Shown in pieces: positions 1 through 64,000 of a stretch of DNA of 64,000 nucleotides (the stretch's first letter is position 1; every line of letters begins with the position of its first letter). Source of the DNA: Gammaproteobacteria bacterium (GTDB lineage Bacteria; Pseudomonadota; Gammaproteobacteria; Xanthomonadales; Marinicellaceae); the NCBI GenBank assembly GCA_030430025.1, contig JAUIGR010000001.1, forward strand, positions 62,001 to 126,000, read 5' to 3'. The position numbers were made by a program, and so were the translations under genes. The notes beneath the pieces were generated by a model. The model had not been told where the DNA came from. It saw only the letters and a program-made list of their open reading frames with translations, and ran no database searches.

Positions 1-2526
1 ACACATGTACTGAAACTGGGTCATTTAGCAGACTTTCCATTCATTGATACACCGGACTTAAAAATGATCAATGATGGCTATCAGCTATTGATTGAATTAC
101 AGGCTTTGGATGAGGGTCAAGAGCTAACACCAATAGGGCGTTTAATGGCTTACATGCCCATTGATGTACAGTTAGGTCGTATTCTCATTAAAGCCAATGA
201 AGTCGGAGCGTTAAAAGAGGCTTTAGTGATTGTTGCTGCTTTATCTGTACAGGACCCAAGAGAACGACCTTTGGACTGGGCCCAGGCTGCTGATAAAGCA
301 CATCAGCAATTTATACACGATGAGTCAGATTTTATGTCACTCTTGTCGATGTGGAGACAACTGAGTCAGTTGCGTAAAGATTTGAAAAATAAGGCTTTTA
401 AGGACTGGTGTAGAAAACATTTCATTTCCATTAAACGCTACATGGAGTGGCGTGACGTACATCGTCAATTAGGCCAGTTAGTGAAACAACAAAAGATGGT
501 CATTAGTAGTCAAAAGGCTGATTATGAACAAATTCACAAGGCATTGCTGGTGGGATTCATCTCACATGTGGGTGTTAACCAAAGTAGTAAGGAATACCTT
601 GGTACCCGTAATAAAAAATTTATGATTTTTCCAGGTTCTGGTTTATTCAACACTCAGCCACACTGGTTGATGGCAGCACAAATCGTCCACACATCTCAGG
701 TATTTGCCAGGATGGTAGCTAAAATCGAACCTCAGTGGGTGAGTGAGGTTGGTGCTCATTTAGTTCAAGAACGAGTATATGATCCCTATTGGTCAAAAAA
801 ACAGGGCAGTGTTATGGGTTTTCAGCGGGTAGTGATGTTGGGTTTGACACTGGCAGATAAAGAGCCTATTCATTATGGTCCCCATGACCCCGAAACAGCA
901 CGCCGACTATTCATTGAAAAAGCTTTAGTAGAACAAAATATGCATACCCGCATGGCGTTCTATCATCAGAATGCCAAACAAATAGCAGCCATTCATGCTG
1001 AAGAAGATCGTCACCGTAAAAAAGATCTTCTGATTGACCCAGGAAAAATATTTGACCTTTATGATGCGGTGGTACCAGATGGTATTTATTCAGAGCCACA
1101 GCTTAGTCGTTGGATCAATAAACACGGCGATGCCGCCTTGGTATTTGGTCTGGATCAACTATACCGGTCACAGGCCAGTATGCCGAGAGCGGATCAATTT
1201 CCTAAAGTCATAACAATCAGGGCTTTAAATATTCCTGCGAGCTATCATTTTGAACCAGGTTCAGAAAACGATGGTATCACGGTTCATATCCCATTGTCTT
1301 GGTTGAATGCGCTTAATGCAAATGATTTTGAGTTTTTGGTACCGGGTTTATTGACGGAAAAAATCGAAACCCTGATCAAGGGATTACCTAAAAGCCTGCG
1401 TCGAGGCCTGATTCCAACTGCTCACTATGCTGAAGTCCTCGCCAATCAGCTCAACAAGGAACAGGATTTTTATCAGCAGTTGGTACAATTGGTTAAACAA
1501 ATCAATGGTTTGGATACTTCGGTTAAAGATTGGAAGGGAGCTAATCTGCCACACCACTTGCGGATACGTTTTGAAATCTTAAATGATAAAAAACAGGTGC
1601 TTAAGACCACCCGGGATTTTACTGTTTTACATGATAATTTTAAAAAGCAGGCCAATCTTTCATTTCAGCAAACAGCCAGTGTTGATCGTGAAATCAAAGG
1701 TGCCATGGACTGGGTATTTGGAGATATTGAGGTAGAGGTTATGTTGTCCAATGGTTTACTGGCTTATCCAGCGGTGATTGCTGAAAAAGACAGTGTTGGT
1801 TTACGTTTGTTTGAAACCGAATATCAGGCCCGTAATAAACACACACAGGGTCTATTGAAATTGTTACAAATTAAGTACCCTAAAATATTCAAACAAGCAT
1901 TCAGTGCCAATACCGACTTGAAAGCCAATTTAGCCTGGCAAACTTTAGAAACTGGTGATGGTTTGAATCATAACTTGGTTATGGCATTGGTCACGAAATA
2001 TATAAAAATGTATCCTCGTGTAATGGACCAAACCTCATTTGATGCATTAGCCGATGTCCTAAAAAGCGATTTATATAAAACCTGTCATGATTGGTTAACA
2101 TGGGTTAATCCGATTTTGATTCAGTGGCACTGTACTTGGCAACTTCTCGAAAGTAAAGCCAACCAGCTCAATGAGGCAAGTTTTGAGGACATGCAATATC
2201 AACTTGATTACATGGTGTACGGTGACTGTTTCGATTATTGGCGTATGAGCGATCTGACGCATTTTCAAAGGTTTCTGAAGGGTGTACATATGCGTATTGA
2301 AAATGCCTTGCATTCACCAGCCAAAGAAGCGCAAAAACTGACCCAACTAAAAAAGGTGAGTGAACCTTTTTATCGAATTTGTGAGCAAACAGATACCTTC
2401 ACCGAAGTGCATCAGGAATATTGGTTGTTATTAGAAGAATATAGAATTTCGTTATTTGCACAGCAACTTGGTACCAAACAAAAAGTTTCAGAAAAGCGCT
2501 TACAAAATGCATTAAATAAACTATAA
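1..2526 (+). CDS. hrpA: ATP-dependent RNA helicase HrpA, C-terminal part (5' truncated by window edge)
   Basis: HrpA is a DEAH-box RNA helicase; the E. coli protein is about 1300 residues. The reading frame is open from base 1, so the N-terminal ATPase core lies outside the window and about 841 residues remain. The visible part starts in the helicase-associated region (LGHLADFPFIDTPD, then a winged-helix/ratchet segment with TPIGRLMAYMPIDVQLGR and SVQDPRERP, a typical HrpA signature). An OB-fold-like segment follows (about residues 190-270), and the long HrpA-specific C-terminal domain (DUF3418 type) fills the rest. It ends at a TAA. Only the start is missing and no internal stop or frameshift is seen. 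The gene is followed by a 1.2-kb gene-free region, so it appears to end its transcription unit. Confidence 0.93.
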   Translation, partial: THVLKLGHLADFPFIDTPDLKMINDGYQLLIELQALDEGQELTPIGRLMAYMPIDVQLGRILIKANEVGALKEALVIVAALSVQDPRERPLDWAQAADKAHQQFIHDESDFMSLLSMWRQLSQLRKDLKNKAFKDWCRKHFISIKRYMEWRDVHRQLGQLVKQQKMVISSQKADYEQIHKALLVGFISHVGVNQSSKEYLGTRNKKFMIFPGSGLFNTQPHWLMAAQIVHTSQVFARMVAKIEPQWVSEVGAHLVQERVYDPYWSKKQGSVMGFQRVVMLGLTLADKEPIHYGPHDPETARRLFIEKALVEQNMHTRMAFYHQNAKQIAAIHAEEDRHRKKDLLIDPGKIFDLYDAVVPDGIYSEPQLSRWINKHGDAALVFGLDQLYRSQASMPRADQFPKVITIRALNIPASYHFEPGSENDGITVHIPLSWLNALNANDFEFLVPGLLTEKIETLIKGLPKSLRRGLIPTAHYAEVLANQLNKEQDFYQQLVQLVKQINGLDTSVKDWKGANLPHHLRIRFEILNDKKQVLKTTRDFTVLHDNFKKQANLSFQQTASVDREIKGAMDWVFGDIEVEVMLSNGLLAYPAVIAEKDSVGLRLFETEYQARNKHTQGLLKLLQIKYPKIFKQAFSANTDLKANLAWQTLETGDGLNHNLVMALVTKYIKMYPRVMDQTSFDALADVLKSDLYKTCHDWLTWVNPILIQWHCTWQLLESKANQLNEASFEDMQYQLDYMVYGDCFDYWRMSDLTHFQRFLKGVHMRIENALHSPAKEAQKLTQLKKVSEPFYRICEQTDTFTEVHQEYWLLLEEYRISLFAQQLGTKQKVSEKRLQNALNKL

Positions 2527-2544
2527 AATGTGCATCGAAAAAAT

Positions 2545-2737
2545 GATAGCAATGGCACCAAACCCGTGTGATTAAAGAGGAGGAAAATCACACAAACCTA
2601 GGTGAAACACATGACGGTGCCACCGCTATCTAACCTAAAACCAGCGTTTTAATCAACACAGGTGGGAACATGCTGGCTTTTTAACCCACCTTCCATGAAT
2701 ACCAACGTATTTCTCTGCCGTTGTGGGTCAACAATCT
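2545..2737 (+). repeat. Structured direct repeat, copy A (candidate non-coding RNA)
   Basis: This is one of two ~195-bp direct repeats after hrpA. It folds on paper into an outer stem (GATAGC and GGCACC at 2545-2559 with GGTGCC and GCTATC at 2616-2630, split by a 3x3 internal loop). The outer stem encloses a hairpin GTGTGATT/AATCACAC (2566-2573 with 2586-2593) whose loop reads AAAGAGGAGGAA. A third stem, GGTGGG/CCCACC (2661-2666 with 2685-2690), follows the shared TAACCTAAAACC. The block ends with shared ATACCAACGTATTT and GGGTCAA. No convincing reading frame is present. Strand is inferred only from the direction of hrpA and the purine-rich loop. Function is unknown; it could be an RNA or a DNA-level repeat. 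Confidence 0.6.
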
Positions 2738-2963
2738 CACCACTTTATATGGTAAGTCAGTTCCTTTTGCGTCCACCTTCCTCACTGACTATCGTATTTT
2801 TTTCGATTTATAGGTCAACATTTTCAATTTTTTTTAAAATTAGTTTAGTAGTTGGATTAAAGTTGTCAGGGTACTCACTTGTGTACAGCCTTTTTATAAG
2901 GTTGTATCACTCATTTATTTCCATTCCTAAATAAAAGCTGAATCATGATTTCAACTTCAATAT

Positions 2964-3158
2964 GGTAGCGATGACACCTGGTGTGTGCGATTAAAGAGGA
3001 GGAAAAGCACACAAATGTGGATGAATAAAGATGATGGTGTCATCGCCACCTAACCTAAAACCAATTTCTAAATCAAATCCGGTAGCAACATGCTGATTTC
3101 TTAACTCAACCTTCTATCTATACCAACGTATTTTTTTAATGTTAAGGGTCAAGAATTT
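2964..3158 (+). repeat. Structured direct repeat, copy B (candidate non-coding RNA)
   Basis: Second copy of the repeat at 2545-2737, starting 419 bp downstream. The outer stem is an uninterrupted 11 bp (GCGATGACACC at 2968-2978 with GGTGTCATCGC at 3036-3046). The inner hairpin is GTGTGC/GCACAC (2983-2988 with 3007-3012) around the same ATTAAAGAGGAGGAAAA loop. Relative to copy A, the outer stem changes GGCACC/GGTGCC to GACACC/GGTGTC and the inner stem changes at both arms, so pairing is kept while sequence differs. The third stem of copy A is weak here (GGTAG against CAACC with a mismatch), so that part of the model is less secure. Confidence 0.6.
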
Positions 3159-3274
3159 TATTATTTTTAACAAAATTTTTACAGTGTCAGTAATTATCTT
3201 TATAAATCATGAAGTTATGATCGAACAGGGATAACATAAATAATGCTGCTAAAAAGCCCTAGTTATACTGCTGA

Positions 3275-3532
3275 TAATTAGTCAGTTCTGAAAAAGTCCT
3301 TCCTGGCCTTTTCCAGCATCGATCAAAAAACACTTAAGCGCAAAAGTGTGATTTTGCTGATGTTTTTTGACCTTACTTGAGCCTGATGGCTCAAGGTGGC
3401 ACGTCCTTGTGCCACACCGTCGACCGGAAATAAGCATTGAAACGCTTGTTTTCTGATCGAAAAAATATGGAGATTGTAATAAATTTATCTTATCCAACAA
3501 TAACTTATGTATTTTTCAGGTTCGACTAATTA
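3275..3532. mobile_element. MITE-like multi-hairpin element, copy 1
   Basis: A 258-bp element bounded by imperfect ~21-bp terminal inverted repeats, starting TAATTAGTC and ending GACTAATTA, both running into CTGAAAAA or its complement. It matches the element at 28062-28380. Its left ~150 bp is almost identical to that copy and is a chain of hairpins: CTGAAAAAG..CTTTTCCAG, a TCAAAAAAC..GTTTTTTGA stem with an inner ACACTT/AAGTGT hairpin, TTGAGCC/GGCTCAA, and GTGGCAC/GTGCCAC. The middle arm bounded by TCGACC and GATCGA differs from copy 2. No transposase is present. A clear target-site duplication was not found. The minus-strand reading frame inside is not conserved between copies. Confidence 0.7.
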
Positions 3533-3707
3533 TTGTAGGCATTATAAATATGGCCTTTTCTTGTTCTTTATTATGATGCAGCAACGGCTTGTAGCTACAA
3601 ACATCCTTCTGATATCTTTTGTATAAGTTGGTGTACCAGTGACCAGTTTTACACAGGACATTAATGCTGGTTGATGTATTTATCAGTAAGGACCACGGTG
3701 ATTTTTA

Positions 3708-4211
3708 TCAAAGATAACCATTTTTTTGAGAAAAAACAGAGCGGCTCATGACTAGTGCATGTTCTTTAACTTTTTGGCCTGAGGCATTGTGATATTGGTA
3801 GTAATTTTTACGCTCACCAATAACGGCAAAACCGTGTTTACGGTACAGTGCCATAGCGGCTTGATTGCTCGACCCGACTTCGAGAATCATGGTCTTGGCA
3901 TAGTTGATGCGGCTGATTAAAAATAGCTGTTGTAACATATGTTCGGCCAGTCCTCGTCTTATGTAAGCAGGTGCTGTGGTGATGTTCAGCAGATGAGATT
4001 CATCAACACCTATGATCAAAAAAGCGTAAGCCATGATGGTTTGTGGCTGACCTTTTGGAGAGATTTTCAGACATTGATACCCTGCTTTGATGCAGTCCAG
4101 CATGATACCGGCTGACCATGGATTAGGATAAGCTTGCTGTTCTATTATTTGAAGTAATGGTATGTCGTCAGTGTTTATCTTACTGAAAATGATTGTTTTT
4201 TTGTCATACAT
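3708..4211 (-). CDS. rimI: Ribosomal protein S18-alanine N-acetyltransferase RimI
   Basis: GNAT-family acetyltransferase of 167 residues, normal for RimI, which acetylates the N-terminal alanine of ribosomal protein S18. Visible marks are QAYPNPWS near residue 26 (RimI-type acceptor-side motif), the acetyl-CoA loop region APAYIRRGLAEHML (about 80-93), LEVGSSNQAAMALYRKHGF (about 112-130) and the NYYQY segment. It is divergent from mgtE, with about 60 bp between the starts. In many bacteria rimI sits next to tsaB; here tsaB is close by but separated by mgtE on the other strand. The ATG at 4211 gives a full-length N-terminus. Confidence 0.88.
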   Translation of the reverse strand: MYDKKTIIFSKINTDDIPLLQIIEQQAYPNPWSAGIMLDCIKAGYQCLKISPKGQPQTIMAYAFLIIGVDESHLLNITTAPAYIRRGLAEHMLQQLFLISRINYAKTMILEVGSSNQAAMALYRKHGFAVIGERKNYYQYHNASGQKVKEHALVMSRSVFSQKNGYL

Positions 4212-4271
4212 CTTTAGAGGTGAATGTTTTACAATGGTGATCTACTGCCATTTTAACAAAAGGGAGCTGTC

Positions 4272-5651
4272 ATGGTTGAATCAGTACCTAATGAAGCGAC
4301 GGAAAAAGACATACAAGCCTTAAATCAGGCGCTTGATGAAGAGCGCATAGGTGCTGTTACCCGCATCATTAATGGCATTCCTGGTGCCGAGGTGGCATTT
4401 TTTCTTGAGTCTTTACCCAGTGACAAAAGGAAGATGGTTTGGGATTTGGTGGATGATTCTTGTCAAGGTGAAGTTTTGGTTTCACTGCATGATGAGGTCA
4501 GAGAGTCCTTAATCGGCGAAATGGCAACCGAACAACTGGTTGAGGTCACTCGAGATTTGGATCTCGATGACATGGCTGATATCATTCCTGACTTACCCGA
4601 AGAAGCCATTGATCAGTTGATGCTATCGATGGATATTGCATCAAGAGGTTTGCTTGAGCGAGTACTTTCTTATCCTGAGAACTCTGCTGGTGGTTTGATG
4701 GATCCTCACGTGGTTACCGTCAGAACCGATGTGACAGTCGAGGTAGTAAAACGTTATTTACAATTCAGGGGTGACTTACCGCGACCAGTGGGTGACTTTT
4801 TTGCTGTGGGCCGCAAAGGACATTACAAAGGCCGAGTGCCTCTGGTCAAATTTCTTACCGCGGATCCGAAGACCCAAATCAGAGACATTATGGATGAATC
4901 ATCATCAGCCATCCTTGACATGACTCCTGCATCAGAAGTGGCTCAGGATTTTGAACACTCTGACTGGATTTCGGCACCTGTTGTCGATGATAACAATATT
5001 CTTATTGGTCGCATCACAGTGGATGATGTGCTCGATGTTATTCGTGAGGAAGCTGAGCATTCGGTGATGCGGATGGCTGGTTTGGATGAAGAGAGTGACA
5101 TGTTTGCACCAGTTTGGATCTCATCAAGGAGGCGTGCAGTGTGGTTGGGGATCAATTTGCTCACCGTTTTATTGGCAGCCTATGTCATTGGTTTTTTTGA
5201 AGCGGTGCTACAAGAAGTGGTGGCACTGGCGATACTAATGCCTGTGGTCGCCTCTATGGGGGGGATTGCTGGTTCTCAAAGTTTAACACTGATGATTCGA
5301 GGTATGGCTACCGGTCAGGTTGGTAGCGGCAACATCAAACACTTACTTAGCCGAGAATTTTTAATTGCTTTTCTAAACAGTGTACTGTGGGCAGTGGTTC
5401 TGGCTGTAGTCACTATGTTATGGTTCAAAGATTGGCAATTGGGAACGGTCATCGCTATGGCGTTGGGTATCAATTTATTATCGGGAGCATTGGCAGGTAT
5501 CATCATACCCGTACTATTGAGAAAGCTAGGTATTGATCCAGCGATTGCTGGTGGGGTGGTATTAACCACGGTTACTGATATTGTTGGTTTTGTGTCATTC
5601 CTGGGACTGGGATCTTGGTTACTGTTGGGTCGTCAAGTTCTGATTACCTGA
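4272..5651 (+). CDS. mgtE: Magnesium transporter MgtE
   Basis: Inner-membrane Mg2+ channel/transporter of 459 residues, normal for the family. The order is an acidic MgtE N domain (about 20-125, many Asp/Glu such as DLDLDDMADIIPDLPEE), a paired CBS domain (about 130-250, ending VDDVLDVIREEAEHSVMRMAG) and a five-helix transmembrane domain (about 285-455). Helix motifs include LAILMPVVASMGGIAGSQS and the PAIAGGVVLTTVTDIVGF segment that lines the ion path in known MgtE structures. The cytoplasmic domains are known in the family to sense Mg2+. The start has a good ribosome site, AGGGAG, before the ATG. The 3' end overlaps convergent tsaB by 19 bp. Confidence 0.95.
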   Translation: MVESVPNEATEKDIQALNQALDEERIGAVTRIINGIPGAEVAFFLESLPSDKRKMVWDLVDDSCQGEVLVSLHDEVRESLIGEMATEQLVEVTRDLDLDDMADIIPDLPEEAIDQLMLSMDIASRGLLERVLSYPENSAGGLMDPHVVTVRTDVTVEVVKRYLQFRGDLPRPVGDFFAVGRKGHYKGRVPLVKFLTADPKTQIRDIMDESSSAILDMTPASEVAQDFEHSDWISAPVVDDNNILIGRITVDDVLDVIREEAEHSVMRMAGLDEESDMFAPVWISSRRRAVWLGINLLTVLLAAYVIGFFEAVLQEVVALAILMPVVASMGGIAGSQSLTLMIRGMATGQVGSGNIKHLLSREFLIAFLNSVLWAVVLAVVTMLWFKDWQLGTVIAMALGINLLSGALAGIIIPVLLRKLGIDPAIAGGVVLTTVTDIVGFVSFLGLGSWLLLGRQVLIT

Positions 5652-6283
5652 TTACGCACATAATTGGGTTTGATTTGGTGAGCTTGATAGGCCATTTGTT
5701 CAAAATGTGGAGCTCCCCATGACAGTAAATTATGGGCATCCGGTAGTGCGTTGTCGTCGATTTGCCCACTGATTTGTTCTGACAAATGAGGGTATGTCAA
5801 CAGGCCATTACCAACTACCCAGTCACTCTGATCAAAATCAATCTGGTTGGGAGACATTAATAAATCTTCAGACTTCCGTTTAATACCTTGATCTGTTAAT
5901 TCAAATGAAGCGACATATAACTCATTCATGCGGGCATCATTAACTACCATTAATTGCCCTCTTTTGCCTTGTCTCCAGGCACCCTGTGCCATATTGTGCA
6001 TGGTTGAAACCCCCAGTACAGGTATGTTCAAAGCCAAGGCCAGGCCTTGAACGATACCAATGGCCACCCGAACACCGGTAAAAGCACCAGGTCCATGCCC
6101 AAAGACAATTCCTTGAATGGCCGATTTAGGCATACCTGACTGTCTCAACAGTTCATCCAAAAAAGGCAAAACCAATTCTGCGTGTTTTCTCGGCTCTATG
6201 AGCTGTTTTTGAATGATTTCATAACCATTCATAACAGCAACAGCACAATTTTCAGTAGCAGTTTCTATGGCAATCAGCTTCAT
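5633..6283 (-). CDS. tsaB: tRNA t6A biosynthesis protein TsaB
   Basis: TsaB (216 residues) is the scaffold partner of TsaD and TsaE in synthesis of the t6A37 modification of ANN-decoding tRNAs. It shows the N-terminal ASKHA-type IAIETATENCAVAV, the conserved HAELVLPFLDELL, and GHGPGAFTGVRVAIGIVQGLA (about 63-83), which is diagnostic for TsaB. It lies divergent to the M23 peptidase gene and convergent with mgtE, overlapping mgtE by 19 bp. The length is close to E. coli TsaB (231). No anomalies were seen. Confidence 0.93.
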   Translation of the reverse strand: MKLIAIETATENCAVAVMNGYEIIQKQLIEPRKHAELVLPFLDELLRQSGMPKSAIQGIVFGHGPGAFTGVRVAIGIVQGLALALNIPVLGVSTMHNMAQGAWRQGKRGQLMVVNDARMNELYVASFELTDQGIKRKSEDLLMSPNQIDFDQSDWVVGNGLLTYPHLSEQISGQIDDNALPDAHNLLSWGAPHFEQMAYQAHQIKPNYVRNQVIRT

Positions 6284-6332
6284 GTACAGTGATTATGATG
6301 ATAAAATTTTAAATTTTTACTCACATAAACTT

Positions 6333-7148
6333 ATGATTGCAAGGATTTGTTGCTTATTGCTGTGTTCATTTAATCTACAAGCCCAAGATTATTTTCTCAA
6401 AATAAAAGGACAGCCTGTTCAAGGTGCTTTACTGATTGCTCAAACCAATCCAAATAACACGGTGTCAATTGATGGACAAAATATCAAAATGACATCGGAA
6501 GGCTATTTTATTTTTGGTTTTGGCCGATTTGATGAAAACAGTAAATTGGTTTCTATCAATCATCAGGGTCAAACCTATCAAACCTCTATACCGGTTCAGA
6601 TCCGTGATTTTCCTACAGAAGTTGTTGATGGTTTGCCGGCGAGTAAAGTCAACCCACCTGAAAGAGATTGGGAGCGAATTAAGAAAGAACAAGCCCAAGT
6701 AAAAAATGCGCGAACTGTATGGAGCGAACAAACTGCTTTTTTACAGGATTTTATTTGGCCGGCTTCTGGTCGAGTTAGTGGGGTTTATGGGTCAAGAAGA
6801 ATTCTCAACGGAGAGCCAAAAAGACCACATTATGGTATGGATATAGCTAATACTACTGGAACAGAAGTGGTTGCTCCTGCTGATGGTGTGATTACTATGG
6901 CGGTCTCCGATCATTTTTATACCGGAGGTACGATCATTATTGATCATGGCTACGGTTTGAACTCGACTTATTTACATCTCAGTCAGGTCAATGTTGAAGA
7001 GGGTCAAAATATCAAGCAAGGTGATAAAATTGGGGAAATCGGCGCCACCGGAAGAGCAACAGGACCTCATTTGGACTGGCGATTAAATATAGGCACTGAT
7101 ATTCGCCTTGATCCCCAGTTAATCATCCCTAAGGATCCAACATTCTGA
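6333..7148 (+). CDS. Exported M23-family metallopeptidase (LytM domain)
   Basis: The ATG at 6333 is chosen because it opens a signal peptide (MIARICCLLLCSFNLQAQ); an upstream in-frame ATG at 6267 would overlap the tsaB start. The mature protein has an N-terminal beta-rich region and a C-terminal LytM/M23 domain (about 140-265) likely to cut peptidoglycan cross-links in the periplasm. The zinc motif HYGMD is present. The second motif, usually HLH, reads GPHLDWRL, so the third zinc ligand is Asp in place of His, a variant I have seen in other proteobacterial M23 proteins. Activity is therefore probable but not certain. Next on the + strand is convergent ligA. Confidence 0.87.
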   Translation: MIARICCLLLCSFNLQAQDYFLKIKGQPVQGALLIAQTNPNNTVSIDGQNIKMTSEGYFIFGFGRFDENSKLVSINHQGQTYQTSIPVQIRDFPTEVVDGLPASKVNPPERDWERIKKEQAQVKNARTVWSEQTAFLQDFIWPASGRVSGVYGSRRILNGEPKRPHYGMDIANTTGTEVVAPADGVITMAVSDHFYTGGTIIIDHGYGLNSTYLHLSQVNVEEGQNIKQGDKIGEIGATGRATGPHLDWRLNIGTDIRLDPQLIIPKDPTF

Positions 7149-7168
7149 CATTACTTCCTAACAATATT

Positions 7169-9792
<2,624 letters not shown>

Positions 9793-9966
9793 AGTGAAAA
9801 TAACAGTTTAATTAGATAAGTGAATCTTACAGAAATGACCAGTTCACTGCAATAGAACAGGCGTTGAGATTGTCAATCTGTTTTACTATTGAGTATGCTT
9901 TTATCATTTTAAATCACAATCATATCAACAAATTTTGGATAATTTAAACCGAGTTCAATTTAAATT

Positions 9967-10686
9967 TCACAGTTCAGCATTATGAAATACGTTTTGCACA
10001 TCTTCCAGATCTTCAAGCATCTCAATAAATTTATGAAACAATACAACTTGTTCAGGGTCATCAATTGGAGAAGTGGTTTGTGGAATGAACTGGATATCAT
10101 CAACATCAAAATCGACATCTTCCAATAAATCTTGGATAGCTTGTTTGGCTTTAAAATATTCTGTATTGGGGGAAAAAACAGTGATCATGCCGTTTTCACA
10201 TTCAATGTCAGTGACATCTACATCAGCATCCATTAGTGCTTCCAAAATAACATCTTCATCATTACCTGTGAATGATAATATGGCACAATGGTCAAACATG
10301 TGACTCACAGTACCTTGAGTACCTATTTTACACTTGGTTTTAGTGAAGCATAGGCGGACATCACCAAAGGTACGATTAGGGTTATCAGTCAAACAATCTA
10401 CAATGACCATACAACCACCAGGTCCATATCCTTCATATCTTGCCACTGCGAAATCTTCGCCGCCACTACCTTTGGCTTTATCAATGGCTTTACTAATGAC
10501 ATGTGCAGGTACCTGCGCTTTTTTTGCTCTATCCAACAAGCTGCGTAAAGCCAGATTACTTTCAGGTTCGGTACCACCTTGCTTTGCACAGACATAAATC
10601 TCTCGGCTGAACTTACTGTATACCTTGGCATTGGCATCAGATGTTTTGGCCATAGATTCTTTTCTGTTTTGATAAGCTCTTCCCAT
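9967..10686 (-). CDS. YebC/PmpR-family protein, YeeN-like subgroup
   Basis: A three-domain YebC/TACO1-family protein of 239 residues. The start at 10686 (MGRAYQNRK) is preferred over an ATG 15 bp upstream because it aligns with the MGRKW start of E. coli YeeN. Landmarks are [30 protein letters not shown], the family signature [22 protein letters not shown] and the C-terminal [20 protein letters not shown]. YebC-type proteins act as DNA-binding regulators, and some have been linked to translation of proline-rich stretches; which applies to the YeeN subgroup is not clear. It stands 68 bp downstream of trkH on the same strand. Confidence 0.88.
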
Positions 10687-10754
10687 GATTAATCTCAACA
10701 AATGAACGCTGATATTTTAACGTTTTGTGGTGAGAAAACCAAACTCAGATCGGA

Positions 10755-12206
10755 TCAAAACTCCCAGTAAGCAGGAATCAGCAGAATAAATAGAGTAAAT
10801 AATTCCAAACGGCCAAAGATCATGGCCAGTGACAAGATCCATTTACCACCTTCAGAAATGTTAGCATAATGTGGTCCTGCCTCTCCCAAAGCAGGGCCCA
10901 GGTTTGTTAGGCAAGCTAATGATGCTGAAAAAGCTGTAGTGAGATCAGCACCAAATGATGCCAACAAAATAGAGAAAACACACAGTAAAAACAAAAACTG
11001 AACGAAAAATGCCGATACTGAATCCAACACTCGATAATTGATGGTTTTATCGTTAACTTTAATCAAATATTTACCATGAGGGTGAATGAGTCGATACAAC
11101 TCCCGCATACTTATTTTGAATAATAAAATCATTCGAATCACCTTAAAACCACCCCCTGTTGAGCCAGCACATGCACCAATGGTACTGAACAATAGCAACA
11201 TGATAGGTAAAGCGCCACCCCAGAGATAAAAAGCTTCAGTGGTGAATCCTGTGGTTGTACCTACTGATACAGCCTGGAAGGTACCTTGTCTGATTGATTC
11301 AAACAATGAATCTGCTGCTCCGGAAACATACAGCTGATAGGATGTGATAATTGAAGCGACTGCCATGAAACCCAAAAATACCCTGACTTCCGAATCTAAT
11401 AAATAAGTACGAATAGATGATGATTTCCAAGCCATAAAGTGGGAAGCAAAATTAATACCGGCAACCATCATGAAAATCACCGCAACAGCTTCTATCAGTG
11501 CATTATTAAAATGACCGATGGATCCATCATATGTTGAAAATCCGCCGATTGATATAGTACTAAAGGCGTGACAAATGGCGTCAAAAAAACCCATTCCAGC
11601 GACAAAATAACTGAACGCGCACATCACTGTGATGCCGAGATAAATATACCACAATGCTTTGGCTGTTTCTGTGATTCTGGGGGTGAGCTTTTGATCTTTC
11701 ATAGGTCCTGGGGTTTCAGCTCTGAATATCTGCATACCGCCAACACGCAACATAGGTAAGACAGCAACAGCAAGTACAATAATGCCCATACCACCGAACC
11801 ACTGCATCTGTTGCCGATAAAACTTAACAGAATGGGGTAGGTTATCAATATTGGTTAATATGGTAGCACCTGTGGTGGTTAATCCTGATATGGATTCGAA
11901 AATTGCATCAATTAGACTGAGTTCCAGATGAATTGAAGTATACAAAGGTAGAGCACCAGCAAGTCCAACAATTAACCAGGACGAGCCTACCACAAAAAAA
12001 CCACTGCGAATTTTCAATTCGGCATGGATGTTACGATAGCAATAAAATAAGGTGCCGCCAATTAGAGCCAGCAATAAGAATCCTTCAATGAATGGCAGGA
12101 TATTACCATCCTGGTAAATGATACCAACTAACACTGGTGGAATCATCATGCCGCTTGAGACAAGCAGTAATAGTCCTATTATTTTGGCAATCAGTTTAGG
12201 ATTCAT
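10755..12206 (-). CDS. trkH: Trk potassium uptake membrane subunit TrkH
   Basis: K+ translocating subunit, 483 residues. It has the four membrane-pore-membrane repeats of the family. Pore loops are visible as GLTTTGATI, FSTISIGGFST, SVGTTTGFTT and ACLTNLGPALG, each with its filter glycine. It begins 2 bp after trkA ends, so both subunits are made from the same transcript. Known TrkH channels are gated by the cytoplasmic TrkA ring. No anomalies in length or motifs. Confidence 0.95.
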   Translation of the reverse strand: MNPKLIAKIIGLLLLVSSGMMIPPVLVGIIYQDGNILPFIEGFLLLALIGGTLFYCYRNIHAELKIRSGFFVVGSSWLIVGLAGALPLYTSIHLELSLIDAIFESISGLTTTGATILTNIDNLPHSVKFYRQQMQWFGGMGIIVLAVAVLPMLRVGGMQIFRAETPGPMKDQKLTPRITETAKALWYIYLGITVMCAFSYFVAGMGFFDAICHAFSTISIGGFSTYDGSIGHFNNALIEAVAVIFMMVAGINFASHFMAWKSSSIRTYLLDSEVRVFLGFMAVASIITSYQLYVSGAADSLFESIRQGTFQAVSVGTTTGFTTEAFYLWGGALPIMLLLFSTIGACAGSTGGGFKVIRMILLFKISMRELYRLIHPHGKYLIKVNDKTINYRVLDSVSAFFVQFLFLLCVFSILLASFGADLTTAFSASLACLTNLGPALGEAGPHYANISEGGKWILSLAMIFGRLELFTLFILLIPAYWEF

Positions 12207-12208
12207 CG

Positions 12209-13585
12209 TTATATAAAAGTGGCATCTACTTCGAATAAACGTTTGAGGTCATTGATGTTGCGTTTATCTGTAACAAACATAATCAGGTGATCTAAATGCT
12301 CTATCACTTCATCGCGATGAGCCATAATTACACGATTATTTCTAACTATCCCTCCAATAGTGGTTCCAAGAGGCAGGTTAATGTTTCTTACTTGGCGGCC
12401 AACGACCTTAGAAGAGTGTAGATCACCTTTAACTTCTACTTCAATTGCCTCAGCGGCCCCTTGACGTAAAGAATGTACTCTTGCGGTATAATCACCTCTT
12501 ACATGTGCCAGGATTCCGCCCATAGTAATGTGCTGAGGAGATATAGCAACATCTATGGTATCTTTATCGATCAGTTGAGCATAGCTTTGTCGATTGATTA
12601 ACGTCATGACTTTTTGTGCACCGAGCCTTTTGGCCAGTAAACCAGCCAGCAAATTAGCTTGATCATCATTAGTCAATGCACAAAATATATCTGTATGGTT
12701 GATATTTTCTTCGTGCAAGATTTCTTCAGAGGTACAATCACCCCGAATGACTAGTGCTTTAGTTAATTCTTCTGCAATAAAACGACTTCTTTCTTTGTTG
12801 TATTCTATAATTTTGACCGAATGGTCCTTTTCTAATGCCTTGGCTAAGTTAAAACCGATGTTGCCTCCACCTGCTATGATGATCTTGTGAGCTGGTTTCT
12901 CACCCTTGTACCACATTTCCATGATTTTCTTAATATGTTTTTTGGCTGCCAGTACAAATATGATGTCACCTGCTTTCAAAACGGTTTCACCCTCAGGAAA
13001 AACTGACTGATCATCTCTGAATATGGCTGCCACTCTTGCTCCAACATTTCCAGGTAACACATTGTGAAATTCTCTTAACTGTTGACCATCAAGGAGGCCT
13101 CCTGCTTGAACTTCCGTAGTTACCAGTTGTGCTACACCTCCGGCAAAGTCCATTACTTGTTTGGCGCCTGCGTATTCGATCATTCCATAAATGTGTCGAG
13201 TAACCATTTGTTCAGGTGAAATATGGAAATCGATAGGTACATGTTTATGTTCAAACATTTCAGGATGAGAGGCGTATTCTGCTGCACGAACACGGGCAAT
13301 TTTAGTTGGTGTATGGAACAACGAATAACAAACTTGACAAGCAACCATGTTAACTTCATCAGAATTAGTCAGGGCTATAACCATATCTGCATCATTGGCC
13401 CCAGCACGAATTAAAACTGAAGGGTGAGATGCAAAACCATGAATAGTACGAATATCAAGCTTATTTTGCATCTCATTGAGATGTTCTATGTTGGTATCAA
13501 CTACAGTGACATCATTATTTTCACGTGATAAATGTGCGGCAATAGAAGAACCTACTTGTCCGGCGCCAAGTATGATGATTTTCAT
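12209..13585 (-). CDS. trkA: Trk system regulatory subunit TrkA
   Basis: Cytoplasmic gating subunit of the Trk K+ channel, 458 residues. It is a tandem of two RCK units: Rossmann domain 1 with GAGQVGSS at residue 7, TrkA-C domain 1 (about 145-225), Rossmann domain 2 with GGGNIGFN (about 238-245) and TrkA-C domain 2 (about 370-455). The family binds NAD(H) and ATP/ADP. The start overlaps ntrX by 4 bp and trkH follows after 2 bp. The shared transcript implies joint expression of the response regulator and K+ uptake. Confidence 0.95.
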   Translation of the reverse strand: MKIIILGAGQVGSSIAAHLSRENNDVTVVDTNIEHLNEMQNKLDIRTIHGFASHPSVLIRAGANDADMVIALTNSDEVNMVACQVCYSLFHTPTKIARVRAAEYASHPEMFEHKHVPIDFHISPEQMVTRHIYGMIEYAGAKQVMDFAGGVAQLVTTEVQAGGLLDGQQLREFHNVLPGNVGARVAAIFRDDQSVFPEGETVLKAGDIIFVLAAKKHIKKIMEMWYKGEKPAHKIIIAGGGNIGFNLAKALEKDHSVKIIEYNKERSRFIAEELTKALVIRGDCTSEEILHEENINHTDIFCALTNDDQANLLAGLLAKRLGAQKVMTLINRQSYAQLIDKDTIDVAISPQHITMGGILAHVRGDYTARVHSLRQGAAEAIEVEVKGDLHSSKVVGRQVRNINLPLGTTIGGIVRNNRVIMAHRDEVIEHLDHLIMFVTDKRNINDLKRLFEVDATFI

Positions 13586-14913
13586 GAGGAACTGGCCGAT
13601 TTGGATGGGTCTTTGGTGTTAATATTTAACGCCCTGAGTTTCCGATATAAATGAGTGCGTTCTAGTCCTACTATTTTGGCTAACTCACCGACTTTACCAT
13701 TGACCTGTTGTAGGTGATGCAGCAGATAATCACGTTCAAAAGCTTCTCTGGCTTCACGTAAATCTAAATCATACCATTCAAGAGATTTTTGTTGGTTGTT
13801 ACTAATTTCTTGCGACTTAGCCAATAGTTGTTCAACCTCAGACTGCTCAATATCACCTTCTTTACCCAGTATTTGTAATTGTCTGATGATGTTTTTTAAC
13901 TCCCTGATGTTACCTGGCCAATCATGGTTACGTAGAAAATTTTGTGCGGCAAAAGACATTTTTCGGTATGGTATTTGTTCGTGATCAGGTAAATAATTAA
14001 TATAAAAATTGATCAGTTCAGGGACATCTTCAGAACGGGCATTTAAATGAGGTAAATAGAGTGTAATTTCGGCAATCAAATCATACAATTCTCGACTGAA
14101 ATCACCTTGCAAAACCAATGTTTTGAGATCTTGTTGAGCTGTGCTGAGAATGGCTATGGATTGTTGTTGCCACTGTTTGAGTATCGCCGCGACTGTATTC
14201 TGCTGTTCGGAAATCAGGCAATCAATGTTGCTAATGATGATAGATTTTTGACCTTCTTGATCACTGATCTTTTGCCACAACTGGGTTAGCGTAGTTGTCA
14301 CATCCTGTTCTGGCCAACTGAGCGTGTCAGATATGACCGTAGCTTGTTGATTATTGTTACGTAATTGATGTAAATATTTGGCAGTATTTAATTTACCAGT
14401 CCCACCATCACCAACAAACAAAGTGTTGTTGTGAGTATGCTTAATTCGATCAAGTTGTTCCCTGAGCTGACGACTGCTCTTTGAGTTGCCAATGGGCTCA
14501 AAAGCCTTCCATGTGTGTGAAACAATAGTCTGGTCTTCTTTGGCATATTGTGTCAATGTGTGGTCAATGGTTTGTAACAATTTTGCTAAGGAAATGGGTT
14601 TTTCAACGAAGTCTTTGGCACCCATTTTGGTCGCTTCGATTGCTGTTTCAATAGTGCCATGACCAGACATCATCACTACGGGGAAGCGTAGGTTGCCAGA
14701 TTCTTTCCAACTTTTCAGTAAAGAGATGCCATCAATGTCAGGCATCCAGATATCTAGCAAAACAAGATCAGGGGTGATCTCGTTGAGTTTTTTTCTGGCT
14801 GATGCTCCATCTTCGGCGGTACTGACTTGATATCCTTCATCCGATAATATGTCAGAGATTAGCCCTCGAATATCCGGCTCGTCATCAATAATTAGAATGT
14901 GTGATTTACTCAT
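13582..14913 (-). CDS. ntrX: NtrX-like response regulator with degenerate AAA+ domain
   Basis: 443 residues: receiver domain (1-120) with DDE acidic pocket and phospho-acceptor Asp in LVLLDIWMPD, a central AAA+ region (about 145-340), and a Fis-type helix-turn-helix (about 385-430, GELAKIVGLERTHLYRKLRAL). The AAA+ part is altered: Walker A reads GDGGTGKLN, the Walker B-like segment is IIISNIDCL in place of LDEI, and the GAFTGA loop needed to contact sigma-54 is not visible. It is therefore unlikely to be a standard sigma-54 activator. The likely partner kinase NtrY is at 24504, on the other strand about 9.6 kb away. Confidence 0.85.
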   Translation of the reverse strand: MSKSHILIIDDEPDIRGLISDILSDEGYQVSTAEDGASARKKLNEITPDLVLLDIWMPDIDGISLLKSWKESGNLRFPVVMMSGHGTIETAIEATKMGAKDFVEKPISLAKLLQTIDHTLTQYAKEDQTIVSHTWKAFEPIGNSKSSRQLREQLDRIKHTHNNTLFVGDGGTGKLNTAKYLHQLRNNNQQATVISDTLSWPEQDVTTTLTQLWQKISDQEGQKSIIISNIDCLISEQQNTVAAILKQWQQQSIAILSTAQQDLKTLVLQGDFSRELYDLIAEITLYLPHLNARSEDVPELINFYINYLPDHEQIPYRKMSFAAQNFLRNHDWPGNIRELKNIIRQLQILGKEGDIEQSEVEQLLAKSQEISNNQQKSLEWYDLDLREAREAFERDYLLHHLQQVNGKVGELAKIVGLERTHLYRKLRALNINTKDPSKSASSS

Positions 14914-14917
14914 GTGT

Positions 14918-15550
14918 TTATTTTACAAAGCGAGTGAATAAAAAACCACATGCAAATCCAACGATGTGACTGATCCAGGCCACATTAAAAATAGGATTCG
15001 GCATAAATTGCAATACAATTTGTATACTGAGCCATATTGCTACTAACCAGGTCAATGGCAAACTGGTTTTTTGAAAATAAAGTCCTATTGGGAAAATGAA
15101 TTTAATATTTCTATTTGGAAAAAGAACCAACCAAGCACCTATCAAGCCTGAAACGGCTCCGCTGGCGCCTAGTAAGATGAGGTTTTTATCCTGTAAGGTT
15201 AAACAAGCAATCCAGTTACCAATAATGCCAGCACTGAGGTAAATAAAGGTTATTTTTTTCCACCCTAGAACTCGTTCAATAGAGAAAGACAACAAAGCAA
15301 ATACTGAACAGTTAATCAACCAGTGTGACCAATTGCCATGTACAAACAAGGCTGTTACCAGTCGTCCAGATTCAAAGATACTCACTTTTAGAGAAGAAAA
15401 AAATGTTTTTGTTGGGATAGTCCAAACAGCATAAAAATTTTCGGTAGAGGGTAGCCAAGAAGTCCATAACATAACCAGTAGCAAGATTAATCCCATCAAA
15501 CTGGATGCATAGGGAAAATGTGTAGGCTCTCTGCTTGAAAAGTTGATCAC
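14918..15550 (-). CDS. Rhomboid-family intramembrane serine protease
   Basis: Multi-pass inner-membrane protease of 210 residues. Key features are HGNWSHWLIN in the second helix, the catalytic serine in GASGAVSG (about 136-143) and the catalytic histidine in WISHIVGFACGF near the C-terminus, giving the Ser-His dyad. It overlaps gspB by 4 bp and ntrX begins 4 bp downstream, so it belongs to the gspA-gspB-rhomboid-ntrX-trkA-trkH operon. Its place beside type II secretion accessory genes invites comparison with rhombosortases, which process GlyGly-CTERM proteins, but the sequence looks like a general rhomboid. Substrate unknown. Confidence 0.85.
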   Translation of the reverse strand: MINFSSREPTHFPYASSLMGLILLLVMLWTSWLPSTENFYAVWTIPTKTFFSSLKVSIFESGRLVTALFVHGNWSHWLINCSVFALLSFSIERVLGWKKITFIYLSAGIIGNWIACLTLQDKNLILLGASGAVSGLIGAWLVLFPNRNIKFIFPIGLYFQKTSLPLTWLVAIWLSIQIVLQFMPNPIFNVAWISHIVGFACGFLFTRFVK

Positions 15551-16317
15551 CTGGGAATTAAAAACACTGTTGTACCCGATTCAACGAGCACACCTTCTGG
15601 AATGATATCTTTAATAGTAATGAGTCCTTCAAAATCATCACCAATATTAAAACGTTGGCCATTAATTATTGCCATTCTATTTTCTGGTTCTGGGTCATAA
15701 ATATGAATATTGACTTTTATATCTGGTAGCATTTTACGGATGGAATAAGGCAATTGGTGGAACAACAAGTATTCTTGTTGCTCAATATTAGGTTGCCTCA
15801 CTTTTGACTCTATTTCATCATTGGATTGGTTGTCTGGAATCGGCTCCTCGGTCAGTTGTTGTGAAACTTTGTCATCATTGGCAAGCTGTTCCGTTATTAT
15901 TTCCTTTTTCTCAGTTTCTGTTTCTATTTGAGTTTGTTGTTTTGGATTTTCCTGATTGGGTCGAGGTGGAACCAAAGTCTCTTTTTTGTCTTGTTTTTGA
16001 GCAACCTGATTTTTGACCACAGCTGGCTTGGGAGGTGTTAATCTGTTAGCCAGTTCATTCTTTTTTAAGGTGTTGTCTGGTGCTGTTTGAACAGTTGAAT
16101 CAGATTGTTTAAAAAATTGAGAAACAGATGACAACCAGCCCGGCTGGTAGGCCCATACTCCACCGAGGATTGACAATAAAATCAGAACTAAGCCGTAAAA
16201 ATTTCTTCGGGATCTCGATTTTCTTTGGTGTGCGTTGAACCGTATGTTGTCCCCACTAGCCACTTGGTCAGGTCGGTTTTTATCGGATTTTCTTAAAGCA
16301 TCTAAAATCGAAGACAT
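15547..16317 (-). CDS. gspB: General secretion pathway protein GspB (ExeB-like)
   Basis: 256 residues. It starts with the GspB signature MSSILDALRKSDKNR, has one transmembrane helix (about 40-58, FYGLVLILLSILGGVWAYQ), a long Pro/Lys/Gln/Glu-rich periplasmic linker (about 70-175), and a C-terminal type II secretion B domain (about 180-256, with PYSIRKMLPDIKVNIHIY and INGQRFNIGDDFEGLITI). With GspA it helps insert the secretin ring across peptidoglycan in known T2SS systems. The gene lies 1 bp after gspA. No other gsp genes are in the window. Confidence 0.9.
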   Translation of the reverse strand: MSSILDALRKSDKNRPDQVASGDNIRFNAHQRKSRSRRNFYGLVLILLSILGGVWAYQPGWLSSVSQFFKQSDSTVQTAPDNTLKKNELANRLTPPKPAVVKNQVAQKQDKKETLVPPRPNQENPKQQTQIETETEKKEIITEQLANDDKVSQQLTEEPIPDNQSNDEIESKVRQPNIEQQEYLLFHQLPYSIRKMLPDIKVNIHIYDPEPENRMAIINGQRFNIGDDFEGLITIKDIIPEGVLVESGTTVFLIPR

Positions 16318-16318
16318 G

Positions 16319-17833
16319 TTATTCCTTTGTATTACTCAGGCGAGGTCCTTGATATGCTTTCAGGGACAAAGCCATTTGTGTTTCTTGACCGACAATGCCA
16401 TCGGCCAATAAGCCATGTTGTTGTTGAAATTGGGTGACCCATTGATTAACAGCCTCGGTTGTATCAATTGTCTCGTTGTCAATCACTTCAGCCATGGTTA
16501 TAACCCATTTCGTTAATGATTCTGACATTGTATCACTGATTAATTCTGGTGCCATCGGCCAGATAACATAATATGTTCCAAGCCACAAAGACTCTATTTT
16601 ATTTGATGGGACCGATACGTAACCTCGATCAGTTAAAACCAGCCATCGATCATTGTCTTTGCGTTTTAATAACAGCAATCGTTCAGATGTCAATTCTAAT
16701 AATACAGGCGTATTGAGTTTTTCAATTTGATTTAAATTACCCTGTCTGCGTAAACAACCCATACCCAATATATCAGCGTCTGGGCAGCGGTTATTAGACC
16801 ATAACAAATGTTCATTTTCATGCCATAACTGGTAATATTGTTGCCAGCTGATAGCATTAGCTGGAGTAACCCATTCGTTATTCTGATTAGCTTCAGGGAC
16901 ATTTATATTTGAGTTGATTTGCAGATCATGAGGCAAATTTTTATCAGACCAGAACAGCCAACCTATTATTGCCAAAATAGGCACCATAAACCAAATGGGA
17001 TGAAGTTTGTTTACTGGTTGATGAGCTAAAACTTCAGTAGCTGCTGTGCTGATGTGTTTGGATAAAACACGAGGACTCTCATCAACAAAAGCAGCCAATA
17101 ACGCACGATCACATAGTGTATTAATCAATCTGGGGGTGCCATCGGTCAAATGGTGAATTTTTCGAATAACGGACTGACTAAATAAAGGTTCTTTGACGCC
17201 AGCCACTGCCAAACGATGGTTAATATAAGCCATTGTTTCTGATTCGGATAGTGCTTGTAAATGAAACCGAGAAGTGATGCGTTGTGCCAGCTGCCTGAGG
17301 TCTCTCCGTTGCATGGTTGTTTTCAACTCAGGCTGACCAATCAGTATGATCTGTAATAACTTCTGCTGGCTGGTTTCCAAGTTAGTCAATAAACGCAGTT
17401 GTTCCAATGTGTCACGCGGTAAATTTTGAGCTTCATCAATGATAATGACCGTATTCTTTCCTGCTTCATACCAAGCCAATAAGTGCTCGTTGAGTCTTGT
17501 TATCAAAGCACCAGATCTACCTGCCAAATCACCAATCGGTAAATCAAATTCTTTAAAAATATTTTCAAGTAATTCAATAGGCGTTATATTAGGGTTAAGT
17601 AAAAGCGCTGCTTGAGTGTTCTCTGGTAACTTTTCTAAGAACAAACGGCTGATGGTTGTTTTACCAGTACCTACTTCTCCTGTTAATTGGACAAAACCAG
17701 CACCACCGCCTCGAGTGACACCATAAACGAGATGAGCCAAGGATTCCTGATGTTTTTCACTCAAATAGACAAATTCCGGATCGGGTGTGATCGAAAAAGG
17801 GGCCTGTTTAAAATGGAAAAAATCTAAGTACAT
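16319..17833 (-). CDS. gspA: General secretion pathway ATPase GspA (ExeA-like)
   Basis: 504 residues. The N-terminal cytoplasmic AAA domain has Walker A GEVGTGKT (about 49-56), Walker B VIIIDEAQN and the FSITPDPEFVYLSEKHQE start seen in ExeA proteins. A single transmembrane helix follows at about 280-297 (IWFMVPILAIIGWLFW). The periplasmic part ends with a peptidoglycan-binding domain (VTQFQQQHGLLADGIVGQET). In Aeromonas the ExeA/ExeB pair remodels peptidoglycan for secretin assembly. It is the first gene of the run that continues to trkH; putA lies just upstream (51 bp) on the same strand. Confidence 0.9.
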   Translation of the reverse strand: MYLDFFHFKQAPFSITPDPEFVYLSEKHQESLAHLVYGVTRGGGAGFVQLTGEVGTGKTTISRLFLEKLPENTQAALLLNPNITPIELLENIFKEFDLPIGDLAGRSGALITRLNEHLLAWYEAGKNTVIIIDEAQNLPRDTLEQLRLLTNLETSQQKLLQIILIGQPELKTTMQRRDLRQLAQRITSRFHLQALSESETMAYINHRLAVAGVKEPLFSQSVIRKIHHLTDGTPRLINTLCDRALLAAFVDESPRVLSKHISTAATEVLAHQPVNKLHPIWFMVPILAIIGWLFWSDKNLPHDLQINSNINVPEANQNNEWVTPANAISWQQYYQLWHENEHLLWSNNRCPDADILGMGCLRRQGNLNQIEKLNTPVLLELTSERLLLLKRKDNDRWLVLTDRGYVSVPSNKIESLWLGTYYVIWPMAPELISDTMSESLTKWVITMAEVIDNETIDTTEAVNQWVTQFQQQHGLLADGIVGQETQMALSLKAYQGPRLSNTKE

Positions 17834-17884
17834 AAATCGCTTCGTCAGTGGTCTTTGGTCTGAAGTTCTGCGCCATTAGGCAGT

Positions 17885-20800
17885 TCAATCATCACTGAGT
17901 TCCAATAGATCAGCATTACCACCGACAGCTGAAATGTTATTAGTGATCGTTTTTTCAATCATAAACTGACGCAAATAACCCGGACCACCCGCTTTGGGAC
18001 CGGTTCCCGACAACCCCATGCCTCCAAATGGCTGAACACCGACAACAGCACCTATCATGTTGCGGTTGATATAACAATTACCCGCTTGGATACGATTGGC
18101 TATGTATTCAATGGTTTCGTCAATACGTGAATGGATACCTGTGGTTAAACCATAACCGGTGGAATTGATGGCGTCAATGACTTGATCCAATTCTTGAGCG
18201 TGAAAACGGATAACATGAAGGAATGGGCCAAAAATTTCCTGAGACAACTGATCAATACCCGTTAATTCAACCGCATGTGGTGGGAAGTAGTACCCTGTTT
18301 CATCAGGTAAAGTTAATGCCTTTATGAGTTTGGCCTCAATTGCCATACGTTCACTGTGTGCTCGTAACATAGATAAAGCTTTTTCATCAATCAAAGGGCC
18401 TAAATCGGTACTGTAATATTGAGGATGACCGATCACCAATTCGTCCATTGCGCCTTTGAGCATGGTAATGACCTTATCGGCCACATCACTTTGAATAAAT
18501 AGCACCCGTAATGCTGAACAACGCTGACCAGCACTTAAAAAAGCAGAGCTGATGACATCTTTGACCAGCTGTTCTGGTAGCGATGATGAGTCAGCAATCA
18601 TACAATTTTGTCCGCCCGTTTCAGCTATTAAGGTGGCAATAGCAGCCCTTTCTCTTAAGGCCAAATTTCGATTGATAGTTTGTGCCGTAGCAGTAGAGCC
18701 TGTAAAAACCACACCGGTAATATCAGCATGTTGACACAGATGATTACCAATCTTGTTGCCTTCACCAATCACCAGTTGGAAGACTGCTTCGCGGATGCCT
18801 GCTTGATGTATTAATTGAGCTATCCTATACCCAATGAGACTGGTTTGTTCGGCAGGCTTGGCAATCACGCAGTTTCCAGTAACCAGTGCAGCCACAATTT
18901 GTCCTGTAAAAATCGCTAACGGAAAATTCCATGGACTGATACAAACAAACACGCCCTTTCCTTGATGATATAAATAATTACTCTCCCCAGTTGGACCAGG
19001 CATTTTCTCACCATAACTAAAATGACGCATCGCTTGATCAGCATAATAATGGCAAAAATCAATGGCTTCGCGGTATTCGGAAACACAATCTGATAATGTC
19101 TTGCCGGCTTCATGGCGTAACAAGTAAATCAATTCGGTCTGGTGTTGTTTTATCAGATCTGCTAACTTCAACAGACAGTTAACACGAACTTCTATGTTTT
19201 CATCACGCCATTGGGGAAATGCTGCCTTGGCTTGTGTCACAACATAGTCCAAGTCTTCTGTTCGAGTTCGCACATAACGACCAACCAAATAATTTAAATT
19301 CGCAGGTGAATGCACTTCTATAACTTCGCCTTGCTTGCTGTTTTTATTAGCAATTAAACCTGCTGCAAAGTAGCTGTTTTCTTGATAATCAGCCAAATCA
19401 GCTTGCAAATCATTAACAACCTGCATATTACCCAAATTAACACCTTGTGAATTGAGCCTATCACTGCCGAAGATGTCTTTAGGCAAAGGCAGCATTGGGT
19501 GCTTGTGACTATCATTTTTCCGTACTTTGGCGATTGGGTCTTGGGTAATTTCATCCAGGCTCAAATCGAGATCAGTTAAGCGGTTAACAAAAGAAGTGTT
19601 GGCACCATTTTCTAACAATCTCCGCACCAGATAGGGTAACAAATCTTCGTGAGAACCCACTGGAGCATAAATTCTGACTGGGCGATTAAGACCGTTGGGG
19701 TCAATGGTTTGGCGATGTAATGCTTGACCCATGCCATGTAATCTTTGAAACTCATACCCACCTCCGTCACCTGCCATAATAGCTATGGCAGCAACCGTAT
19801 TGGCATTGTGTGTTGCAAACTGTGGATAAAAGAGTTTGCGGTTCGCTAATAAAAACTGAGCACAGGCTAAGTAAGACACATCAGTGTTCACTTTACGTGT
19901 AAAGACAGGATAGTGATCAAGGCCTTGTTCTTGTGCTCTTTTGATCTCGGTATCCCAATATGCGCCTTTGACCAACCTAACAGGAATCAAGCGGCCTCGT
20001 TGTTCGGCTAAGTCAGCCAGCCACTCCAACACTTTCAATGCGCGTTTCTGATAAGCCTGGACCACCAGACCAAAACCTTGGTAATCTGTCAACTGTTGAA
20101 AAACATTTTCAAAAACACGCAGGGAAATTTCCAACCTATCCGCTTCCTCTGCATCTATGGTGACCGCTACATTTAAAGATTGAGCATATTTGGCAATGGC
20201 TAAAACCTTGGGGACCAACTCTGCCAAGACACGATCAGCATTGGCCACCTCATAACGTGGATGTAGCGCTGATAGTTTGATTGATATGCTGGATGCATCT
20301 TGAATGTGTTTTTTATTGTTGGCTTCAGCAATGCTGGCGATTGAAGACATATAGGCTTCAAAATATCGATCAGCATCTGTTTGTGTTAATGCGGCTTCAC
20401 CTAACATGTCATATGAATAACGGTAGTCCTTAAAGCCTTTTTTTGTGGCCCTTTTAATGGCCTCTTTGATGGTTCGTCCCATAACAAACTGCTTGCCCAT
20501 CATTCGCATGGCTTTGTGGATACCTTGACGGATCACGGGTTCACCGGTTTTGTTGATGAATTTATCAAGAGCACGTGACAGACCTCTCTTAGAGTCATCT
20601 ATATCAACAATTTTACCTGTTAACATTAACCCCCAAGTAGAAGCATTGACAAATAATGAATCAGATCGACCTAAATGCGATTTCCAGTCGGCATCAGCGA
20701 TTTTATCCCGGATCAACTTATCAGCCGTTGTTCTATCTGGAATACGTAACAAAGCTTCTGCCAAGCACATCAACAAAATGCCTTCTTTAGAAGACAAGTC

Positions 20801-20998
20801 ATATTCTTTCATAAAAGCATCAATGCCATCCATTTCATCGATTTGATTGCGAACCTGATTAACTAAGTGTTCAGCCAATTCCTTGATAATCAGTCGTTTT
20901 TTGGCACCTGGATTGGCTGCATCAATTAATTGATTAATCAAAATATCTTCATCAGCCAAATAATCGTTGGCAAAAGGCAAAGGAGCTACAGACATCAC
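17885..20998 (-). CDS. putA: Bifunctional proline dehydrogenase / P5C dehydrogenase PutA
   Basis: 1037 residues that convert proline to glutamate in two steps. The N-terminal part is an FAD proline dehydrogenase barrel (about 75-460), with [42 protein letters not shown] and [21 protein letters not shown]. The C-terminal part is an NAD aldehyde dehydrogenase (about 530-1020) with the catalytic cysteine in AGQRCSALR and ETGGQN. It lacks the N-terminal ribbon-helix-helix DNA-binding domain of the 1320-residue E. coli PutA and the extra C-terminal domain, so it is the compact enzyme form without autorepression. The next ATG is one codon in, leaving the start uncertain by a residue. Confidence 0.95.
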
Positions 20999-21192
20999 TT
21001 ATTCCAATTAATCAAAGATCCCGAATTATAAGAATGGGTTCGAGTTAATGCAATGAAAGTCGTTTTTGCTATTTGTAAAATTTGAAATGGTCATTGTCTC
21101 AAGAGTCTGTGAGTTTCAGCAGCAATCAAAACGCCCAAAAACTGACAAATACAGTAAAATGGCTCTTTCTCTGGACAAGAACTTGCGCTTTG

Positions 21193-21810
21193 ATGGCCAA
21201 ACTTTACTTTTATTATTCCGCCATGAATGCAGGAAAAACCACACACCTGCTGCAATCCAGCCACAATTATCGAGAACGTGGCATGAATACTCTGATTTTA
21301 TCACCAGCTTTGGATAATCGTTATGGGCAAGGTGTGGTGAAATCCAGAATAGGTATTTCAGCCGAATCAGTTATTTTTCTGGGTAATGAAAATTTATTTG
21401 ATTTAGTTAAAAAAAGTCATCCTATAGATTGCGTTCTGGTGGACGAAGCACAGTTCTTGAGCAAAGCACAGGTATTTCAGTTGGGTGAAATCGTAGACCA
21501 ATTAAATACCCCTGTTTTAGCCTATGGTTTACGCACAGATTTCCAAGGAGAGCTGTTTGAAGGCAGTCAATATTTGCTGGCGTGGGCGGATGAATTGAAA
21601 GAACTTAAAACCATTTGTCATACAGGCAAAAAAGCAACCATGGTAGTGCGAGTTGATGATCAAGGCAAAGCCATAAAGCAAGGGGCTCAAATTCAAATAG
21701 GTGGCAATGAACGCTATGTCTCGGTCTCGCGCGCTGAATACAAACGCATTTTTCATGACAAAGGCAGCATCAAACCATCACAAATTTCATTGCCTCTGGA
21801 TGAATTATGA
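21193..21810 (+). CDS. tdk: Thymidine kinase Tdk with altered zinc site
   Basis: 205 residues, the same as E. coli Tdk, using the ATG at 21193 ([17 protein letters not shown]). The upstream in-frame ATG at 21082 would add 37 residues with no family counterpart. The P-loop is MNAGKTT, the catalytic region is VLVDEAQFL, and the lasso loop GGNERYVSV is intact. The zinc ligands are not: the pair CFC of E. coli reads CHT, and the CRKH pair reads SRAE, so three of four ligands are missing. It salvages thymidine to dTMP. Its stop overlaps the fmt start (ATGA), forming the head of a long translationally coupled run. Confidence 0.93.
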
Positions 21811-22727
21811 AAATCATTTTTTGTGGTACTCCTGAATTTTCTATCGCTCCTTTAAAGCAATTGGTCTCAACAGGATATGATGTTGTTGCTGTATTCACTC
21901 AGCCAGACAAACCCAAGGGACGTGGTCAAAAAGAACAAAAAACACCCATTAAGAAGGCAGCTGAAGAGTTAAAAATTCCAGTTTTTCAACCCACCGATAT
22001 GAAAAACGAAGTCACACAACAATTAATTGCTTCTTTCAATGCGGATTTGATGGTAGTAGTGGCGTATGGGCTGATCATTCCTCAAGCTGTACTTGATATG
22101 CCTGAGTTTGGTTGCTGGAATATTCACGCCTCTATTTTACCTCGATGGCGTGGTGCTGCTCCTATACAAAGAGCTATTTTAGCAGGTGACCAAAGCACCG
22201 GAATCAGCATTATGCAAATGGAGGCAGGACTTGATACAGGCCCAGTTTTTCGTATTTATCGAACATCTATTCATGATTGCGATACTAGCCAAAGCTTACA
22301 TGATCGATTAAGTGAAATTGGAGCCATGGCCATTGTTGATTGCATTGAAGCTTTACTAAAGAAAGAGTTAGATCAGCCGACAGTCCAAAGCTCTGAGCTG
22401 GTGACTTATGCGCATAAATTAGAAAAATCAGAAGCTGCTATCAACTGGCAACAACCAGCTACAGACATTCAACGTCAAGTACGCGCTTTCAATCCTTGGC
22501 CTGGCAGTCATGCACAAATAGTTGATGAACATTTAAAAATTTGGCGAGCTCAAGTCTTAACATCAAATTCAAATAAAAAAGCGGGTGAGATTTGTTTTGC
22601 TAACAAAAAAACATTGCATATTCAGTGTGGCGAAGGACAACTGTCATTACTGGAAATACAAAAGCCAGGTAAAAAGAGAATGCCCGTGGCCTCGCTGATG
22701 GCTAATAAAGCCAAGTGGTATACATGA
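21807..22727 (+). CDS. fmt: Methionyl-tRNA formyltransferase Fmt
   Basis: Formylates initiator Met-tRNA using 10-formyl-THF. 306 residues, close to E. coli (315). The catalytic region [17 protein letters not shown] (about 108-124) and the aspartate in [10 protein letters not shown] are present, and the C-terminal OB-like tRNA-binding domain follows (about 205-306, [11 protein letters not shown]). It overlaps tdk upstream and rsmB downstream by 4 bp each. The usual def gene does not precede it; tdk takes that place. Confidence 0.96.
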
Positions 22728-23974
22728 GTCAAAGCCGGTTGTTGAGTTGCCATGTTTTATATCAGGTGTGTCATAAACAAGTACACATCAAACAGGCATT
22801 AGCTCAAGTTTTACCTGCTGATTTATCATCACAAGACAAAGCATGGATTCAAAACACTTGTTACCAAACTTTACGCAATTTTCAACAAATGGAAGATCGG
22901 TGGAAAAAATTCATTTATAAGCCGGTCAAGGATCAACTCATTGCCATTCTGTTAACTATGAGTGTTGCTCAAAAATTCATTTTGAATAAACCTGACCACG
23001 CCATTGTCAATGAGGCCGTTAATGTCAGTAAAAAGCTAAAAAAACAATGGGCCTCAGGCTTGGTTAATGGCATCCTAAAGAAAGTGTTGAATGATATTGA
23101 TTACCAGCCAGCAGAAGACACTACCCTATACAATCATCCTCAATGGTGGATTGATTGTTTAAAAAAAGACTGGCCTGATCATTATCTTGATATACTCCAA
23201 GCGAATAATCAAAAACCTCCTCTGTGGTTGCGCTTGAGTGACACATCCGTGACCAAACCACCTGGTCGTTTGCACCCTTATCTGTCATTAGCATGGTTAT
23301 GCGATGAAAAAACTGCTGACATTACCCAACATCTGAATGATGGATTGTTGTCTGTCCAGGATGCAGCGGCTCAGTGGGCTGCAACATTATTACAACCTAA
23401 GGACAATGAACAGATACTGGATGCGTGTGCTGCACCAGGAGGAAAAACATGTCATTTGTTACAGATGAATCCAAGTATAAGACTAGATGTGATAGAGAAA
23501 GAACCAGAACGGATGCGGTTGATTATGGACAATTTGTCTCGACTCGATTTACAAGCACGCCGCCTCATCATTGGTGATGCCAGTGACCCAAAACAATGGC
23601 ATACAGGACAAGCTTATGATGCCATATTATTGGATGTACCTTGTAGCGCATCAGGTGTGGTTCGTCGCAACCCAGATATCAAAATATTGAGACAACCAGA
23701 ACACCTCACACCCTTGACAGATTTACAGCAGTCTATACTGCAAACGAACGCTAAAATACTCAAAATTGGCGGTCGTTTACTGTATGTCACTTGTTCTGTT
23801 TTTAAAGTTGAGAATGAACATCAAATAAGAAGGTTTTTACGCAAGAATCCAAACTTTAAACCTATGAATTTTGAAATACCAGATGCAGTTAGTTGCCAAT
23901 ATGGACAACAAATTATTACTGGCACAAACCAACAGGATGGTTTTTACTATTGTTTATTGGAGCGTCAATCATGA
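22724..23974 (+). CDS. rsmB: 16S rRNA m5C967 methyltransferase RsmB
   Basis: 416 residues using the ATG at 22724, which overlaps the fmt stop as ATGA; an ATG 9 bp upstream is less likely. An N-terminal NusB-like RNA-binding domain (about 1-130, with HAIVNEAVNVSKKLK) precedes the m5C methyltransferase domain. Motifs are the SAM loop DACAAPGGKTCH, motif IV DVPCSASGVVRRNPDIK and motif VI YVTCSVFKVENE with the two catalytic cysteines. It lies in the fmt-rsmB-DUF4390-ntrY order found in several gammaproteobacteria. Confidence 0.94.
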   Translation: MSQSRLLSCHVLYQVCHKQVHIKQALAQVLPADLSSQDKAWIQNTCYQTLRNFQQMEDRWKKFIYKPVKDQLIAILLTMSVAQKFILNKPDHAIVNEAVNVSKKLKKQWASGLVNGILKKVLNDIDYQPAEDTTLYNHPQWWIDCLKKDWPDHYLDILQANNQKPPLWLRLSDTSVTKPPGRLHPYLSLAWLCDEKTADITQHLNDGLLSVQDAAAQWAATLLQPKDNEQILDACAAPGGKTCHLLQMNPSIRLDVIEKEPERMRLIMDNLSRLDLQARRLIIGDASDPKQWHTGQAYDAILLDVPCSASGVVRRNPDIKILRQPEHLTPLTDLQQSILQTNAKILKIGGRLLYVTCSVFKVENEHQIRRFLRKNPNFKPMNFEIPDAVSCQYGQQIITGTNQQDGFYYCLLERQS

Positions 23975-24507
23975 GGCGGCTAATGATGGTTTTGTTATTT
24001 TTTACCTGTCAAGCAGAAAGTGCCACTATACAGGTCAAACGGGTCATGCAGTCATGGCACCAAAATGTCTTGTTGGTTGAGCCGAAATATAACATAGAAA
24101 GTAGTGAAGTCATTGATGATGCTATTAATAACGGCATTGAGCTGACTTTAATCGCCAAGTTACAAATCAACAAAAAAAGAGGTTTTTGGTTTGATGAGGT
24201 TTTGTCACAACAACATCAAACTTATCAAATTCGCTACTTTTCTCTCAGCGGTCAGTATCAATTGCACGATTTAAAGAATAAAGAGAGACACAGTTTTGTT
24301 TTGTTAGAAGATCTATGGGGACATTTGGCACAAAAAACTAAATTCACACTTCAGCAAGAAGACCTTGTTAATGGAGATTATTTATCATTGCGTTTAAAGT
24401 TAGATGCTGGAGCCTTGCCTTCTGCATTACAACTGCCTGTATTGCTCTCTGCTGACTGGACATTCAAATCAGATCAGTTTGAATCTATCATTGAGACTAA
24501 ACCATGA
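23971..24507 (+). CDS. DUF4390 domain protein (exported, unknown function)
   Basis: 178 residues from the ATG at 23971 (ATGA overlap with rsmB). The N-terminus MRRLMMVLLFFTCQAESA looks like a signal peptide. The rest is a beta-rich domain with family landmarks YNIESSEVIDDAINNGIELTL, QIRYFSLSGQYQLHDL and the C-terminal LPVLLSADWTFKSD. The family has no established function; its constant place between rsmB and ntrY suggests a link with the NtrY sensor, perhaps in the periplasm. It overlaps ntrY by 4 bp, which supports co-translation. Confidence 0.85.
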   Translation: MRRLMMVLLFFTCQAESATIQVKRVMQSWHQNVLLVEPKYNIESSEVIDDAINNGIELTLIAKLQINKKRGFWFDEVLSQQHQTYQIRYFSLSGQYQLHDLKNKERHSFVLLEDLWGHLAQKTKFTLQQEDLVNGDYLSLRLKLDAGALPSALQLPVLLSADWTFKSDQFESIIETKP

Positions 24508-26666
24508 ACTCTGTATTGAGACAAATGTTGACGAAAACTGTACCGATTCTGGTTTTAATCGTTGCGCTTTTAGCGGCCTTGTATTTTCTCATTTTCGCTA
24601 TACAAAGTTCTGATCAATTCAACCGCATGTATTTGTGGTTGTTTGGCGCTTCAATCATTGCAGTTGTGGTATTGGTTTTATTGATTGTTCAACGCATCGT
24701 TTGGTTAATGATTAGGCGTAAACAAGCGGAACCGGGTATTCAGCTAACAACCAGAATGGTTGTTATGTTTGCTGGGCTTTCTATCCCTCCTGTGATTGTT
24801 GTTTATTTTTTCGCTAATCTCATGGTCACTCAATACATTGACACTTGGTTTAATGTTGAAATTAAAAGTGCGCTTAACGATACCATTGAATTAGGACAAA
24901 TTTTTTTAGAAACACAAACTCGCACTCACTTGAATGATGGTAAGGATATGGCGGATCAATTAGCAAATATTGAACCAGTACGACAAACCATCTATTTAGA
25001 TCGTTTGCTAGACCAAAGCCAAGCAACTGCCTTGAGTTTACACAGCAGTGATGGTCAATTACTGGCCTCCAGCATCATTGATCCGACACAATTCGTACCG
25101 ATGCTAATCCCTTCACGGGTACTGAATGAGGTGAACCAAAGTCGTAATTATGCAAAACCAGAGCCAATTGACAATAAAGGGTTACAAATCAGGGTGGCAG
25201 TACCTATTGAAACCAGTTCTGGTGGTCTACAACTGGGTCCAAAGCGTATTCTTCAAGCGGTATTCCCGATACCCAGTAAATTCGAAACTTTAGCCGCCAA
25301 TATTGAAACCCAATTTCACCAATATAATAAACAGGCTTATCAACGTGAGCAGCTTGAAAAGACCTTTGTGATTATACTTACCATTGTATTGCTGATCAGT
25401 GTCTTTTTAGCGATCTTAAGGGCTTTTTCATCAGCCCGTCGACTAGTTGCTCCCATCAAGTCTTTATCAGAAGGCACGCAGGCCATTGCAGAAGGTGACT
25501 ACAGTCGAATCATTCCTGTTGAATCCAGAGACGAGCTGGGTTTTTTGGTGAAATCATTTAATACCATGTCTACTGAAATTGCACAAGCCAGTGCTTTGGC
25601 TCATCGAGCTCAATCTGATGCAGAAGGTCAACGTACCTATCTTGAGAAGGTCATGTCACATATTTCCAGTGGAGTGATCAGCATTGATGCTGATGAGTTG
25701 ATTCGTCTCAGTAATGATTCAACCAATCGCATCCTTCATCTAGGAAAACAAAGTTTAATTAATCAAAATATTGATTTCTTGGCAATGAGGAATCCAACAT
25801 TACAACCGCTGGTGGCGCTGATTAAACAAAAAGCCAAAGACAAAACTTCTCATTGGCAGCAGGAGGTACTGATTGCTGAAGATTCTTTACGGCGGGTTTT
25901 ATTGGTCCGTGGTAGTCATATAAGCAGCGATGAAATTGAACGGGGTGCGCATGTGGTTGCTTTTGATGATCAAACCATCATTAATCAAGCCCAACGAGAT
26001 GCAGCTTGGTCCGAAGTAGCTCGGCGTCTTGCCCATGAAGTTAAAAATCCTTTGACGCCTATCCAATTATCGGCCGAGCGGATGTTGATGCGATTTTCAG
26101 GAAAACTTAGCCAAGAAGAGGATGAAATCCTTAATCGAGCTACGCAAACCATCGTATCCCAAGTTGAAAACCTAAAAAAATTAGTCAACGCATTTTCTGA
26201 TTATGCAAAACCTCCCGAATTAAAAAAGGAATTAGGTGGGTTGAATGTATTGATCAATGAAATGGTTGATTTGTACTCCATATCGCACCCGGGTATCCAG
26301 TTTACTCTTGATTTAATTGATCCTGAACCTAATCTGCTGCTAGATAAAGGGAGAATGACTCAGTTATTAACTAACTTAATCAAGAATGCGCAAGAAAGTG
26401 TTAAGTCAGGTGAAGTCATTATAAACATAAGTAGTGAGCAAGATACACGCGGATTAGTACTCACTATCAAAGACAATGGCCAAGGGTTTCAGCAACAAAA
26501 TCTTGCTCAAGTTTTCGAACCTTATGAAACCACCAAAATTAACGGTTCAGGTCTTGGTTTGGCTATCGTAAAAAAAATCATTGAGGAACATGGAGGTGAA
26601 ATTACTGTTAGCAACCACGATAATGGCGCTCAAGTCACCATTATTTTACCTACTGTATTGACATGA
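24504..26666 (+). CDS. ntrY: NtrY-like membrane sensor histidine kinase
   Basis: 720 residues. Several N-terminal transmembrane helices (about 14-36, 42-64, 83-105) and a further one at about 287-308 enclose a periplasmic segment. They are followed by a HAMP domain (about 310-362, RRLVAPIKSLSEGTQAIAEGDYS), a PAS domain (about 375-490), HisKA with the phospho-acceptor in RLAHEVKNPLTPIQLSAERM, and an HATPase domain with NLIKNAQESV, DNGQGF and GSGLGLAIVKKI. The usual neighbour ntrX is not downstream; an aldehyde dehydrogenase gene overlaps its stop by 4 bp. The NtrX-like regulator lies at 13582-14913 on the minus strand. Confidence 0.92.
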   Translation: MNSVLRQMLTKTVPILVLIVALLAALYFLIFAIQSSDQFNRMYLWLFGASIIAVVVLVLLIVQRIVWLMIRRKQAEPGIQLTTRMVVMFAGLSIPPVIVVYFFANLMVTQYIDTWFNVEIKSALNDTIELGQIFLETQTRTHLNDGKDMADQLANIEPVRQTIYLDRLLDQSQATALSLHSSDGQLLASSIIDPTQFVPMLIPSRVLNEVNQSRNYAKPEPIDNKGLQIRVAVPIETSSGGLQLGPKRILQAVFPIPSKFETLAANIETQFHQYNKQAYQREQLEKTFVIILTIVLLISVFLAILRAFSSARRLVAPIKSLSEGTQAIAEGDYSRIIPVESRDELGFLVKSFNTMSTEIAQASALAHRAQSDAEGQRTYLEKVMSHISSGVISIDADELIRLSNDSTNRILHLGKQSLINQNIDFLAMRNPTLQPLVALIKQKAKDKTSHWQQEVLIAEDSLRRVLLVRGSHISSDEIERGAHVVAFDDQTIINQAQRDAAWSEVARRLAHEVKNPLTPIQLSAERMLMRFSGKLSQEEDEILNRATQTIVSQVENLKKLVNAFSDYAKPPELKKELGGLNVLINEMVDLYSISHPGIQFTLDLIDPEPNLLLDKGRMTQLLTNLIKNAQESVKSGEVIINISSEQDTRGLVLTIKDNGQGFQQQNLAQVFEPYETTKINGSGLGLAIVKKIIEEHGGEITVSNHDNGAQVTIILPTVLT

Positions 26667-28024
26667 ATTTATCTGAACAATTTAACCGAATGAAATCATT
26701 ACCGCCGTTGGCCATAAACGAGCGTGAGAAACTGTTGAGCCGTCTAGCGACTCAAATTAAAGCCCATCAGCAAGAGATTATTGACGTTATCAATATGGAT
26801 TTTGAACATCGTTGTTCACAAGAAACGTTACTGGCTGAGGTGATGCTTTCAATTAATGAAATCAAACACAACCGTCAACACCTGAAATCGTGGTCACGGC
26901 CTGTTATTGAACACAGTCATTGGCAATTTTATCCATCTAAAACAGCTGTCGTTGCCCAACCTCTTGGTGTGGTAGGAATCATGGCCCCATGGAATTACCC
27001 ATTTAATTTGGTTATGGCGCCACTGGCTGCTGCTTTAGCAGCAGGTAATCGCATCATGATTAAACCCTCTGAAATAACCTCCAAAACTGCTGTTTTGATT
27101 AAAAAAATAGTCAATCGAGTTTTTTCTGATGATCAAGTGTATGTAGTACTGGGTGATGTTGAAGTGGCCTCCAAGTTCAGTCAGTTACCGTTAGACCATA
27201 TCCTTTTTACAGGTTCTACCGCTGTGGGCAAAATCATCATGAAAAATGCCGCTGAACACCTTACGCCTGTAACATTGGAGCTTGGGGGTAAGTCACCGGT
27301 ATTGATTGACGATAATTACGACTTGAAAAAAGCAGCTCGTAGTATTGTTGGTGGTAAGTGGTTTAACGCAGGTCAAACCTGTATCGCGCCGGATTACATT
27401 CTGGTGAATCCTGATTGTAAAGACAAACTGATTCAGGCCATCAGTGACCAACTAAAAGATAGTTACCCGAATGTGACTGATAACCCAGACTATACTCATA
27501 TAATCAATGACAGCCACTACAATAGGTTACAGTCATTATTAATAGATATTCCAAAAGAAAAAATCATTTTACCATTAGGTGATAAATCGACAGGACATTG
27601 TTTAACGCCCGTTATAGTCGACGATCCTCGGATAGACAGTCGGTTGATGCAAGAAGAAATCTTTGGTCCAATATTACCTGTCATTACTAGCCCTTCATTG
27701 GATGCATCGTTACAGTTCATAAAACAAAGAGACCAACCCTTAACATTATATCTATTCAGCAACAGCCGCAAAAACATTAAACTGGTTCAAAATAACAGTA
27801 AATCAGGCAGTTTCTCCGTTAATGAAACACTCGTACAGTATGCTCAAAAAGGCATTCCATTTGGAGGTGTAGGCGCTAGTGGCATGGGTGCTTATCACGG
27901 ATACGAAGGCTTCAAAGCCATGAGTCATATGAAATCGATTTACTATCAATCACGACTGAATGTCAATAATCTGGTTCGAGCACCTTTCACCAAATTCAAA
28001 GAAAAAATAATTAGTTGGTTGTGA
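26663..28024 (+). CDS. Aldehyde dehydrogenase (coniferyl aldehyde dehydrogenase-like)
   Basis: NAD(P)-dependent aldehyde dehydrogenase, 453 residues. It has the Rossmann motif FTGSTAVGK, the general base region TLELGGKSPV, the catalytic cysteine in NAGQTCIAPDYILV, and EEIFGPILPV. The N-terminal PWNYPFNLVMAPLAAALAAGN and the C-terminal GIPFGGVGASGMGAYHG are typical of the coniferyl/fatty aldehyde dehydrogenase group. It has a hydrophobic C-terminal end (KEKIISWL). Its start overlaps ntrY by 4 bp and it is the last gene of the tdk run. The physiological substrate cannot be told from sequence. Confidence 0.9.
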   Translation: MNLSEQFNRMKSLPPLAINEREKLLSRLATQIKAHQQEIIDVINMDFEHRCSQETLLAEVMLSINEIKHNRQHLKSWSRPVIEHSHWQFYPSKTAVVAQPLGVVGIMAPWNYPFNLVMAPLAAALAAGNRIMIKPSEITSKTAVLIKKIVNRVFSDDQVYVVLGDVEVASKFSQLPLDHILFTGSTAVGKIIMKNAAEHLTPVTLELGGKSPVLIDDNYDLKKAARSIVGGKWFNAGQTCIAPDYILVNPDCKDKLIQAISDQLKDSYPNVTDNPDYTHIINDSHYNRLQSLLIDIPKEKIILPLGDKSTGHCLTPVIVDDPRIDSRLMQEEIFGPILPVITSPSLDASLQFIKQRDQPLTLYLFSNSRKNIKLVQNNSKSGSFSVNETLVQYAQKGIPFGGVGASGMGAYHGYEGFKAMSHMKSIYYQSRLNVNNLVRAPFTKFKEKIISWL

Positions 28025-28061
28025 AGTAAGGGACTTCGTTTCGATTCGCATTATTCACGTT

Positions 28062-28380
28062 TAATTAGTCAGTCCTGAAAAAGTCCATCCTGGCCTTTTC
28101 CAGCATTGGTCAAAAAAACACTTAAGCGCAAAAGTGTGATTTTGCTGATGTTTTTTGACCTTACTTGAGCCTGATGGCTCAAGGTGGCACGTCCTTGTGC
28201 CACACCATCGACCATAAAAAAGTTTCTGGAAAATTTTTTCACGTTAGCCTGAGAGCCGCATGGAAGCGGCGAATAAAAATGCATTGTGACACCTGTTTCC
28301 TGGTCGAAAAAATATGCAAAATTGCAGTAACTCTTGATAGTTAACAATAATGTTATGCATTTTTCAGGTTTGACTAATTA
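28062..28380. mobile_element. MITE-like multi-hairpin element, copy 2
   Basis: A 319-bp copy of the element at 3275-3532, 38 bp after the aldehyde dehydrogenase stop. The terminal inverted repeats (TAATTAGTCA..., reverse at 28360-28380) match at about 19 of 21 positions. Hairpins shared with copy 1: CTGAAAAAG..CTTTTCCAG, GGTCAAAAAA..TTTTTTGACC, TTGAGCC/GGCTCAA, GTGGCAC/GTGCCAC. The arm between TCGACC and GGTCGA is ~60 bp longer than in copy 1 and carries an extra GCCGC/GCGGC hairpin. No transposase is present. Its hairpins may also end transcription from the dehydrogenase gene. Mobility is inferred from the repeats only. Confidence 0.7.
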
Positions 28381-28456
28381 TTGCGGCCTCGCTGCTGTCA
28401 CTAATGGCACATGAGAATATTTTGCCAATCAGTTACCATAATTGAAGTTAATTGCG

Positions 28457-28484
28457 TTACAACGACACTGCATTCGATTAGAAT
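28457..28484 (+). promoter_or_regulatory. Candidate sigma-70 promoter for the SPFH-NfeD operon
   Basis: TTACAA at 28457-28462 and TAGAAT at 28479-28484 are 16 bp apart, a fair match to the -35 and -10 consensus. They lie about 80 bp before the SPFH gene start, with no other gene between. Predicted by eye only. Confidence 0.4.
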
Positions 28485-28562
28485 GGGTGCCCGAAATACA
28501 TGTGTGTATTAGGCTACAAGATTGCCGATATGTAGATTTCACATAAGGTTAGGAGGAAAGGT

Positions 28563-29483
28563 ATGGGATCTGAAATTTTTTATGGCATATTAATTATTTT
28601 TGGGGTTATTTTCCTCAAAAGCGTGTTTGTTATTGTTCCACAAGGACATGAATACACAGTAGAAAGATTTGGTCAGTTTAAAAAATTATTTACTCCAGGA
28701 CTGGGTTTAAAAATACCCTTTATGGACCGAATTGGCCGTAAAATTAACATGATGGAACAGGTTACCAATGTTCCTTCACAAGAGGTCATTACTAAAGACA
28801 ATGCTGTGGTCACGGTTGATGGTGTGGTCTTTTATCAAATTTTAGATGCTGTTAAAGCGGCTTATGAAGTTAATCGATTAGAGTATGCCATTTTGAATTT
28901 GACTATGACCAATATCAGGACGGTATTGGGAGCTATGGATCTTGATGAGTCATTGTCAAAACGTGATGAGATCAACCAAAGACTTTTGGCTGTGGTTGAT
29001 GAAGCTACTTCACCTTGGGGCGTAAAGGTCACAAGAATCGAAATCAAAGACATTAGACCTCCTCATGACTTAGTGTCAGCGATGGCCCGCCAAATGAAAG
29101 CGGAACGTGATAAAAGGGCCGAAATTTTGGAAGCTGAAGGTCATAGACAATCTGAAATTTTGCGAGCAGAGGGCAAGAAACAGTCAGCCATTCTCGAAGC
29201 AGAAGGTTTGAAAGAAGCCGCATTTCGCGAAGCTGAAGCCCGAGAACGACAAGCAGAAGCTGAAGCCAAAGCCACACATATGGTCTCAAAAGCCATCGCG
29301 TCCGGAAATGTACAAGCCATTAACTATTTCGTAGCCCAAAAATATCTGGAAGCCTTTGGTAAGTTTGCTGATTCACAAAACCAGAAAACCATGATCTTAC
29401 CCATGGAAGCCACCAATATATTAGCTTCCTTGGCTGGTATTACCGAACTGGCAAAAGAAGTTAAAAGTAACAAAGGGACATAA
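28563..29483 (+). CDS. SPFH/band 7 membrane protein, QmcA/stomatin-like
   Basis: 306 residues. An N-terminal membrane anchor (about 4-22, [19 protein letters not shown]) is followed by a band 7/SPFH domain (about 25-190, with [15 protein letters not shown] and [20 protein letters not shown]) and an Ala/Glu-rich coiled coil (about 185-245, repeated EAEG...). The ribosome site is strong (TAGGAGGAAAGGT before ATG). The NfeD gene follows after 1 bp, the classic SPFH-NfeD pairing thought to organise membrane microdomains. E. coli QmcA is the closest named relative. Symbol omitted since several paralogous names exist. Confidence 0.93.
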
Positions 29484-29484
29484 A

Positions 29485-29940
29485 ATGTTAGCTATCCTGA
29501 TCAATCTGACTCCTTGGCATTGGCTCAGCATTGCAGTGGCTATGTTGATTTTTGAAATGTTCTCAGGGACTGTTTATTTGTTATGGATCAGCTTTTCTGC
29601 CACTATCACAGCTTTGTTATTGTGGATGTTTGACATGAGTTGGGAGGCACAAGTTGGTCTGTTTACCATTATTTCAATTTTGTCTGTTATTGGTTGGCAC
29701 CAATATGACAAAAAAAGAGATAAGAAAAGCTCTCGGCCAACACTCAACAAGCGCGGTCACCAGTACATAGGAAGAACATTTCAACTCATTCAACCGATCG
29801 TCAATGGAGCGGGTAAGATCAATGTCGATGATTCTTCCTGGAAAGTCCGAGGTCAGGATGCACCTATTGACACCAAAGTCAAGGTAACGGACATTGATGG
29901 TACAGTATTAATTGTAGAAACACTTGGAGAAAAAGAATGA
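29485..29940 (+). CDS. NfeD-like membrane protein (short form)
   Basis: 151 residues with two or three transmembrane helices in the first 75 residues (SIAVAMLIFEMFSGTVYLLWI, then about 33-70) and a C-terminal OB-fold domain (about 85-150, with GRTFQLIQPIVNGAGKINVDDSSWKVRG). It lacks the ClpP-like protease domain of long NfeD proteins. It is coupled to the SPFH gene (1-bp gap), and the next gene overlaps its stop by 4 bp. This supports one membrane complex encoded by three genes. Confidence 0.9.
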   Translation: MLAILINLTPWHWLSIAVAMLIFEMFSGTVYLLWISFSATITALLLWMFDMSWEAQVGLFTIISILSVIGWHQYDKKRDKKSSRPTLNKRGHQYIGRTFQLIQPIVNGAGKINVDDSSWKVRGQDAPIDTKVKVTDIDGTVLIVETLGEKE

Positions 29941-31688
29941 AAAGAATATTAATGTTGGCCGTATTGGCTGCAGGTCTAACTGCTTGTAGTGATGATTCGG
30001 TCGAAAAAAAAGTAGCTGCGCCAGCAGCATTAACTGTCAGTCAGGCTGAAATTCTCAGTTTTGTGCCTGCTCAATCACCTTTATTGGGGCTCGGTGGGTT
30101 AAGTTTTGATCAATTGCCTCAGGGGTACAAAGACGCCATGGAAAAATATATGGAGTCTACTAAAACCTATATGAGTAGCATGATAGACCAAGGTCTAGAA
30201 TCAATAATTACCAAGGGAGGTAAAGATGCTGAACATGTTCAAAATAAGATCAAACCGTTTGTAGATAAATGGTTGGTTAATGGCGATTGGGCCAACTTGG
30301 GTTTTGAAATGGGACAAACACAGTATGCGTTATATGCCGTTGATCTTTTTCCTGTTTTGCGTCTTAAACTGGCTGATGGTCACAAAATGGAACAGATGCT
30401 CAGTGATCTTACTTCCGAATTTAATCTACCATTCCAAATCAGTGATGTCAGTGGTATTAAATTAAGAGAGACTGGTAATCATCAGCTGACTTTTATGGTT
30501 GCATTAGACAATGACTATTTGGTGGTTACCGCCGCACCTACCCCTATTAAAGATCAATTGGTCAATAGATTACTGGGAGTCGACAAGCCCACAATCAGCT
30601 TGATGCAAGACCAAAGTGCATTACGAGCGACTAAAACTAAACATCAATTTGTTCTTGATGATTTATTTATTTTAGATATTGCTAAAATGGCAGATTATTT
30701 CATTAACCCCAGCAAACATAATTCGGTACTATTGAATTTCCTGCAAGTTGAGGACAATATGTTGTCAGCCAGTTGTAAAACTGAATTTACTGACATTATT
30801 GCTAATATGCCTCGATTAGTAGCTGGTATGACCAGTGTTACTGATGATTCTTATGGTATTAGTATGATTTTTGAAACCAGCACTGAATTAGGTACGGACT
30901 TGTCTCAGTTGGCTGGACGCATACCCCAAAATAATCAAAATTCTGCTATTAGTTTTGGCTTAAGCTTTGACATTCTTGCAGCAAAAAAACTGGCTCAAAA
31001 ATATGCACAAGCTTTGGTAGATTCGCCTTATCAGTGTGAACACCTAACACTATTAAATCAAAATGCCCATAATATATTGGCACAAGTCAGCCAGCCATTG
31101 CCTCCCATGGTCAGTAATTTTAAAGGCATCTCATATAGCCTTGAAGGTTTAAAATTGAACCCTGCTGCTGTGGACTCAGGACAGCCCGAAAAAATTGTCG
31201 AAAACATTCAAGCTCAAATGCTGGTGGCTGTGGATAATCCTGATGCATTGATGGGAATGGCTCAGATGATGTTGCCACAGTTAGCTGAAATTGAATTAAA
31301 TACTGATGGCACACTGATACACTTGGGAGATAAACTACCTGTTTCTGGTAAGGATATTCCTTTTTCCGCAGAGCATCTTTTTGGCGCAATGTCTGATCAC
31401 GCCATTGGTTTGTCTATAGGGCATCCGGATGGTGGTGATTTAAGCCAATTAGTTCGATCAGATGGTGAAACTAAGTTGATGTCGTTTACTGCTACTGGTG
31501 CTGGTTATAAAGACATTATGCAACAAATCTTTGCCATGGCTGAAATGCCAGGCATGCCAGAGGACATAAAGAAAGATTTAATGATTCAAAAAGATGTAGT
31601 GCTGAATACCATTTTTTGGAAAAAGGCATCAGCTGGAATTAACTTCACCAATAAAGGTTTAGTTATCGACTCAACAGTTGATTTTTGA
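29937..31688 (+). CDS. Large lipoprotein of unknown function
   Basis: 583 residues, not recognised. It starts with a lipoprotein signal (MKRILMLAVLAAGLTACS), with Cys about residue 17 as the lipidation site and Ser-Asp after it. The mature part is a soluble mix of helix and strand with no obvious repeats or catalytic motif; methionine-rich stretches occur (MAQMMLPQLAEIE, IMQQIFAMAEMPGMP). The overall look, with substrate-binding-like halves, resembles DUF3352-type proteins, but this is a weak impression. It overlaps NfeD by 4 bp and is closed by a strong terminator, so it is the third gene of the SPFH-NfeD operon. Confidence 0.75.
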   Translation: MKRILMLAVLAAGLTACSDDSVEKKVAAPAALTVSQAEILSFVPAQSPLLGLGGLSFDQLPQGYKDAMEKYMESTKTYMSSMIDQGLESIITKGGKDAEHVQNKIKPFVDKWLVNGDWANLGFEMGQTQYALYAVDLFPVLRLKLADGHKMEQMLSDLTSEFNLPFQISDVSGIKLRETGNHQLTFMVALDNDYLVVTAAPTPIKDQLVNRLLGVDKPTISLMQDQSALRATKTKHQFVLDDLFILDIAKMADYFINPSKHNSVLLNFLQVEDNMLSASCKTEFTDIIANMPRLVAGMTSVTDDSYGISMIFETSTELGTDLSQLAGRIPQNNQNSAISFGLSFDILAAKKLAQKYAQALVDSPYQCEHLTLLNQNAHNILAQVSQPLPPMVSNFKGISYSLEGLKLNPAAVDSGQPEKIVENIQAQMLVAVDNPDALMGMAQMMLPQLAEIELNTDGTLIHLGDKLPVSGKDIPFSAEHLFGAMSDHAIGLSIGHPDGGDLSQLVRSDGETKLMSFTATGAGYKDIMQQIFAMAEMPGMPEDIKKDLMIQKDVVLNTIFWKKASAGINFTNKGLVIDSTVDF

Positions 31689-31703
31689 TCATGAATAATG
31701 ATG

Positions 31704-31732
31704 ACAAGCGCCCCGAAGTGGGCGCTTGTTTT
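31704..31732 (+). terminator. Rho-independent terminator of the SPFH-NfeD-lipoprotein operon
   Basis: Perfect 10-bp GC-rich stem ACAAGCGCCC/GGGCGCTTGT (31704-31713 with 31720-31729) with a 6-nt loop CGAAGT, followed by TTTT. It begins 16 bp after the lipoprotein stop. It also lies inside a longer open frame that could start the next gene at 31698, which argues against that start. Confidence 0.85.
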
Positions 31733-31748
31733 AACACGAGCTATTTAC

Positions 31749-32279
31749 TTGAACATTAGGTCATTTCAAAATACACAACCCCAAATTGGCCAAGCTGTTT
31801 ACATAGATGATTCAGCAGTGATCATTGGTAAAGTAACCATTGCTGAAGATGTTTCTGTCTGGCCAATGACCGTTATTAGAGGGGATGTGAATATTATTGA
31901 GATTGGTCGTAGGACCAACATTCAGGATGGTAGTATATTACATGTAACTCATGTTGGCCCCTATAGCCCGAATGGTGGACCACTGCTGATTGGAGAAGGT
32001 GTAACTATAGGCCATGGAGCGATACTCCATGCCTGCATCATTGGAGATTATTGTTTAATAGGTATGGGTTCTACGGTATTGGATCAGGCACAAATAGAAC
32101 CGTATAGTATGCTAGGCGCGGGTAGTGTATTACCACCTGGGAAAGTCATCAAATCTGGTGAGTTGTGGGTTGGTAATCCTGCAAGGAAAGTCAGAGACTT
32201 AACTACTCAACAGATCGAATCACTCCAATATTCAGCAGATCATTATGTTAAACTCAAAAATGCGTATTTGGCGAACTGA
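31749..32279 (+). CDS. Gamma-class carbonic anhydrase-like protein (YrdA family)
   Basis: Left-handed beta-helix of hexapeptide repeats, about 176 residues. Zinc-ligand histidines are visible in LHVTHVG and IGHGAILHAC, together with the family phrases RGDVNIIEIGRRTNIQDGS and GMGSTVLDQA. The TTG at 31749 is chosen as start because it places about 12 residues before PQIGQAVYIDDS, as in E. coli YrdA. An ATG at 31698 is also in frame, but the 17 extra residues would be encoded by the terminator hairpin. Catalytic activity varies in this family. The next gene (HD-type hydrolase) starts 6 bp downstream. Confidence 0.85.
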   Translation: MNIRSFQNTQPQIGQAVYIDDSAVIIGKVTIAEDVSVWPMTVIRGDVNIIEIGRRTNIQDGSILHVTHVGPYSPNGGPLLIGEGVTIGHGAILHACIIGDYCLIGMGSTVLDQAQIEPYSMLGAGSVLPPGKVIKSGELWVGNPARKVRDLTTQQIESLQYSADHYVKLKNAYLAN

Positions 32280-32285
32280 TCTTAG

Positions 32286-33233
32286 ATGACTGATATAGGA
32301 CAAGTGGATGAAGTAGAAACTCGTATAGTTACTTCAACAACCGCACAAGAGCTTTTATCATCTTTACCATCGAATGACGTCAAACTTGATTTCTGGTATA
32401 AGTGGACAGATGTTCAGTTTAAAAACTGTGGCTGGCTTGATGAATTAAAAGAAGTTGTCACTATTTGTTATGCTCGAATGGCTTTACGGAATGGTCATTT
32501 AAATAAATGTCCCCGTGCTTATCATAATGAGTGGCACATAAGCGAATTATTGCAACGACTCATTCGTTGTCATCAATATGCACCTAATAAAATTACTGCT
32601 GAAGGATGGGCTATACTGTCTGTTTTTGCTGCAGCCCATGACTTACGCCAGGCAGAGCCACCAAAAGATAACAATGATGATTCTCTGGTTGGTGCTAATG
32701 AATCTGCTAGCTACTATGAGATTGAGCGGTTGATTAGTCGATACTCCGAAAGCGAGTTATGGAATCCTCATCGATTGATATTACTGAAAACCATGATTCA
32801 TGCCAGTACTTTTGGTATAGGTGGCAAGAGAAGCACCAATTTTTTCCAAGGTAACTTATCTCAAACATTATTATCTCAGTTACATCTATCAGCAAATGAT
32901 GAAGAGCTGATTTACTTGGCTTGTGATATTGATACTGCGAATGTCAGTTTACCCTTATACCAATATGCGCTGTCAGCAATAAGAGTATATGAAGAATTAA
33001 TTACTCACCAGAAAGTACAGATACCTGCGCATATTTTTTTTTCTAAAGCCCAGATAGCCTATTTTTTTGATCAACAACAGTTCCACTCTAAACTTGGCAG
33101 TGCCGTTTTTGAAAAAGAAAAATCAGACAATGCAAAGCATATCAAAACGATCGCAAAGAAAATAGCAACGATGGATAGTCAATTCGACCCTGAGTTAGTA
33201 AAAGATATGTTCATAGAAGCTGCGAAATTATGA
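32286..33233 (+). CDS. HD/PDEase-like metal-dependent phosphohydrolase
   Basis: 315 residues. No close named relative is recognised, but the metal-site pattern of the HD superfamily is present in order: YHNEWHI (about 80-86), AAAHDLRQ (about 117-124), MIHAST (about 170) and ACDIDTANV (about 218). The YHN..H spacing recalls cyclic nucleotide phosphodiesterases. The region from about 20 to 240 is the HD fold and the C-terminus is charged and helical. No signal peptide. It overlaps the following SixA-like phosphatase by 4 bp. Substrate unknown; cyclic nucleotide or other phosphoester is an inference. Confidence 0.65.
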   Translation: MTDIGQVDEVETRIVTSTTAQELLSSLPSNDVKLDFWYKWTDVQFKNCGWLDELKEVVTICYARMALRNGHLNKCPRAYHNEWHISELLQRLIRCHQYAPNKITAEGWAILSVFAAAHDLRQAEPPKDNNDDSLVGANESASYYEIERLISRYSESELWNPHRLILLKTMIHASTFGIGGKRSTNFFQGNLSQTLLSQLHLSANDEELIYLACDIDTANVSLPLYQYALSAIRVYEELITHQKVQIPAHIFFSKAQIAYFFDQQQFHSKLGSAVFEKEKSDNAKHIKTIAKKIATMDSQFDPELVKDMFIEAAKL

Positions 33234-33706
33234 AAATTAACCTTTTTATTATGCGGCATGGACACTCGCCCTTACATGCTAGTGACGATTACAATCGCAT
33301 ACTCTCCGAACTAGGGAGCCAACAAGCCAAAGAAAGTGGAGATTTCATTGAAAAAAACAAAGAGTATGGCACTTGTCATATAGTCACTTCTGCCGCAAAA
33401 CGTACACTCATGACCAGCCACTGTGTTGCTCAACAGTTGTCATCGCAACCTGTAATCACACCTTTAACTGAATTGTATGGTTGTGTTGTTGGAGATTGGT
33501 GCCAGCAAATCAATAAATATGCTGCTGAAAATCTAATATTGGTGGGACATAATCCAACGATTAGTCAACTTTGTGAATATCTTAGTCAACAACTTACACC
33601 TGCGTTTTCTCCTGCTACTGTAGTGCAACTGCAGCTTGATTTAGCTCAAGATGGCCTTACAATACCTGCTCAGCTAATAGAGATTTTCGTTCCCCAACAG
33701 CAATGA
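33230..33706 (+). CDS. SixA-like histidine phosphatase
   Basis: 158 residues of the histidine phosphatase (phosphoglycerate mutase-like) superfamily. The catalytic RHG motif is at residues 9-11 (IMRHGHSP), the second conserved segment is SAAKRTLMTS, and the second catalytic histidine is in LVGHNPTISQL. Size and motifs fit SixA, which removes phosphate from histidine phosphotransfer domains in E. coli; the substrate here is not known. It is coupled by 4-bp overlaps to the HD gene before and the rhomboid gene after. Confidence 0.82.
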   Translation: MKINLFIMRHGHSPLHASDDYNRILSELGSQQAKESGDFIEKNKEYGTCHIVTSAAKRTLMTSHCVAQQLSSQPVITPLTELYGCVVGDWCQQINKYAAENLILVGHNPTISQLCEYLSQQLTPAFSPATVVQLQLDLAQDGLTIPAQLIEIFVPQQQ

Positions 33707-34317
33707 ACAACCAAAACCCAATAGCCAATATCCCTCCTGTAACACGCAATGTTTTGATTGCTATCACAGTGATGTTTTTAACAGAACAAATTCTACATAT
33801 CATCAAACCGAATGGGTTTTATATTATTCATCGTTATTTTGCTTTGTATCCAATCAATAGTGAATGGTTTTATCCTTGGCAGTTGATCACCTATGCCATG
33901 TTGCATGGCAACTTGATGCATCTTTTTTTCAATGGTTTTGCCATTTGGATGTTTGGCTCACAGATAGAACATTATTGGGGAGAAAAACGTTATGCGTTGT
34001 TTATCATTGTTTGTATACTTGGATCGGGCCTGGCAAATGCCTTGCTGAGTCCTGCTGCTGCGATTGGTATTTCAGGTGCAGTATACGGTTTACTCATTGC
34101 GTATGGAATGATGTGGCCCAACCATACCATCATGTTGGTATTGCCACCAATACCGATTAAAGCTAAATATTTTGTGATGATCATCGCTGGGATTGCACTG
34201 TATTCCAGTTTGACCACTCAGCAAGATGGGATTGCGCATATTGCTCACTTAGGTGGAGCCCTCACTGGATTTTTATTGATTCAGTATTGGCGCAAAAAAC
34301 CACCATTTAAGTGGTAA
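33703..34317 (+). CDS. Rhomboid-family intramembrane serine protease
   Basis: 204 residues with about six transmembrane helices. It has HGNLMHLFFNGFAIWMFG (helix 2 motif), the catalytic serine in GISGAVYGLL and the catalytic histidine in AHIAHLGGALTGF, so it is predicted to be active. It is the last gene of the gamma-CA/HD/SixA-like run, coupled by a 4-bp overlap. It is convergent with rluB (14 bp between stops). It is only distantly similar to the rhomboid at 14918-15550, so the two are not a recent duplication. Confidence 0.9.
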   Translation: MNNQNPIANIPPVTRNVLIAITVMFLTEQILHIIKPNGFYIIHRYFALYPINSEWFYPWQLITYAMLHGNLMHLFFNGFAIWMFGSQIEHYWGEKRYALFIIVCILGSGLANALLSPAAAIGISGAVYGLLIAYGMMWPNHTIMLVLPPIPIKAKYFVMIIAGIALYSSLTTQQDGIAHIAHLGGALTGFLLIQYWRKKPPFKW

Positions 34318-34331
34318 TTTATAAATGGTCT

Positions 34332-35150
34332 TTAACGATGACTTTTTCGTATCGAGTTAACCACAAGAGTTTGTGATGCTGGTGTGTAATGTGTGTCTTT
34401 AAACAAAATGTCGAGTTCTTTGCTTGATAATTCCCGAGATTGTCCCTGCCTTAAGTTTTTGGGTAAAAAGACACCACCGTACCTCACTCTTTTTAAACGA
34501 CTGACTTGTAGTCCTTGTGATTCCCATAAGCGTCGAACTTCTCGGTTTTTACCCTCCATTAATGCCACATGGAACCATCTATTATGGCGCTCTTCACCGC
34601 CTGCAGCCTGAATGTCACTAAACCTGGCATGACCATCATCAAGTACTACACCACTCAATAAATTTTGAATGACATCATCAGTCACTTCACCAAAAACACG
34701 GCAAGCATATTCACGGTCAATATTGGTACTGGGATGCATCATATGATGAGCAAAGTCACCATCTGTGGTGAATAAAAGCAAACCTGTGGTATTGATATCA
34801 AGCCGACCAATGTTGAACCACTGTTGGCCCTTAATGACTGGCAACTTATCAAAAACGGTCGGACGTCCCTTTTCATCTCGCCGTGTACACACCAGCCCCA
34901 AAGGTTTGTTGTATATCAACACTTTGGGAAAAACTTGCTCAGTATCTACCAGCCATGTCCTATTTTTCCATATTAACTTGTCACCTGCCCGTAGCTTATG
35001 CCCCAGCTGTACAGATTTTCTATTGACTGTTATTTGTCCTAGTTTGATGGCTGTTTCAATCTGTCGTCGGGACCCCAGGCCACACCTAGATAAGGTTTTT
35101 TGAATCCGCTCTGTGTGTGGTGATACTTCTTGGTCAGTCGTGTTATTCAT
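34332..35150 (-). CDS. rluB: 23S rRNA pseudouridine synthase RluB
   Basis: 272 residues. An N-terminal S4 RNA-binding domain (about 15-75, ERIQKTLSRCGLGSRRQIE) is followed by the RsuA-type pseudouridine synthase domain with the catalytic aspartate in IGRLDINTTGLLLFT and the conserved NREVRRLWESQG. In E. coli RluB makes pseudouridine 2605 in 23S rRNA. The start lies 8 bp inside the end of scpB, the scpA-scpB-rluB order common in proteobacteria. RluB versus RluF/RsuA is decided by context and by the long C-terminus. Confidence 0.92.
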   Translation of the reverse strand: MNNTTDQEVSPHTERIQKTLSRCGLGSRRQIETAIKLGQITVNRKSVQLGHKLRAGDKLIWKNRTWLVDTEQVFPKVLIYNKPLGLVCTRRDEKGRPTVFDKLPVIKGQQWFNIGRLDINTTGLLLFTTDGDFAHHMMHPSTNIDREYACRVFGEVTDDVIQNLLSGVVLDDGHARFSDIQAAGGEERHNRWFHVALMEGKNREVRRLWESQGLQVSRLKRVRYGGVFLPKNLRQGQSRELSSKELDILFKDTHYTPASQTLVVNSIRKSHR

Positions 35151-35745
35151 TCAACTCGTCCTTAGAGTGAGTCGCTGTTGGCGTTTGATCTATGTCAAAA
35201 AAGAGTTCTGGCTCCAGTGTCTCTATATCTTTGATTTCAGCCAATGAGGGCAACTCTTGTAAAGAAGCCAAATTGAAATCATCAAGAAAAATTTGAGTGG
35301 TTCCTAGCATCGCTGGCTTACCAGGAACGTCCCGGTATCCCAAAACCCGGACCCACTCTCTATCCATTAGGTAATGGATTATTTTACTGGAAACAGCCAC
35401 GCCTCTGACATCTTCAATTTCACCTCGAGTGATGGGTTGTCGATAGGCAATCAAAGCCAAAGTCTCAAGTAAAGCTCTTGATAATTTCTTGGGTTTCTGC
35501 TGCCACAAGTTGAGCAGCCAGGGTTGTATAGACTCAGATGTTTGTAATCGGTAGCCACTGGCCAGCTTCTTTAATTCAATACCACGGCCATGATAGTCAT
35601 TTTCCAATGCGTTAATGGCTCGGTTGATGTCGTTAGCTGTTAGCTCTTGCTCAGGAAACAGCAACAGTAGTTGTTTGATTGATATGGGTTGATCAGAAAC
35701 CATCAATGCCGCTTCAACAATGTTTTTAATTTCCTTAATTTCCAT
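35143..35745 (-). CDS. scpB: Segregation and condensation protein ScpB
   Basis: 200 residues. ScpB is a winged-helix dimer (KITE protein) that binds the kleisin ScpA in the SMC-ScpAB condensin. Landmarks are VEAALMVSDQPIS at the start, LSRALLETLALIAYRQPITRGEIEDVRGVAVS (the family signature, cited here as a region at about 89-120), and DREWVRVLGYRDVPGKPAMLGTT split across about 130-150. It lies 36 bp after scpA. An acidic C-terminal tail follows. Confidence 0.94.
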   Translation of the reverse strand: MEIKEIKNIVEAALMVSDQPISIKQLLLLFPEQELTANDINRAINALENDYHGRGIELKKLASGYRLQTSESIQPWLLNLWQQKPKKLSRALLETLALIAYRQPITRGEIEDVRGVAVSSKIIHYLMDREWVRVLGYRDVPGKPAMLGTTQIFLDDFNLASLQELPSLAEIKDIETLEPELFFDIDQTPTATHSKDELNE

Positions 35746-35781
35746 CTGAACTTAAGTCATACAAAAACGAAAACCACCAGT

Positions 35782-36600
35782 TCAATTTATTGACTTTGGT
35801 TGTGTTAAGTAAATTTCTCCAAAGGGCGTATTTTGCACTAATTCTAAGGATTGTGCCTTTAAAAGTTCCAAAACAGCTAAAAAAGTAACCAAAGCACCTT
35901 GTTTTCCTTCTGCTTTTGTAAACAGAGAACCAAAACGAACTGTTTTTGTTTTCAGCAATGAATTTAAAACGACACTCATACGGCTCCGGACACTGAGTCG
36001 TTCACGCTCGATGGCATGCGATGCTTTTAAATCAACGCGTGCCATCACATCCTTAAAAGCCATCAACAAATCACGCAACTCCACTTGTGAGTCATCAGCT
36101 TGGAATTGACTCACATCAACGTAAGCCGAAAGGACTTGAAAGTCTCTACCAAGTCGAGGCAACTCATCAATGTCCTCTGCTGCTTGTTTAAAACGTTCAT
36201 ATTCCTGTAATCGACGTACCAACTCAGCACGTGGATCTTCATCCTCCTCATCTTCTGATTGGGGTTTTGGTAACAACATACGTGACTTGATTTCAGCGAG
36301 CATGGCAGCCATCACCAAATATTCGGCAGCCAATTCAAAATTAAGCTGATGCATCAGTTCAATATATTTTACATATTGTTGAGTAATGTCGAGAATGGGT
36401 ATGTCTAAAATGTTTAAATTTTGACGTCGTATCAGATACAGCAGTAAATCTAGTGGTCCTTCGAAGGCTTCTAAAATAACCTCTAGCGCATCCGGAGGGA
36501 TATATAAATCCACCGGCATTTTTGTAAAAGGTTTACCTTCAACTAAGGCAAATGACATTTCATGTTGTTGAGGTATAAGTTTGTGCTCAATATCAGACAA
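35782..36600 (-). CDS. scpA: Segregation and condensation protein ScpA
   Basis: 272 residues, the kleisin of the bacterial SMC complex. Family signature FEGPLDLLLYLIRRQNLNI at about 48-66 and the following DIPILDITQQYVKYI and AAEYLVMAAMLAEIKSRMLLP. An acidic linker (SEDEEDEDPRAELVRRLQEYERFK) leads to the C-terminal winged helix (about 200-265). It overlaps the YciO-like gene by 8 bp upstream and precedes scpB by 36 bp. Presence of ScpAB implies an SMC-type condensin instead of MukBEF. Confidence 0.94.
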   Translation of the reverse strand: MSDIEHKLIPQQHEMSFALVEGKPFTKMPVDLYIPPDALEVILEAFEGPLDLLLYLIRRQNLNILDIPILDITQQYVKYIELMHQLNFELAAEYLVMAAMLAEIKSRMLLPKPQSEDEEDEDPRAELVRRLQEYERFKQAAEDIDELPRLGRDFQVLSAYVDVSQFQADDSQVELRDLLMAFKDVMARVDLKASHAIERERLSVRSRMSVVLNSLLKTKTVRFGSLFTKAEGKQGALVTFLAVLELLKAQSLELVQNTPFGEIYLTQPKSIN

Positions 36601-37210
36601 AATCCACTTCCCCCTTACCTTCTCTTATCACATCTATCTTGCCCTCGGATAGGTCAATTACAGTAGTCGGTTCTTGTGCTGTATAACCGGCTTCAATGAT
36701 GGTATTAACTCGATTACCTACTTTGAGATTAATGTCTTCCACATCCAATTCGTATATCGCTACGTCTGGGAACTCTAAGGTTGAAGACATCATTGGCTCT
36801 CCCAACTCTGCTAATAGCGAGGAAACCACTGGATGATCAGCGATACGCACACCAATGGTTTTTCTTTTTTGATGTTGGAGTTTTTTTGGCACCCGTCTAG
36901 TCGCAGGTAGGATGAACGTATAAGGGCCAGGTGTGTGCTGCTTGATTAATTTGAAAGCCATATTTTCAACCAACACATAGTCGGTCATTTGTGAAATGTT
37001 TTCACACATCATGGTGTATTGATTTTGTATATCAGTGCCTTTGATTTGTGCAACAATTTTAGCCGCCTTTAAATTATCTAAACTCCAGCCGATGGCATAA
37101 CCAGAGTCGGTTGGGTATACGATCAAACCGCCATTTCGAACTGTGGTGATGGCTGCTTTAATGCTACGAGGTTGAGGATTCTCTGGATGAATTCTTAAAA
37201 TATTGGCCAT
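36593..37210 (-). CDS. Sua5/YciO/YrdC-family protein, YciO-like
   Basis: 205 residues from the ATG at 37210 (MANILRIHPENPQPRSI), which matches YciO starts; an ATG 15 bp upstream is less likely. It contains the YrdC fold signature GGLIVYPTDSGYAIGW, the KIKGTD-like region AQIKGTDIQN, PGPYTFILPATRRVPKKL and VGVRIADHP-like GVRIADHPVV. Relatives TsaC/Sua5 make threonylcarbamoyl-AMP for t6A; YciO proteins are a related group of less certain role. It sits 1 bp after an asparaginase-like gene and overlaps scpA by 8 bp. Confidence 0.87.
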   Translation of the reverse strand: MANILRIHPENPQPRSIKAAITTVRNGGLIVYPTDSGYAIGWSLDNLKAAKIVAQIKGTDIQNQYTMMCENISQMTDYVLVENMAFKLIKQHTPGPYTFILPATRRVPKKLQHQKRKTIGVRIADHPVVSSLLAELGEPMMSSTLEFPDVAIYELDVEDINLKVGNRVNTIIEAGYTAQEPTTVIDLSEGKIDVIREGKGEVDFV

Positions 37211-37211
37211 T

Positions 37212-37697
37212 TTATATACTCTCAAAACAATTGGCTTGACGATTTTTACGCACTTTATCGGGCTCCCAAACTAGTCCGCTCATGACTACCCAAACACCTT
37301 CTGGTTGAGTTTGAACTGCTGAAACAGCACAACCGATATTAAATATTGCGTCAGTTGAATTAAATCGGGCAGGGGTTAATGCACCCGTTAAGACAATGGT
37401 TTTGTCTGGAATTCCCTGTAAGTATTTAGCTGTTTCTATCATGGTATCTGTACCGTGGGTAATCAGAAAATGTTGTTCGCTTGATTTTTCTATCACTTTT
37501 CTGATCAATTCACGGTCATCGTCTGTTAGGTAAATAGAGTCCTTTTTCAACAAAGGTACCACTTCAAACTCAAAACCCACTTGGAATGATCGTAACAGTT
37601 CATCAATGACGGGTTTTCCGATTTGATACTCACTCAAATCATCAAAATATAATTTATCAATCGTGCCCCCAGTGGTAATGATTTTCAATTGTTTCAT
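37212..37697 (-). CDS. Short asparaginase-domain protein (N-terminal domain only)
   Basis: 161 residues that match only the N-terminal domain of L-asparaginases (full enzymes about 330). The two active-site threonine motifs are present: TTGGTID at residue 8 and HGTDTMIET at about 80, followed by LTGALTPARFNSTDA. The C-terminal domain, which completes the dimeric active site in full enzymes, is absent and there is a clean stop at Ile161. Similar short stand-alone proteins occur beside YciO/ScpA genes in other proteobacteria, so this is probably a normal small family and not a decayed gene. Activity is uncertain. Confidence 0.8.
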   Translation of the reverse strand: MKQLKIITTGGTIDKLYFDDLSEYQIGKPVIDELLRSFQVGFEFEVVPLLKKDSIYLTDDDRELIRKVIEKSSEQHFLITHGTDTMIETAKYLQGIPDKTIVLTGALTPARFNSTDAIFNIGCAVSAVQTQPEGVWVVMSGLVWEPDKVRKNRQANCFESI

Positions 37698-37956
37698 CAG
37701 TTATAGATTGTTTTTTGCCTATTTTAGCGCTTTTTTAGAACAGATGTTTGATCCTTTTAATGCTGGTCTAGAAGTGAGTTCTCTCATTAAATTCATTACC
37801 GATTAGGGATGTCATAACATTTATTTTCGGGTTTTAACTGAGAATATTTTTATAAAATTAATTCTATTAGCTGCGGTATCAGCCTTAATCTGCTATTCTT
37901 CATTCAGTCCCATTAAACTCGGAAAACCCAAGCAATGATCTCGATATAATTGAATC

Positions 37957-40518
37957 ATGAAAAATCTAACTACATTAATGATTTTGTTATTGACATGTTC
38001 AGTCTTTGCACAGGATCTCACTACCGATTCGACATCCCAATTTTCAAAAGCAGATGGTGCTATGATTGGTCACTATTTACAACTCACTGGTGACGTCAAT
38101 CGTGCCGTATACTTAACTCAGTCAGCCTGGCAATTGACTCATTCATTCAGCACAGGGGAACAATTAGCAGAACAATGGCGAATGGTGTTAGATCATAATG
38201 TGGAACCGTTAAACGATTTTCCTACTGTAAACAGTCATGCTTATGCTGGTCAGTGGCTGATCCAATACACTGATGGTATGACACTCGATCAGTGGCGTTT
38301 AATTGACATACCAGGTTCATCATTGGTCGATTTAGGTATACAGAATCTTTCCAAAAGTCAAAAGTTCAGTATATTTGTTAATTTACAACAACATTGGCGG
38401 CAGATTTTAGAACACACTGACCAACAATTAAACTGGCTAACAATTCCAAACTTTAAAGAACCACCTCAATTCAACTCACAAGGTATATTGTTACAAACAG
38501 TACTCAGTCTATTAAAAGAAAAAAGACCAACATATCAAATCGTAGCACAGAGCAATGCCCAAGGGATACATTCTCGATTGACCACCGCACTTTTACGTCA
38601 ATCTTGGCATCGAGAACAAGGCAATTTGCTTGCATATTATCAAGATTGGATAGACATTTATCAGCAAATTGAATTCAGTACCCAATTATTGGGCGCTGGA
38701 ATTCAATTGACATTTACTGAAGTCATCACTGAAGCCAATAGCTGGTGGATATCTCAGACAGAAAGCATCAATTACGTTGATGATACAATCAATTCAGTAC
38801 TTACTTTGTTATTGATCGAGTTGCCTAAAAAATTCAAAAACCCAGACCATTTCAATACCCAGCTTAACCAGGCCTTATTTGTTTATCTTTGGAAGACTTC
38901 AGATCCTGCCAATTATGCTAACCACCCACTTCGTAGGACTATTAACAACCAGCTTGAAGTTTGTCTCAACTTAAGCCAACCTGCAATGATACTGCCACCT
39001 GATCCCATCACCAATGAACAGTTTATTAGCTGCATAAATGAAGCGGCTAATTGGGGGTTGCGAGAAGCACAGTCAACTGTGTTGTCTGGTGAGTTAATGA
39101 TTTTAGAAAACTCAGAGGCATGGTCTCGAGTATTACAGACACCCTATTTTCAAAGTATCAATTACATACCAATTAACAGTCTAAGCGATACAGATTGTCG
39201 TAGTCAGATTCAGAAAAAATCAAATCCTTTAGAGTGGTTGTTGGCTGCAGAAACCTTTGCATGGCTTCATGACCGATGGCCAGGGTTAAGTAATGCATGG
39301 CCAGCACCAGAACAAACTAGCCACCTCTTGAGTGAGGGCCAGCAAATTTTTCAAAACAGTCAATGTTTGACTGCCCGTGTGGTTTTGAATAATCAATATG
39401 AACAATTGAAAACACAATGGCAACAACTCAAGAAGGCAATTATTCAATATCTTGAGAACTATCGTGTGAACCATCTTGCAGCCGGTAGCCAGGTCGATTT
39501 CTTTAAACCAGTTACACAGTTCACTGAGTTGTCACCTCAAGATGTGTATATTTCACCTTGTGATGTTAAAAATTCTTGTGGGGCATTCATTGAATTAAAG
39601 GCCAGTAGCTCATTATTAGACTTATTCCCCAATCATTTAAAAATGGCACAACAGTTAGGTCTTGGAACATTGGAGATTTGCTATGACCAAGTGCAATGGA
39701 GAAAAAGGGCAGCAGAACGGACGCATTTAAACAATAACAAAATTGCTAACTACACAGGGCAACTATCATTTCAACTGATAGGAAAATATGATGAGCAAAT
39801 AGTTTTTAGTAAGCAAATCGTAGGAAAAAACCGACATCTTTATTTATTTGGTGAAAACACCAAAGAAGTTCTAGATATGCCTTGCCCTCTACCTATCATT
39901 GGTAAACAAATCATTACTCAATTAGATCGAGGAACATACGGGCTTTTCCCTAACCGCCTCACTTTTCTAACGGCACAAAGAATTGATGTTAATCATGTTT
40001 TAAACAGCAATTGGGTTGAAGGAGAGGGCTGGCAAAGTAAATTAGCTGACGAGAACCATTCCCACTTTATCAGTTTTAATGAGCTGCCAGAAATTAACCA
40101 AAAAGTAACGCAACAATTTGCATTCCACAATGATCAAGTTCAACAACAAGTTTATCGAACGCTGTCAAATGTTAACCTTGCAGGTACCAATGATTCAGAG
40201 CTTTCTTCTGCGGTTTTTGAATACAACACACAACGAAAAAAGATTGAACATGTTGTTTCTGCTCTCTATCCAGATCTTTGGACGAACCCACAAGTCAGCG
40301 CGGCCTTACGTGGAAATAACCGATTAGTTGATCAACAATTTTTCAATACAGCTCTTTCGGCACAACAACATTTATTGGATATGCTCAACCAAGGAGATCA
40401 ACTGTTTTCCACACACCGTCAGGTTTGGCAAGAGTTGCCAGATATTGAAAACAGCCAAATGTTTGAAGCCACCTGGGAGCAGCTTAAAGATGTGCAATCA
40501 AGACTGGTTAATCGGTAA
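37957..40518 (+). CDS. Large exported protein of unknown function
   Basis: 853 residues, not recognised. It begins with a clear signal peptide (MKNLTTLMILLLTCSVFAQ, cleavage likely after Ala18 or Gln19). The rest is soluble, rich in Gln, Asn, Leu and Trp, mostly helical in look, with no transmembrane segment and few cysteines (for example C-x6-C, SPCDVKNSCGAFIEL, about 530-545). A beta-rich block is suggested at about 590-680. No catalytic motif was found. It is a single-gene unit with 259 bp free upstream and a hairpin downstream at 40663. Likely periplasmic or outer-membrane associated. Confidence 0.75.
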   Translation: MKNLTTLMILLLTCSVFAQDLTTDSTSQFSKADGAMIGHYLQLTGDVNRAVYLTQSAWQLTHSFSTGEQLAEQWRMVLDHNVEPLNDFPTVNSHAYAGQWLIQYTDGMTLDQWRLIDIPGSSLVDLGIQNLSKSQKFSIFVNLQQHWRQILEHTDQQLNWLTIPNFKEPPQFNSQGILLQTVLSLLKEKRPTYQIVAQSNAQGIHSRLTTALLRQSWHREQGNLLAYYQDWIDIYQQIEFSTQLLGAGIQLTFTEVITEANSWWISQTESINYVDDTINSVLTLLLIELPKKFKNPDHFNTQLNQALFVYLWKTSDPANYANHPLRRTINNQLEVCLNLSQPAMILPPDPITNEQFISCINEAANWGLREAQSTVLSGELMILENSEAWSRVLQTPYFQSINYIPINSLSDTDCRSQIQKKSNPLEWLLAAETFAWLHDRWPGLSNAWPAPEQTSHLLSEGQQIFQNSQCLTARVVLNNQYEQLKTQWQQLKKAIIQYLENYRVNHLAAGSQVDFFKPVTQFTELSPQDVYISPCDVKNSCGAFIELKASSSLLDLFPNHLKMAQQLGLGTLEICYDQVQWRKRAAERTHLNNNKIANYTGQLSFQLIGKYDEQIVFSKQIVGKNRHLYLFGENTKEVLDMPCPLPIIGKQIITQLDRGTYGLFPNRLTFLTAQRIDVNHVLNSNWVEGEGWQSKLADENHSHFISFNELPEINQKVTQQFAFHNDQVQQQVYRTLSNVNLAGTNDSELSSAVFEYNTQRKKIEHVVSALYPDLWTNPQVSAALRGNNRLVDQQFFNTALSAQQHLLDMLNQGDQLFSTHRQVWQELPDIENSQMFEATWEQLKDVQSRLVNR

Positions 40519-40962
40519 AAAATACTGTGATGTGTAATGAATTTAGTGAATCAAGGTTGATTAGCATTGTGAAAGTTGCTGCTAACTTAGTCATTGTTTT
40601 TGGGTACTGAGAGTCTCAATAAGCCGTCTTTTGCTCAATGAACGGTTAACTGAAATAGGAGATTTAAACCAGGCCATAGAATTGGTCCTGGTTTAAAGTT
40701 TCTAAGATGCCTGCTGTAGACTGAATGAAATATAGGGGTTAACAGTGCTCACTTAAAAAAAGAGATGGTGATTGTTGTCATAAAAATATCATTGAGCCTT
40801 CATTATTAAATAAAGCATTAGTTGCAATGGTTGGTTGTCCCTCATCATTGCCAGCTACTAACGATTGTTACTGCCAATGACAGCGCTTCTGTTATTTACT
40901 GTAAACATTAGCACCAGTCATCAAAAGTAGGGCCAATCTAGATTGATTGCAGACAATGTTGA
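40519..40962. other. Gene-free interval with one hairpin
   Basis: About 440 bp between the stop of the large exported protein and the end of the convergent M48 gene. Apart from the hairpin at 40663-40697, no reading frame with gene-like features and no repeat of the rest of the window were seen. Confidence 0.5.
40663..40697. terminator. Palindromic hairpin, possible bidirectional terminator
   Basis: TTTAAACCAGG (40663-40673) pairs perfectly with CCTGGTTTAAA (40687-40697), with CCA/TGG extending the stem inside after one bulge. It lies between two convergent genes. The T-run is short on both strands, so termination is plausible but not certain. Confidence 0.45.
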
Positions 40963-41754
40963 TCACAAATGACAATCGGGGCTGTGTTGACTTTTTTGAA
41001 ACAGAGGAACTGCCAACGGTAACCTTTTTTGTAACAGCTGAATTCTGCTTTCCGGTAACGGATGAGTCGATAAAAATTGTGGTTGTTTGTTATCTCCTGC
41101 TGCTTTTGCCATATTTTGCCAAAGAACAATATTCTGTTCTGGGTCAAAACCAGCATTGGCCATGAAGTCCATGCCTAAAATATCAGCCTCTCTTTCATCA
41201 TTTCGAGAGTAAGGTAACAAGATACCCAATTGTGTACCTAACCCTAAACCAGCCATCAATAAATCTCGTTCGGTTGATCCATTTATTTTTTGTTTTACCA
41301 TAGCATCTGCTACGGATAAACCCATTTCTGTAGCTAATTGTTGAGACACTCGAGCAGCTCCATGCGATGAAATAACATGACCAACTTCATGACCGATCAC
41401 TGCAGCTAACTGTGCTGGTGTTTCCGCAACAGCTAATAACCCCGTATGAACACCAATTTTGCCGCCAGGCAAGGCAAAAGCATTGGCTGAAGGTTCCTCA
41501 AAAACCACCACCTCCCAAGATATTTGTTGCCATTTTAATGGCAGTCCTTTGATGACCGCTTGTGAGACACATTGAACATATTGATTGACTTCTTGGTCAT
41601 GACTTATTTGCTGAGACTGTTTCATTTGCTGAAAAGATGTGATGCCCATTTCTACCATTTGGGCGTCACTGACCAGAATCAACTGTTTCCTTCCTGTAGG
41701 AGAAGTCGCACAAGCAACCAGAGCTAAACAACCCAAAACCCAACCATATTTCAT
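40963..41754 (-). CDS. M48-family metallopeptidase lipoprotein
   Basis: 263 residues from the ATG at 41754, which opens a lipoprotein signal (MKYGWVLGCLALVACATS, Cys about 15); a start 30 bp upstream would bury this. The zinc site HEVGH is at about 126-130 with the third ligand Glu in NDEREADILGMDFM about 60 residues later. The domain resembles E. coli LoiP/YcaL and the BepA catalytic domain, which act in outer-membrane protein quality control, but there is no TPR region. The C-terminus includes THPLPESRI, usual in this group. Divergent from the histidine phosphatase gene. Confidence 0.88.
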   Translation of the reverse strand: MKYGWVLGCLALVACATSPTGRKQLILVSDAQMVEMGITSFQQMKQSQQISHDQEVNQYVQCVSQAVIKGLPLKWQQISWEVVVFEEPSANAFALPGGKIGVHTGLLAVAETPAQLAAVIGHEVGHVISSHGAARVSQQLATEMGLSVADAMVKQKINGSTERDLLMAGLGLGTQLGILLPYSRNDEREADILGMDFMANAGFDPEQNIVLWQNMAKAAGDNKQPQFLSTHPLPESRIQLLQKRLPLAVPLFQKSQHSPDCHL

Positions 41755-41845
41755 CGCAATACTCCCAAATAAATTAAAGGCCATTGTACCAAAATCATAG
41801 CTTATAATATCTTAATGTTAGATATCGCTGATTACCGTCATTATC

Positions 41846-42358
41846 ATGAATGATTCACTCAAGTTTGGATTAATGCTCAACCTCTTGTTGTGGTGTGTCA
41901 TCAGCCATGCTGCGACACTATATTTTGTGCGTCATGCTGAGAAAGTCACCGAAAATATAGATGATCATAACCCGCCTCTTTCCTTTCAAGGTCAACAGCA
42001 AGCTGCTCAATTGGCGTATTTTTTGAGTCATGCTAATATCCAGGTCATATATGCCACCAGTTACAAGAGAGCTCAGCAAACAGCGGCTGTTCTGGCTGCG
42101 CAAAACAATATTAAAGTTAAACTTTATGATCCAATGCAACTGCAAAATTTTATAAATACCATTAAGTCAACTGACCATAATACACTTGTCGTCGGTCATA
42201 GCAACACCACACCACAAGCAGTATCTTATCTAACACAAGCACCCATCAAACAACTGTCTGAAAAAGACTATGGAGATGTTTTCCAAGTCATTGTCAATGG
42301 TGATCAAGTAGAATTCAACCATTTCAAGCTGTCATTTCAACCTAATAAAACTCGATAG
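41846..42358 (+). CDS. Exported histidine phosphatase-family protein
   Basis: 170 residues with a signal peptide (about 1-22, LKFGLMLNLLLWCVISHA). The catalytic RHAEK is at about 28-32, the second region is TSYKRAQQTAAVL, and the second histidine is in VVGHSNTTPQAVSYL, so the phosphohistidine site is complete. Likely a periplasmic phosphatase; substrate unknown. Its end overlaps the convergent small membrane protein gene by 22 bp. It is distinct from the cytoplasmic SixA-like protein at 33230. Confidence 0.85.
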   Translation: MNDSLKFGLMLNLLLWCVISHAATLYFVRHAEKVTENIDDHNPPLSFQGQQQAAQLAYFLSHANIQVIYATSYKRAQQTAAVLAAQNNIKVKLYDPMQLQNFINTIKSTDHNTLVVGHSNTTPQAVSYLTQAPIKQLSEKDYGDVFQVIVNGDQVEFNHFKLSFQPNKTR

Positions 42359-42648
42359 ACAATGAAGAACCCGAGGACAAAGAAAAAACCATAAATGATG
42401 AGTGCTAAACTATATTTTTTACGAATCAACCGATCAGTTTGCACTTTACGCATGTTGAGTATCCAAACAATCTCAAGCAAAATAACGAAAACAAATAACA
42501 GAATAAAAACCACAGAATAAATGCCTAAAGGTTTTGACCAATGAGCATGCGGGTATGAAAAAGCGATTAAAGCTGATAAGTTAGACAGCACAATAGCGAA
42601 TATCAGCGCCACTCTTAATGTGTTAAAAACAACGAGTTTATTATTCAT
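42337..42648 (-). CDS. Small membrane protein of unknown function
   Basis: 103 residues with three predicted transmembrane helices (about 8-30, 43-65 and 80-101). A basic loop, RKVQTDRLIRKKY, lies between helices 2 and 3. No family is recognised. The hydrophobic profile and the clear ATG support a real gene. It overlaps the phosphatase gene by 22 bp at the convergent ends. Confidence 0.6.
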   Translation of the reverse strand: MNNKLVVFNTLRVALIFAIVLSNLSALIAFSYPHAHWSKPLGIYSVVFILLFVFVILLEIVWILNMRKVQTDRLIRKKYSLALIIYGFFFVLGFFIVYRVLLG

Positions 42649-43241
42649 TCAACTGGTTTAACTCAAAAAGGACCTTTGCATATAGCGTGACTCAAGATAA
42701 TAAAGCCTAAAATCTTAAATTTCTGCGTCAGCAAACTTTGCAATAGCTATTACTTTCATTTGCTTCCCTGAACTTTAAAGATTTTATCACTTTTTCTCAA
42801 TGATTCAGAATGATGCAAAGGTCTCTAAAAAAACAAAGAACATGAAAAACTGGCAGTATTTTACCACAGTACTTACAGTCATTATTGATGATATTCAATG
42901 TCTTACGTCACAAATTCGTTGTTTGAAGGTGTTTGTTGTTCATTTTGGTCCGTTCACTTTTACATACTGTTTTTGCCGAAAACTTAAGGGAGTAATTCGA
43001 GGTTTGATAATAATTTGTTAACACTTTGTTAGTTGGTACTGTGTTCACAAGATTTGGGGTGTAGAAAGTAGCATTCTTGAGTTTTTACGTTTATAATCGC
43101 CGGGCTAACATGAACGAAATGAATTCACAGACCTCATCGCTCACTATGAGTTACAGGTGTAATACGTCCCTGATAACTGATTCTTGGGTCTTTTATGGAT
43201 GAGGTTTTTTTAACACTTTGGATCACTATTATAATTACCAT
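42649..43241. other. Gene-free interval upstream of the OmpA-like gene
   Basis: About 590 bp of AT-rich sequence. A 73-codon frame (42800-43021) lacks a ribosome site and has a composition (Cys, Phe, Ile-rich) like translated non-coding DNA. A TATAAT occurs at 43092-43097 and another at 43230-43235, seven bases before the OmpA-like ATG, but neither has a convincing -35 element. No repeats shared with the rest of the window were seen. Confidence 0.45.
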
Positions 43242-45548
43242 ATGAATACCAAATTAAACCTCTTTTTAGCGATCGCTTTGACGCCTTTTTCGGCATTATG
43301 TCAAGATCAGGCTACCTTATCTGGATCTAATGATCAGATGAATTTTAACTATGCTGGTGATGACACTCGTTTGGGTATAGGCATTGACGATGAGGGTGAA
43401 ATCATGGCGGATTTTCTCAAATCGTTTAATACAGACTGGGATCAAAATTGGATGGGCGAGTTTTGGTATTCTGATGGTGCGGCAGGTTTAAAACTTGACT
43501 ACCACCGGTTATCAGGTGCCAAAGAAAAAGCCCAGCTGATTACCAATGAAGACAATTTGCGGATATGGAAGTACTTTGCAGCGGTAGATCAAAACACATT
43601 TGATGACCGCAAATTCACTTTAGGCTTTGGTACAGAGGCTCGGGATTTTTTCTGGAATATCAATGGCAGTAAAGCGATCACTGGCGAGCGCCTGGCCAAC
43701 ACGGCAGTTAGCTTAGTTAATAATGATATTTTTGGAACCGATGTTACTGGAGACTTTGTCCAGGTGGAAACCATCGAGACCATCATTCGTCAATATCAAC
43801 ATCCATATGATTGGGGTATTGGAGGTCGTTTGGGTAAGTACTTTGATCAAGGCTTGCTTCGTCTAACTGGTGGACTTGATTATGAGGAAGGGGATTATGG
43901 CAGTGACCAATTGGCAGCCAGTATCAGTTTGGAAAAATATTTTCAGGATTCACCGCATAGCTTGGCGTTAAATATTGAGCAAGTCGACAAAAGTGGGCAG
44001 TTTGAAACCGATAAATCGGACACTCGTGCTAATTTGATGTATCGTTATGATTTTGGTAAGAATCATCAACCTGCTAAGGTGTATGAAGAAATTCAAGTCA
44101 TTGATACAGAGCGTTTAGCACAACTCAAACTTGAGAACCGTAAAGTCATACAACATGAAATCAACTTATCATCTACAGCCTTTTTTGATCTCAATTCAGC
44201 TGAAATCAGGGGTGATGCGCAAGCTGAACTGTTTAAGCTGGTTGAGAAACTTCGTGACACAGATTTAGCCAGCACTATACAGATTGTCGGTCACACCTGT
44301 GATATTGCATCCCGTGCTTATAACCAAAGTTTATCGGAACGTAGAGCTAATAGCGCTAAAAATTTCTTGGTTTCAAATGGTGTAGCTGAGGATGCCATTA
44401 TTGCCTTAGGAAAAGGAGAAACACAGCCTAAATTTGATAATGATGATCCTGTAGAAAAAGTTAAAAATCGTCGTGTTGAAATCAGCTTTTTAACCATCGA
44501 AGAAGAATTTCAAGAAGTTGACATTGCTGATGATGATTTGCCAATGAAATGGGTGAGCAAAGAAGTCGAAGCACCTGCTGCATGGATTAGTCGAGCTTTA
44601 AGAAATCCAGCTAAACACAAACGTACTGTCGATGTGTATAACTATCAAGAAACCGAAACTAACACCAGTTTAAGTGACAAAGTTTATTTGAATCTGACAC
44701 CTGTTGCCAATGATGACAGTTATAATGTCCCAAGCACCACAGCGATTATGATGCTGGATGTATTGAGTAATGACAGCGATCCTGATGGTGATGTTTTAAC
44801 TATTATTGAAGTGACACAGCCTGCGGTTAGTGGAACGGTTTCCAATAATGGCAGCAACCTCAGTTTTGCTCTCAATGATGGATTCCTCGGCACTGAGACA
44901 TTCACATATACCATCGCTGATGAATCTGGTAAAACAGCAATAGCAACAGTCACAATCATTGTTGAAAACTTACCCCCAGTAGCCACTGATGATATGGTTA
45001 GTATGCAAACTGGTGTGGCTACCGGACTGAATGTTTTGAATAACGATTATGATCCTGATGGAGATGTGCTGACGGTGATTTCCGTTTCAAGCAACCACAG
45101 TGATATTGAAGTGGTTAACAATAATGATGGTACGGTGACCATAACCGCACTCAATGATTTTACAGGTGAAACCAGTATCAGCTATACCATTGCTGATGAG
45201 GATGGTGCAACAGATACAGCCAATATTCTGGTGACAGTGACTTCTGGTCCTCCAAATGATGGTACTAATCAGCCTCCTGTAGCCCAGCCTGATGCTTTCT
45301 TTACGGTAGTTAATCAAGCCAAGGTGATCAATCCATTGGATAATGATTCGGATCCTGATGGTGATGAAATTAGCATTGTATCTATTGATGATGGTGGATT
45401 GCTTGGTACCTTAACTGACATCCAACCGGATGGTACTATGACTTATAACCCGCCGGCCAATTGGTGTGGTACTGATATGTTTACTTATACCATTACAGAT
45501 GGTACTTATGAAGTCACTACTACAGTAATGATCAGTGTTGTTGATTGA
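43242..45548 (+). CDS. OmpA-family protein with cadherin/Ig-like repeats
   Basis: 768 residues from the ATG at 43242, which opens a signal peptide (MNTKLNLFLAIALTPFSALCQ). A beta-rich N-terminal region (about 25-270) with alternating aromatic strands may be a small barrel. An OmpA-like peptidoglycan-binding domain follows (about 305-425, with IVGHTCDIASRAYNQSLSERR and NRRVEISF). After it come three Ig/cadherin-like repeats (about 455-768), each with a calcium-type NDSDPDGD or NDYDPDGD motif. The protein ends with the third repeat, without a sorting signal. OmpA followed by surface-type repeats is an unusual order, since OmpA domains are usually C-terminal. A good terminator follows. Confidence 0.85.
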   Translation: MNTKLNLFLAIALTPFSALCQDQATLSGSNDQMNFNYAGDDTRLGIGIDDEGEIMADFLKSFNTDWDQNWMGEFWYSDGAAGLKLDYHRLSGAKEKAQLITNEDNLRIWKYFAAVDQNTFDDRKFTLGFGTEARDFFWNINGSKAITGERLANTAVSLVNNDIFGTDVTGDFVQVETIETIIRQYQHPYDWGIGGRLGKYFDQGLLRLTGGLDYEEGDYGSDQLAASISLEKYFQDSPHSLALNIEQVDKSGQFETDKSDTRANLMYRYDFGKNHQPAKVYEEIQVIDTERLAQLKLENRKVIQHEINLSSTAFFDLNSAEIRGDAQAELFKLVEKLRDTDLASTIQIVGHTCDIASRAYNQSLSERRANSAKNFLVSNGVAEDAIIALGKGETQPKFDNDDPVEKVKNRRVEISFLTIEEEFQEVDIADDDLPMKWVSKEVEAPAAWISRALRNPAKHKRTVDVYNYQETETNTSLSDKVYLNLTPVANDDSYNVPSTTAIMMLDVLSNDSDPDGDVLTIIEVTQPAVSGTVSNNGSNLSFALNDGFLGTETFTYTIADESGKTAIATVTIIVENLPPVATDDMVSMQTGVATGLNVLNNDYDPDGDVLTVISVSSNHSDIEVVNNNDGTVTITALNDFTGETSISYTIADEDGATDTANILVTVTSGPPNDGTNQPPVAQPDAFFTVVNQAKVINPLDNDSDPDGDEISIVSIDDGGLLGTLTDIQPDGTMTYNPPANWCGTDMFTYTITDGTYEVTTTVMISVVD

Positions 45549-45585
45549 TATACATTTGATATAGCAAAACAACATAAGAACTAAT

Positions 45586-45619
45586 AAAAAAGCGTTTCAA
45601 AAAATTGAGGCGCTTTTTT
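45586..45619 (+). terminator. Rho-independent terminator of the OmpA-like gene
   Basis: AAAAAAGCGTTTCAA pairs with TTGAGGCGCTTTTTT (two G-U pairs) around a 4-nt loop, with a six-T tail. It begins about 37 bp after the stop codon. Confidence 0.85.
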
Positions 45620-45815
45620 ATTTGGTTGGTTGGTCACATTTGTAGATGTATAGATATATTTAAGGTCACCTCTATTAATGGGGTACTTCTTGTCAAGGCA
45701 ATGATTTAACAATTAATCCTGAAATAACACTGGAATTATCAGAGGCGTTCATATATGCCCTCATAAGTTTTGCAATTATTGTACTCATATATAGGGGGTT
45801 TAGATTCTCATTTAT

Positions 45816-46087
45816 CTAGGGTCTGTTAACCTATTGAGTTAGATGCTGCTGGCATTACTTTTTCCCTACAACAAGGTAGAAGTCGTGATCTGTGTTTACT
45901 CCACAAGATCGACTGATAACGCAGTTGTAGGAAAAAGCAGTCCAGCCCAAAGGATTATGACTGAAAAGGCTTCATTGTTTGTTACTGATCACTTATTTGC
46001 AGCTGCCAAACTGCGCTCTTCGCGCCTTGATTGAAGCATCTTCAGTCATAACAGCAACCAATTAAATAGTGTTAACAGAGGCCCTAG
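45816..46087. mobile_element. Nested inverted-repeat element (MITE-like) at the xrtH 3' end
   Basis: Outer inverted repeats are CTAGGGTCTGTTAAC at 45816-45830 and GTTAACAGAGGCCCTAG at 46071-46087. Inside are two more pairs: CTTTTTCCCTACAAC (45858-45872) with GTTGTAGGAAAAAG (45924-45937), and a 20-bp pair at 45955-45974 and 46032-46051 with 18 matches. CTAG stands at both ends and could be a target duplication or part of the repeat. There is no transposase. The right end supplies the last codons and stop of xrtH. This family is different from the element at 3275 and 28062. Confidence 0.6.
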
Positions 46088-46565
46088 TGGATTTAGGTAT
46101 GTATCGTAGCCACACCAGCCATACTACCAGTGCATCTAAAACTATCAAAGCTTGCCACAAATAAAGATGAAACCAGTCAAACCAATTTCGATCCCATTGA
46201 ATGAGATAGTACAGGGAAATGATGCGAATGCAATTTAAGATTTGAATGGCACAAAATCCCCAGAATATACCTTTAAATTTATACAGCCATGGAGCAGCAA
46301 ACGCCATGATAGCAGAAAATAGGATGATCATTGCTTCTACCCCATTACATCCAGGAACGATTTGAATACCAACACCAGTGGTAGCATTGAGTATTTGGTC
46401 CATACGTGATATAGCAGCATCGTCAAATATTTGTATTATCGATGCACAGATGTTTGCTATGCCCGAAGTAAAGGGAATAATGGCGTGTGTTTGAACTGCA
46501 CTATTGATATTTAATAGAAATAAAGAAAACAGCAGCAGTAAAAAAATGAGTGTAAATCTGATCAA
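46062..46565 (-). CDS. xrtH: Exosortase, XrtH-like
   Basis: 167 residues, a multi-pass inner-membrane exosortase/archaeosortase. The catalytic cysteine is in PGCNGVEAMI, the arginine in LNCIRIISLYY, and the histidine in WFDWFHLYLWQ, giving the full Cys-Arg-His set. Size and motif phrasing fit the XrtH type, which in known genomes processes proteins with an IPTLxxWG-type C-terminal signal. No such protein is in this window, so substrates must be elsewhere. The last ~7 codons (about RASVNTI) lie in the right inverted repeat of the element at 45816-46087. Divergent from the response regulator. Confidence 0.85.
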   Translation of the reverse strand: MIRFTLIFLLLLFSLFLLNINSAVQTHAIIPFTSGIANICASIIQIFDDAAISRMDQILNATTGVGIQIVPGCNGVEAMIILFSAIMAFAAPWLYKFKGIFWGFCAIQILNCIRIISLYYLIQWDRNWFDWFHLYLWQALIVLDALVVWLVWLRYIPKSTRASVNTI

Positions 46566-46651
46566 GGTAAATTTTTTTATGTTATTTTAACGGAGCATGT
46601 CATTAACGATTAATTAACGCGATATAAACTTTTTGTTAACTAAAGCCTTAA

Positions 46652-46750
46652 TATAATGAGGTCATTGTCATTGTTCTCCAAATGATAATAAAAAGTATAG
46701 GGCTTAATATTAATCCCAAGACATTTAGGATAATGTCTTGGGATTTTTTT
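46652..46750 (+). ncRNA. Candidate small RNA or leader RNA (promoter -10 plus terminator)
   Basis: A perfect TATAAT at 46652-46657 is followed about 55 bp later by the strong terminator at 46712-46750. The -35 is poor (TTTTTG about 16 bp upstream). Upstream lies only the 5' end of divergent xrtH, so the terminator has no + strand gene to close. A transcript from about 46664 to 46750 would be ~85 nt. It could instead be an attenuator in the leader of the response regulator, which starts 68 bp further on. Prediction by eye only. Confidence 0.4.
46712..46750 (+). terminator. Strong Rho-independent terminator with no gene before it
   Basis: Perfect 13-bp stem AATCCCAAGACAT (46712-46724) with ATGTCTTGGGATT (46733-46745), 8-nt loop, then a seven-T run. 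It lies between divergent xrtH and the response regulator gene. Confidence 0.85.
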
Positions 46751-46817
46751 ATCAATACCCACCGATGAAGAGAAAGACATCGTACAAAACAATGCAACCA
46801 GACACAATCGTTATATT

Positions 46818-47504
46818 ATGAAAATTTTAGTAGTAGAAGACAATACAGATATTGCCGCTAATATCGTGGATTATTTTGAAGATCGAGATCACATTGTTGA
46901 TTATGCTGGTGATGGGATCACCGGATTACATTTAGCAATTACTAATGATTTTGATGTCATCATATTAGATTTAATGTTACCTGGCTTAGATGGGCTTGAT
47001 TTATGCAAAAAGTTACGCAGCGAAGCCAAAAAAAACACGCCTATTATTATGCTAACAGCCCGTGACACGTTAGAACAAAAGCTTGAAGGATTTGAATTTG
47101 GTGCCGATGATTACATGGTTAAACCTTTTGCCTTACAAGAGTTGGAGGCGCGTGTGCTAGTTTTAGGTAGTCGTCAAAAGCAGGATATTAATCGCGAGCT
47201 GAAAGTGGCAGATCTAGAATATAATCTGAATAGTTTGACTGTTAAAAGAGCAAACAAATCGCTTAAAATGAACCCTACCGGTTTGAAGTTATTACAAATC
47301 CTTATGGAAGCGAGCCCTTATGTGGTGCCACGTGAAGAGCTTGAAGTCAAGGTATGGGGTGAAGAGATGCCCGACTCAGATTCATTGCGAGTACATATTC
47401 ATGGCTTGAGGGCTATCATAGATAAACCTTTTGATAAAAACCTTATACACACTAGGCATGGTATTGGCTACCACATTTCTGACCCAGATGAGATTTCGGA
47501 ATAG
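46818..47504 (+). CDS. OmpR/PhoB-family response regulator
   Basis: 228 residues. Receiver domain (1-118) with the acidic ED pair at residues 7-8, phospho-acceptor Asp in VIILDLMLPGLDG (about residue 51) and the lysine in DDYMVKPFA. A winged-helix DNA-binding domain follows (about 128-225, with MNPTGLKLLQILMEA and DSLRVHIHGLRAIID, ending RHGIGYHI). The kinase gene overlaps its end by 17 bp, so the two form a two-component system. Signal and target genes are unknown. A strong terminator just upstream may control it. Confidence 0.92.
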   Translation: MKILVVEDNTDIAANIVDYFEDRDHIVDYAGDGITGLHLAITNDFDVIILDLMLPGLDGLDLCKKLRSEAKKNTPIIMLTARDTLEQKLEGFEFGADDYMVKPFALQELEARVLVLGSRQKQDINRELKVADLEYNLNSLTVKRANKSLKMNPTGLKLLQILMEASPYVVPREELEVKVWGEEMPDSDSLRVHIHGLRAIIDKPFDKNLIHTRHGIGYHISDPDEISE

Positions 47505-48798
47505 CATAAAAAGTCGAATCATTATTGCATTTTTGGCCTTCAGTTCATCATTGACATTGCTTTTTGCCTTCAGTTCTTTATTCATTCGCCAAACATTACA
47601 AACTGAATTGATTGCCCAAACCATGTTGGATGATTTGGAAGATTATATGTCAAAGTTCGTGGCTAACCCTGAGAAGATGAAGAACCAGCCGTTATCGAAC
47701 AATGTCGTTGGTATCCTAACGACACCAGATAAGTTTCATATGGACTTGCCGCTTCATTATGCAGATTTGACTCATGGTACTCATGTGCTTGAAGAAGAAG
47801 GGCGTACATATGTTGTTGCGGTAAATAAGAATCATCAAGCCGATGGCAAACCGATATGGGGTTATATCAAATTTGATATAAGCCACATAAATCAAGACAA
47901 TACCCAAATGTTGATCACATTCATCATTATGGCGTTGATTTTTTTACTTTCCGCACACCGTTTAGCTGTTTTTGTTTCAAAAAAAGCACTCAAGCCACTA
48001 AGCGACTTGGCTTCACGCTTGGATCATCTGTCTAGTGGTCAGACCAGCCATGATATTCATCCGGAGCCATTAGCACCCCACTTTCCAGAGGATGAAGTCG
48101 GAAAGATTGCCACGGCTTTAGATGCTTATGCTGAAAAACTCACAAATTTTGTAACAAGAGATAAAGAATTTAATGCTGATGTCAGCCATGAATTACGAAC
48201 ACCTCTGGCCGTTATTAAGTCAACTACAGAACTGATCAGTACTTCACCGCGGTTGACAACAAAGGACTTGCAAAGAATTAATCGTATTGAGCGAGCAGTT
48301 AAACAATCAACAGAGCTAATAGAAACTTTATTATTGCTGGCACGAGAGGAGCGCAAAGAAAAGCATGAACTTGAGCGGACACAACCAGCTTTGTTGATCA
48401 AAGATATATTAGAAGGATATGAGCCTACATTACGACTCAAACCTGTGACTACTCAGGTGATTGAGAATGATTGGTTACAAGTGAAAGCTCCGGAGTCGGT
48501 AGTTTCTGTGGTGTTAAGTAATCTGATTGGCAATGCCATTAAGTATACCCCACAGGGTCAAGTTAAAATCATCATTGATAAAAATAGTATTACTGTTGAA
48601 GATGATGGTATTGGTGTTAACCAGTCTGAACTACCGAAATTATTTGAAAGACATTATCGGGTCGGGAAACCAACCAGTAAAGGTTCTGGTATAGGGTTGG
48701 CTATCGTCAAACGCTTATGCGAGTTGTATAATTGGAACATTGATATCAGCAAAAATCAGAGTGCTGGGTTATCCGCGACATTAACATTCAGAGAATGA
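47488..48798 (+). CDS. Membrane sensor histidine kinase
   Basis: 436 residues from the ATG at 47488 (MRFRNSIKSRIII). The upstream in-frame ATG at 47431 would lie deeper in the regulator gene. Transmembrane helices at about 9-32 and 152-172 flank a periplasmic sensor of about 120 residues. HAMP-like segment (KKALKPLSDLASRLDHL), HisKA with phospho-acceptor in DVSHELRTPLAVIKST, and HATPase with NLIGNAIKYTP, DDGIGV and GSGIGLAIVKRL follow. It is the cognate kinase of the preceding regulator. The ankyrin gene begins 31 bp after its stop. Confidence 0.92.
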   Translation: MRFRNSIKSRIIIAFLAFSSSLTLLFAFSSLFIRQTLQTELIAQTMLDDLEDYMSKFVANPEKMKNQPLSNNVVGILTTPDKFHMDLPLHYADLTHGTHVLEEEGRTYVVAVNKNHQADGKPIWGYIKFDISHINQDNTQMLITFIIMALIFLLSAHRLAVFVSKKALKPLSDLASRLDHLSSGQTSHDIHPEPLAPHFPEDEVGKIATALDAYAEKLTNFVTRDKEFNADVSHELRTPLAVIKSTTELISTSPRLTTKDLQRINRIERAVKQSTELIETLLLLAREERKEKHELERTQPALLIKDILEGYEPTLRLKPVTTQVIENDWLQVKAPESVVSVVLSNLIGNAIKYTPQGQVKIIIDKNSITVEDDGIGVNQSELPKLFERHYRVGKPTSKGSGIGLAIVKRLCELYNWNIDISKNQSAGLSATLTFRE

Positions 48799-48829
48799 TA
48801 AAGCGAATGGCCTGGAAAATGACTACAAG

Positions 48830-50365
48830 ATGACCAAGCCATTACCAGAACAAGCGAGAAGTATTATACAGTGTTGCCGTAGTGGGCAATTGGTTCGTTT
48901 ACAAACATTGCTCGCTGAGGGTGTTGACTATCATCTTTTTGATAATGAACATTTTGCGCCGTTGAATACCGCATTAAAATATGGACATTGGCAAGTTGCT
49001 AGGCATTTACTTAAAGAAAATTTGATGCCATTGAATAAGAATACACCACCTTCCATTGCAGCAGCACAATACAACAAAGATATCAATACAGGGCTCGAAA
49101 TTGTTTTTTCCTATACTGGGAATATGGATGCTACTGATGCTCAAGGACGTACCGCTTTAATGACTGCTGCTTTGTTAGGGCATGAGAAAAAAGTCGACTT
49201 CTTGTTGAAAAATATGACTTTAATCAATGCTGCAGACGATTATGGTATGAGCGCGTTCCTAGATGCAGTAGTCAATCAGTCACTTAAGGTATGTGACATG
49301 CTTTTAAAACATGGGGCGGATCCTCATCAGGTGAATCATCAAGGTGATAATGCAATGACTTTATTGCTACAAAGTGCCAATCCGAATACTCGCTTGATTA
49401 AAAAACTATTGGACGAGCATGTTGATTTGAACCATAAAAACGCAGCCGGGCAAAATGCAGTCACCTTGACCCAAACCAAACACGGTAAACTTCATCAAAT
49501 ATTGATAGCACATATTGAAGCTGAAAAACAAATGGAGTTACCTATCTTTTCTACAAGTACAGAGCCCAAAGCTAAGCAAAAAAAAGAAATAATTAAAACA
49601 AAGAAAGATGAAGTTGAGTCCAAAGAACTACTTCCTGGCGAACAAGCTTGGTTTACAGCTGCTATCAATGGAAATTTAGGGCAATTAAATAAATTAAGAC
49701 TCAAAGGAATGGATGTTAATGTCACTGATCATAAAGGTTGTACTGCGTTGATTCATGCTGCAGGAAGTGGTAACAGAGCTGTTGCATCTTATTTGATACA
49801 AAATCAAGCTGATATAGAGCATGTTTCAATCAATGGCTCTACAGCATTGTCCTCTGCGATCATTTCTAACACCAAAGCTGTGGTCGATTTATTAATAAAA
49901 AATGGTGTGAATCCGCAGGGAAAGGGTCCTGGTGGCTATCCATGTATTTCTTTAGCTGCGGCCCAATGGAATGCTTCTATTGTCAGTATGTTAGCAGAAG
50001 CAGGTTCACAGGTTGGTACAGTTGATCCCAATAACTTTAATCTTTACCATAATGTGATGTTAGCGGCAGAATACTACAGCAATACGATCAAAGCAAGAGA
50101 CACCATTCGAATTATTCATCACCTTGGTTTAGACATTAATCAACCTAACTTGCAAGGTAATACTGCTTTGCATATTTTGTGTGGCGCTCATAAAGAAAAA
50201 GATTACAGAGCCAAAGACAGTCAAATAGCTAACTTGACTCATGAGCTACTAAAACTGGGAGCCCAATGCCATTTGACCAACATCAAGGGTTTGACTGCTT
50301 TAGAATATGCTAAGAGACATCAGTTGTTGAATACCAAAGGTGTAATCATGTCATTCATGGATTAG
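48830..50365 (+). CDS. Ankyrin-repeat protein
   Basis: 511 residues without signal peptide or membrane segment, so likely cytoplasmic. Two blocks of ankyrin repeats (about 20-235 and 268-500) show phrases such as GRTALMTAALLGHEKKVDFLL, DYGMSAFLDAVVNQSLKVCDMLLKHGADP (given as regions), GCTALIHAAGSGNRAVASYLI and GNTALHILCGA. A Lys/Glu-rich linker (about 236-262) separates the blocks. A protein-protein interaction role is expected. It lies 31 bp after the kinase and 3 bp before the sigma factor gene, so it may be part of the same regulatory unit, for example as a partner of either regulator. That is inference. Confidence 0.82.
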   Translation: MTKPLPEQARSIIQCCRSGQLVRLQTLLAEGVDYHLFDNEHFAPLNTALKYGHWQVARHLLKENLMPLNKNTPPSIAAAQYNKDINTGLEIVFSYTGNMDATDAQGRTALMTAALLGHEKKVDFLLKNMTLINAADDYGMSAFLDAVVNQSLKVCDMLLKHGADPHQVNHQGDNAMTLLLQSANPNTRLIKKLLDEHVDLNHKNAAGQNAVTLTQTKHGKLHQILIAHIEAEKQMELPIFSTSTEPKAKQKKEIIKTKKDEVESKELLPGEQAWFTAAINGNLGQLNKLRLKGMDVNVTDHKGCTALIHAAGSGNRAVASYLIQNQADIEHVSINGSTALSSAIISNTKAVVDLLIKNGVNPQGKGPGGYPCISLAAAQWNASIVSMLAEAGSQVGTVDPNNFNLYHNVMLAAEYYSNTIKARDTIRIIHHLGLDINQPNLQGNTALHILCGAHKEKDYRAKDSQIANLTHELLKLGAQCHLTNIKGLTALEYAKRHQLLNTKGVIMSFMD

Positions 50366-50368
50366 GCA

Positions 50369-50914
50369 GTGAACAGGCAAAAATTAGAACGCATCTTCAT
50401 TGAGCATCAGCCATTGATAGAAAAGGCTGTGGCCTCTCAACAAATTAATATACAAGGTATAACGGCAGATGATGTTTATCAAGAAGTTTCTATTCGACTC
50501 ATTAAATTACTTCAAGATGACCGAAATATTGAAAACCTTTCGTCATATATATACAGAACGACGGCAAATGTCATCATAGATTTAGCCAGGAAGTACAAAA
50601 AACATCTAATGGATGTGACTATTCCTGATCAAAGTGATGAGACAGATTACCGACAAGAATTAGTTAGTGAGCAGATGGTTCCTGAAGAAAAAGTTACTGA
50701 GGGAGAGGTTCAACAGAAAGTTCTTGAAGCGATAGAATCATTACCCGAAAGTCGTCGTGTAGCAGTCAAAATGCGATTACAAGGTTACTCTGTGAAGGAA
50801 ATGTGTGAGGTTACTGGTTGGGCATTTTATAAAGCTGAGAACTTATCAAAGCGTGGTATGGCTGCTTTAAAAGATAAACTTAAGCAAGTGAATATTGATT
50901 ATGAATTTGACTGA
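50369..50914 (+). CDS. ECF-type RNA polymerase sigma factor
   Basis: 181 residues, GTG start at 50369. Region 2 (about 12-80) includes ADDVYQEVSIRLIKLLQD and SYIYRTTANVIIDLARKYKKH; region 4 (about 118-172) includes LESLP-like AIESLPESRRVAVKMRLQGYSVKEM and a helix-turn-helix ending KAENLSKRGMAALKDKL. An acidic linker joins them. The next gene overlaps the stop by 14 bp and encodes a small membrane protein, the usual place of an anti-sigma factor. Target promoters are unknown. Confidence 0.87.
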   Translation: MNRQKLERIFIEHQPLIEKAVASQQINIQGITADDVYQEVSIRLIKLLQDDRNIENLSSYIYRTTANVIIDLARKYKKHLMDVTIPDQSDETDYRQELVSEQMVPEEKVTEGEVQQKVLEAIESLPESRRVAVKMRLQGYSVKEMCEVTGWAFYKAENLSKRGMAALKDKLKQVNIDYEFD

Positions 50915-51362
50915 ACAACAATTACAACAACTGTTCCAAAACAGCACCAAGGATAACCAATCTCGGCACACAGCGGATGATTGTATAGGCTTTTCTGGTG
51001 TCTCTCAAAACAGACTGGCATCAGTAGAAAGTTTGATGGGTGATATGACGTCAGCACAAGCTATGAAAACGGCCATTGCCTGCAAAGCTTGGTCGCAGAA
51101 AGTGGCTGCAAGCATTCGTGAACAGTCTATGTCTGGGTGGTTCAATTGGTTTGTTAATCCGCTGAAGACTACAGTGACAGCGACTGCAATGGCTTTGATG
51201 TTGGTAGCTATTATGCCACAAACTAACAAACAAGAGTCTGTTATTGTGCCTGTGCAAGCACAAGTAGATGTTATTAGATCGATACCGTTTGAATCAGAGG
51301 TTCTCTCCAACGGTTCCTTTGAAGAAGGTCAAGATAATTTATTTGGTGCCTCTTTCGGCTGA
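50901..51362 (+). CDS. Small membrane protein, candidate anti-sigma factor
   Basis: 153 residues from the ATG at 50901; a TTG two codons upstream is possible. The N-terminal part (1-80) is polar and cytoplasmic by prediction. One transmembrane helix lies at about 89-106 (TVTATAMALMLVAIMP) and about 45 residues follow it on the outside. No conserved zinc anti-sigma motif (HxxxCxxC) is visible, so the anti-sigma role rests on topology and on the 14-bp overlap with the sigma gene. It also overlaps the probable prmC start by 17 bp in another frame. Confidence 0.65.
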   Translation: MNLTEQQLQQLFQNSTKDNQSRHTADDCIGFSGVSQNRLASVESLMGDMTSAQAMKTAIACKAWSQKVAASIREQSMSGWFNWFVNPLKTTVTATAMALMLVAIMPQTNKQESVIVPVQAQVDVIRSIPFESEVLSNGSFEEGQDNLFGASFG

Positions 51363-52176
51363 TTTGCAAACCGTTAAATCTTGGTTAAATAACCATGCTC
51401 AGCAGCTCAAGCGCCCAGATCTTGAGCTGTTGTTGTCTTCCCTCTTCGAAAAAGATCGAAGCTGGTTAATAGCCCATGGTGACCAAGTACTTTCTGTCGA
51501 TCAACTCAAAACACTTTCCGAGCAAGTTGAAAAATTGCTTTTGGGTATGCCAGTTGCTTACCTTATAGGTAAAAAGGAGTTTTGGTCATTGGAGCTAGAA
51601 GTTAATGAACACACATTGATTCCCCGTCCAGAGACCGAGCAAATTATAGAGTTGGCATTGTTATTATCACCGCCACCAAAAAACATCTTAGATCTAGGAA
51701 CAGGGACTGGTGCTATTGCTCTGGCTTTAGCTAAGGAATTTCCACAAGCTCACATTATGGCGAGTGATTGTTTCCAGGAAACTTTGGCTGTAGCCAAAAA
51801 AAATGCCGTGTTTAATGATCTTAACCGTGTTAATTTCCAGGAAAGTGATTGGTTCTCTGATATTACAGGGTCATTTGACTTGATAGTCAGCAACCCTCCG
51901 TATATTGATCCCGAGGACAAACATTTAAATGACTTGGTTTTTGAACCACGTCATGCTTTGGTTGCTGATAACCAAGGTATGAAAGATTTGTTGAATATCA
52001 TTCATAATGCGCCAAGATATTTGAACCCAATGGGTTGGTTGCTATTGGAGCATGGTTATGATCAGGGATCAAAGGTTGCAGATGCTCTTCGGCAAGCGCG
52101 ATTCAGAAATGTCAAAACCCACCAGGATTTAGCGAGTCGTGACCGCATCACAGTTGGGCAGTGGTGCACTATTTAA
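51346..52176 (+). CDS. prmC: Release factor glutamine methyltransferase PrmC
   Basis: About 276 residues. PrmC methylates the GGQ glutamine of release factors. The SAM motif DLGTGTGAIALALA and the catalytic SNPPYIDPEDKHLN are present, as is the N-terminal helical domain (LQTVKSWLNNHAQQLKRPD). The frame is open well upstream, but a GTG at 51346 (or TTG at 51343) gives the N-terminal length of E. coli PrmC, whereas an ATG at 51268 adds 26 unrelated residues and lies inside the preceding gene. The start is therefore uncertain by a few codons. Its usual neighbour prfA is not present. Confidence 0.9.
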   Translation: MPLSADLQTVKSWLNNHAQQLKRPDLELLLSSLFEKDRSWLIAHGDQVLSVDQLKTLSEQVEKLLLGMPVAYLIGKKEFWSLELEVNEHTLIPRPETEQIIELALLLSPPPKNILDLGTGTGAIALALAKEFPQAHIMASDCFQETLAVAKKNAVFNDLNRVNFQESDWFSDITGSFDLIVSNPPYIDPEDKHLNDLVFEPRHALVADNQGMKDLLNIIHNAPRYLNPMGWLLLEHGYDQGSKVADALRQARFRNVKTHQDLASRDRITVGQWCTI

Positions 52177-52288
52177 TGGTAAAAATCAGTTTTTTTCGAT
52201 AATTGTATTTTTAAAATCGTTATTTAAGGGAAAAAGTGGAGACCGCTTTGCTGTTATCTATGGAAACTTTAAATTTAAAAAGTGTTTT

Positions 52289-52603
52289 TTAACGTTTTAT
52301 ATCTCCCTTAAGATACTGCCATAACATTATCCAGTCACCTAAAAAACTGTACAGAGGATATTTGAAAGTGGCTGGTCTGTTCTTTTCGAAAATAAAGTGG
52401 CCAATCCAGGCAAATCCATAACCTAGAATAGGTAACAGCCATAGCATCCACCAATTTTGTGTAAATATTGATATCAGTATGCAAATCAATACCAATAAAG
52501 AGCCTAATATATGCAGTCGACGACAGGTTAGGTTTTGATGTTCAGAAAGATAATAAGGATAAAAATCTTTAAATGTATTGAATGTCTTTTTTTGCTCGTT
52601 CAT
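52289..52603 (-). CDS. DUF962/Mpo1-like small membrane protein
   Basis: 104 residues. Two or three transmembrane helices (about 32-48 and 52-72). The family pattern is F..FYPYYLSEHQNLTCRRLHILGS at about 11-33 and WIGHFIFEKNRPATF at about 65-79, with the conserved His residues of the Mpo1-like group. Yeast Mpo1 is a dioxygenase that acts on 2-hydroxy fatty acids; bacterial relatives are little studied. Convergent with prmC and divergent from the transporter genes. Confidence 0.82.
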   Translation of the reverse strand: MNEQKKTFNTFKDFYPYYLSEHQNLTCRRLHILGSLLVLICILISIFTQNWWMLWLLPILGYGFAWIGHFIFEKNRPATFKYPLYSFLGDWIMLWQYLKGDIKR

Positions 52604-52611
52604 GTTGTCAG

Positions 52612-52640
52612 TTTACCAGAAGGTACTAAAACGTTATAAT
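52612..52640 (+). promoter_or_regulatory. Candidate sigma-70 promoter for the ABC transporter operon
   Basis: TTTACC at 52612-52617 and a perfect TATAAT at 52635-52640, 17 bp apart. The start of transcription would fall near 52647, after the in-frame ATG at 52643, which favours the ATG at 52670 as the true start of the binding protein. Confidence 0.55.
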
Positions 52641-52669
52641 TAATGTCTTTATTAGCTTATGCTGTCACG

Positions 52670-54469
52670 ATGCAATTGAAATTTTGCTTCACAATTATTT
52701 TGGCACTGGCATTGGCTGCCTGTCAAGATGATCCTGATTCTATGGATTTCCGATCAGCTACATCAGTCATTAATGGTGTTAAGACTTATCGGCATTCCGA
52801 AGATGGTAAACCTACCACTCTCGACCCAATTAAAGCATCGTCGAATTACTCAAGTTTGGTTATACTGAATATTTTTGATACTTTGTATACATATAAATAC
52901 CTCAAACGTCCGTATGAACTTAAGCCAAATTTAGCATCATCCATGCCTAAAGTAAGTCAAGATGGGCTGACGTACATCATCCCAATCAAGAAAGGTGTTC
53001 ACTTTCACCCTCACCGTGTCTTTGGTGATGGCCAAGGTCGTGAAGTTGTTGCAGAAGATTTTGTTTACTCTATTAAACGTTCTTTTGATCCTAAGAATGC
53101 TGGATCTGGGACTTGGTTATGGCAAGGTAAAATCAAGGGGCTTGAAGACTGGATAAAGTCAGGAGCCGATTATGATGTGGAGATGTCAGGTCTAAAGGCA
53201 TTGGACAAGTACACCATTCAAATTGAATTAACACAACCATATCCACAATTAATCTACACTTTAGCTATGGCATATTCTGCCATTACACCTCGAGAAGTAG
53301 TTGAAGTACTAGGTCAGCAATTTGGTTCACAGCCCGTAGGATCAGGGCCATTTATTTTAACTGAATTTAATTCTGAAGTTGCCTTCTTTGATAAGAATCG
53401 CAGTTTTCGTCAAGAACCTTTGGATATTATCTCGGAGGGTTATGATGAAGCCATACATAGCCATATGAATCTGGAAACATTGGATGGTCGTAGCCCACCT
53501 TTTATTGATAAGTTAGAAATACACTTTATTAGGGAATCTTCATCACGATGGAATTCTTTTACTAAAGGAGATGAAATTCAGTACACCACAGTACCTAAAG
53601 AAAAACATAACACCGTGATCATGAGTCAATCGCCTTTGACATTACATCCTCAGATTACAGAGAACTTTAATTTCAGATACGGAATGGAAACAGGCTTTGT
53701 GTATGGTGGTTTTAATATGGATGACCCTGTTTTTGGTCAAAATGGTGATCCTCAACATGATGCCAAGAGTAAGGCATTACGCTGTGCTACTCGTAAAGCA
53801 CATGACTGGAATCAAAAAAACAGGGCTTTTTACTTTGGTTTGGGTACTGTTTTTCCTGGTATCATCACTCCCACAGTTCCGGAATTTGATAATACCTTGG
53901 CTGATGATTCCATTACTGTTGATATTGCAGGAGCAAAAGAATTGTTGAGTAGTGTAGGTTGGAATGCAGATAATCTACCCATTTTTGAATATCATGTGAA
54001 TGGCAGTGTCCAAAATCGTCAAAATTATGCTCAAATGCGTGGATTTCTCAGCAAAATTGGTTATCCCTCTCATTTAATTGAATACCATCCCTATCCTAGT
54101 TTTGGTTCGTTCTCAAAAGCGGTTAAAAATAGGGAAGCCCCTTATTTTTTTATGGCGTGGACCCTAGACTATCCTGATGCTGAAAATACACTACAATTAT
54201 TTTATGGGCCGAACCAATCTCCAGGGTCAAACAGTTTTAATTACCAAAATCCTGAGTATGATGCTTTATATGAGCAAGCCAGTATCATGCAGCCATCACC
54301 GGAACGAACCGCTATTTACAGAAAAATGAATAAAATGGTCATTGATGACTGTGTACTTATTTCTGGATTATCGAGAAACAAGATTCATTTATGGCATAAA
54401 AATGTCATCACTTACCCAGATCGTCAAGTACTAGGAGGTGGGCATCTTAGGTATGTTGATGTCAAATAA
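52670..54469 (+). CDS. Peptide-type ABC transporter substrate-binding lipoprotein
   Basis: 599 residues from the ATG at 52670, which opens a lipoprotein signal (MQLKFCFTIILALALAACQ, Cys about 18). It belongs to the SBP_bac_5 family: TLDPIKASSNYSSLVILNIFDTLYTY at the start (cited as a region), VVAEDFVYSIKRSFDPKNAG, PVGSGPFILTEF and GWNADNLPIFEYHVNG. At nearly 600 residues it is at the long end for the family. It is followed directly by two permease genes. Substrate is probably an oligopeptide or similar compound. Confidence 0.9.
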   Translation: MQLKFCFTIILALALAACQDDPDSMDFRSATSVINGVKTYRHSEDGKPTTLDPIKASSNYSSLVILNIFDTLYTYKYLKRPYELKPNLASSMPKVSQDGLTYIIPIKKGVHFHPHRVFGDGQGREVVAEDFVYSIKRSFDPKNAGSGTWLWQGKIKGLEDWIKSGADYDVEMSGLKALDKYTIQIELTQPYPQLIYTLAMAYSAITPREVVEVLGQQFGSQPVGSGPFILTEFNSEVAFFDKNRSFRQEPLDIISEGYDEAIHSHMNLETLDGRSPPFIDKLEIHFIRESSSRWNSFTKGDEIQYTTVPKEKHNTVIMSQSPLTLHPQITENFNFRYGMETGFVYGGFNMDDPVFGQNGDPQHDAKSKALRCATRKAHDWNQKNRAFYFGLGTVFPGIITPTVPEFDNTLADDSITVDIAGAKELLSSVGWNADNLPIFEYHVNGSVQNRQNYAQMRGFLSKIGYPSHLIEYHPYPSFGSFSKAVKNREAPYFFMAWTLDYPDAENTLQLFYGPNQSPGSNSFNYQNPEYDALYEQASIMQPSPERTAIYRKMNKMVIDDCVLISGLSRNKIHLWHKNVITYPDRQVLGGGHLRYVDVK

Positions 54470-55441
54470 ATGACGCCTATTCAGTTTACAATTCGTCAGT
54501 TACTTAATGGTATTCCTTTGTTGGTAGGGGTGACTTTTTTGTCTTTCCTACTGATGGTGTATTTCGGGCCTGATTTAACTTATCAGTTACTGGGTAAGAA
54601 TCCTTCAACCGAAGACATCGCAAGAGTATATGAGTTTTTAGGATATGATCAGTCCTTTATCAGCCGTTACTTCTCGTACCTCTATCAGATATTGACCCTG
54701 GAATTTGGGTTATCTATGGTAACTGACCAGCCTGTGAATTTCCTGCTGAAGAGTACTATACCTGTCTCTTTATTACTTACCATTCCTGGTTTTGTTCTGG
54801 GGAATGTGTTATCCGTGGTGTTGGCATTAATGGCTACACGTTATCAAAGTCGAATACCTGATAAAATCATTATGTCATTTTCTGTGATTGGTATGAGTCT
54901 CTCTTTCCTGGTCATTATTATTGTTTTTCAGACTGTTTTTTCATCTTCATATGGGTTAGGTTGGTTCCCTGTGAGGGGATGGTATGTTAATGACCCTGAT
55001 GGTTCATTCAGTTTGTTATTGTATTTCAAATACGTTGCTGTACCGACATTGGCCATCATTTTTGTTACATTAGGGTATAACACTCGTTTCTATCGAGCTG
55101 TTTTTGTAGAGGAAGCAAATAAGAATCATATCCAGACTGCTTTGGCTTTTGGTTATAGAATACACTATATTTTATTTCGCATTGTTCTAAAGAATGCGAT
55201 GGTACCAATCATGACGCGCCTGATATTTTCAATTCCTCTTATCATTATTTCAGGTTCTTTATTAATTGAAAGTTTTTTTGGTATTCCTGGCATTGGATAT
55301 GTGACCTATGAGGCGATTATGGCGGGCGATCAACCTGTATTAAAGGCGATCATTGGTTTAACAGCTTTGCTTTTTGTATTGGCATTAATATTGAGTGATA
55401 TCTTGAATCAGTTTTTTGATCCGAGAGTGACTTTATCATGA
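54470..55441 (+). CDS. ABC transporter permease, DppB/OppB-like
   Basis: 323 residues with six transmembrane helices (first at about 14-33, last at about 290-312). The ATPase-contact (EAA) loop is visible as RIVLKNAMVPIMTRLIFSI (about 243-261), and the N-terminal FTIRQLLNGIPLLVGVTFLSF is typical of this group. It begins immediately after the binding-protein stop and overlaps the second permease by 4 bp. Confidence 0.92.
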   Translation: MTPIQFTIRQLLNGIPLLVGVTFLSFLLMVYFGPDLTYQLLGKNPSTEDIARVYEFLGYDQSFISRYFSYLYQILTLEFGLSMVTDQPVNFLLKSTIPVSLLLTIPGFVLGNVLSVVLALMATRYQSRIPDKIIMSFSVIGMSLSFLVIIIVFQTVFSSSYGLGWFPVRGWYVNDPDGSFSLLLYFKYVAVPTLAIIFVTLGYNTRFYRAVFVEEANKNHIQTALAFGYRIHYILFRIVLKNAMVPIMTRLIFSIPLIIISGSLLIESFFGIPGIGYVTYEAIMAGDQPVLKAIIGLTALLFVLALILSDILNQFFDPRVTLS

Positions 55442-56307
55442 AACGTCAGCGTTCCATCTGGTATCTCATCTGGCAACAACTCAAACATGATTATTTAGGG
55501 TTTGTTGGATTAATCTTAGTTTTTAGTTTTCTCATTATGGCTTGTGGTGTTTGGTTGGGCTTTTGGGGAATAGGGTGGAGTCAAATTACTGATTCATTGC
55601 AAAAAGCGCCTTCGGTTCAGCATTGGTTTGGTACAAACTCAATCGGTCAGGATGTGGCACAACGTGCTATTTACAGTAGCAAAGCGGCATTCGAGATAGG
55701 TATAGTCGTTACTTTCTTTTCAGTATTTATTGGTACAGTCTTAGGAGCTGTAGCAGGGTATCAGCATGGTAGGGTTATTGACCACGTTATTGTATGGATG
55801 CTAGGCGTACTGGATGCCATTCCATTCTATCTATTTGCAGCTGCGGTGGCATATGCATTCCAAAATTTCCCTTTTTCTATGCATATCGCTATGATTGCTG
55901 TCTTTTGGACAACAACTGCTCGTATCATTCGTGCTGAAGTAATCAAACTAAAACACATGCCATTCATTCAAGCGGCCCAAAGCCTGGGTTTAACTTCTAA
56001 CATTGTGTTATTTAAGCATGTTATTCCCAATACTATACATTTGATACTCATTCAGGCTACTATCACTTTTGTTGCTGCCATAAAGACTGAAGTGATATTA
56101 AGTTTTTTGGGACTTGGTATGAATGATGGCGTTAGCTGGGGTATTATGATTTCGGAAGCTACTAACGATATTCAGGCAGGGTATTTCAATAATTTCATTG
56201 CGGCATCTACTTTTTTGTTTCTATTGGTCATTGGCTTTAATTTATTATCTGATGCTTTGCAAGATGCGCTGTCACCTAAACACATAAACAGAGGGCAATA
56301 TGGTTAA
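55438..56307 (+). CDS. ABC transporter permease, DppC/OppC-like
   Basis: 289 residues with about six transmembrane helices. Family features are HWFGTNSIGQDVAQRAIYSSKAAFEIG (about 58-84, the HPLGTD-type segment), the EAA loop QAAQSLGLTSNIVLFKHVIPN and the C-terminal SFLGLGMNDGVSWGIMISEA and LLSDALQDALSPK. It overlaps permease 1 by 4 bp and the next lipoprotein by 8 bp. No ATP-binding subunit follows, so ATPases must be encoded elsewhere. Confidence 0.92.
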   Translation: MKRQRSIWYLIWQQLKHDYLGFVGLILVFSFLIMACGVWLGFWGIGWSQITDSLQKAPSVQHWFGTNSIGQDVAQRAIYSSKAAFEIGIVVTFFSVFIGTVLGAVAGYQHGRVIDHVIVWMLGVLDAIPFYLFAAAVAYAFQNFPFSMHIAMIAVFWTTTARIIRAEVIKLKHMPFIQAAQSLGLTSNIVLFKHVIPNTIHLILIQATITFVAAIKTEVILSFLGLGMNDGVSWGIMISEATNDIQAGYFNNFIAASTFLFLLVIGFNLLSDALQDALSPKHINRGQYG

Positions 56308-56734
56308 GATCATTTTGATTACATTTTTTATATTATCAACAGCTTGTTCAAGTGTGCCTAAAAAAACTGTTAATCCATTGCACACTTTAATTGAAATAGT
56401 TTCTTTGGACCTTCATGCAGGATCCTTAAAATTACGTATAACCAATAGACAAAAACTCATTCGAACAGGTGCTAATATAGCTTGTCAGCTGGATGCAGAC
56501 AATCTTTTTGCAGCAACTGTGCCGATACAGAATTTACCTGATTTGAAAGCCCAAATTAGTGAGATATTTACAGTTAATTTAGTAAACCTCTCAAAAAGTC
56601 ATATGGACAGCATTCCATCTTCATTTTCTTATCAAATGAACTGTTTGTTCAGTTCAGAAAATTATGCAGCTGAAAACCTGAAGATAAATTCGATTCTATA
56701 CAAGGTTCCTGGTGAAATAGAAGTTTATAGATGA
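56300..56734 (+). CDS. Small lipoprotein of unknown function (YcfL-like size)
   Basis: 144 residues. A short lipoprotein signal (MVKIILITFFILSTACSS, Cys about 16) precedes a beta-rich domain of about 125 residues with two further cysteines (about 61 and 119) that could pair. Topology resembles small outer-membrane lipoproteins such as YcfL, but no firm match is seen. It overlaps the permease gene by 8 bp and so probably belongs to the transporter operon. Confidence 0.65.
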   Translation: MVKIILITFFILSTACSSVPKKTVNPLHTLIEIVSLDLHAGSLKLRITNRQKLIRTGANIACQLDADNLFAATVPIQNLPDLKAQISEIFTVNLVNLSKSHMDSIPSSFSYQMNCLFSSENYAAENLKINSILYKVPGEIEVYR

Positions 56735-56923
56735 TCGATGTAATGTAATCACCTCTATCATGATAAAGCTGTTGTGAGCTTATTAACCGTCAATACTGAA
56801 CACAATCTAGTCGAACTTTCAATTATTTGAATGTGATAGTTACTATCAACAAAACTTTTCGATATAGTATTCACTTTCTCATTCAAATGACTGGTTATGG
56901 TTATAATAGCTAGGGGCGACCAC

Positions 56924-58237
56924 ATGAATGAAAATAAAAAAAATATAGAAGATGTTGAATATTGGTTCTCTGAACTGGTTGATTTAGATGACAAATCACG
57001 CATCAAACAACTCCAAGTTATACAAAAACAACATTTGTTGAGTGCCAAGGATTTAGAGTTACTGACAGAGTTATTAGCGCTGGATAATACCACTGATGTC
57101 CTTGAACATATAAATACCTTAACAACTTCTTTTTCAGGCAACTCTAGTGATGATCCTGGTCATCTTGGTGAAGGTTTTCAAGTTGGTGCATACAGTATTA
57201 TCAAATCGATTGGTCATGGTGGTATGGGCACTGTGTATTTGGCTAAGAGAAGTGATGGCACATTTGAACAACAGGTAGCTATTAAAGTATCAAACTTTAA
57301 TATTGATCAAGTGGTACAGGAACGTTTTAACAACGAACGAAAAATTCTGGCACAACTCACTCATCCGAATATCGCGCATTTAATTGATGGTGGCATGACC
57401 ATTGATAATCAAGCATATTTAATAATGGAATATGTGGATGGATTAAGCATCACCAAGTATTGTATCGAGAATCATCTTGGATTGAGTCATCGAATCAAAC
57501 TTATTCAACAGGTTTGTGATGCAGTATCACTGGCTCATCGTCAATTGATACTTCACAGAGACTTAAAGCCTGACAATATATTTGTCAATCATGATGGCCA
57601 TGTAAAGCTACTTGATTTTGGTATTGCCAAACTCATTGATGAAGAGACAGCATTAAAAACAGCGACTCAGGTAATGACAAAAAATTATGCCAGTCCTGAA
57701 CAAATTCAAGGTTTGCCAGCCTCTACTCAGAGCGACCTATTTTCTTTGGCTGTGGTAGCATTTGAATTAATTACAGGACACCATCCTTTCCCTTCAAGAA
57801 ACTCATTGAAGAGGGAGCAAAATGTCATATCAGGTAAAATACTTAAAATAACACAAAGAAATAGTCAGGAAGTAGCTGTATACCCTGAGCTTGCAGATAT
57901 TGTTGATTCAACAATCCAAGGTGATTTAGAAAATATCTTACTCAAAGCATTGTCCCCCGAGCCTGATAAGCGTTACGAGACAGTCAATGCTTTTTCTCAG
58001 GATTTGCAGAATTTCTTGCTAAATAGGCCAGTCTTAGCCAGAAAACCCAGTACGGCCTATTCAGTTTATAAGTGGATACAACGACATAAAAGTGTGGCTG
58101 CACTGGCTGTAATTACTGCTGTTACATTAATTGGGTCAACTGTCTTTTCATTTAATAAAGCCAATCAGGCTCTTGAACAACAAAAAATAGCTGAGCAGCA
58201 AAGGGAAGTCGCAGAGGAACAAAAAAAAATTAGCTGA
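56924..58237 (+). CDS. Eukaryotic-type Ser/Thr protein kinase, N-terminal part of a frameshifted gene
   Basis: 437 residues from the ATG at 56924, which has AGGGGCG as ribosome site; an in-frame ATG 27 bp upstream lacks one. After a helical N-terminus (1-85) comes a full kinase domain (about 92-375): P-loop GHGGMGTVYLAKR, lysine in VAIKV, catalytic loop HRDLKPDNIFV, LLDFGIAKL and SPEQ. A transmembrane helix follows (about 393-413, AALAVITAVTLIGSTVFSF). The frame stops at 58237 just after an A9 run. Reading one base later continues the expected coiled linker (KLAEVESEKSQQVADFLKSL) into the next frame, so this and 58230-59567 form one ancestral gene. Confidence 0.85.
   Translation: MNENKKNIEDVEYWFSELVDLDDKSRIKQLQVIQKQHLLSAKDLELLTELLALDNTTDVLEHINTLTTSFSGNSSDDPGHLGEGFQVGAYSIIKSIGHGGMGTVYLAKRSDGTFEQQVAIKVSNFNIDQVVQERFNNERKILAQLTHPNIAHLIDGGMTIDNQAYLIMEYVDGLSITKYCIENHLGLSHRIKLIQQVCDAVSLAHRQLILHRDLKPDNIFVNHDGHVKLLDFGIAKLIDEETALKTATQVMTKNYASPEQIQGLPASTQSDLFSLAVVAFELITGHHPFPSRNSLKREQNVISGKILKITQRNSQEVAVYPELADIVDSTIQGDLENILLKALSPEPDKRYETVNAFSQDLQNFLLNRPVLARKPSTAYSVYKWIQRHKSVAALAVITAVTLIGSTVFSFNKANQALEQQKIAEQQREVAEEQKKIS
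58221..58229 (+). other. A9 homopolymer at the frameshift point of the kinase gene
   Basis: Nine consecutive adenines. With eight, the kinase frame would join the downstream frame as EEQKKLAEVESEK and give one 880-residue protein. Candidates are sequencing error, a real mutation, phase variation by slippage, or transcriptional slippage. Confidence 0.8.
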
Positions 58238-59567
58238 AGTAGAGTCGGAAAAATCACAACAGGTCGCTGACTTTTTAAAATCACTGTTCCAAAAAGCCAA
58301 CCCTCAAAACAATGAGATGCAACTCACTGCACAAGATTTGTTAATGCAAGGTTTTGAGGACATTGAAAGTCAAGAATTTACCAGTAAAGAGGTAAAATTT
58401 GAGTTGCTCAATTTAATTCATGACAGTTTAAACTCTATCGGAAAATATGAAGAATCGCTTTCAAAAATTAGTTTGCACTATCAAGAATGTATCAAGGTTC
58501 TCAGTAAGGAGCATGATTCATGCCAAATGTTTCTACTTACTAAGGCGAGGGTTCAATCTGATTTAACCTTGAGGGAAGAGGCACTCAAAACATTAAATAC
58601 TGCTCTAGATATCACTAAAAGCAAAATTGATAGTAATCCAAATTTGTTATTTGATTTTTACACAACTAAATACACTGTATTGATTGAATTAAACCGTATT
58701 GATGAAGCGATTAAAGCACAAGATTTGATGATTGAAACGCTAAAAAAAGATTCCGATCCATACAGATTAGTACATACCTTACACAGCAGTGCAGTCACAT
58801 TAATTAAACAAAAAAGGTTTATTGAGGCGCGCAATTATATTGATCAAATACCGGGTTATTTTAGTTCTTTTGATGAAAACCTTTTAACGGGATGGCAGGC
58901 GTCTTATCTCATGTTAGAACAATATTACTATGTCAATATCCGAGAAGCTAAGAAAAGTTATGAGTTCAGTAAGCAGCGGGTAGCGCTAATGCTTGACAGT
59001 TATGAAGTATTACCGGATCGATTTGGAGACGTGCTACATGAAGCCGGCCAAATGGCAATAAGGAGTGGTAACGAAAAAGAAGGGTTGTATTATTTAACTG
59101 AGTCTCTCAATTTTTTTAAGGATAAAATCAGCGGCAGTGAAGCGCGACAAGTAGAAATAAAGCTTAGAATTATCCTGTATTACCTTATGTCAAATAATCT
59201 TGAAACAGCAGTGGAAGCATTTCAAAAACTCAATATTATTTGGGATGAGTTAAAAGCTAATGACAAAATCAGACAGACCTACAGTATTGTTAAACTGTAT
59301 ATTGATTCACTTCAAAATCGGGTTGATCCGCACTTCACTAAAGAGGCGTGTGCCGAAGAAATCATGACAAAGAGCCTAAGGTTCGCTAATTATTGTCAAA
59401 TAATTAAGATTGTTACTGTAATCATGAAAAGAGACTTTAATGAGGCTGGATCGTTGATTGATGAACTGGAACGCCAGTTAGATATATACCCCAATGATTA
59501 TCTGAACTTTAGAAACAAAGCCAATGAGTTGAGGTCTGAGATCACTTCCTTAAATGTAGATATTTAA
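58230..59567 (+). CDS. C-terminal repeat domain of the Ser/Thr kinase (separate frame)
   Basis: The open frame runs from the A9 run to 59567; the first ATG is at 58317 (416 residues). It starts with VADFLKSLFQKANPQNN, then LTAQDLLMQG, the same join that follows the membrane helix in bacterial kinases with C-terminal TPR domains. The rest is helical and TPR-like (for example EEALKTLNTALDITKS, RIDEAIKAQDLMIETL), probably periplasmic in the joined protein. No ribosome site is obvious before 58317, so independent translation looks weak. I read it as the second half of the gene starting at 56924. Confidence 0.75.
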   Translation, partial: LAEVESEKSQQVADFLKSLFQKANPQNNEMQLTAQDLLMQGFEDIESQEFTSKEVKFELLNLIHDSLNSIGKYEESLSKISLHYQECIKVLSKEHDSCQMFLLTKARVQSDLTLREEALKTLNTALDITKSKIDSNPNLLFDFYTTKYTVLIELNRIDEAIKAQDLMIETLKKDSDPYRLVHTLHSSAVTLIKQKRFIEARNYIDQIPGYFSSFDENLLTGWQASYLMLEQYYYVNIREAKKSYEFSKQRVALMLDSYEVLPDRFGDVLHEAGQMAIRSGNEKEGLYYLTESLNFFKDKISGSEARQVEIKLRIILYYLMSNNLETAVEAFQKLNIIWDELKANDKIRQTYSIVKLYIDSLQNRVDPHFTKEACAEEIMTKSLRFANYCQIIKIVTVIMKRDFNEAGSLIDELERQLDIYPNDYLNFRNKANELRSEITSLNVDI

Positions 59568-59611
59568 GGAGGCTGGTTTCCTACCCATGTACACACTGGT
59601 TTTGTAATATT

Positions 59612-59670
59612 GGTAATTCGTTAACCTTGAAAAAGTCTATCCTGGTCTTTTTCAAGGTTAACGAATTACC
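59612..59670. repeat. Perfect 24-bp palindrome with 11-nt loop, related to the MITE hairpin
   Basis: Arms at 59612-59635 and 59647-59670 are exact reverse complements (starting GGTAATTCG, ending CGAATTACC). The centre, GAAAAAG TCTATCCTGGT CTTTTTC, closely matches the first hairpin of the elements at 3275 and 28062 (GAAAAAG TCCATCCTGGC CTTTTC). The two base pairs next to this differ together on both arms. It lies 45 bp after the kinase gene and has no T-run, so it is probably more than a plain terminator, though it may act as one. Confidence 0.75.
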
Positions 59671-59752
59671 TGCTGGTGATGTCCAAAAAATTGGTATTGT
59701 CAAATATGACAAGTTTCAGTAAACAGAGATGATCTGTCTTCACCCTGTGTTA

Positions 59753-59780
59753 GTTGAAAAAATGTTTCTTACCCCCACTT
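59753..59780 (+). promoter_or_regulatory. Sigma-32 (heat-shock) promoter of clpB
   Basis: GTTGAAA at 59753-59759 and CCCCACTT at 59773-59780 with a 13-bp spacer. This matches the sigma-32 consensus CTTGAAA-N13..15-CCCCATNT at all but two positions. The clpB ATG is 30 bp downstream. ClpB is a known heat-shock gene under this sigma factor. Confidence 0.75.
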
Positions 59781-59809
59781 AATTTCCAACTTAATATCAA
59801 TTGGAAATC

Positions 59810-62383
59810 ATGAATATCAATAAATTAACAACCAATTTCCAGCAGGCTGTCAACGAAGCGCAATCAATCGCAGTGGGTAAAGACCACAACATGATCGAAA
59901 CAGCGCATTTGTTCAAAGCTTTGTTGGAGCAAGAAAACTCGTCGCTGAAAAATGTACTGGTGAAATCTGGTGTTAAAGTGGGTGCACTACAAAACGAGAT
60001 TGAACAAACTTTAGCCAATATGCCGACGGTATCTGGTAATGCTGGGCAAGTCAGCTTGTCCAATGGCTTAGTGCGGGTACTGAATGTGTGCGATCAATTA
60101 GCACAAAAACGTGGTGATCAATACATCGCCTCAGAGTTATTTGCATTGGCGATCTTGGATGCTAAAGATACCATGGGTAAAGCGTTGCAAAATGCAGGTG
60201 GAAATCGACAATCACTTGAGCAAACCATAGATGAAATTCGTGGAGGGCAGCAGGTCAATGACCAGACAGCTGAAGAAAACAGGGGTGCTTTGGAGAAATA
60301 CACCATTGATTTAACAGAGCGTGCTGCTCAGTCCAAAATGGATCCTATTATTGGTCGAGATGAGGAAATACGACGGACCATTCAAATCTTACAAAGACGA
60401 ACCAAAAATAATCCAGTTATTATTGGTGAGCCAGGTGTCGGTAAGACCGCTATTGTTGAGGGCTTGGCTCAGCGTATTGTTAATAATGAAGTGCCTGAGG
60501 GTGTCAAAGGGAAAAAATTGTTGTCGCTGGATCTGGGTGCATTAATCGCTGGGGCTAAATACCGTGGTGAGTTTGAGGAAAGGCTCAAAGCCTTATTAAA
60601 TGATTTAAGTAAACAGGAAGGCCAAATCATTTTGTTCATCGATGAGTTACATACTATGGTCGGTGCTGGTGCTGCAGAAGGTGCTATGGATGCCGGTAAT
60701 ATGTTGAAACCTGCACTAGCGAGAGGAGAGTTGCATTGCATCGGTGCAACTACACTGGATGAATATCGTCAGTATATTGAAAAAGACAAAGCATTGGAGC
60801 GACGGTTTCAAAAAGTTTTGGTGGATGAGCCATCTGTTGAAGACACTATTGCTATCCTCAGAGGATTGAATGAGCGTTATGAGGTACATCATGCTGTTGA
60901 GATCACTGATCCTGCCATTATTGCGGCAGCGACTTTATCACACCGGTATATTACCGATCGAAACCTACCAGATAAGGCCATTGATTTAATGGATGAGGCA
61001 GCCAGCCGCATTCGCATGGAAATTGACTCTAAACCGGAAAAGCTGGATCGCTTGGATCGCCGCTTGATTCAGTTAAAAATGGAACGAGAAACATTGTTAA
61101 GAGAAAAAGACAAAGCATCTAAAAAGCGTTTAACAGAGTTAGAAAGTAACATTGAAAGCATGGAACGTGAATATTCCGACTTGGAAGAAGTTTGGAATGC
61201 AGAAAAGGCAGCAGTTCAAGGAACAACGCATTTAAAAGAAGAGTTGGAGCAGGCCAAAGCACAATTCGACCAGGCCAAAAGAGCAGGTGATTTAGCCAGA
61301 ATGTCTGAGTTGCAATATGGTGTGATTCCTAAGCTGGAGCAGCAGATTGAACAGGCAACTGAAGTTGATATGACACAGTTTAAATTATTGCGTAATCGAG
61401 TCACGGAAGCAGAAATTGCTGAAATTGTTTCGATGTGGACTGGTATACCAGTTTCTAAAATGATGGCAGGTGAGAAGCAGAAATTGTTGGAGATGGAGTC
61501 CATCATTCACAAACGTCTGATTGGACAGGATGAAGCTGTTCATTCTGTCGCTGATGCCATTCGTCGTTCACGTTCTGGTTTGTCTGATCCCAATCGCCCC
61601 ATTGGCTCATTCATGTTTTTGGGTCCTACTGGTGTGGGTAAAACTGAGCTATGTAAAGCTTTGAGTGAATTCATGTTTGATACCGAAGATTCGATTATCC
61701 GATTGGACATGTCAGAATTTATGGAAAAACATTCAGTGGCGAGATTAATCGGAGCTCCTCCTGGCTATGTGGGTTACGATCAGGGTGGTTATTTGACTGA
61801 AGCGGTTCGGCGGAAACCGTATTCGCTGATTCTGCTGGATGAGGTAGAAAAGGCCCATCCTGATGTATTCAATGTACTGTTACAGGTTTTGGATGATGGG
61901 CGTTTGACTGATGGTCAGGGTCGTACAGTTGATTTCAAGAACACAGTGATTATTATGACTTCTAATTTGGGTTCAGACTTGATTCAAAGTCAAATGGATC
62001 AACCTTATAAAACGATCAAGGAATCTGTGATGGCCGTGGTAGGCACGCATTTTAGACCCGAATTCATCAATCGAGTTGATGACATTGTTGTATTCCATCC
62101 TTTACAACAAGAACACATACGTCAGATTGCCAGTATTCAGATCAATAAGGTTAAGAAACGTCTCGCAACCCGAGAACTGACTTTGGATATTGATGATCAG
62201 GCATTGGATTTCTTAGGTTCTGTTGGTTTCGACCCGGTGTACGGTGCTCGTCCTTTGAAACGCGCTATACAAGATGAACTTGAAAATCCTTTAGCCAAGC
62301 GTTTATTGTCGGGAGATTTTGTCGCAGGTCAAACTATTTTGGTGCGATTGGTCGATGGTGTATTGACCTTTTCAGTCAAATAA
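59810..62383 (+). CDS. clpB: ATP-dependent disaggregase ClpB
   Basis: 857 residues, the same as E. coli ClpB, using the ATG at 59810; an in-frame TTG 9 bp upstream is not needed. Clp N domain (1-145), AAA-1 (about 160-400, Walker A GEPGVGKT, Walker [10 protein letters not shown]), middle coiled coil (about 405-525, [20 protein letters not shown]), AAA-2 (about 545-760, Walker [21 protein letters not shown]) and a C-terminal small domain. It works with DnaK to resolve aggregates. The sigma-32 promoter lies directly upstream. Confidence 0.97.
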
Positions 62384-62395
62384 AAGGCCGCTTAA

Positions 62396-62434
62396 ATCAT
62401 AAAATGCTGGGGTTTATCTCCAGCGTTTTATGAT
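62396..62434. terminator. Bidirectional terminator between clpB and feoB
   Basis: ATCATAAAATGCTGG (62396-62410) pairs with CCAGCGTTTTATGAT (62420-62434) with one G-U pair and a 9-nt loop. A/T-rich flanks give T-runs on both strands. It overlaps the last codons of feoB. Confidence 0.75.
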
Positions 62435-64000
62435 TGTATGTGGAGTTTAAAGGTTTTATTTTGAGGAGATTGAGCGGATTTCTTTAATCTCCAATAAAAG
62501 AACGCAAATATTAAGATCATGCCAGTTAGCCACAATCCTGAAAACAGTGGGTGTGAGTTGAAGGTAACAATTTGATAAAAGCCAGTTGCTAATAGATAAG
62601 CTAATGAGGTGCTGTAAATCGCTGAAAAAGCGGCCCAGTTTTTGCCTGCTTCTTTAGTGGTTGCGCCGACTACCGTAACACAGGGAAAATACAATAATAC
62701 GAATAATAAATAAGCAAAAGCAGCGTACCCATCCTTGAATTTATCACGAAGGATACCAAATAAATCGTTAGATACCCCTTGGTTGATCGCCATTTCTTCT
62801 GTTTCGCCCATATCAGTCAAAGATAATCCCAGCGGGTCGATCAGGGCATCGGCTAAGTCAGCAGCATTGGTTGGGATGGTGGCAAAGCCTGCTTTTAGTT
62901 GTTCTACAATGGAAGGTGGTTTTTCATTGATCTCAAGTTGACGTGAATATAAAGAGTCTAATGTGCCAACCATGACTTCTTTGGCCAAAAGACCAGTGAA
63001 TAAGCCGACCACCGCCTGCCAGTTCCCAGAATCTATTCCCATTGGTGCAAATAGAGGCGTCACTTGTTGCGAACCCCACGCCAGAATTGATTCATCACTG
63101 CCTGCCTTGTTCCATGAAAGGTCTTTACCTACTGATGATACGATTTGTAGCAAAACAACAATAATAATAATGATCTTGCCGGCACCGATAACGAAACCAC
63201 GCAGTCGAAACCACGTTGTTTTCAGGACAAATTGATAACCTGGAAATCGCCATTTAGGCAGTTCGATAACAAATGGATCTGGTTTGCCAGGCAAAATAGT
63301 TTTGCGTAATAATAAGCCAGTGGCGACAGCGACCAGCACACCAGTCAAATACAAAGACAGTACAATCAATGCCGCATATTCGGTAAAGAAAGCCGCTACG
63401 AAAAGCGCATAAACACTCAATCTGGCGCCACAAGACATAAAAGGGGCCATCATGATAGTGGTCAATCTTTCATCTCTATTGGTTAATTGTCGAGTAGCCA
63501 TCACAGCAGGTACATTGCAACCAAAACTCACCAATAGAGGAACAAATGCTTTGCCTGATAAACCAATGCTTTGTAACCAATCATTCATGACAAAAGCGGC
63601 TCGGCTCATATATCCTGACTCTTCCAGTAAAGTCAGAAATAAGAATAAGAACCCAATCACTGGAATGAATGTGGCCACAGTTTGGATGCCACCTCCAATG
63701 CCATCGGCAACGATCACTGAGAGCCACTCAGGTGCGCCAGTCCATGTTAAAAATTGTGATACACCATCAACAAACAATGCACCAGCTGTGATGTCTAAAA
63801 AGTCAATGAAAACATTGGCCACATTGATGGCAAAGAAAAACATCAGATACATGGCCAATAAAAAAGCCAGCAGTCCAGTCAATGGTTTGGTCAGCCAATA
63901 GTCAATGATTGAAAACTGGCGATGAGTGCTTTTGTACTGATTAGATGGCTGGCTGACCCTTTTGGCCAATTGTATCGACTGCTCAAAACGGGCATCAAAA
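62428..64000 (-). CDS. feoB: Ferrous iron transporter FeoB, C-terminal part (5' truncated by window edge)
   Basis: The frame is open to the window edge (reading FDARFEQSIQLAKRVSQ), so the N-terminal G-protein and spacer domains lie outside; 524 residues are visible. The transmembrane domain includes two Gate motifs, with the characteristic VPLLVSFGCNVPAVMATRQ segment, FLFLTLLEESGYMSRAAFVMN and LLAKEVMVGTLDSLY, and PCVTVVGATTKEAGKNW near the end. It takes up Fe2+ across the inner membrane. It converges with clpB over a shared terminator. FeoA is not in the window. Confidence 0.95.
   Translation of the reverse strand, partial: FDARFEQSIQLAKRVSQPSNQYKSTHRQFSIIDYWLTKPLTGLLAFLLAMYLMFFFAINVANVFIDFLDITAGALFVDGVSQFLTWTGAPEWLSVIVADGIGGGIQTVATFIPVIGFLFLFLTLLEESGYMSRAAFVMNDWLQSIGLSGKAFVPLLVSFGCNVPAVMATRQLTNRDERLTTIMMAPFMSCGARLSVYALFVAAFFTEYAALIVLSLYLTGVLVAVATGLLLRKTILPGKPDPFVIELPKWRFPGYQFVLKTTWFRLRGFVIGAGKIIIIIVVLLQIVSSVGKDLSWNKAGSDESILAWGSQQVTPLFAPMGIDSGNWQAVVGLFTGLLAKEVMVGTLDSLYSRQLEINEKPPSIVEQLKAGFATIPTNAADLADALIDPLGLSLTDMGETEEMAINQGVSNDLFGILRDKFKDGYAAFAYLLFVLLYFPCVTVVGATTKEAGKNWAAFSAIYSTSLAYLLATGFYQIVTFNSHPLFSGLWLTGMILIFAFFYWRLKKSAQSPQNKTFKLHIQS

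Follow-up and report, generated by a model that had tools for sequence, protein, structure and literature searches.

The two structured repeats in the window (the whole 64,000-nt stretch of DNA analysed) and a third copy elsewhere in the same genome most likely represent, as judged from their sequences, a lineage-specific family of sibling small RNAs (sRNAs) with C/U-rich loops, a known kind of regulator. More unusual is that these sRNAs are linked to a genome-specific class of promoters for exported-looking proteins. The proposed explanation as a whole, to which we assign a probability of roughly 0.7, is that the copies are sibling minus-strand genes for trans-acting sRNAs, which would share a promoter class and would block Shine-Dalgarno (SD) sequences by means of their loop. 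Copies A and B would be transcribed leftward (minus strand) between two convergent genes, which we take to be hrpA and a rimI-like gene, while the third gene, C, lies elsewhere. The predicted RNAs, ∼145–160 nt in length, would have a long stem at the 3' end, with an inner hairpin that exposes a C/U-rich CCUCC loop. Computation showed the copies, their structure, the strand preference and a promoter motif that is associated with genes for exported-looking proteins; that the sRNAs are transcribed, which sigma factor and targets are involved, and in which direction regulation acts are inferred. An odd repeat is thereby turned into a testable gene circuit, composed of sibling sRNAs and a promoter code common to about twenty genes, most of which encode exported-looking proteins.

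Copy A (2545-2737) and copy B (2964-3158), whose starts are 419 bp apart, are located between the convergent genes and were found in the window sequence exactly where they had first been described, with 75% identity (blastn, E = 1.5e-29 for one genome). When copy A was used to search its own genome (an assembly of 114 contigs, 97.5% complete), a weak match (C113:887-922, E = 0.54) proved on reading to be part of a third full copy, C (G000:C113:744-923), bringing the full copies located to three. A partial fourth unit, D (2788-2818, minus strand), sits between A and B, 87 bp upstream of the promoter of A; it consists of a promoter-like TTGACC-N16-TACGAT and is probably either a second promoter of sRNA A or what is left of a further copy. 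A covariance model (R1) built from A, B and C recovered these three in their own genome at 168-223 bits, as expected for seeds, and the next match scored 23 bits; the E-values of R1 are rough, since the model rests on three sequences.

The sequence and alignment bear out the compensatory changes reported earlier between A and B, in which GGCACC/GGTGCC becomes GACACC/GGTGTC and GTGTGATT/AATCACAC becomes GTGTGC/GCACAC, as well as the identity of the loop in the two copies. Copy C extends this covariation: in the minus-strand alignment (A4) of the three copies, 6 of the 21 pairs are changed on both sides, a count reached by 1 of 500 shuffles and to be compared with 0-2 in slid controls, which is not a probability. 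These double changes support the view that the structured RNA is under selection. As no relative was found outside this genome, the covariation rests on three paralogues.

The double changes do not separate the strands, since six are likewise counted on the plus strand. Pairing does differ, however, with 44 of 45 cells of the outer stem paired on the minus strand versus 42 of 45 on the plus strand, and, for both helices together, 61 of 63 (96.8%) versus 57 of 63 (90.5%). The minus strand pairs better because A.C mismatches of the plus strand turn into G.U pairs on the minus strand, so that the strand can be read from this asymmetry; a counter-example occurs in copy C, where one plus-strand G.U corresponds to A.C on the minus strand. 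Fold z-scores of the same stretches against shuffles were also lower on the minus strand, by a small difference in A (-3.49 versus -3.23) and in B and C at -2.46 versus -1.32 and -2.66 versus -0.70, respectively. Past the outer stem, the minus strand reads ATTTTTT in A, GATTTTTTT in C and ATATTG in B, such that a U run is present in A and C only. Taken with the promoter geometry described below, the pairing, the folding and the U tail of A and C make the minus strand the better candidate for the transcribed strand.

Copies A, B and C carry the minus-strand motif TTGACC-N16-TACGTTGGT, and unit D has the version TTGACC-N16-TACGATAGT. The arrangement of a -35 element, a 16-bp spacer and a -10 element is identical in all four, the -10 element being TACGTT (TACGAT in D). 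This motif coincides with the 3' module that had been read as single-stranded. The ATACCAACGTATTT described as a conserved single strand, taken together with the GGTCAA that follows it, reads TTGACC-N16-TACGTTGGTAT when reverse-complemented, and this motif also precedes other genes; the second such strand, TAACCTAAAACC, is mostly absent from copy C. The weak third stem, too, is better read as this opposite-strand promoter. A "conserved single strand" may thus be a promoter of the other strand, and the first-pass annotation recognised a genuine structure under selection, but took the less likely strand and mistook a probable promoter for conserved single strands.

Predicted sRNA A (2538-2697, minus strand; ∼160 nt) would begin near 2697, a 5' end placed ∼7 nt past the -10 element, whereas its hairpin and its 3' U run (2543-2538) were read in the sequence. 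Its promoter (2701-2731, minus) comprises TTGACC at 2731-2726, 16 bp and TACGTT at 2709-2704. The terminator-like outer stem of 15 bp, defined by folding and covariation, has its 5' arm at 2616-2630 and its 3' arm at 2545-2559 (both minus), and encloses the inner hairpin (2566-2593, minus; loop 2585-2574). Predicted sRNA B (2964-3118, minus; ∼155 nt) is organised in the same way, with a promoter at 3122-3152 (TTGACC at 3152-3147, 16 bp, TACGTT at 3130-3125), outer-stem arms at 3036-3050 and 2964-2978, and an inner hairpin at 2983-3012 (GUGUGC/GCACAC; loop 3006-2989), all on the minus strand; no U run follows its hairpin. The third sibling, predicted sRNA C, extends from about L053:885 to 740. 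Of the signals of their own, the promoter motif is thus carried by all three copies and the U run by two. Because of the latter, the outer stem is a plausible intrinsic terminator in A and C; the outer stems were not listed by the terminator scan, whose loop limit of 8 excludes stems of this kind. In the AT-rich spacer downstream of B, an imperfect inverted pair, CAGCTTTTAT/ATAAAAAGGCTG, was seen by eye on the minus strand (2886-2940), and may or may not provide a transcription end for B.

Stems of this kind between convergent genes could also be cis elements, namely leaders or terminators, whose promoter would serve only an unannotated short gene. The location of A and B agrees with this, a stem followed by a U run would end minus-strand transcription, and leaders of ∼220 nt do occur at two other sites of the motif. 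However, no conserved ORF runs across the predicted RNAs A, B and C, the next minus-strand ORF listed past A (72 aa) falls within hrpA, and the loop is conserved more than a terminator would need, so that we regard a purely cis-acting role as unlikely.

The promoter motif was analysed further in the window, the genome and the genus. Exact matches in the window were confined to A, B and D, and five matches with up to one mismatch were found versus 0.49 expected. In the whole genome, TTGACC-N11-AAAAATACGWTRGT with up to three mismatches gave 21 matches versus 3 in the reversed control, and TTGAMC-N15-19-CGWTRGT gave 25 versus 6, four of these 25 being A-D, from which the pattern was derived. The gap was exactly 18 in 23 of the 25 matches, and in 19 of 21 without the seed sites A-D, a count that takes in two near-identical copies at contig ends. 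The 17 other genomes of the genus, when pooled, showed no enrichment (107 matches versus 132 in the control); one of these genomes, G004, had 18 versus 6. The -10 element TACGTT agrees with the sigma-70 consensus at three of six positions, which explains why a generic consensus scan reports D and passes over A, B and C. That scan found no excess of promoter-like sites over shuffles (5 versus 5.0, and 1 versus 1.4), and the weight therefore rests on the recurrence of the specific motif. Its distribution is the pattern of a putative promoter class. A limited search of open-access papers turned up neither an sRNA nor a promoter motif of this kind.

The two lists of motif matches contained 30 sites outside the sRNAs, of which 28 were examined, leaving out two with deviating spacing. 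In 21 of the 28, a start codon, picked by hand with regard to the N-terminus, follows at a distance of 21-116 nt, which is no more than 38 nt in 13 cases; these 21 comprise 20 sites and L151, a near copy of L142. Four others are inside coding frames, two lead to an SD sequence and ATG ∼220 nt further on at a contig end, and the context of one (L166) is ambiguous. In 19 of the 21 genes, the product has a hydrophobic, signal-peptide-like N-terminus, as judged by eye, three of these frames being short (37, 48 and 99 aa), while the other two genes encode EAL-domain proteins. Among eight exported-looking proteins scanned against Pfam, two contain P-domains, one has beta-helix and NosD matches, another shows a Chlamydia PMP-type repeat, and the remaining four gave no match. 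With NCBIfam, the two EAL proteins matched EAL models below cut-off only, and the eight others matched nothing. The sites C21:126275 and C113:258, at first suspected to represent a second sRNA family, were rejected as such, since both lead to an SD sequence and a start codon.

Each sRNA would therefore start from a promoter of the type shared with genes for exported-looking proteins and for two EAL-domain proteins, such that the sRNAs would be made when this regulon is on. The motif may be read by a dedicated sigma factor, perhaps an alternative one. The genome has 13 matches to sigma-70 region 2, 12 of them above cut-off; for none of the 13 was a copy of the motif found, at up to one mismatch, in flanks of up to 1500 bp on either side. 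One short protein with a region-2 match (181 aa) is encoded in the window itself (50369-50914, plus strand), and is a possible candidate for the regulator of the motif class.

The distribution of the sRNAs is narrow. The DNA search matched only the genome of origin among 61 genomes, and a pattern for the 3' module likewise matched only this genome of 18 in the genus and of 33 in the family. With R1, searched against 398 genomes of the order (with no more than six candidates scored per genome listed), only the genome itself and one genome of the same genus, at 25 bits, were retrieved. The latter match is regarded as chance, since its alignment covers neither the inner hairpin nor the promoter, and no convincing relative was found among the 397 other genomes. 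A closer examination of the 18 genus genomes with R1 gave further matches of only 18-25 bits. Matches of 15-25 bits, in relatives and in the genome itself, were taken as chance, those inspected being L083, L088, L089, L090 and window position 59457; L089 holds the regulon promoter and no sRNA. By eye, no similar element was seen in the stretch of up to 750 nt after hrpA at 16 congeneric loci (L058-L073), one of which, L065, offers only ∼190 nt, with the loci of other genera (L074-L082) left out. The homologue search suggested by the first-pass annotation thus yielded further covariation, from paralogue C, but nothing convincing from other genomes. The same annotation had recognised no known RNA family, and indeed Rfam 15 gave no match above threshold in the window; relaxed searches around the copies gave 7 and 8 matches (15), all below gathering scores.

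Phage and plasmid collections gave no match. A scan of viral contigs with the 3' motif produced 20 matches, none with the sRNA structure by eye; 19 of these share a match length of 38 nt and flanks that resemble, by eye, one phage gene family, while the remaining one (L035, 27 nt) differs in context, and a tighter pattern found nothing. Two matches on other genome contigs (Flavobacteriaceae and Cytophagales) were also rejected, as R1 matches only the short motif there (4.3 and 7.8 bits).

Scattered copies of this kind, three in number and without a convincing counterpart in the relatives sampled, might alternatively belong to a mobile repeat resembling a MITE or REP element, with a hairpin that is recognised at the DNA level; another dispersed hairpin repeat in fact adjoins both A/B and C. 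Yet just three diverged copies were located, where many would be expected of such repeats, the ends of A and B lack inverted repeats beyond the internal stem, and C has only an AT-rich, low-complexity inverted pair. Conservation is focused on the promoter positions and the loop, and the promoter stands alone before other genes; a mobile repeat is consequently quite improbable.

The adjoining hairpin repeat, centred around AGGCCAGGATGGACTTTTTCAG, occurs at 3288-3309, 28075-28096 and 59627-59648 (all minus strand), three times in the window versus a mean of 0.00 in 100 shuffles. It was also seen by eye beside sRNA C (L053, ∼652-673), and one of its copies in the window is framed by a larger inverted pair (3274-3295/3512-3533).

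In the minus-strand folds, the loop of the inner hairpin is UUCCUCCUCUUU in A and B, and CCCCUCCCCC in C. It is the most conserved internal part of the RNAs (UUUUCCUCCUCUUU in A and B, CUCCCCUCCCCCUU in C), and its core, CCUCC, is common to all three and complementary to SD sequences. A C-rich, anti-SD loop is thus exposed in a stable hairpin, and binding of CsrA or of the anti-SD, the roles first suggested, becomes unlikely because the loop of the minus strand is itself anti-SD-like. In CsrA sponges of the CsrB/RsmZ type, the transcribed strand forms several hairpins with GGA loops; in the present case the GGA loop belongs to the strand taken to be untranscribed, and the minus-strand folds contain no repeated GGA-loop hairpins. 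A plus-strand RNA that binds CsrA or the 16S anti-SD through its GGAGG loop is very improbable, for although the stem folds there too, with as many double changes, and the loop has GGA and GGAGG, that strand has more mismatches and weaker folds, no promoter-like site that the scans place ahead of A, B or C, no U run directly past the 15-bp stem, and a 3' module that is the recurring promoter-like motif of the minus strand.

As minus-strand sRNAs, the siblings would pair through the loop with G-rich SD regions and thereby keep ribosomes from binding their target mRNAs, in the manner of sX13 and other sRNAs with C-rich loops. Structurally, RybB and MicA differ from A, B and C. The likeness to these sigma-E-dependent RNAs is that of sRNAs within a sigma regulon for envelope proteins, and the targets are different (PMC1804206). 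sX13 of Xanthomonas is an sRNA with C-rich apical loops, in which repression requires C-rich motifs and G-rich mRNA motifs near translation starts (PMC3771888). By its description, its three stems bear 4C or 5C loops (PMC3771888), whereas A, B and C each have one CCUCC-type loop and a 15-bp stem. Similarly, the alpha-r14 or cuckoo RNAs (e.g., NfeR1) have an anti-SD motif in their loops, variable stems and conserved sequence ahead of the promoter (PMC10746234), and thus resemble A, B and C; their three hairpins each carry CCUCCUCCC, in contrast to the single such loop per RNA in our folds. GsrN of Caulobacter, which activates katG, likewise combines a C-rich loop with an alternative sigma-T consensus site in its promoter, and has BLASTn relatives confined to one family (PMC5869019). 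Its promoter and sequence are different, and the present case involves several siblings with putative targets. On the strength of the CCUCC loop and of the precedents of sX13, alpha-r14 and GsrN, we favour trans-acting repression of target mRNAs by A, B and C at SD sites.

Predicted duplexes between the loops and SD regions were stronger for 20 regulon starts than for 47 window genes, taken at their first ATGs, with means of -6.3 versus -4.3 kcal/mol (p = 0.026) for the loop of A and B, and -7.4 versus -5.5 kcal/mol (p = 0.020) for that of C. The strongest partner of both loops overall was a background gene, and the best within the regulon was the leader of an EAL gene, AGGGGGAAAAA; the trend is weak and offers only a hint. 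A more tentative extension, possible though not favoured, is a species-specific regulon under an alternative sigma factor reading TTGA(A/C)C-N16-WWCGATGGT, which would embrace surface or exported proteins, the two EAL proteins, which are c-di-GMP-phosphodiesterase-like, and the three sRNAs. The sRNAs would then feed back on the G-rich SD sites of the members themselves, such as that before the EAL gene. The two EAL genes (L157:557-1270, plus strand, and L158:321-998, minus strand) are similar to one another, share a variant of the motif (...TACGATTGT) and have unusually G-rich ribosome-binding sites (AGGGGGAAAAA and AGGGGAAAAA). At the ends of two contigs (L145:470-750, plus, and L053:1-294, minus), the same gene start follows a ∼220-nt leader under the regulon promoter; the final 94 alignment columns are identical, and a repeated gene probably broke the assembly at these ends.
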